Assembly: GCA_010906935.1 (NCBI GenBank)
Contig: JAAFHC010000022.1
Coordinates: 1-40,219, forward strand
Source of the DNA: Gelidibacter sp.
Lineage (GTDB): Bacteria > Bacteroidota > Bacteroidia > Flavobacteriales > Flavobacteriaceae
Direction: 5' to 3'
DNA: 40,219 bases
Shown here: in pieces, positions 1-40,219 of the stretch
Numbering within the stretch: position 1 is the first letter of the stretch
How the letters are laid out: each line of letters opens with the position of its first letter
Translations under genes and position numbers: made by a program
The notes under the pieces: generated by a model
What the model was told of the DNA's origin: nothing
Databases searched by the model: none
Seen by the model: only the letters and a program-made list of their open reading frames with translations

Positions 1-894
1 GATGCGCAGTTGGAACAAAATGAAATCAGCCAAAACCTGCCTTATAGAAATGAAACTTCCTTTGAACAAACGCTTTATGTTCGGGTTGAAAGCGACGATA
101 ACGGCGAATGTTTCGGATTTGGCCCTCATTTAAAATTGGTTGTGGAACCACGGCCGGAATTTGAGTTGGATGAAAGCATTATTTATTGTATGAACTTGCC
201 GCCAATCACGGTTTCAACTTATAATCCAAAAGGAAATTACACGTATGAATGGAAAAATGAAAGCGGCATTGTTGTTGGAAATAATTCATTTTTAAAAATT
301 TCCGCTGAAGGGAATTATAGCGTTATTGCAACTTCTTTTGAAGGATGCGAATCCTTTTCAAAAACCATCAAAGCAATTCCTTCCATCATAGCAACAATAT
401 CTCAAAATAACATCACTGTTATTGATGATTCTGAAAACAACTCCATCACAATCAACACCAGCAATCTGGGCATTGGAGATTATGAATTTTCGTTTAACGA
501 CCCTTATGGAGATTTTCAGGATGAACCCTATTTCCAAAATATAACGCCAGGCATTCACACCATTTATGTTCAGGATAAAAACAATTGCGGCATTGCTCCC
601 ATTGAGGTTTCAGTGATTGGCTATCCAAAATTTTTCACGCCGAATAACGATGGCCAAAATGATACTTGGAATGTTACTGGCATTAGTGAAAACTTTTACA
701 AAAGCGCCACTGTTTATATTTTTAATAGGTTTGGGAAACTTATTACTGAAATTGATTTATACAGTGACGGTTGGAACGGATTGTTTAACGGTAATTATTT
801 ACCGGCAACGGATTATTGGTTTTCCGTTGAATTGGTAGACCTAAAAGGAAATATCAGAGTTAAAAAAGGGCATTTTAGTTTGATAAGAAGGTAA
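1..894 (+). CDS. T9SS type B sorting domain protein, C-terminal part (gene cut by window edge)
   Basis: The reading frame is open to base 1, so this is the C-terminal ~297 residues of a longer secreted protein and the TTG at 10 is not a real start. The middle part (Ig/PKD-like, with the run PRPEFELDESIIYC and Cys residues typical of extracellular beta domains) is followed by a classic gliding-motility-associated C-terminal domain: FFTPNNDGQNDTWNV, then VYIFNRFGKLI, then DGWNGLFNG. Family knowledge: this CHU_C domain directs outer-membrane translocation by the type IX secretion system and surface attachment. The identity of the N-terminal functional part cannot be seen. No terminator is visible before uvrB. 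Confidence 0.9.
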   Translation, partial: DAQLEQNEISQNLPYRNETSFEQTLYVRVESDDNGECFGFGPHLKLVVEPRPEFELDESIIYCMNLPPITVSTYNPKGNYTYEWKNESGIVVGNNSFLKISAEGNYSVIATSFEGCESFSKTIKAIPSIIATISQNNITVIDDSENNSITINTSNLGIGDYEFSFNDPYGDFQDEPYFQNITPGIHTIYVQDKNNCGIAPIEVSVIGYPKFFTPNNDGQNDTWNVTGISENFYKSATVYIFNRFGKLITEIDLYSDGWNGLFNGNYLPATDYWFSVELVDLKGNIRVKKGHFSLIRR

Positions 895-979
895 TCAATA
901 TATTCTCACAACTACATTTTTCAAAAAATTAAAGATTCGTTAATTCTGTTACAGCCCTAAAAAACTAGAGAATTTAGTT

Positions 980-987
980 TATTTTTG
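980..987 (+). promoter_or_regulatory. uvrB -7 promoter element
   Basis: TATTTTTG fits the Bacteroidota -7 consensus TAnnTTTG. It ends only four bases before the uvrB ATG at 992, so the transcript would be leaderless or nearly so. No convincing -33 TTTG at 17-23 bp upstream was found, which lowers confidence. Confidence 0.45.
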
Positions 988-991
988 CAAA

Positions 992-2980
992 ATGCTATTT
1001 AAATTAGAATCTAATTTCAAACCTACCGGCGACCAGCCCGAAGCAATCAAACAACTTGTTGAAGGGTTAAACTCCCATGAAAAATTTCAAACATTGTTGG
1101 GTGTTACAGGTTCAGGTAAAACATTTACGATAGCAAACGTAATTCAGGAAGTCCAAAAGCCAACCTTGGTTTTGGCGCATAACAAAACATTGGCGGCACA
1201 ACTTTATTCAGAATTTAAACAGTTTTTTCCAAATAATTCAGTGGAATATTTTGTTTCTTATTACGATTATTACCAGCCCGAAGCGTATCTTCCAACCACA
1301 GGAACTTTTATCGAAAAAGACTTGTCCATCAACGAGGATATAGAAAAATTGCGAATCAGCGCTTCCTCTGCCCTGCTTTCAGGACGAAGAGATGTCATTA
1401 TTGTGGCTTCAGTATCGTGTATTTACGGCATTGGGAATCCGGTTGAATTCAAGAAAAACATCATTTATGTTGAAGTCGGCCAAGCCATTTCGCGTACCAA
1501 ATTTTTGCACCAATTGGTTGCGAGTTTGTATTCGAGAACCGAAGCCGAAATTAGCAGCGGAACTTTTAAAGTGAAAGGCGATACCATCACTGTTTACCCT
1601 TCATATGGAGAACACGCCTTCAGAATTCACTTTTTTGGCGATGAAATTGAAGAAATTGAAAGCTTTGACGTCACCAACAATCTGGTTGTGGAAAAATTTG
1701 AGCAAATCACCATTTATCCGGCAAATTTATTCGTGACTTCACCCGATGTTTTGCAGCATGCGATCCATCATATTCAGGAGGATTTAATGAAACAATTTGA
1801 ATACTTCAAAGAAATCGGAAAACATTTGGAAGCAAAACGCCTGAAAGAACGCACAGAATTTGATTTGGAAATGATTCGTGAATTGGGTTATTGCAGTGGC
1901 ATTGAAAATTATTCCCGTTATCTCGACGGAAGAGCAGCCGGTACGCGCCCTTTCTGTTTGCTGGATTATTTTCCCGAAGATTATTTAATGGTGATTGACG
2001 AAAGCCATGTAACAATCCCGCAAGTTCATGCGATGTATGGCGGCGACCGATCGCGCAAGGAAAATTTGGTAGAATACGGGTTCCGATTGCCGGCGGCGAT
2101 GGACAACCGTCCGCTTAAATTTGACGAATTCGAAGACATCCAAAATCAGGTGATTTTTGTGAGCGCCACACCGGCGGATTATGAATTGCAAAAAACAGAA
2201 GGCGTTTTCGTGGAACAGGTCATTCGTCCGACAGGATTGTTGGATCCCGAAATTCAGGTACGGCCAAGTATCAACCAAATAGATGATTTAATTGAAGAAA
2301 TACAATTGAGGGTTGAAAAGAATGAACGCACCTTGGTCACCACGTTAACCAAGAGAATGGCAGAAGAATTGACGAAATATTTAAGCAGAATCCAAATTCG
2401 CTGCCGTTACATTCACTCTGATGTTGATACTTTGGAGCGCGTTGAAATTATGCGCGATTTGCGTTTGGGAATATTTGACGTGCTTATTGGCGTGAATCTT
2501 TTGCGTGAAGGACTCGATTTGCCTGAGGTTTCTTTGGTAGCGATTTTAGATGCAGACAAGGAAGGTTTTTTGCGTTCGCACCGCTCTTTAACCCAAACCA
2601 TTGGCCGTGCCGCAAGAAATATCAACGGAATTGCCATTATGTATGCCGACAAAATAACCAACAGCATGCAACTCACCATCGACGAAACAAACCGTCGCCG
2701 CGAAAAACAAATTGCCTACAATACTGCAAATAACATCACTCCTACTCAAATTATAAAGAGCATAGAAAATATTATGGGGCAAAACACCGCTTCAACCTAT
2801 AATTTTGAAAATTTGGCAAACATTGCTGCCGAAGAAAAAATGGATTATATGACGAAGGCGGAATTGGAAAACAGCATTCGCGAAAAACGCAAACAAATGG
2901 AAGAAGCCGCCAAAGCACTCGACTTTATCGCTGCCGCAAAATTACGGGACACCATTAAAAAATTAAAAGAGCGGATTTAG
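992..2980 (+). CDS. uvrB: UvrABC excinuclease subunit B
   Basis: Full-length UvrB (662 aa, family norm 660-680), the damage-verifying helicase-like subunit of nucleotide excision repair that takes DNA from UvrA and recruits UvrC. Walker A GVTGSGKT lies at residues 37-44 (Lys43). The beta-hairpin that locks damaged DNA is at about 90-99 ([10 protein letters not shown]). The Walker B region reads VIDESHV, the C-terminal helicase half has the QTIGRAARN motif VI, and the UVR coiled-coil domain that contacts UvrC closes the protein (last ~40 residues). The ATG at 992 gives the canonical N-terminus [17 protein letters not shown]. It sits alone between a T9SS cargo gene and convergent fsa. Confidence 0.98.
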
Positions 2981-3003
2981 TTTGGTTATTGGATTTATAA
3001 AAA

Positions 3004-3033
3004 AAGTTTTATGAAACGAATTTCATAAAACTT
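3004..3033 (-). terminator. Hairpin terminator between uvrB and fsa
   Basis: A perfect 13-bp stem (AAGTTTTATGAAA / TTTCATAAAACTT) with a CGAA loop. On the minus strand it is followed by seven T residues, so it should best terminate the fsa transcript; it may also stop uvrB readthrough since the two genes converge here. Confidence 0.7.
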
Positions 3034-3130
3034 CTTATAAATAATATCAATAAAGGGCTTTAAAGGTCTTTACCAACTATTTTCAGTATTACTTCTAAAA
3101 TTAAATATTTCAATTTTATTTACAAATGAA

Positions 3131-3158
3131 CTTTTTAACTTTTAACTTTTAACAAAAA
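3131..3158. repeat. Short TTTTAACT-type octamer tract at fsa 3' end
   Basis: Three tandem CTTTTAA-type words lie just past the fsa stop. Read in the fsa direction they are GTTAAAAGTTAAAAG. It is the same low-complexity family as the tracts at 3911-3957, 10667-10918 and 26036-26465. Confidence 0.6.
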
Positions 3159-3160
3159 AA

Positions 3161-3814
3161 TTAGTTTCCTTTTTTATAATCTGCCAAAAACTGAGCTAAT
3201 CCTATGTCTGTTAACGGGTGTTTCAACAATCCCATAATGGCAGATAAAGGTCCGGTCATCACATCGGCGCCTAATTTTGCGCAATCGATAATATGCATGG
3301 TATGGCGCACTGAAGCTGCCAAAATTTCAGTTTCATAACCGTAATTATCGTAAATAAGTCTGATTTCAGAAATAAGATTTAATCCGTCTGTAGAAATATC
3401 ATCCAACCTTCCTATAAAAGGCGAAACATAAGTCGCTCCTGCTTTAGCAGCCAACAAAGCTTGTCCGGCCGAAAAAACCAAAGTCATATTCACGCTAATA
3501 CCTTTGTCTGTAAAATATTTACACGCTTTAATTCCGTCAGCAATCATCGGTAATTTAACCACAATTTGCGGGTGTAAATCGGCCAATGCTTCCCCTTCTT
3601 TAACCATTCCTTCAAAATCAGTCGCAATCACTTCGGCACTTACATCACCATCAACAATATTGCAAATTGCCACATAATGTTTTAAAATATTGTCTTTTCC
3701 CGTAATGCCTTCTTTTGCCATTAAGGAAGGATTTGTAGTTACGCCATCTAAAACACCCAATGCTTGTGCTTCTTTAATTTGCTCGAGGTTTGCTGTATCA
3801 ATAAAAAATTTCAT
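3161..3814 (-). CDS. fsa: Fructose-6-phosphate aldolase / transaldolase-like protein
   Basis: A 217-aa short TalC/FSA-type member of the transaldolase family, a cytosolic class I aldolase. The N-terminus MKFFIDTANLEQIKEA, the GVTTNPSL motif (residues 24-31) and the Schiff-base lysine in VVKLPM (Lys87) are all present, with the later SPFIGRLDD and HPLTDIGL segments. Whether it acts as a transaldolase (pentose phosphate pathway) or as a fructose-6-phosphate aldolase cannot be decided from the motif view; many genomes label this subfamily transaldolase (tal). It is monocistronic, with a -7 element about 29 bp upstream and a terminator beyond its stop. Confidence 0.93.
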   Translation of the reverse strand: MKFFIDTANLEQIKEAQALGVLDGVTTNPSLMAKEGITGKDNILKHYVAICNIVDGDVSAEVIATDFEGMVKEGEALADLHPQIVVKLPMIADGIKACKYFTDKGISVNMTLVFSAGQALLAAKAGATYVSPFIGRLDDISTDGLNLISEIRLIYDNYGYETEILAASVRHTMHIIDCAKLGADVMTGPLSAIMGLLKHPLTDIGLAQFLADYKKGN

Positions 3815-3842
3815 ATATATTGTCGGTTAAATTTTTAAAAGG

Positions 3843-3850
3843 CAAAGATA
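3843..3850 (-). promoter_or_regulatory. fsa -7 promoter element
   Basis: On the minus strand the bases read TATCTTTG, matching TAnnTTTG, about 29 bp before the fsa ATG. No clear -33 TTG was found upstream, where the repeat tract begins. Confidence 0.45.
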
Positions 3851-3910
3851 GTTATTAAAATATTGTTGGTTAATTATTTGTTGAATTGTTTAAATGTTGA
3901 ATTATGTAGT

Positions 3911-3957
3911 ACGCTAACTTTTAACTTCTAACTTTTAATATTTAACTTCTAACTTTT
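3911..3957. repeat. AAAAGTTA-type tract overlapping the end of the first SDR gene
   Basis: Tandem words such as ACTTTTAA, CTTCTAA and TTTAACTT. The tract runs into the SDR coding sequence, so that the final codons (aaa agt tag) are repeat-derived. The minus-strand flank toward fsa (3872-3910) continues with AATTCAACAAATAATTAACC, a module also seen next to the ABC exporter gene at 10671-10697. Confidence 0.6.
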
Positions 3958-4758
3958 TATTTCATAATGATTCATTAATAACTTTTCATAAAGTTTATCC
4001 GGTAAAATTCTTTTCAATAAAATAGAAAATTTTTGCATAAAATCGCCCACTTTATAATGAATCTTTGGTTTTGGCGTGTTTATGATCTTAAAAATCGCTT
4101 CGGCCATTTCAATTGGATTGCTTCCGCTATTTACATGAGCATCCATTAAATCCAGATTTTTTTGATAGTTTTTTTTGTAGGGAGAATGGTAAAAAATTGG
4201 TGTATGGTAACGGCCCGAAGCAATATTTGTGGCAAAATCGCCCGGTGCCACGTTGGTGACATCAATGCCAAAACCTTTAACTTCCATCCTAATGGCTTCC
4301 GTCACAATTTCCAAAGCGCCTTTTGTTGCAGAATAAATGCCCCTAAACGGCAATCCCATATAACCGGCAATGGAAGTCACATTAACAATCAATCCGCTGT
4401 TTTGTTTGCGCATTTGGGGTAAAACTGCTTTCATCATTTCTATGGCACCAAAAAAATTGGTTTCAAAAACCTTTCGCATTTCATCGGTTGGCGTTTCTTC
4501 AATGGCTCCGGTAATTCCCATTCCTGCGTTGTTTATCAAAATATCGATGCTGCCTTCCGCAGCAATAATGTCGTCAACAGCTTTTAAAATGGTTTCTTTA
4601 TCATTAACATCCAACGCAATTAAGCGAAAAGGATGGTTGGTGATGTTAGCTGGATTTCTGCTTGTTCCGTAAACTATAAATCCCTTTTGGGTTAAAAATT
4701 CACCCACAGATTTCCCTATTCCTGAAGAACCTCCTGTAATTAAAACGACTTTAGACAT
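3949..4758 (-). CDS. Short-chain dehydrogenase/reductase (SDR)
   Basis: Classical SDR of 269 aa with a Rossmann fold. The nucleotide-binding TGGSSGIG is at residues 8-15, NNAG at 76-79, the catalytic Ser129 in NVTSIAG and Tyr142/Lys146 in YSATK. An Arg in GTSR after beta-2 suggests NADP(H) preference. The substrate is not predictable; such flavobacterial SDRs are often labelled 3-oxoacyl-ACP reductase-like or retinol-dehydrogenase-like. The C-terminal ~35 residues are basic and hydrophobic (MQKFSILLKRILPDKLYEKLL), possibly a membrane-associated tail. Its stop codon lies inside a dispersed repeat tract. Confidence 0.92.
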   Translation of the reverse strand: MSKVVLITGGSSGIGKSVGEFLTQKGFIVYGTSRNPANITNHPFRLIALDVNDKETILKAVDDIIAAEGSIDILINNAGMGITGAIEETPTDEMRKVFETNFFGAIEMMKAVLPQMRKQNSGLIVNVTSIAGYMGLPFRGIYSATKGALEIVTEAIRMEVKGFGIDVTNVAPGDFATNIASGRYHTPIFYHSPYKKNYQKNLDLMDAHVNSGSNPIEMAEAIFKIINTPKPKIHYKVGDFMQKFSILLKRILPDKLYEKLLMNHYEIKS

Positions 4759-4789
4759 TGAATGATTGAAAAATTAAAATATTAAATAG

Positions 4790-4890
4790 TTGGGCGTTCC
4801 CGCTGAAAAGGCGGTCGGGCTTTCCGTTACAATCTTTTTTTGCGGAGAAAAATCCTCAAAAAAAGTATTTTCACTACAATCCTTAACGCA
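4790..4890 (+). repeat. Dispersed intergenic repeat, copy A
   Basis: About 100 bp containing GCGGTCGGGCTTTC, then CAATCTTTTTTT, then TCCTCAAAAAA, ATTTTC and CCTTAACGCA. The same blocks in the same order occur on the minus strand at 22221-22343. It lies between the first SDR gene and the SRP RNA gene and has no convincing coding capacity. The block 4759-5327 otherwise holds only this repeat, the SRP RNA and two promoter elements. Confidence 0.75.
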
Positions 4891-5036
4891 AAAATCAGCA
4901 CCAATTAGCATTTGTCCAATTAGGGCAATCTTTAATAATGGATCAAAAGTAAGCTATTTATTGAGATTTTAAAAGTCCTTTTCTTTGGAAAGTCAACTTG
5001 CCAGCCGGCAGGGATTTAAGATAGGAGAGAAAAAAA

Positions 5037-5132
5037 GGGCAAGCGACCTACATCACACCGCTACAACCTAATACCTTTGCTGCGTTCCCGCCCTGGAGGG
5101 TTCAAAGGGAGCTGGTTGTGTAGGACTTGCCC
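5037..5132 (-). ncRNA. ffs: Signal recognition particle RNA (4.5S-type)
   Basis: On the minus strand the ends GGGCAAG and CTTGCCC pair to close a long hairpin of about 96 nt. The tip is the diagnostic SRP domain IV: CAGG, then the stem GCG, the GGAA tetraloop (plus-strand 5085-5088), CGC, then AGCA, giving the symmetric internal loop that binds Ffh. After the 3' end the minus strand runs into seven T residues, consistent with Rho-independent termination. A TAAATTTG -7 element lies just upstream. Role: RNA scaffold of the SRP that targets nascent membrane proteins to the translocon. End positions may be off by a few bases. Confidence 0.93.
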
Positions 5133-5137
5133 GGCGG

Positions 5138-5145
5138 CAAATTTA
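5138..5145 (-). promoter_or_regulatory. -7 element of the SRP RNA gene
   Basis: The minus strand reads TAAATTTG, a full match to TAnnTTTG, six bases before the predicted RNA 5' end. That is the spacing expected between the -7 box and the start of transcription. No strong -33 element was found. Confidence 0.65.
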
Positions 5146-5278
5146 CAATCATTTTTTAATTTTACCATTATTTTTTTCAATTTTATTGTAACAAAACTAA
5201 ATGAGTGTTTACTAATAACTTAGTTAAAAATAACCATTATTGTTGGCATTTAACCATCAATGGTAATAAGGTATTTAG

Positions 5279-5286
5279 TATATTTG
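5279..5286 (+). promoter_or_regulatory. -7 element upstream of DUF4199 gene
   Basis: TATATTTG matches TAnnTTTG about 41 bp before the chosen ATG at 5328. Its position supports that start over any codon further upstream. Confidence 0.5.
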
Positions 5287-5327
5287 TTCAACCAAAAATC
5301 AATCAATTAATCAATCAAGCAATTATT

Positions 5328-5864
5328 ATGGAAAATCAAGAAATTACACCAAAACAAATCATGTTAAACTATGGTTTAATGTTGGGAATTGCATCTGTTT
5401 TAATCAGTGTTGTGTTATACGCCATGGGAAAAACGTATGAGCCTCATTGGTCTGTAGGCGTTATCAGCACAATAATCACCGCTGCGGTCATCATTTTGGG
5501 CATCAAGAAAATTAAAGAAATCAACAACGGATTTTTATCCTTGTCCGAAGCCTTAAAAACGGGATTGGGCATTGCGTTGATCTCAGGATTGGTTCTCGTT
5601 GTTTATAATTTAATTTTCGTCTCTTTTATAGAGCCTGAATACTTTGCCAGAATGTTGGAAGTGCAACAACAAAAAATGATAGAAACATATCCGAATTTTT
5701 CTGATGAGCAATTGGAAGCATCCTTGGAAATGGCTAAAAAAATGTCGGGACCTATGATTAATTCTGCGATTATTATTATTGGAAGTCTGTTTCTTGGATT
5801 TATTATTTCTTTGATTGGCGGATTGATTTTGAAAAAAACCGACGAAGAAATCACCAGTATTTAA
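5328..5864 (+). CDS. DUF4199 domain membrane protein
   Basis: A 178-aa integral membrane protein with four hydrophobic segments: MLGIASVLISVVLYAMG, the VGVISTIITAAVIILGI region, TGLGIALISGLVLVVYNLIF, and IIIIGSLFLGFIISLIGGLIL near the C-terminus. The order and the acidic, Met-rich loop after the third segment (FARMLEVQQQKMIE) fit DUF4199, an uncharacterised family common in Bacteroidota. The open frame extends to 5205, but the ATG at 5328 lies after a TATATTTG promoter element and gives the usual short charged N-terminus (MENQEITPKQIML). It is 16 bp before a DPM-like glycosyltransferase, so probably co-transcribed; this pairing is common in the group. Function unknown. Confidence 0.88.
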   Translation: MENQEITPKQIMLNYGLMLGIASVLISVVLYAMGKTYEPHWSVGVISTIITAAVIILGIKKIKEINNGFLSLSEALKTGLGIALISGLVLVVYNLIFVSFIEPEYFARMLEVQQQKMIETYPNFSDEQLEASLEMAKKMSGPMINSAIIIIGSLFLGFIISLIGGLILKKTDEEITSI

Positions 5865-5880
5865 CAAAATAAACCTTTAA

Positions 5881-6828
5881 ATGGATATATCCATAGTCAT
5901 TCCTCTGCTTAACGAAGACGAATCTTTAAATGAATTACACGATTGGATTGTAAAAGTGATGCAATCCAATCGTTATTCTTATGAATTGCTTTTTATTGAT
6001 GATGGCAGCACCGATGATTCCTGGAAGGTTATTGAGGCATTGTCCCAGAAAAACCCCAATGTAAAAGGCATTCGATTTCAAAAAAATTACGGAAAATCCC
6101 AAGCGTTAAATGCCGGGTTTAAGGTGGTGACCGGAGACGTTGTAATTACCATGGACGCCGATTTACAAGACAGTCCGGATGAAATTCCCGAACTTTATCA
6201 TCTAATAAAAAGCGGCGATTTCGATTTGGTTTCCGGCTGGAAGAAAAAGCGCTTCGATTCAAAAATCAGAAAAAATATTCCCTCAAAATTATTCAATGCA
6301 GCTGCACGCAAAACTTCAGGCTTGAAATTACACGATTTTAATTGCGGATTGAAAGCTTACAAAAATGAAGTGGTTAAAAATATTGATGTAAACGGCGAAA
6401 TGCACCGTTATATTCCTGTTTTGGCTAAAAATGCTGGATTTAATAAAATTACCGAAAAAGTGGTTGCCCACCAAGCCAGAAAATACGGTGTAACCAAATT
6501 TGGCATGGAACGTTTCATCAATGGTTTTCTCGACTTGATTACCATTTGGTTCCTGTCGAAATTCGGGAAAAGACCAATGCATTTGTTCGGATTGTTGGGA
6601 ACGCTTACATTTTTCATCGGATTTTGTTTTGCGTTTTACTTGGGAATTGACAAACTCTTTTTCAATCCGACAGGCCGTTTGATTACCGACAGGCCCCAAT
6701 TTTATTTGGCGATTGTGGCTATGATTATTGGAACACAACTATTTTTGGCCGGGTTTTTAGGCGAACTTATTTTGCGCACAAAATCGGATTCAAAACGTTA
6801 CACCATCTCAGATAAAATCAACAGTTGA
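5881..6828 (+). CDS. Family 2 glycosyltransferase, polyprenyl-phosphate type (GtrB/DPM-like)
   Basis: 315 aa. The GT-A catalytic domain has VIPLLNEDESL, DDGSTDDS (residues 40-47) and the metal-binding DAD at 92-94 in MDADLQDSPDE. Two C-terminal membrane spans (about 240-260 and 275-300) follow. This domain order matches GtrB/ArnC/DPMS-like enzymes that transfer a sugar from a nucleotide donor to undecaprenyl phosphate at the inner membrane. The particular sugar is not predictable. It follows DUF4199 by 16 bp; its stop codon overlaps the -33 element of the next gene. Confidence 0.92.
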   Translation: MDISIVIPLLNEDESLNELHDWIVKVMQSNRYSYELLFIDDGSTDDSWKVIEALSQKNPNVKGIRFQKNYGKSQALNAGFKVVTGDVVITMDADLQDSPDEIPELYHLIKSGDFDLVSGWKKKRFDSKIRKNIPSKLFNAAARKTSGLKLHDFNCGLKAYKNEVVKNIDVNGEMHRYIPVLAKNAGFNKITEKVVAHQARKYGVTKFGMERFINGFLDLITIWFLSKFGKRPMHLFGLLGTLTFFIGFCFAFYLGIDKLFFNPTGRLITDRPQFYLAIVAMIIGTQLFLAGFLGELILRTKSDSKRYTISDKINS

Positions 6829-6857
6829 TCTTTTTTAACATAATTGAACTATTTTTG
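6825..6857 (+). promoter_or_regulatory. Promoter of the phosphohexomutase gene
   Basis: TTG at 6825-6827, a 22-bp spacer and TATTTTTG at 6850-6857 fit the Bacteroidota -33/-7 arrangement. The -33 element overlaps the preceding stop codon; the leader would be about 15 nt. Confidence 0.55.
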
Positions 6858-6877
6858 CACTATTAAATTCTTACCAA

Positions 6878-8596
6878 ATGACTGAAATCTTACATAAAGC
6901 CCAACTTTGGCTGACCGATACTTTTGACAAAAAAACACAGGAAGAAGTGCAACAATTAATTGCCGGAAATGCAGCGAATTTAACAGAACATTTTTACCAG
7001 GATTTAGAATTTGGCACCGGAGGAATGCGCGGTATTATGGGCGCAGGAACCAATAGAGTCAACAAATATACGTTGGGCCGTGCAACTCAAGGATTGTCTA
7101 ATTATTTAAACAAAACTTTTCCAAATAAACCTTTGAAAGCTGTTATTGCTTTTGATTGCCGACATAACAGCAAGGAATTTGCAAAAATCGTGGCCGATGT
7201 TTTTTCTGCAAACAATATTAAAGTATACATATTTGAAGATTTGCGTGCCACGCCAGAACTTTCTTTTGCCGTAAGACATTTAGGCTGCGATGCCGGAATT
7301 GTATTAACCGCTTCCCACAATCCGCCAGAATATAATGGGTATAAAGTGTATTGGAATGATGGCGGACAAATAGTTCCGCCGCAAGATGAGGAAATAATTG
7401 CGGAAGTAAACCGTTTGGATTTTTCCCAAATTAACTTTAAAGCCAATGAAAATTTAATTGAAACTATTGGCAAAGAAGTTGACGAAGCATTTATAAATGC
7501 CAGTGTTAAAAATGGCACTTTTGAAAGCACAAAAGGCCGGGGAAATCTAAAAATTGTCTTTACCTCCATTCACGGAACATCCATTACCACTGTTCCTGAA
7601 GCATTTATAAGAGCCGGCTATACCGATGTTCATATTGTGGAAGAACAACGCGTGCCAAACGGCAATTTTCCAACCGTTAAATCTCCCAATCCAGAAGAAC
7701 CCGATGCCTTGAAAATGGCCACTGATTTGGCTGAAAAAATTCACGCGGACATTGTGATTGGTACCGATCCTGATGGTGACCGATTGGGGATTGCCGTAAG
7801 AAATCTGGAAGGAAAAATGACTTTATTAAACGGAAATCAGACCATGTGCTTGATGACCGACTTTTTAATCAGAAAATGGAAAGAAGCAGGTAAATTAAAC
7901 GGCAAACAATTTGTGGGTTCCACCATTGTATCCACCAATTTGGTGAATGAAATTGCTGCTCAATACGGCGTTGAAACTAAAGTTGGACTTACAGGGTTTA
8001 AATGGATTGCCAAAATGGTTCGTGAGGCCGAAGGCAAACAAGAATTTATTGGGGGCGGTGAGGAAAGTTTTGGTTATATGGTGGGTGATTTTGTGCGTGA
8101 CAAAGATGCGGTAACAGCTACTTTATTGGCTTGTGAAATTGCCGCAAATGCAAAATCAAACGGAAGTTCTATGTATCAGGAATTGTTGCAAATTTATGCC
8201 GACAATCATTTTTACAAAGAGCATTTAATCTCTATTGTTAAAAAGGGAATGGATGGCGCCGACCAGATTAAACAAATGATGGTTGATTTGCGCGAGCATC
8301 CTTTTACAGAAATAGACGGTTCAAAAGTTATCTATTTATTCGATTATCAGGCTTCAACCAGAAAAAATTTACTGACTGGAAAAGTTGAAAATATTGACAT
8401 TCCTAAATCCAATGTGTTGATTTATCATACGGAAGACGGCACAAAAATAGCTGCCAGACCAAGTGGAACTGAGCCAAAAATAAAATTCTATTTCAGCGTG
8501 AAAGGAAAATTAGATGCTGTTGAAAATGCAAAAAAAGTTGAAGAAGAACTCGATGCCAAAATTCAGCGCATTATTAAAGAATTGAATTTGCTTTAG
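6878..8596 (+). CDS. Phosphohexomutase (phosphoglucomutase / phosphomannomutase family)
   Basis: 572 aa, the long PGM2/PgcA-like form of the alpha-D-phosphohexomutase family. The catalytic phosphoserine is Ser146 in TASHNPPEYNGYK. The Mg2+ loop GTDPDGDRLG has its three Asp at 297, 299 and 301. The sugar-specificity loop is GGGEESFGY, and the phosphate-binding loop near the C-terminus is RPSGTEPKIKF. It interconverts hexose 1- and 6-phosphates in the cytosol and so feeds nucleotide-sugar synthesis. Glucose is the likeliest substrate for this long form (inference). It has its own predicted promoter. Confidence 0.94.
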   Translation: MTEILHKAQLWLTDTFDKKTQEEVQQLIAGNAANLTEHFYQDLEFGTGGMRGIMGAGTNRVNKYTLGRATQGLSNYLNKTFPNKPLKAVIAFDCRHNSKEFAKIVADVFSANNIKVYIFEDLRATPELSFAVRHLGCDAGIVLTASHNPPEYNGYKVYWNDGGQIVPPQDEEIIAEVNRLDFSQINFKANENLIETIGKEVDEAFINASVKNGTFESTKGRGNLKIVFTSIHGTSITTVPEAFIRAGYTDVHIVEEQRVPNGNFPTVKSPNPEEPDALKMATDLAEKIHADIVIGTDPDGDRLGIAVRNLEGKMTLLNGNQTMCLMTDFLIRKWKEAGKLNGKQFVGSTIVSTNLVNEIAAQYGVETKVGLTGFKWIAKMVREAEGKQEFIGGGEESFGYMVGDFVRDKDAVTATLLACEIAANAKSNGSSMYQELLQIYADNHFYKEHLISIVKKGMDGADQIKQMMVDLREHPFTEIDGSKVIYLFDYQASTRKNLLTGKVENIDIPKSNVLIYHTEDGTKIAARPSGTEPKIKFYFSVKGKLDAVENAKKVEEELDAKIQRIIKELNLL

Positions 8597-8608
8597 GGGT
8601 GAATAAGT

Positions 8609-8643
8609 GTTAAAAGTTATTAGTTATTAGTTATTGGTTGTTG
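8609..8643. repeat. GTTATTAG/GTTATTGG tract after the phosphohexomutase gene
   Basis: Tandem 7-8 nt words (AAAGTTATTAGTTATTAG, then GTTATTGG) start about 12 bp after the phosphohexomutase stop. They belong to the same low-complexity family as the tracts at 3911-3957 and 10667-10918. Confidence 0.5.
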
Positions 8644-8689
8644 GACGGAAAAAGCAACACTAAAAACATCAAATCCCCTTCTTGAATGG

Positions 8690-8707
8690 TCCCGATAGCT
8701 ATTGGGA
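8690..8707. repeat. Short palindrome TCCCGATAGCTATTGGGA
   Basis: An 18-bp near-perfect palindrome with one mismatched pair in the otherwise noncoding 8597-8839 interval. It is not followed by a T tract, so it looks like a dispersed palindrome rather than a terminator. The rest of the interval shows no gene. Confidence 0.5.
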
Positions 8708-8839
8708 GCGAGTGTTTAAGACTGGAATTTATTTATAAATCAAAAATTTGTCTGCCGGAAATAGGTTAAAGATAAAAAGCTTAAAATTAGAAAAATATAG
8801 CCTTGTTCCGAATACAAAAAGTAAAAACATAAAAAATTA

Positions 8840-10663
8840 ATGAAGTATTTCAGACAAATATTGGTTTATGCCAAACCTTATAAAATATATGGTGTTTTAA
8901 ACATTATCAGCAATATTTTTTATGCTTTGTTTGGAACATTGGCGTTTGTTTCATTAATGCCGATGTTAAAAGTACTGTTTAAAACGGCGGAACCCATCAA
9001 AGCAAAACCTTCTTATGAAAGCATTTCAAAACTGGGTGACTACATTGAAAACTCCATCAACTACTTCATTACCGTCAAAGTAAACAATGAAGGCGAAATG
9101 AAGGCTTTGCTGTTTATGATTGTGATTGTCATCAGTACTTTTTTGCTTAAAAATATTTTTGGCTATTTAGCGATGTACTTTATTACCTTTTTACGAAATG
9201 GCGTTTTAAAGGACGTTCGGAATGATTTGTATGAAAAAACAGTCGATTTGCCGTTGGCTTATTTTTCAGAAAAAAGAAAAGGAGATATCATCGCAAGAAT
9301 TTCTACAGATGTGCTGGAAATTCAACATTCCTTTTTGTCTATTTTAGAGTTGATTGTTAGAGAACCTTTAATGATTTTATTTACCATTATCGCGATGCTG
9401 GCTTTAAGTCCGCAATTGACCTTATTTGTTTTTATTTTTATTCCGATTGCTGGAATCGTCATTTCATTGGTAGGGAAAAAATTAAAAAAACAATCGGATA
9501 AAGTTCAAAAAGAGCAGGGTTATTTTTTATCCATTTTAGAAGAAACTTTAGGCGGATTAAGGGTGATCAAAGGCTTTAATGCTGAAGGCTATTTCAATTC
9601 AAAATTCAAGGAATCAACCTCACGTTTTTACAGATACTCGAATTCCTTACTGAACAGGCAAAATTTGGCGTCACCATTAAGCGAGTTTTTGGGAATTGGC
9701 GTTATTGCGGTGTTACTTTGGTATGGAGGATCATTGGTTTTGGTTTCAAAAACATTGGCTCCCGATGCTTTTATTGTTTTTATGGGCTTGGCTTACAACA
9801 TTTTAACGCCAGCAAAAGCAATTTCCAAAGCAGCTTATGGCGTTAAAAAAGGCGATGCCGCCGCGGAACGTGTTTTGGAAATTTTACATACGACCTCGCC
9901 TTTGGCCGATAAACCAAATGCGCTTGTAAAAGAAGGATTTAATTCAGCCATCAGCATTGAAAATATTTCATTTAAATATGAAGATGACTATGTGCTTAAA
10001 AATTTCTCTTTGGAAATACCCAAAGGAAAAACAGTGGCTTTTGTCGGACAATCGGGTAGCGGGAAATCGACCATCGCCAATTTACTGACGCGTTTTTATG
10101 ATGTAAATGAAGGCAGTATTAAAATTGACGGCATCGACATTCGTGACATCACAAAAAAATCATTACGCAGTCTGCAAGGCCTTGTTTCTCAAGATTCTAT
10201 CTTGTTTAACGACAGCATCAAAAACAATATTTTATTGGGTATCGAAAATAAAACAGCGTCAGAAATTATGGATGCCGCCAAAATTGCGAATGCCCACGAA
10301 TTTATTGATGAGATGCCAAACGGCTACGATTCAAATATTGGCGACAGCGGAAACAAACTTTCGGGTGGACAAAAACAGCGGTTGAGCATTGCGCGTGCCG
10401 TATTGAAAAATCCGCCCATCATGATTTTGGATGAAGCCACTTCTGCCCTGGATACAGAATCTGAACGTTTGGTGCAGGATGCCTTGGAAAAAATGATGAA
10501 AAACCGCACTTCGGTGGTGATTGCGCACCGACTTTCAACGGTTCAAAAAGCGGATATTATTGTTGTTATGAAAAAAGGCAAAATAGTAGAACAAGGAAAC
10601 CACGAAGAATTGATCGCCAAAAATGGCGTTTATACCAAGTTGGTGGAAATGCAAACGCTATAA
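8840..10663 (+). CDS. ABC exporter, fused permease-ATPase (MsbA-like)
   Basis: 607 aa half-transporter. The N-terminal half carries about six membrane spans (first at ~15-40, then ~90-120, ~165-215, ~280-325). The ATPase domain follows: Walker A GQSGSGKST near residue 400, the Q-loop in LVSQDSILFND, the signature LSGGQKQR near 508, Walker B MILDEATSALD near 530, and the H-loop IAHRLST near 563. Exporters with this layout flip lipid A-core or other lipids; MsbA is the closest classic model, and lipid export would fit the envelope genes nearby. Drug export cannot be excluded. It is followed directly by a repeat tract. Confidence 0.92.
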   Translation: MKYFRQILVYAKPYKIYGVLNIISNIFYALFGTLAFVSLMPMLKVLFKTAEPIKAKPSYESISKLGDYIENSINYFITVKVNNEGEMKALLFMIVIVISTFLLKNIFGYLAMYFITFLRNGVLKDVRNDLYEKTVDLPLAYFSEKRKGDIIARISTDVLEIQHSFLSILELIVREPLMILFTIIAMLALSPQLTLFVFIFIPIAGIVISLVGKKLKKQSDKVQKEQGYFLSILEETLGGLRVIKGFNAEGYFNSKFKESTSRFYRYSNSLLNRQNLASPLSEFLGIGVIAVLLWYGGSLVLVSKTLAPDAFIVFMGLAYNILTPAKAISKAAYGVKKGDAAAERVLEILHTTSPLADKPNALVKEGFNSAISIENISFKYEDDYVLKNFSLEIPKGKTVAFVGQSGSGKSTIANLLTRFYDVNEGSIKIDGIDIRDITKKSLRSLQGLVSQDSILFNDSIKNNILLGIENKTASEIMDAAKIANAHEFIDEMPNGYDSNIGDSGNKLSGGQKQRLSIARAVLKNPPIMILDEATSALDTESERLVQDALEKMMKNRTSVVIAHRLSTVQKADIIVVMKKGKIVEQGNHEELIAKNGVYTKLVEMQTL

Positions 10664-10666
10664 AAA

Positions 10667-10918
10667 AGGTTATTGGTTATTGGTTATTTGTTGAATTGTT
10701 TAACTGTTTAATCGGTTAATCGTTTAATCGTTTAACCGTTTAGTCGTTTAACTGTTTTTTATTACCTTGAACTTTTAACCTTTTAATCGTTTAATCGTTT
10801 AACTGTTTAGTCGTTTAATTTTTTTTATTGCCTTTCTAGCTTTTCGTTTTGAGCTTTCAGCTTTTAGCTTTTAACCTTTGACCTGCCTCCGGCAGGCAAG
10901 CTTTCAGCTTTTAACATT
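10667..10918. repeat. Modular low-complexity repeat tract between exporter and RES toxin gene
   Basis: The whole interval is repeat-like. It opens with GGTTATTGGTTATTTG, continues with 8-nt words (GTTTAATC, GTTTAACT, GTTTAGTC), then the block TTTTTTATTACCTT, then CTTTTAA/GCTTTCA words and a CCTGCC/GGCAGG palindrome. The 26 bases at 10738-10763 are identical to 26348-26373, and the 34 bases at 10882-10915 are identical to 26431-26464. The tract ends right at the RES stop codon. No gene is visible. Confidence 0.8.
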
Positions 10919-10919
10919 T

Positions 10920-11378
10920 CTATCTAAACAATCTTTTATCAAATGGAAAATTGTATGAATTTGAAATTTTAATACGCTTAAAATCACTATGAAAGGGATT
11001 GATAAGAAAATTAAAATCACCTTTTACAACTGCAGAAGGAACTTGTAACAAGCAAAATTTATGTTGATTTATAAAATGATCTCCAATTTGTTGTGTCGAT
11101 TGCAGGTGTGGAAATATATTCCAATCTGGCGGAAGGTTTTTTTCATCAATTTTATCAATAATGATATTATTTGGAATATCAATTTCCAACATTAAGTAAT
11201 CATTCGGCAATAAAGCTAAATTTAAATGTACTGCTACCTCTGCCATGGCAAGCGCTCTACTGCTTGCACAGTATATCATTTCAGTTCTTTTAGAATTCCA
11301 CCTGTTTCCAGAATAAGAGGCTCCTTTACCCGACAATTCTTCTGAATATTTTTTTCTGGACAATCTAAATACTTTCAT
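10920..11378 (-). CDS. RES-domain toxin (NAD-degrading type) of a RES/Xre toxin-antitoxin module
   Basis: 152 aa, the usual size of RES toxins. Seen: MKVFRLSR at the start, GNRWNS (25-30), YCASSRALAMAEVAVH (36-51) with Glu47, and QVPSAVV with Ser115. Conserved Arg, Glu and Ser residues gave the family its name. Known of the family: RES toxins (MbcT and the Pseudomonas putida homologue) destroy NAD+ and are neutralised by a DUF2384 Xre partner. The ATG shares one base with the antitoxin stop (TAATG), implying translational coupling. The module sits between repeats and tRNA-processing genes, so it may be acquired. Confidence 0.9.
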   Translation of the reverse strand: MKVFRLSRKKYSEELSGKGASYSGNRWNSKRTEMIYCASSRALAMAEVAVHLNLALLPNDYLMLEIDIPNNIIIDKIDEKNLPPDWNIFPHLQSTQQIGDHFINQHKFCLLQVPSAVVKGDFNFLINPFHSDFKRIKISNSYNFPFDKRLFR

Positions 11379-11881
11379 TAAACAAATATTCCTTGGTCGA
11401 TTCTATTTAATTCATTGATGACAATTTCCTTACCGTAGGAATCTTTGAGCAACTCAATTGGTTTTATATTGCCCAGCGCCAAAGAAGAAGCATTTAACCA
11501 AGCATAAAACTGCTCAGTTGAGTCAAAAATATCTTTTCCCAAATTGGTCACTTCTGCAAGTTCTATAATTTTTTCGGAGTGAATTGGTTTAAAAACATAA
11601 TCACTTTCCTTTTTGTATCGTTGAAGTGATTTGGTAGATATGTCAAGAAATGTTGCCCAATCATTTTCGGTAAACGGTGTAATCTCTTTAATTAGTTTAA
11701 AAAGTGTATATGGAATTCCTGATTTTATGGATTTTACAATGAGCATTTTATCAGCGAAGAATTTGTTGTAGGTAACATCCTTGCTGTAAGCCCTAACAAC
11801 CCCATTTTTTTCAAGTTTTCTTAAATAAGTATTAAGTGCTTTATTGATTTGAACTTCATTTTTCTCTGCTAACTCAACCAT
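11378..11881 (-). CDS. Xre/DUF2384 antitoxin of the RES/Xre module
   Basis: 167 aa from the chosen ATG at 11881. The N-terminal half holds an Xre-like helix-turn-helix (FTENDWATFLDISTKSLQRY), and the C-terminus carries the MbcA/ParS antitoxin segment (LGNIKPIELLKDSYGKEIV) that covers the toxin active site. The frame stays open to an ATG at 11929, but that codon lies between the predicted -33 and -7 boxes, so initiation at 11881 (MVELAEKN) is preferred. It precedes the toxin in the operon, the usual order. Two palindromes around its promoter suggest autorepression. Confidence 0.9.
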   Translation of the reverse strand: MVELAEKNEVQINKALNTYLRKLEKNGVVRAYSKDVTYNKFFADKMLIVKSIKSGIPYTLFKLIKEITPFTENDWATFLDISTKSLQRYKKESDYVFKPIHSEKIIELAEVTNLGKDIFDSTEQFYAWLNASSLALGNIKPIELLKDSYGKEIVINELNRIDQGIFV

Positions 11882-11886
11882 AATAT

Positions 11887-11930
11887 AGACATTTGTCTGT
11901 AAATATAAGACATTTGTCTGATCATTCAAA
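11887..11930 (-). promoter_or_regulatory. Autoregulated promoter/operator of the RES/Xre operon
   Basis: On the minus strand: -33 TTTG (11927-11930), a spacer of exactly 19 bp, -7 TATATTTA (11900-11907, one mismatch to TAnnTTTG). Two identical 12-bp inverted repeats, AGACATTTGTCT, lie at 11908-11919 (inside the spacer) and 11887-11898 (over the expected start of transcription). Their centres are 21 bp apart, two helical turns, so two repressor dimers could bind the same DNA face. The leader to the ATG at 11881 would be about 13 nt. Confidence 0.8.
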
Positions 11931-11975
11931 TTATTTGATTAATAATTTACGATCAATCCGTGTGTATAAAAATTG

Positions 11976-13406
11976 TCAATTCCCAATTACCTTCATTCCC
12001 AACTTCTCCCCTTTTTTCAGCATAAAATCGTAAGCTTCCTGGTAATCATTGGCGATTTCACCCTCTAGAATGGCTTCTTTAATGGCTTCTTTTAAAACAC
12101 CAATTTCACGGCAAGGTTTTAAATTAAAGGTTTCCATAATCAGTTCGCCGGAAATTGGCGGCTGAAAATTGCGCACATGGTCGCGTTCTTCCACTTCTTT
12201 AATTTTTTGGCGCACCAATTCAAAATTTTGATGGTATTTTCTAAATTTCAACGGATTTTTGGTGGTGATGTCCGCTTCACACAAGGTCATTAAACTTTCA
12301 ATGTCATCGCCGGCATCAAAAACCAAGCGTCGCACTGCAGAATCCGTAACTTCAGTTGCCAACACAATTGGCCGAGAACTTAACAGCACCATTTTTTGAA
12401 CAAATTTCATTTTCTCGTTCATGGGCATTTTTAGGCGTTTAAACAGTTTGTACACCATTTTTGACCCCACATATTCGTGCCCATGGAAAGTCCAGCCCAA
12501 TGTTTTATGAAATTTTTTAGTGGGCGCTTTCCCAATATCGTGCAGCAAGGCCGCCCATCGCAACCATAAATTCTCAGTGTTTTTAGAAATATTGTCCAAC
12601 ACTTCCAAGGTATGGTAAAAATTATCTTTATGTTTTTGTCCTTCCACATCCTCTACGCCTTCCAAATTGGTCAGTTCAGGCAAGAAACGGTTTAATAATT
12701 GTGCTTTGTGCAATAAAATAAATCCGACCGAAGGCACTGGCGAGCTCATTATTTTGTTGAGTTCTTCCACAATTCTTTCACGCGTAATAATATCCAACCG
12801 CTCGGCATTTTTGGCAATGGCTTCAAACGATTTTTTTTCAATGGTAAAATTTAGCTGGGTCGCAAAACGGATGGCGCGCATCATACGCAAAGGATCGTCA
12901 GAATAGGTTAACTCCGGACTTAAAGGCGTTCTGATGATTTTTGCTTCCAAATCCTTCAATCCGTTAAAAGGATCCAACAAATTGCCAAAATCTGCTTTAT
13001 TTAAACTTAAGGCCAAAGCATTTATGGTAAAATCGCGACGATTTTGGTCGTCTTCAAGCGTTCCATCCTCCACAACCGGATTCCTGCTATTTTCATTGTA
13101 AGATTCTTTACGGGCACCCACAAATTCAACTTCAACGTCTTTATACCTTAACATGGCCGTTCCGTAGGTTTTAAAAACCTGAACTTTGGGTTTGTTGGGT
13201 AATAATTTGGCAACAGCCTGCGCCAATTCAATGCCGCTTCCAACAGCAACGATGTCAATATCTTGCTGATTGTTTCTTTTTAAAAAGTAATCGCGCACAA
13301 AACCGCCTATGACGTAGGTTTCCAATGCTAAATCGGCCGATGCATTTGAAATATATTCAAAAATTGGGTGCGATAAAGCATCCGTATATAAAGTTTTTTT
13401 AGTCAT
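11976..13406 (-). CDS. CCA-type tRNA nucleotidyltransferase with HD domain
   Basis: 476 aa class II enzyme. The nucleotidyltransferase head has GGFVRD (34-39) and the metal-binding DID (49-51). Further motifs are [11 protein letters not shown] (123-133) and [12 protein letters not shown] (171-182), the RNA- and nucleotide-binding segments of the polyA polymerase/CCA family. An HD phosphohydrolase domain follows (LLHDIGK, His289-Asp290). The expected role is adding or repairing the 3' CCA of tRNA in the cytosol; a poly(A) polymerase role is less likely given length and the HD domain. The ATG is 3 bp from the Sua5/YrdC stop, so the two form an operon. Confidence 0.93.
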
Positions 13407-13409
13407 TTT

Positions 13410-13970
13410 TTAGTTGCGAAGCACAGTTATTTCACCTTTTTCATTGACCTTCAAAATAGTTGAAGATTTTTCATTCACTTCTTCGCGCTGCAAATTTACA
13501 ACATAGTCAACGCTATCCAAAATCGACTGTTCAATTTCTTTAAAATTTTTTGGCGTTTGATTGCCGCTTATATTTGCCGAAGTGGAAACAATTGGTTTTC
13601 CAAATTGATTAATTAAAAGTCTGCAAAATTCATTTTGAACAATTCTAATAGCCACTGTATTGTCCGCCGCCACAACGTTTTTGGCCAAACCAAACGGATT
13701 CTCATAAATAATAGTCGTTGGATTTGTTGTTTTTTCCAGCAATTCTAACACTGCTTTTGATACTTTGGGAATGTATTTTTTAAGCATTACAATACTGTCC
13801 ACCAAAATAACCAAACTCTTGCTTTCTGAACGCTGTTTGATTTTAAAAACGGTTGCTACCGCTTCTTCGGATGTGGCGTCACAGCCAATTCCCCAAACGG
13901 TATCGGTTGGATACAGGAGTGTTTGTTGGTTTCTTAAAATATGTAAGGAATTGTTGAGTTCATTTATCAT
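13410..13970 (-). CDS. Sua5/YciO/YrdC family protein (L-threonylcarbamoyladenylate synthase)
   Basis: 186 aa YrdC domain without the C-terminal Sua5 extension. Motifs: LLYPTDTVWGIGCDA near the N-terminus, then IKQRSESKSLVILV with the Lys/Arg/Ser that bind ATP and threonine, and PIVSTSANISGNQ. The family makes L-threonylcarbamoyl-AMP for the t6A37 modification of tRNAs reading ANN codons. It is the first gene of a two-gene unit with the CCA enzyme; both act on tRNA. A YciO-like paralogue without proven activity is the alternative, but the conserved KxR-type motif favours an active enzyme. Confidence 0.92.
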   Translation of the reverse strand: MINELNNSLHILRNQQTLLYPTDTVWGIGCDATSEEAVATVFKIKQRSESKSLVILVDSIVMLKKYIPKVSKAVLELLEKTTNPTTIIYENPFGLAKNVVAADNTVAIRIVQNEFCRLLINQFGKPIVSTSANISGNQTPKNFKEIEQSILDSVDYVVNLQREEVNEKSSTILKVNEKGEITVLRN

Positions 13971-14034
13971 AACAAATTGTATAAGAATACTTTAATAATT
14001 CAAACTGAACATACATAAAAAATTTACGCTATGA

Positions 14035-15012
14035 TTAAATATGTTTCTTAAGCCAGTTCAAAATATAATTTAATTTATGTTTTGGACACTGATCTAAACT
14101 TTGTAAACATAAAAATAATTTGTTGGTATCTTTCTCAAAATACGTCAACTTTAACTTATACCAAAGTAAAGGTTTTTTGTATGATTGAAGGTATCCCAGC
14201 TGATAATCATCTTTTACGACACATGTTTTGTTTTGAATTTCCAAATGGTTTGCCAAAGATTGAATCATATATTGGGAAGGTTCTCTAAACCTGTGCTTAA
14301 TATTATGGATAATCATCTCGGGATGTTCCTCAAAATAATTATTCACGGTTGATTTACGAATGGCCCCAGGTGTGTGATCCAATCTTAAATATTTTTGAAA
14401 TCCTAAAATTACTGCAATATTTTGCTGAGCTTTCTTGTACCCATATTTTTTATCCTTCGTTGTTTTCCCAAGCCATTTCACTACTTTCTGATGAATTACT
14501 TTATACCAAATATCACCATCAAACGATTTAAATTCACCTCGTATAACAGGAAATCCAAGACTAAAGAAATCATTTATTTTAATTTCCCTCATCAAAAAAA
14601 CATCATCATTAAAATAAATAAAATGCTCAGCCAAATTGGGAATTCTATACAACATGGTTTCTATGGACACACTATTGAATGTAGGAATATAAGATTCAAA
14701 TCCCTTAAAGATTTCTGTATGATCCACAATTTTCACTTTGGGATATTTTTCACTATTATTCCTTAAAAATAAAGGTGTTTGCCCATCAGTGATGATAAAA
14801 ATAGTCCTTACAAAGGGCGCATATTTTAAAATGGATTTTACTGAAAACTCAATCTCATTCACTTGGTCAAATCGCGTACGAAATAGTTGATTATCCAATT
14901 TCGATGTATCCTCAACATAATTGGTCATTTTGTTTAAATGCGCTTCATCATTCCCATCAACCCAAGCGATAACAGCGTCTATATCAAAATCAACATTTAT
15001 ATTTTGTTTCAT
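14035..15012 (-). CDS. Stealth-family hexose-1-phosphate transferase
   Basis: 325 aa. Stealth CR1 is IDAVIAWVDGND (11-22). CR2 runs FRTRFDQVNEIEFSVKSI then APFVRTIFIITDGQTP (to residue 80), followed by IPTFNSVSIETMLYRIPNL and FIYFNDDVFLM, with the paired Asp at 136-137. A later HNIKHRFREPSQY fits the C-terminal conserved regions. Family knowledge: Stealth proteins move sugar-1-phosphates to build capsular or cell-wall polysaccharide and resemble the catalytic core of GlcNAc-1-phosphotransferase. No other capsule genes adjoin it here, so it is a lone transferase of unknown product. It has its own -7 element. Confidence 0.9.
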   Translation of the reverse strand: MKQNINVDFDIDAVIAWVDGNDEAHLNKMTNYVEDTSKLDNQLFRTRFDQVNEIEFSVKSILKYAPFVRTIFIITDGQTPLFLRNNSEKYPKVKIVDHTEIFKGFESYIPTFNSVSIETMLYRIPNLAEHFIYFNDDVFLMREIKINDFFSLGFPVIRGEFKSFDGDIWYKVIHQKVVKWLGKTTKDKKYGYKKAQQNIAVILGFQKYLRLDHTPGAIRKSTVNNYFEEHPEMIIHNIKHRFREPSQYMIQSLANHLEIQNKTCVVKDDYQLGYLQSYKKPLLWYKLKLTYFEKDTNKLFLCLQSLDQCPKHKLNYILNWLKKHI

Positions 15013-15036
15013 GTATAAAACAATTCATTAAAAGCA

Positions 15037-15044
15037 CAAATATA
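15037..15044 (-). promoter_or_regulatory. -7 element of the Stealth gene
   Basis: The minus strand reads TATATTTG 24 bp before the Stealth ATG. It directly follows the dapD terminator, so the Stealth gene is probably its own transcription unit. Confidence 0.55.
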
Positions 15045-15049
15045 GCTAT

Positions 15050-15079
15050 AAAAAAAGCAGCTTGGAAGCTGCTTTTTTT
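15050..15079 (-). terminator. dapD Rho-independent terminator
   Basis: A 14-bp perfect stem (AAAAAAAGCAGCTT / AAGCTGCTTTTTTT) with a GG centre lies 23 bp after the dapD stop. It has A and T runs on both sides, so it could act on either strand, but only dapD reads into it. Confidence 0.9.
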
Positions 15080-15102
15080 AATTATACCACACCCATTAAA
15101 AA

Positions 15103-15918
15103 TTAAACAGCAACATCATTTTCGCGTAGCGCATCATTTAACGAAGTTTTTTTATCGGTGCTTTCCTTGCGTTGTCCAATAATTAAGGCACAAGGAACCT
15201 GATAGTCTCCCGCAGGAAATTTTTTGGTGTAACTTCCAGGAATTACTACTGATCGCGCAGGAACATAGCCTTTAATTATTTTAGGTTCATTTCCAGTAAC
15301 ATCTATTATTTTTGTAGAACCTGTAAGCACTACATTGGCGCCCAAAACAGCTTCTTTTTCCACGCGAATTCCTTCAACAACAATACAACGAGAACCCACA
15401 AAAACGTTGTCCTCAATAATAACGGGAGCTGCCTGTAAAGGTTCCAACACGCCGCCAATGCCAACGCCGCCGCTTAAATGCACATTTTTGCCTATTTGCG
15501 CACAGCTTCCAACGGTTGCCCAAGTATCTACCATAGTGCCTTCATCTATATAAGCGCCAATATTTACATAGCTTGGCATTAATATAGTTCCTGCAGAAAT
15601 GTAGGAGCCATAACGTGCCACTGCATGAGGCACCACACGAATTCCCTTTTCTTTATAACCTCTTTTTAAAGGTATTTTATCGTGATATTCAAAAATGCCT
15701 ACTTCAAACGTTTCCATTTTCTGAATCGGAAAATACAACACCACCGCTTTTTTTATCCATTCATTTACTTGCCATCCATTTTCTGTTGGTTCCGCAACTC
15801 TTATAACTCCGTTATCCAACAAATCAACCACTTCGCGAATGGCGTTTTGGGTAATTTCTTCTTTTAACAATTCCCTGTTTTCCCAAGCGCGTGCTATTAT
15901 TTCTTTAAGTGCTTTCAT
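15103..15918 (-). CDS. dapD: 2,3,4,5-tetrahydropyridine-2,6-dicarboxylate N-succinyltransferase
   Basis: 271 aa, the normal DapD length. A helical N-terminal domain (to about residue 100) precedes a left-handed beta-helix with hexapeptide repeats: GTILMPSYVNIGAYIDEGTM, VDTWATVGSCAQIG, VHLSGGVGIGGVLEPLQ and IEDNVFVGSRC. The GSYTKKFPAG segment lies near the C-terminus. The enzyme uses succinyl-CoA in the lysine/meso-diaminopimelate pathway that supplies peptidoglycan. It is divergent from ruvX, with a predicted -7 element about 130 bp upstream and a palindrome in the long leader, and ends at a strong terminator. Confidence 0.96.
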   Translation of the reverse strand: MKALKEIIARAWENRELLKEEITQNAIREVVDLLDNGVIRVAEPTENGWQVNEWIKKAVVLYFPIQKMETFEVGIFEYHDKIPLKRGYKEKGIRVVPHAVARYGSYISAGTILMPSYVNIGAYIDEGTMVDTWATVGSCAQIGKNVHLSGGVGIGGVLEPLQAAPVIIEDNVFVGSRCIVVEGIRVEKEAVLGANVVLTGSTKIIDVTGNEPKIIKGYVPARSVVIPGSYTKKFPAGDYQVPCALIIGQRKESTDKKTSLNDALRENDVAV

Positions 15919-15955
15919 CTGTTTAAATTTTATTTTTTAGCGGTAACAGCTGCAG

Positions 15956-15976
15956 CCTGCCTGCCGGACAGGCAGG
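15956..15976. repeat. CCTGCCTG/CAGGCAGG palindrome in the dapD leader
   Basis: Perfect 8-bp arms around CCGGA, 38 bp upstream of the dapD ATG. Related palindromes (CCTGCC/GGCAGG) occur at 10882-10896 and 26431-26445, and a weaker form at 4997-5012. It could form a hairpin in the dapD 5' leader. Confidence 0.6.
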
Positions 15977-16049
15977 TTCGCCATTAATCATTCCTGTGTG
16001 TATCAAAATTTGATATGCTCGTTTCATTCCTTTATTTTTCTGTTTGGCA

Positions 16050-16057
16050 CAAATATA
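16050..16057 (-). promoter_or_regulatory. Candidate -7 element for dapD
   Basis: The minus strand reads TATATTTG. It is the only full TAnnTTTG match I saw upstream of dapD and would give a leader of about 125 nt containing the 15956-15976 palindrome. Confidence 0.45.
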
Positions 16058-16090
16058 TTGCTTTAAAAAAAAATTACCATCCAAAATACC

Positions 16091-16098
16091 TAAATTTG
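16091..16098 (+). promoter_or_regulatory. -7 element of ruvX
   Basis: TAAATTTG matches TAnnTTTG 27 bp before the TTG chosen as the ruvX start. It lies downstream of the ATG-type start at 16015, so that longer reading is unlikely. Confidence 0.6.
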
Positions 16099-16125
16099 CA
16101 CAACTTTATAAATTATGTTAACATT

Positions 16126-16536
16126 TTGGCGCGAATTTTAGCTTTAGATTACGGAGAAAAAAGAACAGGAATTGCCATTACGGACGAATTGCAAATTATT
16201 GCTTCTGGGCTGACCACTGTTGAAACCAAAAATATTTTTTCGTTTTTAACCGAGTATTTAAAAAATGAAAAAGTAGCCTTGTTCTTGGTTGGCGAACCCA
16301 AACAAATGAACAATACAGAAAGTGAAAGCGAGCAAATGATCAAACCATTTGTTGAAAAATTAAGGATGACTTTCCCTAAAATCCCCATTAAACGCGTGGA
16401 TGAACGTTTTACTTCAAAAATGGCTTTTCAATCTATGATTGAAAGTGGCCTGAAGAAAAAACAACGCCAAAATAAATCGCTTATTGATGAAATAAGCGCT
16501 ACCATTATATTACAGAGTTACCTTTATCAGAAATAA
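16126..16536 (+). CDS. ruvX: Putative Holliday junction resolvase / pre-16S rRNA nuclease RuvX (YqgF)
   Basis: 136 aa from a TTG start, the normal YqgF length. RNase H-like fold: ARILALDYGEKRTGIAITD at the N-terminus with the first catalytic Asp, FLVGEPKQMN, then VDERFTSKMA and LIDEISATIILQSYL with the later acidic residues. The family trims the 5' end of 16S rRNA and is also called a Holliday junction resolvase. The open frame runs back to 16015, but the promoter at 16091-16098 and the family N-terminus support TTG 16126. An ATG at 16115 in another frame encodes only eight codons. Confidence 0.92.
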   Translation: MARILALDYGEKRTGIAITDELQIIASGLTTVETKNIFSFLTEYLKNEKVALFLVGEPKQMNNTESESEQMIKPFVEKLRMTFPKIPIKRVDERFTSKMAFQSMIESGLKKKQRQNKSLIDEISATIILQSYLYQK

Positions 16537-16574
16537 GTGAACACTAAAGATTTTATTATTACTTAAATCTTTTG

Positions 16575-16582
16575 TATTTTTG
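16575..16582 (+). promoter_or_regulatory. -7 element of def
   Basis: TATTTTTG matches TAnnTTTG and ends 17 bp before the def ATG. It separates def from ruvX transcriptionally, although readthrough is possible because no terminator lies between them. Confidence 0.55.
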
Positions 16583-16599
16583 CAAACCAAAAAAAGAGT

Positions 16600-17202
16600 A
16601 TGATTTTACCTATTATTGCTTATGGCGATCCTGTTTTGAGAAAAATGGGCGTTGATATTGACAAAGAGTATCCGAATTTAAATGAACTCAATTTAAATGA
16701 ACTCATTGAAAATATGAAAGAAACCATGATAAACGCCCGTGGTGTTGGATTGGCAGCACCGCAAATAGGTGAAGCCATCAGGCTTTTTATTGTAGATACC
16801 TCGCCTTTTGGGGAAGATGAAGATTTAAATGAAAAAGAGGCCGAATATTTAAGCAATTTTAAAAAGGTATTTATCAACGCCAAAATACTTAAAGAAGAAG
16901 GCGCGGAATGGGCTTTTAATGAAGGATGTCTAAGTATTCCAAGCATTACTGAAGATGTTTTCAGACAAGAGAAAATTACCATTGAATATTTCGATGAAAA
17001 TTTTGAAAAACATATTGAAGTTATTGACGGTATGGCAGCCCGAGTGATACAGCATGAATACGACCATATTGAAGGCGTTTTATTCATTGATAAAATTGCC
17101 TCTCTAACAAAACGACTGATTAAAAAGAAATTAGAAAATATTTCAAAAGGACTTGTGAGTACCGATTATAAAATGAAATTTCCTTTGCTGAAAAAAAAGT
17201 AG
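16600..17202 (+). CDS. def: Peptide deformylase
   Basis: 200 aa. All three metal-site motifs are present: GVGLAAPQIG (48-57), EGCLSIP with Cys110, and QHEYDHIEG with His152/Glu153/His156. It removes the N-formyl group from nascent proteins in the cytosol using Fe2+. The insertion SPFGEDEDLNEKEAEYLSNF after the first motif is acidic and typical of the Bacteroidota form. A 20-bp palindrome begins at the base after the stop. DUF5606, mazG and an SDR follow on the same strand. Confidence 0.97.
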   Translation: MILPIIAYGDPVLRKMGVDIDKEYPNLNELNLNELIENMKETMINARGVGLAAPQIGEAIRLFIVDTSPFGEDEDLNEKEAEYLSNFKKVFINAKILKEEGAEWAFNEGCLSIPSITEDVFRQEKITIEYFDENFEKHIEVIDGMAARVIQHEYDHIEGVLFIDKIASLTKRLIKKKLENISKGLVSTDYKMKFPLLKKK

Positions 17203-17222
17203 GGACAGGTCGCGACCTGTCC
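17203..17222. repeat. Perfect 20-bp palindrome abutting the def stop
   Basis: GGACAGGTCG followed by its exact reverse complement CGACCTGTCC, starting right after the def stop. A further partial copy (GACCTGTCCG) follows to about 17238. GC content is far above the surroundings. There is no T tract, so this looks like a mobile palindrome rather than a terminator. Confidence 0.7.
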
Positions 17223-17317
17223 GTGACCTGTCCGCGACATACCGAAATAAATTGGCATAAGCAATTTTTGCAAAAGCCTCGTAATGACAGATAAACAATT
17301 AAACAATTAAAAAACAA

Positions 17318-17737
17318 ATGGAATTAAAAGACATTGTAGCCATCAACGGAAAACCGGGATTGTATGAGATTAAAGCACAATCGAAAGGCGGAATCATCGT
17401 GGAATCATTAATTGACTCAAAAAGAATTCCCATCACCGCAACACACAATATCAGTGCTTTAAATGAAATTGCCATTTACACCTATGAAGAAGAAATTCCG
17501 CTTCGCATTGTTTTAAAATCGATTGGTGAAAAAGAAAACGGAAAAGAAGCATTAAGCCACAAAGAAAACGATAAAATACTGACTTCCTATTTCAGAGAAG
17601 TTTTACCAAATTTTGATGAAGAGCGCGTTTATACCTCAAACATCAAAAAAATAGTGCAATGGTATAATTTATTGGCTTCAAAAAATTTCGATTTCACTGC
17701 TATTAACGAAGTGGAAGAAGAAACTAAAGAAGCTTAG
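17318..17737 (+). CDS. DUF5606 family protein
   Basis: 139 aa, soluble, no signal peptide or membrane span. The N-terminal MELKDIVAINGKPGLYEI and the following SKGGIIVESLIDSKR match the DUF5606 profile as I know it from Bacteroidota, an all-beta head followed by a helical tail (about residues 70-139). Function unknown. The stop is 2 bp before mazG, so the two are co-transcribed and probably coupled; def-DUF5606-mazG is a recurrent order in Flavobacteriia. The upstream 115 bp holds the palindromes and a short AAACAATTAAACAATTAAA stretch. Confidence 0.85.
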   Translation: MELKDIVAINGKPGLYEIKAQSKGGIIVESLIDSKRIPITATHNISALNEIAIYTYEEEIPLRIVLKSIGEKENGKEALSHKENDKILTSYFREVLPNFDEERVYTSNIKKIVQWYNLLASKNFDFTAINEVEEETKEA

Positions 17738-17739
17738 TT

Positions 17740-18519
17740 ATGAACTCTCGGGAACAACAGTTGCAAGCATTTGGTCGATTATTGGACATTATGGATGAGT
17801 TGCGCTTAAAATGCCCTTGGGACAAAAAACAAACATTTGAATCGCTTCGGCATTTAACCATTGAGGAAACCTACGAATTGGGTGATGCCATTCTGGATAA
17901 TGATCTTCCCGAAATTAAAAAAGAATTGGGCGATTTAATGCTTCATCTGGTTTTTTATGCGAAGATTGGTTCTGAAACAGGTGATTTCGACATTGCCGAT
18001 GTTGCCAATTCAATTTCTGAAAAACTCATTTACCGTCACCCGCACATTTATGGTGATGTTGTTGTTAAAGACGAGGAAGAAGTCAAACAAAACTGGGAAA
18101 ATCTAAAGCTAAAAGAAGGAAAAACTTCTGTTTTGGAAGGCGTGCCAAAGGCCCTTCCTGCGATGGTAAAAGCCAGCAGAATTCAGGAAAAAGTCGCCGG
18201 AGTTGGATTTGACTGGGAAAAACCCGAACAAGTTTGGGAAAAAGTTCAGGAAGAAATGAATGAACTAAATGCCGAACTCCTCAAAGGAAATACCGACGCC
18301 ATTGAATCAGAATTTGGGGATGTCTTGTTCTCGCTGATTAATTACGCGCGTTTCATCAAAGTAAATCCGGAAAATGCGCTGGAACGCACCAATAAAAAAT
18401 TTATCAATCGCTTTCAGTTTTTAGAAAGTGAAGCCAAAAAAATCAATAAATCACTTCACGAGATGTCATTAGACGAAATGGACGTATTTTGGAATGAAGC
18501 AAAAAAATTTGAGAAATAA
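17740..18519 (+). CDS. mazG: Nucleoside triphosphate pyrophosphohydrolase MazG
   Basis: 259 aa with two tandem MazG domains. The first carries LRLKCPWDKKQTFESL, then EETYELGDAI and KKELGDLMLHLVFYA (EExxE...ExxD-type Mg2+ ligands). The second repeats the pattern as KVQEEMNELNAELL and ESEFGDVLFSLINYAR. It hydrolyses NTPs and dNTPs to monophosphates and pyrophosphate; in other bacteria this removes aberrant nucleotides and modulates the stringent response. It overlaps no neighbour but is 2 bp from DUF5606. Confidence 0.95.
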   Translation: MNSREQQLQAFGRLLDIMDELRLKCPWDKKQTFESLRHLTIEETYELGDAILDNDLPEIKKELGDLMLHLVFYAKIGSETGDFDIADVANSISEKLIYRHPHIYGDVVVKDEEEVKQNWENLKLKEGKTSVLEGVPKALPAMVKASRIQEKVAGVGFDWEKPEQVWEKVQEEMNELNAELLKGNTDAIESEFGDVLFSLINYARFIKVNPENALERTNKKFINRFQFLESEAKKINKSLHEMSLDEMDVFWNEAKKFEK

Positions 18520-18571
18520 TTATCTTCCTCTTTTCTAAAAATTTGCTACATTGGTATTTCAATATAGCAAC

Positions 18572-19303
18572 ATGGGAAAAATACTTATTATTACAGGCGG
18601 CAGCAAGGGTTTGGGACTTGCATTGGCAAAAGAATATCACAAAAATGGCTACAGAGTCATTTCAATTTCAAGAAGCAAGGCTGAAAAATTATATTTTGAA
18701 GAGCAATACCCATGCGATTTAAGCAAAAGCGAAACCATTGAAAGCACGCTCACTGAAATTTTTACGCATCTCGACAAAAATAACGCACAACAATTAACGC
18801 TTATCAACAATGCAGGCGATTTGGGAACCGTCAATACGATTGAAAATCTGACCCCTTCTGAAATTGCCTATACCATTCAGGTAAATTTGACTGCGCCTTT
18901 GATTTTAAGTTCCCAATTCATTAAATTGTCGAAGGACTGGAATTGCAAAAAGAAAATTTTCAATATTTCGTCAGGCGCCGCCGTAAATCCGTATGAAAGC
19001 TGGGTGATGTATTGTGCTTCAAAAGCCGGATTGGATATGATGACCAAAGTGGTTTCAAAAGAACAAAAAGAATTGGCAAATGGCGTTGACATTGTTTCCA
19101 TTTACCCTGGAATTGTTGATACCGATATGCAGGAAAAAGCTAGAAACACCCCAAAAGAACACTTTAAAGCCGTACAACGATTCATTGATTTTTATGAACA
19201 CGGCGATTTATTTTCACCAGAACAGGTTGCGAAAAAAATATATTATTTGGATGTTGAAGGTGAGTTAAAAAACGGACGCATTTTAGATGTCAGAAATGTA
19301 TGA
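18572..19303 (+). CDS. Short-chain dehydrogenase/reductase, sepiapterin-reductase-like
   Basis: 243 aa from ATG 18572 (the frame opens at a TTG at 18551, giving seven unlikely extra residues). TGGSKGLG is at 8-15, NNAG at 79-82, and the catalytic YCASKAG has Tyr147 and Lys151. The SISR after beta-2 suggests NADP(H). The length and the late SIYPGIVDTDMQ segment resemble sepiapterin reductase/benzil reductase-like SDRs. Substrate unknown. It lies 52 bp after mazG and converges with lon. Confidence 0.9.
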   Translation: MGKILIITGGSKGLGLALAKEYHKNGYRVISISRSKAEKLYFEEQYPCDLSKSETIESTLTEIFTHLDKNNAQQLTLINNAGDLGTVNTIENLTPSEIAYTIQVNLTAPLILSSQFIKLSKDWNCKKKIFNISSGAAVNPYESWVMYCASKAGLDMMTKVVSKEQKELANGVDIVSIYPGIVDTDMQEKARNTPKEHFKAVQRFIDFYEHGDLFSPEQVAKKIYYLDVEGELKNGRILDVRNV

Positions 19304-19338
19304 AAAAAGGCCTCCAAAAATTAATGGCAGCCTTTTTT
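19303..19338. terminator. Terminator between SDR and lon (convergent genes)
   Basis: A nine-base stem, AAAAAAGGC / GCCTTTTTT, encloses an 18-nt loop and ends in a T run on both strands. It starts at the last base of the SDR stop and lies 33 bp past the lon stop. The long loop makes it weaker than the 24581 terminator. Confidence 0.65.
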
Positions 19339-19371
19339 AAATGAACTGGTTCAATATCACAATTTACAAAT

Positions 19372-21855
19372 TTATACCGTTGTTTTAGGAACCACTGTTA
19401 CGGTTAAATTTTTTGCATTCTTCACTTTCTCGTTGGTCAATGCAATGTCAATCACTTCTTTCATCGTATTCACATAATGAAATTTCAAGCCTTTTAAGTA
19501 CGATTCCTTAATTTCATCAATATCCTTTTTATTTTCGGCACAAAGCACTATTTCTTTAATATTGGCACGTCTTGCTGCCAGTATTTTTTCTTTGATTCCG
19601 CCTACAGGCAACACTTTTCCACGTAAAGTAATTTCACCGGTCATCGCCAAATTGGCCTTCACCCTATGTTGCGTAAATACGGAAACAATAGAAGTTAACA
19701 AAGAAACCCCGGCACTTGGACCGTCTTTTGGTGTAGCGCCTTCCGGCACGTGAATATGAATTTTATATTCATCCAACAGTTTTGGATCAATATCAAAATC
19801 GCTTGCATTGGCTCTGATATATTCCATCGCAATTGTTGCAGATTCTTTCATCACGTCGCCCAACATTCCTGTAATGGTAAGCCCTTTTCCTTTGGAAATA
19901 ATGGATTCAATAAATAAAATATCGCCTCCAACACTTGTCCAAGCCAATCCGGTTACAACGCCCGCAATTTCATTAGTTTCATATTTACTGCGCTCCAAAT
20001 GGGAAGGTCCCAATACTTTTTCAACAATTTCTGTAGTAATTTTCACCACATATTCTTCTTCCATGGCAATTGATTTGGCCGCATATCGCACAATTTTGGC
20101 AATTTGCTTTTCCAATCCCCTAACGCCCGATTCACGGGTATAAGCTTCCACAATTTTCTCCAATTGTTTCTTGCCAATTTGCAAATGCACACTTGTCAAT
20201 CCATGTTCTTTTAATTGTTTCGGTAACAAATGGCGTTTTGCAATTTCCATTTTTTCTTCTGTTGTATAACCTGAAACATTGATAATTTCCATTCGGTCGC
20301 GCAAAGCCCAAGGAATGGTTGACAAACTATTTGCTGTGGCTATAAACAACACTTTGGAAAGATCGTAATCCAACTCCAAATAATTGTCGTAAAACGCAGT
20401 GTTTTGTTCTGGATCCAATACTTCTAACATCGCAGAAGACGGATCACCGTTATGACTTGACGAACCCATTTTGTCAATTTCATCCAGCACGAAAACAGGA
20501 TTTGAAGTGCCTGCCTTTTTCATATCTTTAATGATACGGCCTGGCATAGCGCCGATATACGTTTTTCTGTGACCTCTGATTTCTGCTTCATCTCGCAAAC
20601 CGCCCAATGACATGCGAACATATTTTCTTCCAAGCGCTTCAGCAACGGATTTTCCCAAGGAAGTTTTACCAACACCCGGAGGACCGTACAAACAAATGAT
20701 TGGAGATTTCATGTCGCCTCTCAATTTCAATACCGCCAAATGCTCAATAATGCGTTCTTTTACTTTTTCCAATCCGAAATGATCCCTGTCCAATATTCTT
20801 TGCGCCCGTTTTAAATCGAATTTGTCTACTGAAAATTCATTCCAAGGCAATTCCAACAACAGGTCCAAATAATTTCGCTGGATAGAATATTCTGCTGCCT
20901 GCGGATTCATACGTTGCAAACGCCCCAATTCTTTTTCAAAGGTGTCTTTTACTTCATCATTCCATTTCTTTGTTTTTGCAGTTTTGCGCAATTCCTCTAA
21001 TTCTTCATCGAATGAAACGCCACCCAATTCTTCCTGAATGGTTTTTAATTGCTGATTTAAATAATATTCACGTTGTTGCTGATCCATATCAGAACGTGTT
21101 TTAGACTGAATATCATTGCGCAAAGCCAATCTTTGCAATTCAATATCCATCTTTTTTAAAGTCAGTAATGCTCTTTCTTTCAAGTTATTGGATTGCAATA
21201 ATTCTTGCTTCTCCTCTACTTTCAAATTCATATTTGAAGAAACAAAATTGATTAAAAACGGATTGCTTTCAATATTTTTAATGGCAAATGTGGCTTCTGA
21301 AGGCAAGTTCGGATTCTCTTTAATAATGCGAATTGCCATTTCCTTGATAGAATCAATAATAGCCTCAAATTCTGGCTCTTTTTCTTCGGAACGATCTTCA
21401 ATGCGTTCTTTGGTAGTTGCCTGCATATAAGGTTTTTCCTGCACAAAGCTGTCAATTTCAAACCGCTTTTTACCCTGGATAATGACCGTTGTATTTCCAT
21501 CAGGCATTTTCAACATCCGTAAAATACGTGCAACAGTGCCCACTTTAAAAATATCGCTGGTTGATGGGTCTTCAATGCTTTCGTCTTTTTGTGCAACAAC
21601 GCCAATAATTTTGTTTCCTTTATAGGCATCTTCAATCAACTTAATCGATTTATCACGCCCGGCGGTAATTGGAATTACAACGCCAGGAAACAATACGGTA
21701 TTTCGCAAAGGCAATATGGGCAAAATTGACGGAATGTCCTCATTATTAATTTCTTCTTCATCTTCTGGAGTCATCAACGGTATCAAATCAGCATCCTCGT
21801 CTAACATATGTTGTAATGACAGATTGTCCAGTTTAAAAAATTTAGATTTACTCAT
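19372..21855 (-). CDS. lon: ATP-dependent protease La (Lon)
   Basis: 827 aa, full LonA. Domains in order: substrate-binding N domain (about 40-240, beginning [19 protein letters not shown]), a helical linker, the AAA+ module with Walker [12 protein letters not shown] near residue 390 and Walker [10 protein letters not shown], and the C-terminal Ser-Lys protease domain with [13 protein letters not shown] (Ser near 711) and the Lys in [10 protein letters not shown]. It degrades misfolded and regulatory proteins in the cytosol. An acidic N-terminal extension ([18 protein letters not shown]) is usual in Bacteroidota. It is monocistronic with a good promoter. Confidence 0.98.
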
Positions 21856-21913
21856 AGTATTTTATTGGGTCATTTTGTCATTAATAATTTCTTGACTTAA
21901 AAAATGATTTATG

Positions 21914-21942
21914 CAAAATTAATTTATTTTTTTGGTTATCAA
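21914..21942 (-). promoter_or_regulatory. lon promoter
   Basis: On the minus strand: TTG (21940-21942), an 18-bp spacer, TAATTTTG (21914-21921), fitting -33/-7 spacing. It leaves a leader of about 50 nt before the ATG at 21855. No heat-shock operator was recognised. Confidence 0.65.
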
Positions 21943-22220
21943 TAATTTATATAGATAACAATGATATTATCTCCTAATAATTGCCAATTGTTATGCCAAA
22001 AAACCTATTCAACCTGATTATTTTTTTAGTAATTTTAAATAAATTATAATTCAACCTATTTTTTGTAATTGTTTGATATTATTCTTTGGGGAAAATGGCA
22101 AAAGGTGAAAGTTCCAATGGTGGTATTGTGCCGCGACATAAATTAGTTGTGGTGACCTATTAAACTTTATTAACTGATACGTTAGCCTGATTTTTTTAAA
22201 ATCCCAATTCGTAATTCAAT

Positions 22221-22343
22221 TTGTGTTAGGGTTTGAAGCGAAAATCCTTTTTTGAGGCTTTTCCGCTGAAAAAAAGATTGAAGCGAAAGCCCGACCGCAT
22301 TTTTATGGGGGTTTGCCCGCCGAAAAATGCGGTAACACCCAAA
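22221..22343 (-). repeat. Dispersed intergenic repeat, copy B (inverted relative to copy A)
   Basis: Read on the minus strand it gives GGGTGTTACCGCA, GCGGTCGGGCTTTC, CAATCTTTTTTT, GCCTCAAAAAAGGATTTTC and CCCTAACAC, matching copy A at 4790-4890 block by block. This copy has an additional ~20 bp between the first two blocks. It occupies much of the 556-bp gap between lon and the sigma factor gene; the rest of that gap (21943-22220) shows no gene. Confidence 0.75.
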
Positions 22344-22363
22344 TTATTGCCTAATTTTAAATA

Positions 22364-22393
22364 AAAGTGTAACACTTTAAAAATAACATAGTC
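22364..22393 (+). promoter_or_regulatory. Candidate ECF-sigma-dependent promoter with overlapping palindrome
   Basis: TGTAAC (22368-22373), 17 bp, then GTC (22391-22393), the general shape of an ECF -35/-10 pair. The -35 lies inside a perfect inverted repeat AAAGTGT-A-ACACTTT (22364-22378). Position just before the sigma gene suggests autoregulation (inference). Confidence 0.45.
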
Positions 22394-22411
22394 TTTTAAT
22401 AGAAATCAGTT

Positions 22412-22960
22412 TTGAACGTGGCGAATCAAGATATTAACCAACTTATAGCAGGATGTAAAAAAGGCGATGCCAAAGCCCAATTTACGATATATAACCTATA
22501 CTTTAAGGCGATGTATAATACCGCTTTTAGAATTTTAAATGATTCTTTTGAAGCGGAAGATGTGATGCAAGAGTCGTTTTTATCGGCTTTTACAAAATTG
22601 GATTCCTTTAGTGAGCAGGTGACTTTTGGTGCTTGGCTAAAAAAAATAGTGATTAACAACAGCATCACCGCATTAAGAAATAAAAATAAATTTGAAACGG
22701 TTCCTCTTGAAAAAGTATCCATATCAGCGATTGAGGAAGATGGTTCTGATTACGGAGAACTGAATGTAAGTGAGATTTTAAATAAACTGTCAACGCTAAA
22801 AAGTAACTATAAAGTGGCCCTGACCTTAAATTTAATTGAAGGGTATGATTGTGAAGAGATTGCCCAAATTATGGACATTAGTTATGAAAATACACGGACA
22901 ACCATTTCAAGGGCGAAAAATAAATTAAGACAACTTTTATCTGAAAGTTATGCAAGATAA
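22412..22960 (+). CDS. ECF-type RNA polymerase sigma factor
   Basis: 182 aa. Region 2 spans about 15-85 (FRILNDSFEAEDVMQESFLSAF, then FGAWLKKIVINNSITALR). Region 4 is at the C-terminus (LNLIEGYDCEEIAQIMDISY, then TISRAKNKLRQLL), a helix-turn-helix for the -35 element. The start is TTG 22412; a GTG at 22418 is equally possible because both lie shortly after the candidate promoter. The 3' end overlaps the next gene by 11 bp, the normal layout for a sigma/anti-sigma pair. Confidence 0.92.
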   Translation: MNVANQDINQLIAGCKKGDAKAQFTIYNLYFKAMYNTAFRILNDSFEAEDVMQESFLSAFTKLDSFSEQVTFGAWLKKIVINNSITALRNKNKFETVPLEKVSISAIEEDGSDYGELNVSEILNKLSTLKSNYKVALTLNLIEGYDCEEIAQIMDISYENTRTTISRAKNKLRQLLSESYAR

Positions 22961-23486
22961 TGTAGAAAAAATATTTAAAGAATTGGAAAATCAGTTTGAT
23001 GTGGAAGAACCAAATATTGGACATTTCAACAGATTTGAAGCAAAATTGAACAAAGGCAGAAAGCCAAATATTCTTTTGAAACTGTGGCCTTTTATTGCCA
23101 TAGCGGCTTCCGTCATATTAATTTTTGGCATTTGGCTTGGCGCATCATTTTCAAATTCGGGTATGGAACTGGCGAAAGTCTCTTCAGAAATGGGAGAAAC
23201 CCAAAATTATTTTGTTGCGACCATTGAAAAGGAACTTGCCACCATTGAAAAAGAACGAAATCCTACTACTGAAAAAATAATTAACGACGGATTACAGCAA
23301 TTAAATAAACTGGAAAAACAATATGAGGCACTCACTTTTGAGCTCAAAGAAAGTACTGAAGATCAAAGAATTATATACGCTATGATTTCCAATTTTCAAC
23401 AGCGAATTGAAATCTTACAAAGTTTATTAATTCAAATAGAGGATGTTAAACAATTAAAAATACAAAATAATGAAAAATTCAGCTAA
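22950..23486 (+). CDS. Single-pass membrane protein, probable anti-sigma factor
   Basis: 178 aa. A cytosolic N-terminus (1-45), one membrane span (about 46-66, LWPFIAIAASVILIFGIWLG) and a periplasmic helical region rich in Glu, Lys and Gln (residues 75-170), likely a coiled coil. No zinc-binding His-Cys-Cys motif is present, so it is not the classic ZAS type. Identification as the anti-sigma rests on the overlap with the ECF gene and the one-span topology (inference). It overlaps the following gene by 17 bp, so all three are coupled. Confidence 0.75.
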   Translation: MQDNVEKIFKELENQFDVEEPNIGHFNRFEAKLNKGRKPNILLKLWPFIAIAASVILIFGIWLGASFSNSGMELAKVSSEMGETQNYFVATIEKELATIEKERNPTTEKIINDGLQQLNKLEKQYEALTFELKESTEDQRIIYAMISNFQQRIEILQSLLIQIEDVKQLKIQNNEKFS

Positions 23487-24546
23487 ACTTTTACTTCTTT
23501 TTTTACTGATTCCGTTGGCTATTTTTGCTACAGAAAAAAAGGGAAAATACACCAAAAATAAAACGATTGCCAAAGAGTTTAAAGTAAGCAAAGACGCCAC
23601 TTTAAACGTTTCAAACAAGTATGGAAATATTGATATTGTGACTTGGAACGAAAATAACATAGAAGTCATTGTAAAAATTACGACCAACGGCGATGATGAA
23701 GACAAAGTTAAAAACCGTTTGGAGGAAATTACTGTTGAATTCGATGCGAATTCCTCTTATGTTTCCGCAAAAACAATGATTGAAAAAAGTTCTTCATCCT
23801 GGAGTTGGTGGGGAAACAAAAATAATGTGACTATGGAAATCAATTACCAGATTAAAATGCCCGTTACCAATAATGTGAATTTAACCAATGATTACGGCGG
23901 AATTAATCTCAACAAACTGGAAGGAAAAGCAACCATTAATTGTGATTACGGCAAATTAAATATTGGTGAATTGTTAAATACTTCAAACAACATAAATATT
24001 GATTACACCAATAATTCCACTATTTCTTATATGAAAAACGGTGCTGTAAACGCCGATTATTCCACATTAAGAATTGAAAAAGCAGGAAATATTGAATTAA
24101 ATGCCGACTATTCTCACATAGCTTTTGGAACCATTAATCGCTTAAATTATAGTTGCGATTACGGCAGTTTAAAAATTCGCAACGCTGAAATTATGGTTGG
24201 GACAAGTGATTATATGAATTTAACCGTTGATAAATTGCTTGATTCCGGCACATTTAATTTGGATTATGGTTCCTTAAAAATTCAAGAATTAGGTGAACGT
24301 TTGAAAAAATTAAGCATTCAATCTTCCTACACGCACATAAAACTTGGTTTGCAACCAAATGCATCATTTGACATTACGGCCGCATTAAGTTATAGCGGAT
24401 TTAAACACGGAAATGGATTTACCTTCAACAAAGAAATTGAAAAATCTTCTTCAAAATATTACGAGGGTTATTATAATTCGGCAAATTCAGGCAACCAAAT
24501 TTCCATAAAATCGAGTTACGGAAGTATTTCTTTTAACAATAACTAA
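23470..24546 (+). CDS. Secreted beta-rich protein, DUF4097-like
   Basis: 358 aa with a signal peptide (MKNSAKLLLLFLLIPLAIFA, then cleavage near 20). The mature part is a repeating beta pattern: LNVSNKYGNIDIVTW, then LTNDYGGINL, INCDYGKLNIGEL, NADYSTLRIE, SCDYGSLKI, NLDYGSLKI and SSYGSISF. The recurring (D/S)YG(S/N/K) corners every 20-25 residues look like a parallel beta-helix turn, as in DUF4097/DUF2807 adhesin-like proteins. It is the last gene of the sigma operon and could be the envelope component the sigma system controls or senses (inference). A strong terminator follows. Confidence 0.8.
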   Translation: MKNSAKLLLLFLLIPLAIFATEKKGKYTKNKTIAKEFKVSKDATLNVSNKYGNIDIVTWNENNIEVIVKITTNGDDEDKVKNRLEEITVEFDANSSYVSAKTMIEKSSSSWSWWGNKNNVTMEINYQIKMPVTNNVNLTNDYGGINLNKLEGKATINCDYGKLNIGELLNTSNNINIDYTNNSTISYMKNGAVNADYSTLRIEKAGNIELNADYSHIAFGTINRLNYSCDYGSLKIRNAEIMVGTSDYMNLTVDKLLDSGTFNLDYGSLKIQELGERLKKLSIQSSYTHIKLGLQPNASFDITAALSYSGFKHGNGFTFNKEIEKSSSKYYEGYYNSANSGNQISIKSSYGSISFNNN

Positions 24547-24580
24547 AAACAAAAAAAAGTTAACCGTCTAAATAAGAAAT

Positions 24581-24608
24581 AAAAAACGTCGCAATTGCGA
24601 CGTTTTTT
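24581..24608. terminator. Bidirectional terminator between sigma operon and pentapeptide gene
   Basis: A perfect 28-bp palindrome, AAAAAACGTCGCAA followed by TTGCGACGTTTTTT. It ends in T6 on both strands and lies between convergent genes, 34 bp past one stop and 6 bp past the other. Confidence 0.92.
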
Positions 24609-24614
24609 AGTAAA

Positions 24615-25184
24615 TTATGCTATTTCTATCTGATATTTTCCCAACAAGCCAATCACGCCCTGCAAAGAGAATTTGGCTTTTTTTATGCGATTTATTTCCG
24701 GGTCAATGCTGTAATTAAATGAGGTTTTGAAATCGGCTTTTTCTAAAATTGTAGACTTAAAAATGGATCCGATTAAATCGCAATTGTTAAATATTGCATT
24801 GGTTAAATCGGTTTCTGTAAAATCAACTTCCTGAAGTTTGCATTTGTTGAACTTTGTGTTTTTGAGTTTCAATTTATAAAAGGAAATGATGTTTAAATGA
24901 CATTCTTCAAAGCGAAGCGCCAATAAAAAAGCGTTACAATGGTTAAAATGAAGTCCCAATAATTTGCAATTTTTGAAAACCACGGTTCTAAATGACGTGT
25001 TTTTAAAATCGGTATTGCTGAAATTACAATTTATAAATTCACAATCGACAAATGTAATCCCGGAAATATGAGCATTCAAAAACAGGCAATTTCTAAAAGA
25101 ACAACCATCATATTCTCCCTTAGCCAATTTTACTTTTGAATAATCTATTTTTTCAAAGACTTCATTTTCAATAAAACCGTCCAT
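24615..25184 (-). CDS. Pentapeptide repeat protein (McbG/Qnr-like)
   Basis: 189 aa. Residues ~20-160 follow the five-residue rule with F or L at the centre position: CSFRNCLFLNAHISGITF, CEFINCNFSNTDFKNTSF, then TKFNKCKLQEVDFTETDL and FNNCDLIGSIF. This predicts a right-handed quadrilateral beta-helix. The C-terminal RIKKAKFSLQGVIGLLGKY is the usual dimer helix. Members of this shape mimic DNA and can protect gyrase from quinolones or microcins, but many have no known role and no resistance is shown here. It follows lgt by 19 bp and is probably co-transcribed with it. Confidence 0.9.
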   Translation of the reverse strand: MDGFIENEVFEKIDYSKVKLAKGEYDGCSFRNCLFLNAHISGITFVDCEFINCNFSNTDFKNTSFRTVVFKNCKLLGLHFNHCNAFLLALRFEECHLNIISFYKLKLKNTKFNKCKLQEVDFTETDLTNAIFNNCDLIGSIFKSTILEKADFKTSFNYSIDPEINRIKKAKFSLQGVIGLLGKYQIEIA

Positions 25185-25203
25185 AATTTAGCAATCTTCA
25201 AGC

Positions 25204-26034
25204 TTATTTAGTTTCGTCCTTTGTTTTACGAAACATAAAATACAATCCCATAATAATAAGTGGAATGCTTAAAACCTGTCCGGTATTGAGTCCTAACATC
25301 CAATTCTCGCCTCCTTCAACCTGTTTTTCCTTGAAAAATTCCACAAGAAATCGAACCGACCAAAGCAATGCAAAAAACAATCCGAAAAGATAGCCCGATT
25401 TCTTCATTTTATCGGTTTTCCAATACACGAACCACAGGAGAATAAATACCAAAAGATACCCAAATGCCTCGTACAATTGTGATGGATGGCGTGGAAAATC
25501 TTCCCCCAATTGTCTAAATATAAAACCGTAATCCGAATTTGTTGGTTTTCCGATAATTTCAGAATTCATTAAATTCCCCAATCGGATAAAAACACCGGCA
25601 GCAGCAACTGGAATCGTAATTCTGTCTAAAATAAACAGTATTGGTTTTTTCAACACATTTTTACTGAAAAAATACATGGCGGTAATTATCCCAATAACCG
25701 CGCCGTGACTGGCCAAACCGGCATATCCCGTAAATTCAAATTTTGGCGAAAAACGGAAAGGCAGCAACACTTCCAAAGGTTTTCTGAAGAAAAATTCAGG
25801 TTCATAAAACAGGAAATGCCCAATTCTTGCGCCTAACAATGTTCCGATAATCGTATAAATAAACAAAGAATCCAATTTTTCAATAGGAATATTGTCATTT
25901 ATAAATATCTTTTTCATCAAAAACAACCCTAACATAAAGGCAATTACAAACATTAAACTGTAGTACCTAACAGCAAACGAGCCAATTTTAAAAATTTCGG
26001 GTGAAGGATTCCAATCTATTTGAAGTAGTATCAT
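25204..26034 (-). CDS. lgt: Prolipoprotein diacylglyceryl transferase
   Basis: 276 aa, about seven membrane spans. The signature motifs are RIGHFLFYEPEFF, GLASHGAVIGI, the family signature RLGNLMNSEIIGKPT, and RHPSQLYEAFGYL. It transfers the diacylglyceryl group from phosphatidylglycerol to the lipobox cysteine of prelipoproteins at the inner membrane. The lipoproteins at the right end of this window are expected substrates. The cysS-yidD-lgt order is recurrent in Flavobacteriia; here a repeat tract of about 450 bp separates yidD and lgt and ends 2 bp before the lgt start. Confidence 0.97.
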   Translation of the reverse strand: MILLQIDWNPSPEIFKIGSFAVRYYSLMFVIAFMLGLFLMKKIFINDNIPIEKLDSLFIYTIIGTLLGARIGHFLFYEPEFFFRKPLEVLLPFRFSPKFEFTGYAGLASHGAVIGIITAMYFFSKNVLKKPILFILDRITIPVAAAGVFIRLGNLMNSEIIGKPTNSDYGFIFRQLGEDFPRHPSQLYEAFGYLLVFILLWFVYWKTDKMKKSGYLFGLFFALLWSVRFLVEFFKEKQVEGGENWMLGLNTGQVLSIPLIIMGLYFMFRKTKDETK

Positions 26035-26035
26035 A

Positions 26036-26380
26036 GTTGTTTATTTGTTTGTTTAACTGTTTAGTTGTTTAATCGTGTAACTGTGAACTGTGAACTGTGA
26101 ACTGTTTAACTGTTTAGTTGTTTAGTTGTTTATTTGTTTAATCGTGTAACTGTGAACTGTTTAGTTGTTTAGTTGTTTAGTTGTTTAATCGTTTATTTGT
26201 TTAATCGTGTAACTGTGAACTGTTTAACTGTTTAGTTGTTTAATCGTGTAACTGTGAACTGTTTAACTGTTTATTTGTTTAGTTGTTTAATCGTTTATTT
26301 GTTTAATCGTGTAACTGTGAACCGTTTAATCGTTTAATTGTTTAACTGTTTAGTCGTTTAACTGTTTTTTATTGCCTTTA
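26036..26380. repeat. Tandem octamer tract (GTTTAACT / GTTTAGTT / GTTTAATC family)
   Basis: About 42 contiguous words of 8 nt (sometimes 7) drawn from a small set: GTTTAACT, GTTTAGTT, GTTTAATC, GTTTATTT, GTGTAACT and the heptamer GTGAACT. GTTTAATC, GTGTAACT, GTGAACT recur in that order at least five times, a higher-order repeat. There are no spacers and no coding potential. The right end carries the TTTTTTATTGCCTT block also found at 10755-10768 and 10814-10833. It occupies the yidD-lgt gap. Confidence 0.9.
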
Positions 26381-26465
26381 ACTTTTAACTTTTAACATTT
26401 AACTTTTAACTTTTAACTTTTAACATTTAACCTGCCTCCGGCAGGCAAGCTTTCAGCTTTTAACC
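26381..26465. repeat. ACTTTTAA-word tract plus CCTGCC/GGCAGG element
   Basis: Tandem AACTTTT and AACATTT words (26381-26430), then 34 bases (26431-26464) identical to 10882-10915, which contain the CCTGCC-TCC-GGCAGG palindrome followed by AAGCTTTCAGCTTTTAAC. It continues the octamer tract toward the yidD stop; 26466-26486 holds only CCGCCTTCGGGGGTT, another small GC-rich piece. Confidence 0.8.
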
Positions 26466-26486
26466 CGCCTTCGGGGGTTAGGGAGC

Positions 26487-26717
26487 TTACGGAACCGGAT
26501 CATACCCATGTCCGCCCCAAGGATTGCAACTCACAATTCGTTTGATTGACAACCAACCTCCTTTAAAAATTCCATGTTTTTTTAAAGCATCTATGGTATA
26601 ACTTGAACACGTCGGCGAATATCTGCAACTTGATGGCAAATACGGTGAAATGGCTGCCTGATAAAAACGCACCAGCCAAATAAATGGAATTGCCAATATT
26701 TTAGTAATCGTTTTCAA
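26487..26717 (-). CDS. yidD: Membrane protein insertion efficiency factor YidD
   Basis: 76 aa. The family core is complete: [20 protein letters not shown], then [13 protein letters not shown] and [20 protein letters not shown], with the conserved cysteines. It is a small inner-membrane-associated protein that assists YidC-dependent insertion. The start is TTG 26717 with no ATG alternative. It begins one base after the cysS stop, so translation is probably coupled. Beyond the stop lies the repeat tract. Confidence 0.95.
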
Positions 26718-26718
26718 A

Positions 26719-28197
26719 CTAATTTATGGAAAATGTGGTTCCTTCTTTTCCGTCTTTAAGCTGAATTCCTAAAACCGCGAGTTCGTCACGAATTTTGTCA
26801 GATAGCGCCCAATCCCTATTGTCACGCGCTTCTTTACGCATTTTGATCAACATTTCAACAACACCGTTTAATTTATCGCAGGCATTCTCTTCTGAATTGT
26901 TTTGCAAACCCAAAACATCAAAAACAAAAATATTCATGGTGTTTTTAAGTGTTTCTAGATCAGTTGCAGAAATGGTTTCCTTTTTTTCAAGCAATAAATT
27001 CACGTATTTTACCGCTTCAAATAAATTGGCAATCAACACCGGACTGTTAAAATCGTCGTTCATGGCCTCGTAACATCTTTGTTTCCAGTCGTTAATATTG
27101 ATAGATGACACTTTAACTGCTTCAATGTTTTCAAGATTATTTAAGGCTTCCATCAGTTTCATATAGCCTTTTTCAGCAGCTTCCAACGCATCATTCGAAA
27201 AATCCAACACACTTCGGTAATGCGCCTGCATCATAAAAAAACGTGTGGCACTTGGCGAAAACGCCTTGCTTAAAATCTTATTTTCTCCCGTAAAAATTTC
27301 ATTGGGCAAAATATAATTTCCGGTGGATTTTGCCATTTTCTGCCCGTTTAAAATCAGCATATTCGCATGCATCCAATAATTCACCGGATTCACCTTGTTT
27401 TTCACTTTAGATTGTGCAATCTCACATTCGTGATGCGGAAATTTCAAGTCCATTCCGCCACCGTGAATGTCAAATGTTTCTCCCAAATATTTTGTGCTCA
27501 TGGCAGTACATTCCAAATGCCACCCGGGAAAACCTTCTCCCCAAGGTGAAGGCCAACGCATAATATGTTTTTCTTCCGCTTTTTTCCAAAGGGCAAAATC
27601 TTGCGGATTTTTCTTTTCCGATTGTCCGTCCAACTCTCTTGTATTGTGAACAGATTCTTCGATATTCCTGCCTGAAAGAATTCCGTAATGTTCTGTTTCA
27701 TTGTATTTTAATACATCAAAATATACAGATCCATTTACTTCATAAGCCATTCCTTTGGCTAAAATATCTTTAATAATTTCAATTTGCTCAACGATATGTC
27801 CGGTTGCAGTAGGCTCAATACTTGGTGGCAAATTATTCACTTTTTGAAGCGTTTCATGAAAATCGACCGTATAGCGCTGCACCACTTCCATGGGTTCAAT
27901 TTTTTCTATTCGCGCTTTTTTGGCAATTCGGTCTTCGCCTTCATCTGCATCATTTTCCAAATGCCCGGCATCGGTAATATTGCGCACATAACGCACCTTA
28001 TAACCCAACTGTTTTAAATAACGAAAAACCAAATCGAAGGACATAAAAGTCCGTACATTTCCCAAATGCACATTGCTGTAAACCGTTGGTCCGCATACGT
28101 ACATGCCAACATTTCCTTCAACAATGGGTTTGAAAATTTCTTTAGATTTACTTAAAGAATTGTATATTTTGAGCTGATTTGTTTTGTATAATTCCAT
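26719..28197 (-). CDS. cysS: Cysteinyl-tRNA synthetase
   Basis: 492 aa class I synthetase. The zinc ligand Cys35 is in [19 protein letters not shown], where HLGN is the HIGH-type motif. WHLECTAMS and [19 protein letters not shown] carry the remaining zinc ligands. The KMSKS loop reads [10 protein letters not shown] near residue 290, a tolerated variant of the motif. The C-terminal helical anticodon-binding part includes [15 protein letters not shown] and [16 protein letters not shown]. It charges tRNA-Cys in the cytosol. It heads a cysS-yidD unit. Confidence 0.98.
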
Positions 28198-28222
28198 TAA
28201 AACTTCCCTTAATTTAAAAGCG

Positions 28223-28250
28223 TAAATATACTAAAAATCCTGAACCCAAA
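28223..28250 (-). promoter_or_regulatory. Candidate cysS promoter
   Basis: On the minus strand: TTTG (28247-28250), a 16-bp spacer and TATATTTA (28223-28230, one mismatch from the -7 consensus), leaving a leader of about 20 nt. The spacer is slightly short. Confidence 0.4.
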
Positions 28251-28471
28251 TTGAATGAAAAATGAATAATGAATCATGGGAAGTTCCTATTGTAAAATTC
28301 AAATTTAAAATTTAGCATTTGGCATTTATATTTTGCCATTTCGTTATTCAATTTCTATAGAGACTTCAAAACATAATTTGGGCTGAGACGATTTTATCGA
28401 GATAAATCATTTAAATTTACCGCGAATATTCGTTTCAATTTATAAAGATTTCAATTAAGCAGAAAGCCTTC

Positions 28472-29230
28472 ATGTACAATTTGTCCACCGTAAAAAAGAA
28501 TGTTTGCATCGTAATTCCCTGCTATAATGAAGAAAAAGGCTTGGCGGTGCAGGAATATAGGCACTTTATTGAAGAAAATCCGGAGGTATTAATCTGTTTT
28601 GTCAATGATGGTTCATCAGACAATACGCTGACCATTCTTGAAGGTATCAAATCGCGCTTTCCAAAGCAGGTCATTGTTCATTCCTATATTAAAAATATGG
28701 GTAAAGCTGAAGCCATACGAAGCGGTTTTCATTACTGTCATTATCATCATCAATTCGATTATATTGCCTATTTGGATGCCGATTTGGCAACTTCGCTGGA
28801 AGAATGTTTGGCGATGACTTGCTTCTTAAATACCGACATCAATTTTGTTTTTGGCTCGAGAATAAAAAGAATTGGCGCTGTGATTGAAAGAAGTCACTAC
28901 CGCTTTTTTATCGGCAGAATTATCGCCACCGTTATTTCCTATATTTTAAAGTTGAATGTTTACGATACGCAATGCGGTTGTAAAATATTTTCGACCCCAT
29001 TGGCAGAAGTCGTTTTTAAAGATGCTTTCGTTTCCAAATGGCTGTTTGATGTGGAGATTTTTGACAGAATCATTAAATTTTATGGAAGAGACAACGTGTT
29101 GAAAAAAATGCTGGAAGTGCCTTTGTTAAGATGGGTAGACAGAGGAGATTCAAAAGTAAAAGCCTCTTATTTTATAAAATTATGGATTGATTTGTACAGA
29201 ATCCATAACATTGTCAATTCAAAAAAATAA
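28472..29230 (+). CDS. Family 2 glycosyltransferase (ALG5/DPM1-like)
   Basis: 252 aa, no membrane span. The GT-A fold shows VIPCYNEEKGL, FVNDGSSDNTL, NMGKAEAIRSG and the metal-binding YLDADLATS. The later DTQCGCKIF and WLFDVEIFDR motifs are typical of polyprenyl-phosphate sugar transferases. It probably makes a lipid-linked sugar donor for the ArnT-like gene that starts 28 bp downstream (inference from pairing). First gene of the envelope cluster. Confidence 0.9.
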   Translation: MYNLSTVKKNVCIVIPCYNEEKGLAVQEYRHFIEENPEVLICFVNDGSSDNTLTILEGIKSRFPKQVIVHSYIKNMGKAEAIRSGFHYCHYHHQFDYIAYLDADLATSLEECLAMTCFLNTDINFVFGSRIKRIGAVIERSHYRFFIGRIIATVISYILKLNVYDTQCGCKIFSTPLAEVVFKDAFVSKWLFDVEIFDRIIKFYGRDNVLKKMLEVPLLRWVDRGDSKVKASYFIKLWIDLYRIHNIVNSKK

Positions 29231-29258
29231 TTCAAATCACTAACAAACGCTTCTAAAA

Positions 29259-30683
29259 ATGGACTTAAAAAGCTATAAAAACACCTCGTTTTATCTGTTT
29301 ATTTCTGTGGTTGTCATGGTGATTTTCCGACTTATTCTTACGGCAGCAATTCCCTTACTGGACAAGACAGAATCACGCTATGGGGAAATTGCCAGAATGA
29401 TGTACGAAACCAAAAATTGGGTGGTATTGCAAATAGATTACGGCATTCCATTTTGGGCAAAACCGCCTTTATCCACCTGGCTTTCTGCCTTAAGTTTTGA
29501 AACTTTCGGCGTAAGCGAAATGGCGGCGCGATTTCCTTCCTTTTTATTGGCCATTATTTTGTTGATTGTCCTTGGAAAATTGGCAAAAAAAGACGGTATT
29601 TCCTTTTATTTACCTGCATTTATTTTGTTGACCATGCCCGAATTTTTAATTCACACCGGCGTTGTCTCCACAGATAGTGCTTTGGCTTTTAGCATTGCCC
29701 TGATCATGATTTCTTTTTGGAAAGCGATGCAAAACGACAAATACTCCTTTTGGAATTATCTGTTTTTTATTGGGCTCGGATTGGGATTTTTAGCAAAAGG
29801 ACCTATCATTTTGGTTTTAACAGTCCCTCCTATTTTTCTTTGGATATTGCTGCATAAAATACCGCTTAAAGACATTTATATAAAATTGCCTTGGTTTACC
29901 GGAATCCTAATTACTGCAGTGATTTCAATTCCTTGGTATATTTTGGCAGAAAACAGATCACCCGGATTTTTAAATTATTTTATCGTAGGCGAACATTTTA
30001 ACCGATTTTTAGTTCCTGGATGGAAAGGCGATTTATACGGCAGTGGCCACTCGCAACCTCTTGGGATGATTTGGTTGTTTTTACTCGCTTTCGCATTTCC
30101 CTGGATACAAATTGTGTTGTATAAAATTTGGAAAGAAAGGAAAACAATTTTTAAGGATAAATATGTTTCCTACTTGGTTTTTTGGCTGTTTTGGACCCCG
30201 TTGTTTTTTACGATTTCAAAAAATATTTTACACACGTATATTCTTCCGGTAACCATTCCTATTGCGCTTTTAATGGTACATTGGTGGAAAAATTATGAAA
30301 AGAAAAATACCATGTTGGTGGTTGGTTCCATTTTTCCGGCAGTGGCCATTTTGCTTTTTTTTGGCGCTTTTTTAACCGGTAAATTGGATTTTTATATGAA
30401 TTCCGACAAATATCTAATTCAAAACCAACAAATTAATTTCAATAAAAATGAAGACCTTTACTATTGGATTGGCAAATCATATTCCGGACAGTTTTATTCC
30501 AACGGTAAAGCAAAAGTTGTTGCCGATACCAAGGAAATGGATTCCATATTAAAAAGTGACGCCAAGCTTTATTTTGTGGTAACTAACAAAAAGAAGAAAG
30601 ACATTCCCAACGAATACTTTTCAAAAATGAAGCTTCTGGATTCCAATTTTAAATCTTCCATTTATTTATTGAAACCTGAATAA
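29259..30683 (+). CDS. ArnT/PMT-like membrane glycosyltransferase (GT39/GT83 family)
   Basis: 474 aa with 10-11 hydrophobic spans in the first ~390 residues and a soluble C-terminal tail. The first periplasmic loop has the family pattern DKTESRYGEIARMM, then FWAKPPLSTWL and FGVSEMAARFPS, with the catalytic acidic residues. Members take a sugar from a polyprenyl-phosphate donor and attach it to lipid A, protein or other acceptors on the periplasmic face. Lipid A is the likeliest acceptor given the LAB_N and PAP2 neighbours (inference). No direct substrate evidence is in the sequence. Confidence 0.9.
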   Translation: MDLKSYKNTSFYLFISVVVMVIFRLILTAAIPLLDKTESRYGEIARMMYETKNWVVLQIDYGIPFWAKPPLSTWLSALSFETFGVSEMAARFPSFLLAIILLIVLGKLAKKDGISFYLPAFILLTMPEFLIHTGVVSTDSALAFSIALIMISFWKAMQNDKYSFWNYLFFIGLGLGFLAKGPIILVLTVPPIFLWILLHKIPLKDIYIKLPWFTGILITAVISIPWYILAENRSPGFLNYFIVGEHFNRFLVPGWKGDLYGSGHSQPLGMIWLFLLAFAFPWIQIVLYKIWKERKTIFKDKYVSYLVFWLFWTPLFFTISKNILHTYILPVTIPIALLMVHWWKNYEKKNTMLVVGSIFPAVAILLFFGAFLTGKLDFYMNSDKYLIQNQQINFNKNEDLYYWIGKSYSGQFYSNGKAKVVADTKEMDSILKSDAKLYFVVTNKKKKDIPNEYFSKMKLLDSNFKSSIYLLKPE

Positions 30684-30722
30684 ACATAAATTAACGACAA
30701 AAAATCGCAAAATTTTACATAA

Positions 30723-30896
30723 TTTTATTTGAGTTTAACAAAAGCAAATGGCTATTTTGAAAAAAGAAGAAATGAACAACACAAGTATTGGCTATTGGAA
30801 ACCATTAACCAACCATTGAAAAATATATGGAAGACATTCCAAAAATTAAAAACAACGCCGTTTAAAGCTGCTGAAGAATTACTAAAATTGGCTTAA
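30723..30896 (+). pseudogene. C-terminal remnant of a MeaB/ArgK-type GTPase gene
   Basis: An open stretch of 57 codons ending in TAA translates to ...LTKANGYFEKRRNEQHKYWL, then LETINQPLKNIW, ending in TPFKAAEELLKLA. This matches, from my knowledge of the family, the C-terminal dimerisation tail of MeaB, the GTPase chaperone of methylmalonyl-CoA mutase. It has no in-frame ATG, no GTPase motifs, and an in-frame stop at 30720-30722, so it is a relic. The stretch after ETINQ lacks the usual FYNN block, suggesting decay. It ends 6 bp before the next gene. Confidence 0.75.
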
Positions 30897-30901
30897 AAAT
30901 A

Positions 30902-31615
30902 ATGAAATACGAATTTACCATAATTGTGCCTGTTTATAATGAAGAGGACAATTTAAAACGCGTGGAACAGGAACTTTCCAATTATATAAAAATTGCCTCA
31001 AAAAGAACAAATATTCTTTTCGTAAATGACGGCAGTAAAGACAATAGCCAACAATTGATAGAGGAAATTTGCACCAAAAATCCTGATTTTTCCTATATTT
31101 CATTTGAACAAAACCGTGGATTAAGCGCTGCTATTGCGGCTGGATTTAAACATGTGGATGCAGAACTGGTTGGTTACATTGATTCCGATTTGCAAACAGC
31201 GCCTGAAGATTTTAATTTATTATTGGCAAATATTGGCGAATATGATTTGGTAACTGGTGTTAGGGCCAACAGAAAAGATTCCTTTGTAAAAAATATGTCT
31301 TCGGCAATTGCAAACGGAATAAGACGATCTTTTACGCATGATGGTATGGACGATACCGGCTGTCCGCTAAAAGTCATCAAAACCGATTTTGCCAAAAATA
31401 TTCCCATGTTTAATGGGTTGCATCGTTTTTTGCCCGCAATGATTTTATTGCAAAATGGCAAAATAAAACAAATTCCCGTGCAACATTTTCCAAGAATTGC
31501 TGGTCTGGCAAAATATGGATTGTGGAACCGATTGGTTGGTCCGCTCATCGATTGTTTTGCATATTTATGGATGAAGAAAAAATACTTGAATTATAAAATT
31601 GCTAAAAAGGGCTAA
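30902..31615 (+). CDS. Family 2 glycosyltransferase (DPM1/ArnC-like)
   Basis: 237 aa GT-A domain with no C-terminal membrane spans. Motifs are VPVYNEEDNL, FVNDGSKDNS, NRGLSAAIAAGF and the metal site YIDSDLQTAPEDF, with a later DDTGCPLKVIK and GLHRFLPAM. It likely loads a sugar onto polyprenyl phosphate at the cytosolic face. The stop overlaps the next ATG by one base (TAATG), so it is coupled to the LAB_N protein, which may anchor it to the membrane (inference). Confidence 0.92.
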   Translation: MKYEFTIIVPVYNEEDNLKRVEQELSNYIKIASKRTNILFVNDGSKDNSQQLIEEICTKNPDFSYISFEQNRGLSAAIAAGFKHVDAELVGYIDSDLQTAPEDFNLLLANIGEYDLVTGVRANRKDSFVKNMSSAIANGIRRSFTHDGMDDTGCPLKVIKTDFAKNIPMFNGLHRFLPAMILLQNGKIKQIPVQHFPRIAGLAKYGLWNRLVGPLIDCFAYLWMKKKYLNYKIAKKG

Positions 31616-32268
31616 TGAGCAACTGGATTATTTACAGTATCGGATTTTTGGCGCAGCTGATATTTTCGGGCAGACTTATTTTGCAATGGATTTTATCTGA
31701 AAAAAGCAAAAAAGTTTTGACGCCTGCCCTTTTTTGGAAATTAAGTTTATTTGCTTCCTTCCTGCTATTCGTCTATGGTTATTTGCGTGTGGATTTTGCC
31801 ATTATGTTGGGCCAGGCAATCACTTACTTCATTTATATTCGAAATTTACAGTTGCAGGGAGAATGGAAAAAAGCACCAATAATGTTGCGTATTTTCTTAT
31901 GGATTTTTCCGCTACTTATTGTCATTTACTATTTCAACAACAACACTTACGATTTGGCCAAATTGCTTAAAAATGAAAACATTCCGCAATGGTTGTTGGC
32001 TTTGGGAATTATTGCACAAACTGTTTTTGCGCTTCGTTTTGTTTACCAATGGATTTATTCTGAAAAAAATAAAGCATCGTTATTGCCTTTCGGATTTTGG
32101 CTTTTGAGTTTTATTGGCTCCATTATGATTTTAATTTACGCCATCATCAGAAAAGATCCCGTATTGTTTGTTGGCCATATGCTGGGCTCCATCATTTATT
32201 TCAGGAACCTTGTTTTATTAAAAAAGGAAAGTTCTAATAACATTCAAAAGGAAACTATAGATGATTAA
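31615..32268 (+). CDS. Membrane protein with two tandem LAB_N domains
   Basis: 217 aa, six membrane spans. Two copies of the lipid-A-disaccharide synthase N-terminal (LAB_N) domain align: QLIFSGRLILQWILSEKSKK with QTVFALRFVYQWIYSEKNKA, each followed by a (P)xxFW, two spans and (I/H)xxGxxIxYFxxxRNLxL. In other proteins LAB_N is fused to or lies beside lipid A and polyprenyl-sugar enzymes and acts as a small-molecule or flippase-like membrane module. Here it sits between a GT2 and an ArnT-like gene, overlapping both (1 bp and 8 bp). A role in flipping the lipid-linked sugar is a reasonable guess. Confidence 0.88.
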   Translation: MSNWIIYSIGFLAQLIFSGRLILQWILSEKSKKVLTPALFWKLSLFASFLLFVYGYLRVDFAIMLGQAITYFIYIRNLQLQGEWKKAPIMLRIFLWIFPLLIVIYYFNNNTYDLAKLLKNENIPQWLLALGIIAQTVFALRFVYQWIYSEKNKASLLPFGFWLLSFIGSIMILIYAIIRKDPVLFVGHMLGSIIYFRNLVLLKKESSNNIQKETIDD

Positions 32269-33886
32269 AATCTTTGAAAAATATCCGTTAGCCCTATTAT
32301 CAACTGTTGTGATCCTGATGCTCCTGGTTCATTTGGAAGTGCCAAACATGACCATTATGGAGGCCCGTAATTTTATTACGGCACGGGAAATGGTTCAGGA
32401 TGATAATTGGTTATTAACCACCATGAATGGTGAAGCCCGCTATCAAAAACCACCTTTGCCAACTTGGTTAACGGCAGTTTCAGGAATGATTTTTGGCATA
32501 AATAATATTTTTGCTTTACGGCTTCCTGCAGCATTGATGGTTTTATTTTCGGGTATTTGCATTTATTATTTATCCTTAAAATTAATGCTTTCTAAAATTC
32601 AAAGCTTCCATAACAGTTTAATTTTGGTGACTTCCTTCTATATTTTCGCCATCATTATTGAAGCGCCCTGGGATATTTTCGCGCATGGTTTTATGCTTGC
32701 CGGCCTCTATTTTTTGTTTCTCTTTTTTGAAGAAAAAATGGCGCTTTGGAAAAACGCTTTATTTGCCGCCTTTTTTGTTGGATTGTCTGTCATGAGTAAA
32801 GGACCGGTTTCTTTGTATGCCATGTTTTTACCCTTTTTGATTTCCTACGGAATGGTTTTTAAATTTAAAGACTTCAAAACAAAATTTCTGCCATTAACAG
32901 GATTTGTATTATTGTTAGTCATTATTGGAGGCTGGTGGTTTGTGTATGTAAGATTGGCCGATCCCGAAGCATTTTTAAAAATTGCCACAAAAGAAACCGA
33001 AAATTGGAGCAACTACAACATCAAACCATTTTATTACTATTGGAACTTTTTTATCCAGTCCGGTTTATGGGCAATTCCCGCATTGATAAGTTTGTTGTAT
33101 CCTTATTTGATAAAGCGCATTGAACATAAAAAAGCCTATCAGTTCTCTTTTTGGTGGACGATTTTCGCCGTTGTTTTACTTTCTCTGATTCCTGAAAAAA
33201 AGTCGCGATATTTGGTTCCGGCGCTTATTCCGTTGGCGATAAATACTGGGTTTTATATACAATATTTATTGAACAATTTTTCTGAATTAAAACGAAAAGG
33301 GGAAACAATTCCTGTTTATTTTAATTTTGGACTAATAGCCATCATAAGTCTGGCAGTGCCTTTTGCTTTGTTCTTTTTGTTGAAAGACGGATTGCAAAAC
33401 CACCTTTTAAGTTATGTATTGACTTCAATGGCAATGCTTTTAATAGGTATTTTACTGATTAGAAATTTGTATGTTAAAAAATTTCAAAATGTATTTTATT
33501 TAACCATTTTGTTTGTAGTTTCTTTAGCGGTGTTCGGATTGCCGCTGTCAAAAAGCATCACTAAAAATGAAGCTTATAAATCCATTAATTCCTTGCATCA
33601 ATTTGAAGAAAAAGAACATATTATCAGTTATTCCGTAGGGGAAATAACGCCGGAACTTCTTTGGGAATACAACGGAATTATCAAAAACATTTATAAAGAT
33701 AAGTCTGTAGAAATACCGGCTGAGCCAAATTTTGGCTTGCTGCTTATGCCTAAAGATGTTGAAATTATGACCTCTCAAATGGGCCAAGATTATAATTTTA
33801 GACTCATTGAAACTTATAATTTAAATTTTGGTTCAAAAAGCAAAGAGCGGTTAATCAGAGAATTTTATTTAGTATCAAAAAAATAG
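32261..33886 (+). CDS. Second ArnT/PMT-like membrane glycosyltransferase (GT39/GT83)
   Basis: 541 aa with about 12 spans. The first loop shows NMTIMEARNFITAREM, then GEARYQKPPLPTWLTAV and INNIFALRLPAAL, the ArnT pattern, although the residue before the EAR is Met rather than the DE(T/S)R-type Asp seen in the paralogue at 29259. The middle span region has SVMSKGPVSLY, and the EKKSRYLVPALIPLA motif follows. The soluble C-terminal domain runs from about 430. It is the third gene of a tightly overlapping GT2-LAB_N-ArnT operon. Confidence 0.9.
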   Translation: MIKIFEKYPLALLSTVVILMLLVHLEVPNMTIMEARNFITAREMVQDDNWLLTTMNGEARYQKPPLPTWLTAVSGMIFGINNIFALRLPAALMVLFSGICIYYLSLKLMLSKIQSFHNSLILVTSFYIFAIIIEAPWDIFAHGFMLAGLYFLFLFFEEKMALWKNALFAAFFVGLSVMSKGPVSLYAMFLPFLISYGMVFKFKDFKTKFLPLTGFVLLLVIIGGWWFVYVRLADPEAFLKIATKETENWSNYNIKPFYYYWNFFIQSGLWAIPALISLLYPYLIKRIEHKKAYQFSFWWTIFAVVLLSLIPEKKSRYLVPALIPLAINTGFYIQYLLNNFSELKRKGETIPVYFNFGLIAIISLAVPFALFFLLKDGLQNHLLSYVLTSMAMLLIGILLIRNLYVKKFQNVFYLTILFVVSLAVFGLPLSKSITKNEAYKSINSLHQFEEKEHIISYSVGEITPELLWEYNGIIKNIYKDKSVEIPAEPNFGLLLMPKDVEIMTSQMGQDYNFRLIETYNLNFGSKSKERLIREFYLVSKK

Positions 33887-33936
33887 TACTTTTAACCTAT
33901 ACAATAAACACAAAGGAAATCAAAATACAAACATTT

Positions 33937-34608
33937 ATGAAAACACTTACCAACATTGATAAAGTTGCCTATTTATTTTTGATCGTCATATTCGGATTGG
34001 GAGTTTACTTTGCAAACACAGATCTTACGTATTTTGATGAAGTTTATACGGTGGAAGACGGATTTGTGGAAAACGGTTCTGCGATATTTTTATTAAGTGC
34101 AAGTTTGCTTTTATTGTTTCGATTTTTCAAACTTTTTAAACATAAAGATTTTTTGTGGAAGGTTGGAATTTTAGCAATGGCTGTTGTTTTCTTTTTTGGT
34201 GCAGGAGAAGAAATTTCTTGGGGACAGCGCATTTTTAACATGGAATCTTCCCAATATTTTATAGAAAACAATGCACAAGGAGAAACCAATTTACACAATA
34301 TGGTGGTTGGTGAAACCAAAATAAACAAATTAATTTTCAGTCAGCTTTTAACTGTCGTATTGGTTATTTATTTAATTATAACGCCTTTTTTATACAGAAA
34401 GTTAGATTGGGTCAAAAACTTGGCAAACAAATTTGCAGTTCCCATTGTACAATGGCATCATACCATTGCGTTTTTAATTGGAACAGGATTGTTATTATTT
34501 ATAACTTCAACCAGAAAGTGGGAAATTTATGAATTTGCTTTCAGTGTTATTTTTTTACTAATATTTATAAATCCTTTCAACAAAGAAATTTACAAGGCTA
34601 AGCAATAA
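33937..34608 (+). CDS. Uncharacterised six-span membrane protein with GAGEEISWGQRIF motif
   Basis: 223 aa, hydrophobic spans near 9-27, 45-65, 75-92, 128-150, 168-190 and 195-213. The strongly polar, conserved-looking GAGEEISWGQRIF (about 87-99) and GETNLHNMVVGE with WHHT (about 167-170) put acidic and His residues next to the membrane, as in metal-dependent membrane hydrolases. I recognise the EEISWGQRIF motif from conserved hypothetical proteins but know no function. It lies 50 bp after the ArnT-like gene on the same strand and its 3' end overlaps the convergent PAP2 gene by 11 bp. Confidence 0.75.
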   Translation: MKTLTNIDKVAYLFLIVIFGLGVYFANTDLTYFDEVYTVEDGFVENGSAIFLLSASLLLLFRFFKLFKHKDFLWKVGILAMAVVFFFGAGEEISWGQRIFNMESSQYFIENNAQGETNLHNMVVGETKINKLIFSQLLTVVLVIYLIITPFLYRKLDWVKNLANKFAVPIVQWHHTIAFLIGTGLLLFITSTRKWEIYEFAFSVIFLLIFINPFNKEIYKAKQ

Positions 34609-35167
34609 ACTTTTTCAAAAAGGCTTTAAAAAAAGCATAAAACAAAGTGCCATAAGTAAGTCCGAAGAGCATTCCTGTAACCACATCTAAAGGAAAATGC
34701 ACCCCTAAATAAATTCGGCTATATGAAACCGTTATTGCCCATATAACAAGAATTGGAAACCAATAGTTTAATTTACTTTTGAAAAGAAACCCAAAAAATA
34801 CGGCAATCGCCATTGAATTGGCTGCATGAGCTGAAAAATAGCCATACAAGCCTCCGCAACGCCCGCCTACCAATCGAATTAAATCAGAAATATTTTCATT
34901 GTGACAAGGACGCAACCGTTTAAAACCATATTTAAATAAATTACTGGTTTGGTCTGATGCAGTGATCAGCAAGACAATAAAAAGAACTGCAACAAAAGTT
35001 TTCTTTAATCCGAATTGTTTGTAGGTAACATAAAGTAACAGTAAATACAATGGAATGGCACTGAACTTATTAGACATAAACAGCCAAAAACCATCCCATT
35101 GGGTTGTTCCTAAATTATTTAGGAAAATGAACAATTCAATGTCTTTATTAATAAGCGAATCTATCAT
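34598..35167 (-). CDS. PAP2-family membrane phosphatase
   Basis: 189 aa from ATG 35167 (a TTG four codons upstream is the only alternative). The three phosphatase motifs are present: KYGFKRLRP, YFSAHAANS (the usual PSGH reads SAHA, keeping the His) and SRIYLGVHFPLDV with the catalytic Arg, His and Asp. Five to six membrane spans. Likely substrates are undecaprenyl pyrophosphate, phosphatidylglycerophosphate or a lipid A phosphate (LpxE/LpxF-like); the adjacent ArnT/LAB_N genes make a lipid A role plausible. It follows the cyclophilin-FKBP gene by 33 bp on the minus strand. Confidence 0.93.
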   Translation of the reverse strand: MIDSLINKDIELFIFLNNLGTTQWDGFWLFMSNKFSAIPLYLLLLYVTYKQFGLKKTFVAVLFIVLLITASDQTSNLFKYGFKRLRPCHNENISDLIRLVGGRCGGLYGYFSAHAANSMAIAVFFGFLFKSKLNYWFPILVIWAITVSYSRIYLGVHFPLDVVTGMLFGLTYGTLFYAFFKAFLKKFIA

Positions 35168-35200
35168 TGGATTGCCCAAGTTAGTTAATTTGTTGATTGT

Positions 35201-36304
35201 TTAATTGGCCATGCCAACCAATTCCAATTCAAACACCAAATTGGTATCTGGCGGAATCACATTTCCGGCACCTTGCGCTCCGTAACCCAAATGAAAAGGC
35301 ACAAACAGTATCGCTTTATCGCCTATTCTCATTTTTTGCAAACCTTCTTTAAAACCTCCAATTAAGCGAGCATCCGGTCCGTAAATGGTGGTAAAAGGCA
35401 CATAGCCGTTTTGTTTGTCTCGCGCTTCATCATAAGTTTCGTAAGCCATTGCAACTTCCTTATAACTGGTGTCAAACAGACTTCCATCTGTAAAATAACC
35501 TGCATAATTCACTTTTACATTGCTGCCTTTTGGTGGAAACGCACCGTTTTTTGTTTCAGTAATCACCAATTTTAATCCGGAAGCCAAAAAAGGTGCTTCA
35601 TCTAAATAAGTGGTTATTTTTGCCAATGTAGCCGTTTTAGCTTGTTGAATTTTTTCTTCTTTCTCTTTTATAGCTTTCTGGTACTTTTCATAATACGAAG
35701 AAAAGGCCATTTGGGCATCAAATTTTTTGGCGACTTTTCCGATGGAAATAATTTCAATATTTCTGATGGTGTCATTTTGTATAATGGAATCAACCACCGC
35801 CTGGCCTGCAACCACATTTCCAAACACGGTATGTTTGCCGTCTAACCAAGAAGTTTCTTTATGTGTGATAAAAAACTGGCTTCCGTTGGTGGCAGGGCCC
35901 GAATTTGCCATTGATAAAATACCTGCTTTGTCATGTTTCAACAAAAGATTTCCAATACTATCTTTAGGAAATTCATCACTAAATTTATAGCCAGGATCTC
36001 CTTCTCCAGTACTCAAAGGATCACCACTTTGAATCATAAAATCCTTAATGACCCTATGAAAAATAATGCCATTGTAATACTTTTTTCCTTTTTTTGTGCC
36101 AACAACATACGGATTTGTACCCATTGCCAATGAAACAAAATTGGCGACTGTTACAGGTGTTTTTTCAAATTCAAGTTTTAACAAAATATCCCCTTTGTTG
36201 GTTTCCATATTTGCATACAAACCGTCATCTAAATCGGCATATTTTGTTGGTTTACAAGAAATTACAAGTAATGACAATACAATTATTATTAGTTTGGCTT
36301 TCAT
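35201..36304 (-). CDS. Lipoprotein with fused cyclophilin and FKBP prolyl isomerase domains
   Basis: 367 aa. Signal peptide with lipobox ending at Cys17 (LLVISC). A cyclophilin domain covers about 25-195: GIIFHRVIKDFMIQSGDP, SMANSGPATNGSQFFIT and LDGKHTVFGNV carry the catalytic Arg and the Gln/Phe/His residues. A helical charged linker (about 205-235) leads to an FKBP domain (about 255-367): VKVNYAGYFTDGSLFDTSY, then GGFKEGLQKMRIGDKAILFV and LGYGAQGAGNVIPPDTNLVF. Both isomerase families in one periplasmic or surface lipoprotein is notable. It is separated from the next FKBP gene by a terminator. Confidence 0.95.
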   Translation of the reverse strand: MKAKLIIIVLSLLVISCKPTKYADLDDGLYANMETNKGDILLKLEFEKTPVTVANFVSLAMGTNPYVVGTKKGKKYYNGIIFHRVIKDFMIQSGDPLSTGEGDPGYKFSDEFPKDSIGNLLLKHDKAGILSMANSGPATNGSQFFITHKETSWLDGKHTVFGNVVAGQAVVDSIIQNDTIRNIEIISIGKVAKKFDAQMAFSSYYEKYQKAIKEKEEKIQQAKTATLAKITTYLDEAPFLASGLKLVITETKNGAFPPKGSNVKVNYAGYFTDGSLFDTSYKEVAMAYETYDEARDKQNGYVPFTTIYGPDARLIGGFKEGLQKMRIGDKAILFVPFHLGYGAQGAGNVIPPDTNLVFELELVGMAN

Positions 36305-36482
36305 TTGAATCTGTTTTATTTGTTATGCAGGGTTATCTTTATTTTAATTTATTAGAAAATCGCAACGTGTCAGCGATATTTAAACACCACTTTTTTGGTT
36401 CATTTCAACTGTAAATATAATTTGTTTGGTTAAACAATCACCCTATAATTTTTATAATTTAAACTATATGCCGCAAATAATT

Positions 36483-36523
36483 AAAATGCCCTTTTAAACA
36501 TATTGCAGTTAAAAGGGCATTTT
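36483..36523 (-). terminator. Terminator after the FKBP gene
   Basis: A perfect 15-bp stem (AAAATGCCCTTTTAA / TTAAAAGGGCATTTT) with an 11-nt loop lies 45 bp past the FKBP stop on the minus strand. Its T tract is stronger on the plus strand (TTTATTTTTTTTT), but no plus-strand gene reads into it. The rest of 36305-36568 shows no gene. Confidence 0.8.
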
Positions 36524-36568
36524 ATTTTTTTTTGTTTTACAAATCAACAATGCAAAACGGATGCGTTA

Positions 36569-37297
36569 TTATTTTTTAACTTCCAACAATTCAACTTCAA
36601 AAATTAATGGCATAAAAGGTTTAATTGCTCCGCCTTCACGTGGAGTAGCGCCGTATGCCAATTCTTGAGGAATGAAAAATTTGTATTTTGAACCAACACT
36701 CATTAATTGAAGACCTTCAGTCCATCCTTTAATTACTCTGTTTACTGGAAACTCTGCTGGTTCTTTTCTGTCTACTGAACTGTCGAATACCGTACCGTCG
36801 ATTAAAGTTCCGTGATAATGAACTTTTACTGTTGAAGTTTCTAAAGGTTTTTCACCTTTTCCTTCTTTTAGCACAATGTATTGCAAACCACTTGCAGTAA
36901 CCTGAACGCCATTTGCTGTTTTATTTGCTTCTAAAAATTTAACGCCTTCTGCCTTTACACCAGCAAATTCAGTTTCCATTTGTTTTTCCATCTCTTCTTG
37001 TTGTTTTTTCATGGCTTCTTCTTGCTTTTTTTGAAAAAACGCTCTTAAGATTGGTTCTGTATTTTCCGGAGTTATTAAAATGTTTGTAGAATCTAATCCA
37101 TTCATAACGCCTTGAATAAATAGGTCTTTGTTAATTTCAGGAAAATTGGCCTTTAATTTACTTGAAATATCTATTCCTAAGGAATAACTCACCGTATCCA
37201 CTTCGGTTTTTAATGATTTTTGCGCGGTACCTTTATTGTTGCAGGACACCATTGTTGAAATTACTGTAATTACTGCTAAAATTTTAATTGCTTTCAT
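36569..37297 (-). CDS. FKBP-type peptidyl-prolyl isomerase lipoprotein (FkpA-like)
   Basis: 242 aa. Lipobox Cys19 (STMVSC). An N-terminal helical dimerisation part (about 28-130, including [20 protein letters not shown] and a charged [14 protein letters not shown] helix) is followed by an FKBP domain: [52 protein letters not shown] and LIFEVELL. This is the FkpA/Mip arrangement, a periplasmic chaperone-isomerase. It overlaps gldI by 14 bp and is the last gene of the nrnA-like-gldI-fkpA unit. Confidence 0.95.
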
Positions 37298-37829
37298 TTT
37301 TTCTATTGATTTTAATTAATTGAACTTTAAATATTAATGGTTGATTTATTTCTATTTTATTGGAATCGCCTAAGTATCCATACACTTTATGTGAAGGAAA
37401 CAGAAAAGTTGCCTCATCTCCGGCGCCCATCAGTTTTAAGCCATTTCTCAAGCCTTCAATGATTTCTTGTTTGTCAGTGATATAGGTTTGTTCCCCTATT
37501 TCTTCGGCACTGTAAATTACCGCATTATTTATGTCGTAAACTGCATAGCTGTAAAAAATATGATCCCCCGTTTTAGGCTTATAGGAATCGGTATTTTTTT
37601 GATTAAAAGTATACCAAAATCCGTTTGGCGAAGCTAAATATGCTGTGAGAGAATCCTTTTCCATGAGCACTCGAAACATATTTTCTTCAGATTCATTCAT
37701 CGTTTTGTTTAACACAACTGATTCTTTTAAGAAAGAGCTCGTTTTCCTTAAAACAGGTTTACGCGGAATTGGGTTTGCACACGAAACCGTCAAAATTAAA
37801 AAAATAAAAAGGAAATAGTTATTCTTCAT
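37284..37829 (-). CDS. gldI: Gliding motility lipoprotein GldI (FKBP-like)
   Basis: 181 aa. Lipobox Cys17 (ILTVSC), then a linker and an FKBP-like domain with [49 protein letters not shown] and [13 protein letters not shown]. The domain lacks several aromatic active-site residues of canonical FKBPs, as does GldI. GldI is a lipoprotein required for gliding and T9SS function in Flavobacterium johnsoniae, probably through folding of secretion components. It overlaps the upstream phosphoesterase gene by 11 bp and the next FKBP gene by 14 bp. Confidence 0.9.
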
Positions 37830-38850
37830 AAGAATTTAGCAATTCATTTTTAAACTTCGGAATTATATTTAAAAACTTGGTAATAGTATCTTCCAGCGAA
37901 AGTTCTGATCTTCCTCCAGCTGCATTGTCGTGTCCGCCGCCATTAAAATGCTTTCTTGCAAATTTATTTACTGAAAAACTTCCTTTCGATCTAAAAGAAA
38001 TCTTTATCATTTTTTGTTCCATGTCTTCGATAAAAATAGCTGCAAAAATAACGTTTTCAACAGACAATCCATAATTCACTATGCCCTCCGTATCTCCTTT
38101 TTGAAAATCAAATTCGTTTAATTCAGCCTGAGACAAGGCAATATAAGCCGTGTTCAGTTCGGGTATAACCACCAAATTGGTTAATGCCTTTCCTAAAAGC
38201 TGTAAACTACCATACGAATTGGTATCGTAAACATGGTTATAAATTTTGGCATTGTCTGCCCCTTTATCGATTAAATCAGCCACAATTCTGTGTGTTTCAC
38301 TTGTGGTTGAAGGAAATCTAAACGACCCAGTATCAGTCATAATTCCAGTATAAATACTTGTCGCAATAACGGCATCAATCACTTCAACATCATGCAACTT
38401 TTCTAAATAATGATATACCATTTGGCACGTTGAACAAATAGACGTGTCTGAAAATAGGTATTTTGCAAAATCCTCGGGTTGCTGGTGATGGTCTATCATC
38501 ATAAAAATACCTTTAAATTCCTGCAAGGTATTTTGCATATCGTCTCCTACCCTGTTTAAGGCATTAAAATCCAATATAAAAATAACAGAAGCTTCGGCAA
38601 TTGCTTTTTTTGATTGCCTGTTTTGCATATCAAATTTTAAGACTTCTTTTGATCCCGGCAGCCATTTTAAAAAATTAGGATAATCATTTGGTGACACCAC
38701 AGTTGGATGATGTCCGTTTTTTTTCAGATAATGATACATGGCCAAACATGCGCCAATGGCATCACCATCGGGGTTTTTATGTGGAACGATTACTACATTT
38801 TGAGATGTAGAAAACAACTCTTTTATCTCCTTAATATCACTTCTGTTCAT
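37819..38850 (-). CDS. DHH/DHHA1 family phosphoesterase (NrnA-like)
   Basis: 343 aa from ATG 38850. A longer frame starts at 38868, but a TATATTTG promoter box lies at 38858-38865, between the two, so the shorter start is chosen. Metal-site motifs are VVIPHKNPDGDAIGACL, FILDFNALNRVGD, MIDHHQQPEDF (DHH) and GIMTDTGSFRF. The DHHA1 domain closes with HFNGGGHDNAAGG. NrnA-type enzymes degrade nanoRNA and pAp; which activity applies here is unknown. It heads a three-gene overlapping unit with gldI. Confidence 0.93.
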   Translation of the reverse strand: MNRSDIKEIKELFSTSQNVVIVPHKNPDGDAIGACLAMYHYLKKNGHHPTVVSPNDYPNFLKWLPGSKEVLKFDMQNRQSKKAIAEASVIFILDFNALNRVGDDMQNTLQEFKGIFMMIDHHQQPEDFAKYLFSDTSICSTCQMVYHYLEKLHDVEVIDAVIATSIYTGIMTDTGSFRFPSTTSETHRIVADLIDKGADNAKIYNHVYDTNSYGSLQLLGKALTNLVVIPELNTAYIALSQAELNEFDFQKGDTEGIVNYGLSVENVIFAAIFIEDMEQKMIKISFRSKGSFSVNKFARKHFNGGGHDNAAGGRSELSLEDTITKFLNIIPKFKNELLNSYEE

Positions 38851-38857
38851 AAGGGTG

Positions 38858-38865
38858 CAAATATA
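38858..38865 (-). promoter_or_regulatory. -7 element of the DHH phosphoesterase-gldI operon
   Basis: The minus strand reads TATATTTG, a full match, with a TTG 23 bp further upstream. Only seven bases separate it from the chosen ATG at 38850, so the mRNA is expected to be leaderless or nearly so. Confidence 0.6.
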
Positions 38866-39061
38866 CAAAAATATAGTATATTTTATTTCAATTACAAATG
38901 TACATTTGTTGAAATTGTATTTATTAAGATTTCAGCATTAAGTATTGGATATTCATACGGTTTATTGCCATATAAGTACCTAGAAACAAATTAATTATCA
39001 AAATAATTGGTTGAAAAAAATATATAAATATAACTGCATTGTTACTATTAAAGTATAAAAA

Positions 39062-40105
39062 ATGAACTATTTTAAATCCATTTTATTCCTGTTATTACTT
39101 ATTTCTTCTTGTAACACGAATGAAAAACAAAAAAACAATCCGCTCGTTTTAAAGGAAACCAATCCTGATTTTGTCATTGCATTTGGATCTTGCAACAACC
39201 AGACATTATCCAATCCGTTTTGGACAGAAATTAAAAAAAACAAACCGAATTTATGGATTTGGGGAGGCGACGTCATTTACACCGATACCTATGATATGGC
39301 ATATATGGCCGAAAATTACCGAATTCAAAAAAACAATGCTGATTATGCCAATTTCACTAAAAAAGTAGCAGTTATTGGCACTTGGGACGATCACGATTAT
39401 GGTTTAAATGACGGCGGATTTGAATATCCAAAAAAAGCCGAAGCGCAGCAATTGTTTTTAGACTTTCTTGATGTTCCCCAAAATGATGTTCGCAGAAACC
39501 AGAAAGGTGTTTATTTTTCCAAAGACTATAGCGTAAACAACAAAACCATAAAAATTATTTTATTGGACACCCGCTATTTCAGAACCGCATTAACTGCCGA
39601 TAATGAAACCGAAAAACGGTTTAAACCAAATGTGTATGGTGAAGGAACGATGTTGGGTGAAATACAGTGGGAATGGCTAAAAAACGAGCTTCAAAATTCA
39701 AAAGCGGCCTACCATATTATTGTGAGCAGCATTCAGTTTTTATCGGGTGAGCACGGATTTGAAGCTTGGGGAAATATGCCGCACGAAGCTGATAAATTGG
39801 TAAAAATTCTTAAATTAAGTGGCGCAAAAAACACCATTATACTTTCCGGAGACCGGCATATTTCTGAAATTTCAAAAAAAGAAATCGAGGGATTACCCTA
39901 TCCGTTAATCGATTTTACTTCGAGCGGACTTACGCATTCCTACACTGATTTTAAAGGAGAGCCAAACAAATACAGGTTGGGAAATGTGGTATCAAAAAAG
40001 AGTTTTGGGCTATTAAATTTCGATTTTAAAACCAATGCTGTTACTATGGAAATTAGGGGCGAAAACAATGTGATTTATGAATCCTACGCGCAAAACTATG
40101 AGTAA
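39062..40105 (+). CDS. PhoD-like phosphodiesterase/alkaline phosphatase lipoprotein
   Basis: 347 aa. Lipobox Cys17 (LISSC). The metallophosphatase motifs are FVIAFGSCNN, WIWGGDVIYTDTY, VIGTWDDHDYGLNDG (the DDHD signature), IILLDTRYFRT and ILSGDRHISEIS. This is the short PhoD-related form; it hydrolyses phosphate mono- or diesters in the periplasm or at the surface. It is divergent from the DHH operon; no clear -7 box was found in the 211 bp between them. After it, 40106-40219 shows nothing I can name. Confidence 0.93.
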   Translation: MNYFKSILFLLLLISSCNTNEKQKNNPLVLKETNPDFVIAFGSCNNQTLSNPFWTEIKKNKPNLWIWGGDVIYTDTYDMAYMAENYRIQKNNADYANFTKKVAVIGTWDDHDYGLNDGGFEYPKKAEAQQLFLDFLDVPQNDVRRNQKGVYFSKDYSVNNKTIKIILLDTRYFRTALTADNETEKRFKPNVYGEGTMLGEIQWEWLKNELQNSKAAYHIIVSSIQFLSGEHGFEAWGNMPHEADKLVKILKLSGAKNTIILSGDRHISEISKKEIEGLPYPLIDFTSSGLTHSYTDFKGEPNKYRLGNVVSKKSFGLLNFDFKTNAVTMEIRGENNVIYESYAQNYE

Positions 40106-40219
40106 TTTAACTACTTTATACAGAAATTAACCCGTTGGGTGCAATTAAATAATTTGAATTTTGACATTATTAATCGGTCTTTCAAATATAAACTTATTGA
40201 TATATTGAACCAAAGTTAA

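Follow-up and report, generated by a model that had tools for sequence, protein, structure and literature searches.

Locus and tract architecture

The window, by which we mean the whole 40,219-bp stretch of Gelidibacter sp. DNA analysed, carries cysS, yidD, and lgt together with a tract of short tandem words in the 452-bp gap between yidD and lgt (26035–26486) (Table 1). Because all three genes are encoded on the minus strand, the tract directly precedes the lgt start codon, and on the lgt sense strand its units read as tandem words of the type RRNTAAAC.

Table 1. Positions of the genes and repeat features discussed in the text (window coordinates)
Feature	Position	Strand	Remarks
Second octamer tract (degenerate)	10690–10820	+	Between two stop codons
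lgt, prolipoprotein diacylglyceryl transferase	25204–26034	-	PF01790, E 3.5e-59
Word tract, 41 units	26039–26363	-	GTTTA-type words on the + strand; 4 bp from the lgt ATG
63-bp period within the tract	26049–26242		TRF, 3.1 copies, 85% matches
102-bp block duplication within the tract	26119–26345	+	TRF, 2.2 copies, 92% matches
TTTAACT heptamer tract	26377–26431	+	yidD side of the gap; TRF, 7.9 copies, 93% matches
GC-rich palindrome CCTGCCTCCGGCAGG	26431–26445		Between the heptamers and yidD; read from the sequence
GC-rich palindromic stretch CCCGCCTTCGGGGG	26464–26477		Close to the yidD stop codon; read from the sequence
yidD, upstream neighbour of lgt	26487–26720	-	PF01809, E 1.2e-30; approximate start codon
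cysS, cysteinyl-tRNA synthetase	26719–28197	-	PF01406, E 1e-98

When positions 26036–26380 were cut at each GTTTA, GTGTA, or GTGAA, 41 units were obtained, 34 of 8 nt and seven of 7 nt. They belong to nine word types, six of which account for 38 of the 41 units: GTTTAGTT and GTTTAATC (eight copies each), GTTTAACT and GTGAACT (six each), and GTTTATTT and GTGTAACT (five each); GTGAACC, GTTTAATT, and GTTTAGTC occur once each. A 4-nt piece, GTTT (26047–26050), breaks the tract after its first word (26039–26046), and the remaining 40 words are unbroken (26051–26363). An earlier note on this DNA had described the whole gap as about 42 contiguous 8-nt units. The units do adjoin one another and are drawn from few words, but they number 41, seven of them are heptamers, there is one break, and the gap also holds TTTAACT heptamers and two GC-rich palindromes. 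The trio GTTTAATC–GTGTAACT–GTGAACT, previously counted at least five times, is present in four exact copies, and a fifth copy ends with GTGAACC. The word order is semi-structured, as had been noted, and its recurrence fits the two block duplications (63 and 102 bp). Across 200 third-order Markov simulations of the window, runs reached at most one unit in 179 cases and two units in 21, compared with an observed run of 40 words (39 octamer lengths).

The tract consists of adjoining 7–8-nt units without unique spacers and is thus not a CRISPR, in agreement with the earlier note, and its words, judged by eye, lack the palindromy of REP/BIME units; REP-like hairpins are found next to or inside some arrays. 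No Rfam covariance model matched inside the tract at its gathering score. The motif TAnnTTTG/TAnnTTG, which we take to be the Bacteroidota −7 promoter motif, was absent from both strands of positions 26036–26440. The second tract of the window is flanked by an ABC transporter gene (8840–10663, plus strand) and a RES-domain gene (10920–11378, minus strand) and, lying between two stop codons, is not a leader.

The window also contains dispersed repeats of other kinds. Two matches to the Flavo-1 RNA (4809–4894, minus strand; 22221–22300, plus strand) both overlap copies (4783–4889 and 22206–22343) of an intergenic repeat of approximately 90–139 bp, found in eight gaps in the sampled part of the genome, including loci L038, L047, L054, L067, L171, and L173; in this case, Flavo-1 may belong to a dispersed repeat rather than being an RNA gene present in one copy. 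A second element, of approximately 95–110 bp with a CCTGCCTGCCGG-type palindrome (15918–16014), fills the gap between the tetrahydrodipicolinate succinyltransferase and RuvX genes and occurs in other gaps (L063, L162, L163, and L173), with copies 81–94% identical.

Distribution of the words in the genome, genus, and phylum

The words are not confined to the yidD–lgt gap. The two-word pattern GTTTANYYGTTTANYY gave 125 matches genome-wide (68 + 57) versus nine (4 + 5) for the reversed pattern used as a control, and the 100 of the 125 matches listed form 38 clusters, one of them inside an ORF. Within the genus, 13 of 38 genomes have 23–125 two-word matches, and the other 25 have 0–10. These 13 genomes are that of the window, those of 11 close relatives (Lgt 91–95% identical), and G023, whose Lgt is known only from a poor fragment. 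Across the family, a three-word match was found in 30 of 299 genomes, and scattered occurrences extend to other Bacteroidota: scanning of named genomes returned at least 118 stretches, and the 80 examined carry, by their titles, 68 Bacteroidota names and 12 others. A tandem-repeat scan independent of the words found 34 intergenic arrays of period 5–10 in 339 kb of the window's genome (array regions excluded), 26 of which have a period of 7; there were 17 such arrays in 399 kb of the relative G029, and the outgroup G026 had seven in 400 kb.

Arrays precede a gene for a 188-aa protein, presumably efp, in four clade genomes, Flavobacterium potami, and an Aequorivita MAG. Family-wide conservation at this gene was considered and rejected: of 30 family loci, 27 were readable, five of these had units (including that of the window's genome), and only the window's genome had runs, so that among the 26 other readable genomes four had a single unit and none a run. 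Arrays therefore recur at this gene and are not conserved there.

Two further arrangements were observed. In one gap of contig G000:C196 (L049, about 2779–3423), heptamer arrays form a long chain with changing words (TTTAACT, CTTTGAG, and CCTATAA) that is broken by a run of N. In several Flavobacterium species, the words form, by eye, imperfect inverted repeats that fill their gaps, with GTTTAAYY next to one gene and RRTTAAAC next to the other (L176, L177, L190, L232, L233, and others), and a hairpin between the neighbouring genes is possible at these loci.

The lgt locus and shared array sites in relatives

The lgt locus was compared in 11 close and 18 more distant genomes of the 38 in the genus, eight others being outside the comparison. 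In nine of the 11 close relatives, the yidD–lgt gap measures 60, 110, 135, 151, 259, 277, 282, 470, and 693 bp; in the other two, the contig ends (G021) or the yidD stop codon was not found (G014). A GTTTA word is present in the lgt leader of 10 of the 11, and in G021 a GTTT run extends up to the contig end. The long gaps hold other repeats, and that of G034 also a long word-free stretch. In the 18 more distant genomes, the gap spans 17–126 bp (17 measured) and contains no word runs by eye. Among the lgt loci compared, the 41-word tract was seen only in the window's genome, and the number of words ranges from 0 to 41. Copy number at lgt thus varies between relatives, which are species and not strains, as is characteristic of slippage, and the strong differences in length and word order at the orthologous locus are what the expansion proposed in the earlier note predicts.

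In the lgt leaders of G034, G032, and G011 (L069, L070, and L077), a REP-like hairpin (CTTCGACT...CGCTCAG) lies inside the octamer arrays, and it is also present in two other leaders (L048 and L107); in four of these five leaders it directly follows GTTTC, as if inserted into a word. The lgt leader of G027 (L074) carries a run of GTGTAATT words, three of which are identical and consecutive, suggesting recent single-unit slippage.

Among the matches listed, 51 start-adjacent arrays from four genomes belong to 30 genes, 17 of which have such an array in at least two genomes. Summed over genome pairs, the array-site genes overlap 26 times versus 0.33 expected under random placement among an assumed 2900 genes. 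The array sites are therefore inherited and common to relatives.

Word vocabulary and signals of growth

We tallied 412 words in 87 tracts of four genomes (G000, G011, G014, and G029), whose arrays are samples among the matches listed and were collected with an expression that admits certain words only. Most frequent are the words in which ATC (70), ACT (68), TTT (59), or ATT (51) follows GTTTA. Plain single-unit slippage predicts an enrichment of identical neighbouring words, and the 29 such neighbours observed among 315, versus 37.9 in shuffles, count against growth of that kind. An excess of identical words was found instead at lags of six (z 2.9) and 15 words (z 2.4), which, together with the 63- and 102-bp periods of the lgt tract, is the pattern expected of tandem block duplication.

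No four-word phrase was common to different loci of the window's genome, versus 0.5 expected by shuffling. As the words are shared and the phrases are not, the vocabulary is shared and the order is local. Slippage does not explain the shared word set. In alignments of orthologous arrays, the GTTTA core was 88–95% identical, the tails 64–76%, and the sequence outside the units 77%, the core value being inflated because the alignment method pairs every GTTTA with every other one. Loss of mismatch repair is not supported as a cause: the window's genome encodes both mutS1 (C201) and mutL (C116). A mutS match was missing from G027, a 62% complete genome among the 11 close relatives, of which G014 had mutS in pieces and G031 had no full mutL.

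Orientation at start and stop codons

The arrays are strongly polar at start codons, a property absent from the earlier note. Among the 114 clade tracts in the matches listed, those with a start codon within 40 bp point away from the gene in 52 cases and toward it in three (p 1.5e-12). In a second set of 83 tracts at 80 loci of other genomes, drawn from at least 118 stretches, the numbers were 33 and two (p 4e-8), with loci that were chosen by word pattern and include repeated copies of the same Flavobacterium gene pair. In both sets, a tract in a short gap could be counted at both ends, and gene starts were simple ORF calls. At stop codons within 60 bp, there was no bias (29:28 in the clade and 20:23 in the second set). 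Within 40 bp, the ratios were 24:9 (p 0.014) and 18:11 (p 0.26), so the contrast between starts and stops is not clean at that distance, and within 100 bp they were 30:49 (p 0.042) and 22:30.

The ordinary leaders of three genomes favour TAAAC (86) over GTTTA (38), meaning that the seeds are already oriented and that part of the start polarity reflects seed composition. The same preference exists in the almost array-free outgroup G026 (32 versus 11). The orientation of the arrays at starts is stronger than this seed bias (Fisher p 9.5e-5 in the clade and 1.8e-3 in the second set). Among the matches listed, 16 of 103 tracts are flanked by stop codons on both sides, like the second tract in the window, so that the arrays cannot be accounted for by a leader role alone.

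Predicted folding of array leaders

At 25 °C, the 51 array leaders, in which the array lies 1 to 40 bp from the start codon, have a mean predicted folding energy of −5.5 kcal/mol, versus −13.7 kcal/mol when the leader is flipped, and 49 of the 51 fold more weakly as found than flipped. In 422 ordinary leaders, the means were −10.6 and −12.4 kcal/mol, with the weaker fold as found in 269. Part of this contrast is built in, since an array in its natural orientation was the criterion for choosing the 51 leaders; the contrast shows an effect of orientation and not, by itself, selection. Joined to the initial 30 nt of the gene, the lgt leader was predicted to fold more weakly than all of its 100 shuffles (z +2.46).

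Comparison with known repeat systems

The earlier note knew of no described element of this type, which was too strong a statement. Among open-licence PMC papers, the closest known system is that of the TAACTGA direct heptamer repeats, which were described from marine Beggiatoaceae, some Cyanobacteria, and five Bacteroidetes (MacGregor 2015, PMC4679880). In the parts of that paper drawn on here, sets of these repeats lie just upstream of start codons, and long sets occur in several Bacteroidetes and Cyanobacteria. Like the tract, they are short direct repeats that lie mainly between genes (25 of 170 sets being exceptions) and have one main orientation (147 of 170 sets toward the start codon, Table 1 of that paper), some sets are split by related words, and they are scattered across lineages (PMC4679880, same parts). 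The long Bacteroidetes arrays have other heptamers alongside, and, as in the array leaders here, for which the folding test is partly by construction, there is no predicted RNA structure according to the same parts of PMC4679880. There are also differences: as far as those parts describe it, the TAACTGA unit is a single, exact heptamer, repeated two to six times per set in the main genome, whereas here up to 41 units of 8 or 7 nt vary around GTTTAAYY (plus strand). The arrays here further differ in their higher-order blocks, in the turnover of words at orthologous sites, and in the existence of tracts near stop codons, where orientation is biased little or not at all. No exact TAACTGA tandem unit is among the tract words (GTTTAATC, GTTTAACT, GTTTAGTT, etc.). 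The tract has the habit of the TAACTGA repeats but a different unit.

Cyanobacterial STRR heptanucleotide repeats are degenerate short tandem words, dispersed intergenically and thought to evolve by slipped-strand mispairing. They share the dispersed, degenerate-word habit and are set apart, by their description, by phylum, words, and unit length. LSSRs (Mrazek et al. 2007, as cited in the parts of PMC4679880 used here) have units of 5–11 nt, for which slippage has been proposed, with heptamers as the commonest class in most genomes. The predominance of period 7 among the intergenic arrays of the window's genome resembles them, whereas here the likeness of neighbouring units does not exceed that in shuffles. 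The leaders of Flavobacterium johnsoniae, which lack Shine–Dalgarno sequences, are A-rich with low predicted structure before the start codon, like the array leaders, but are described in the part of PMC6847099 considered here as non-repeat sequences with single named positions (−3, −6, −12, and −13).

Origin and putative role of the tract

With a probability of about one half, we regard the tract as a degenerate satellite that arose through slippage and the duplication of blocks and has been tolerated or favoured as an unstructured leader with a putative function. A degenerate short tandem repeat would have grown in place in the lgt leader, the growth steps probably being strand slippage and tandem block duplication. 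The seeds would be TAAAC-containing leader words, which are favoured in the ordinary leaders of the genus, and the tract words would have kept mutating within a narrow set. At starts, the arrays are present almost only as an A-rich, G-poor leader, (RRNTAAAC)n-ATG, and selection may preserve this orientation, in which the start codon would stay open. At lgt, the tract would likely serve as a putative open ribosome-landing leader and as a yidD–lgt spacer of drifting length. A long, open leader would suit initiation without Shine–Dalgarno pairing, in which low structure and an A at −3 help. According to the part of PMC6847099 considered here, mRNAs of this phylum, represented by F. johnsoniae, lack Shine–Dalgarno sequences, and initiation is tuned by mRNA structure, with an effect termed "subtle", and by an A at −3.

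The same satellite could instead be neutral, with slippage in AT-rich spacers, an orientation taken over from the A-rich seed leader, and neither selection nor function. The tracts between two stop codons, the large length differences at lgt, the seed bias of ordinary leaders even in G026, and the leaders of the 188-aa gene in the family, with single units and no runs outside the window's genome, all agree with neutrality, which we regard as possible rather than probable, given that the orientation at starts (52:3 and 33:2) exceeds the seed bias (86:38) and that the array sites persist across species. A broader functional proposal, that tandem TAAAC-type words constitute a leader device of the Bacteroidota, a modular ribosome-landing leader with unit number as a translation dial that arose independently of the Beggiatoaceae TAACTGA repeats, appears doubtful. 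Such a device may act through its openness or through the putative binding of bS1 or cold-shock proteins.

Each unit might also be a putative RNA- or DNA-binding site for a cold-shock protein, bS1, or another factor, so that the number of units tunes expression. S1, Csp, and Csr proteins have been proposed for the TAACTGA repeats (PMC4679880, in the parts drawn on here), the words are discrete, common to unrelated loci, and adjacent to starts, and the GTTTA core matches better than the tails between orthologous arrays, albeit with the inflation noted above. The mixed 7- and 8-nt spacing, the variable distance to the start codon in the 51 tracts, the tracts between stop codons, and the range from no words to 41 at a single locus make a binding array improbable.

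Dispersal of units or phrases by a REP/RAYT-like transposase, a reverse transcriptase, or another template-copying enzyme, an origin also raised in the earlier note, is very unlikely. The same words do occur at many loci, REP-like hairpins lie inside some arrays, and octamers are followed by heptamers on the same strand in 14 of 18 heptamer tracts, the other four being on the opposite strand and the 5′ side. Y1_Tnp (PF01797) matches were found in 12 of 12 clade genomes (that of the window and the 11 relatives), in G023, and in seven of 25 others, a link that is confounded, because shared ancestry explains it equally. Counted by locus, no word order is common to different loci, which does not bear out the excess of four-word phrases seen when counting by tract (seven versus 1.1); moreover, the sites are shared by descent beyond chance. 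KOPS and recombination hot spots are replication-linked polar sequences, and such a sequence, oriented by replichore, would match the polar octamers and the several contigs of the window's genome with tracts on one strand among the matches listed, but is hardly credible here, since the strand changes within tens of kb (G029 C4: 15 kb, minus; 67 kb, plus; 103 kb, minus) and the polarity goes with start codons.

Natural leaders in which one A-rich unit occurs in varying number upstream of orthologous genes of sister species constitute a ready-made experiment on how ribosomes of the Bacteroidota locate start codons in the absence of Shine–Dalgarno pairing. The short-repeat leaders in unrelated phyla suggest one rule, namely that, near start codons, it is mainly the open orientations of expanded words that survive.
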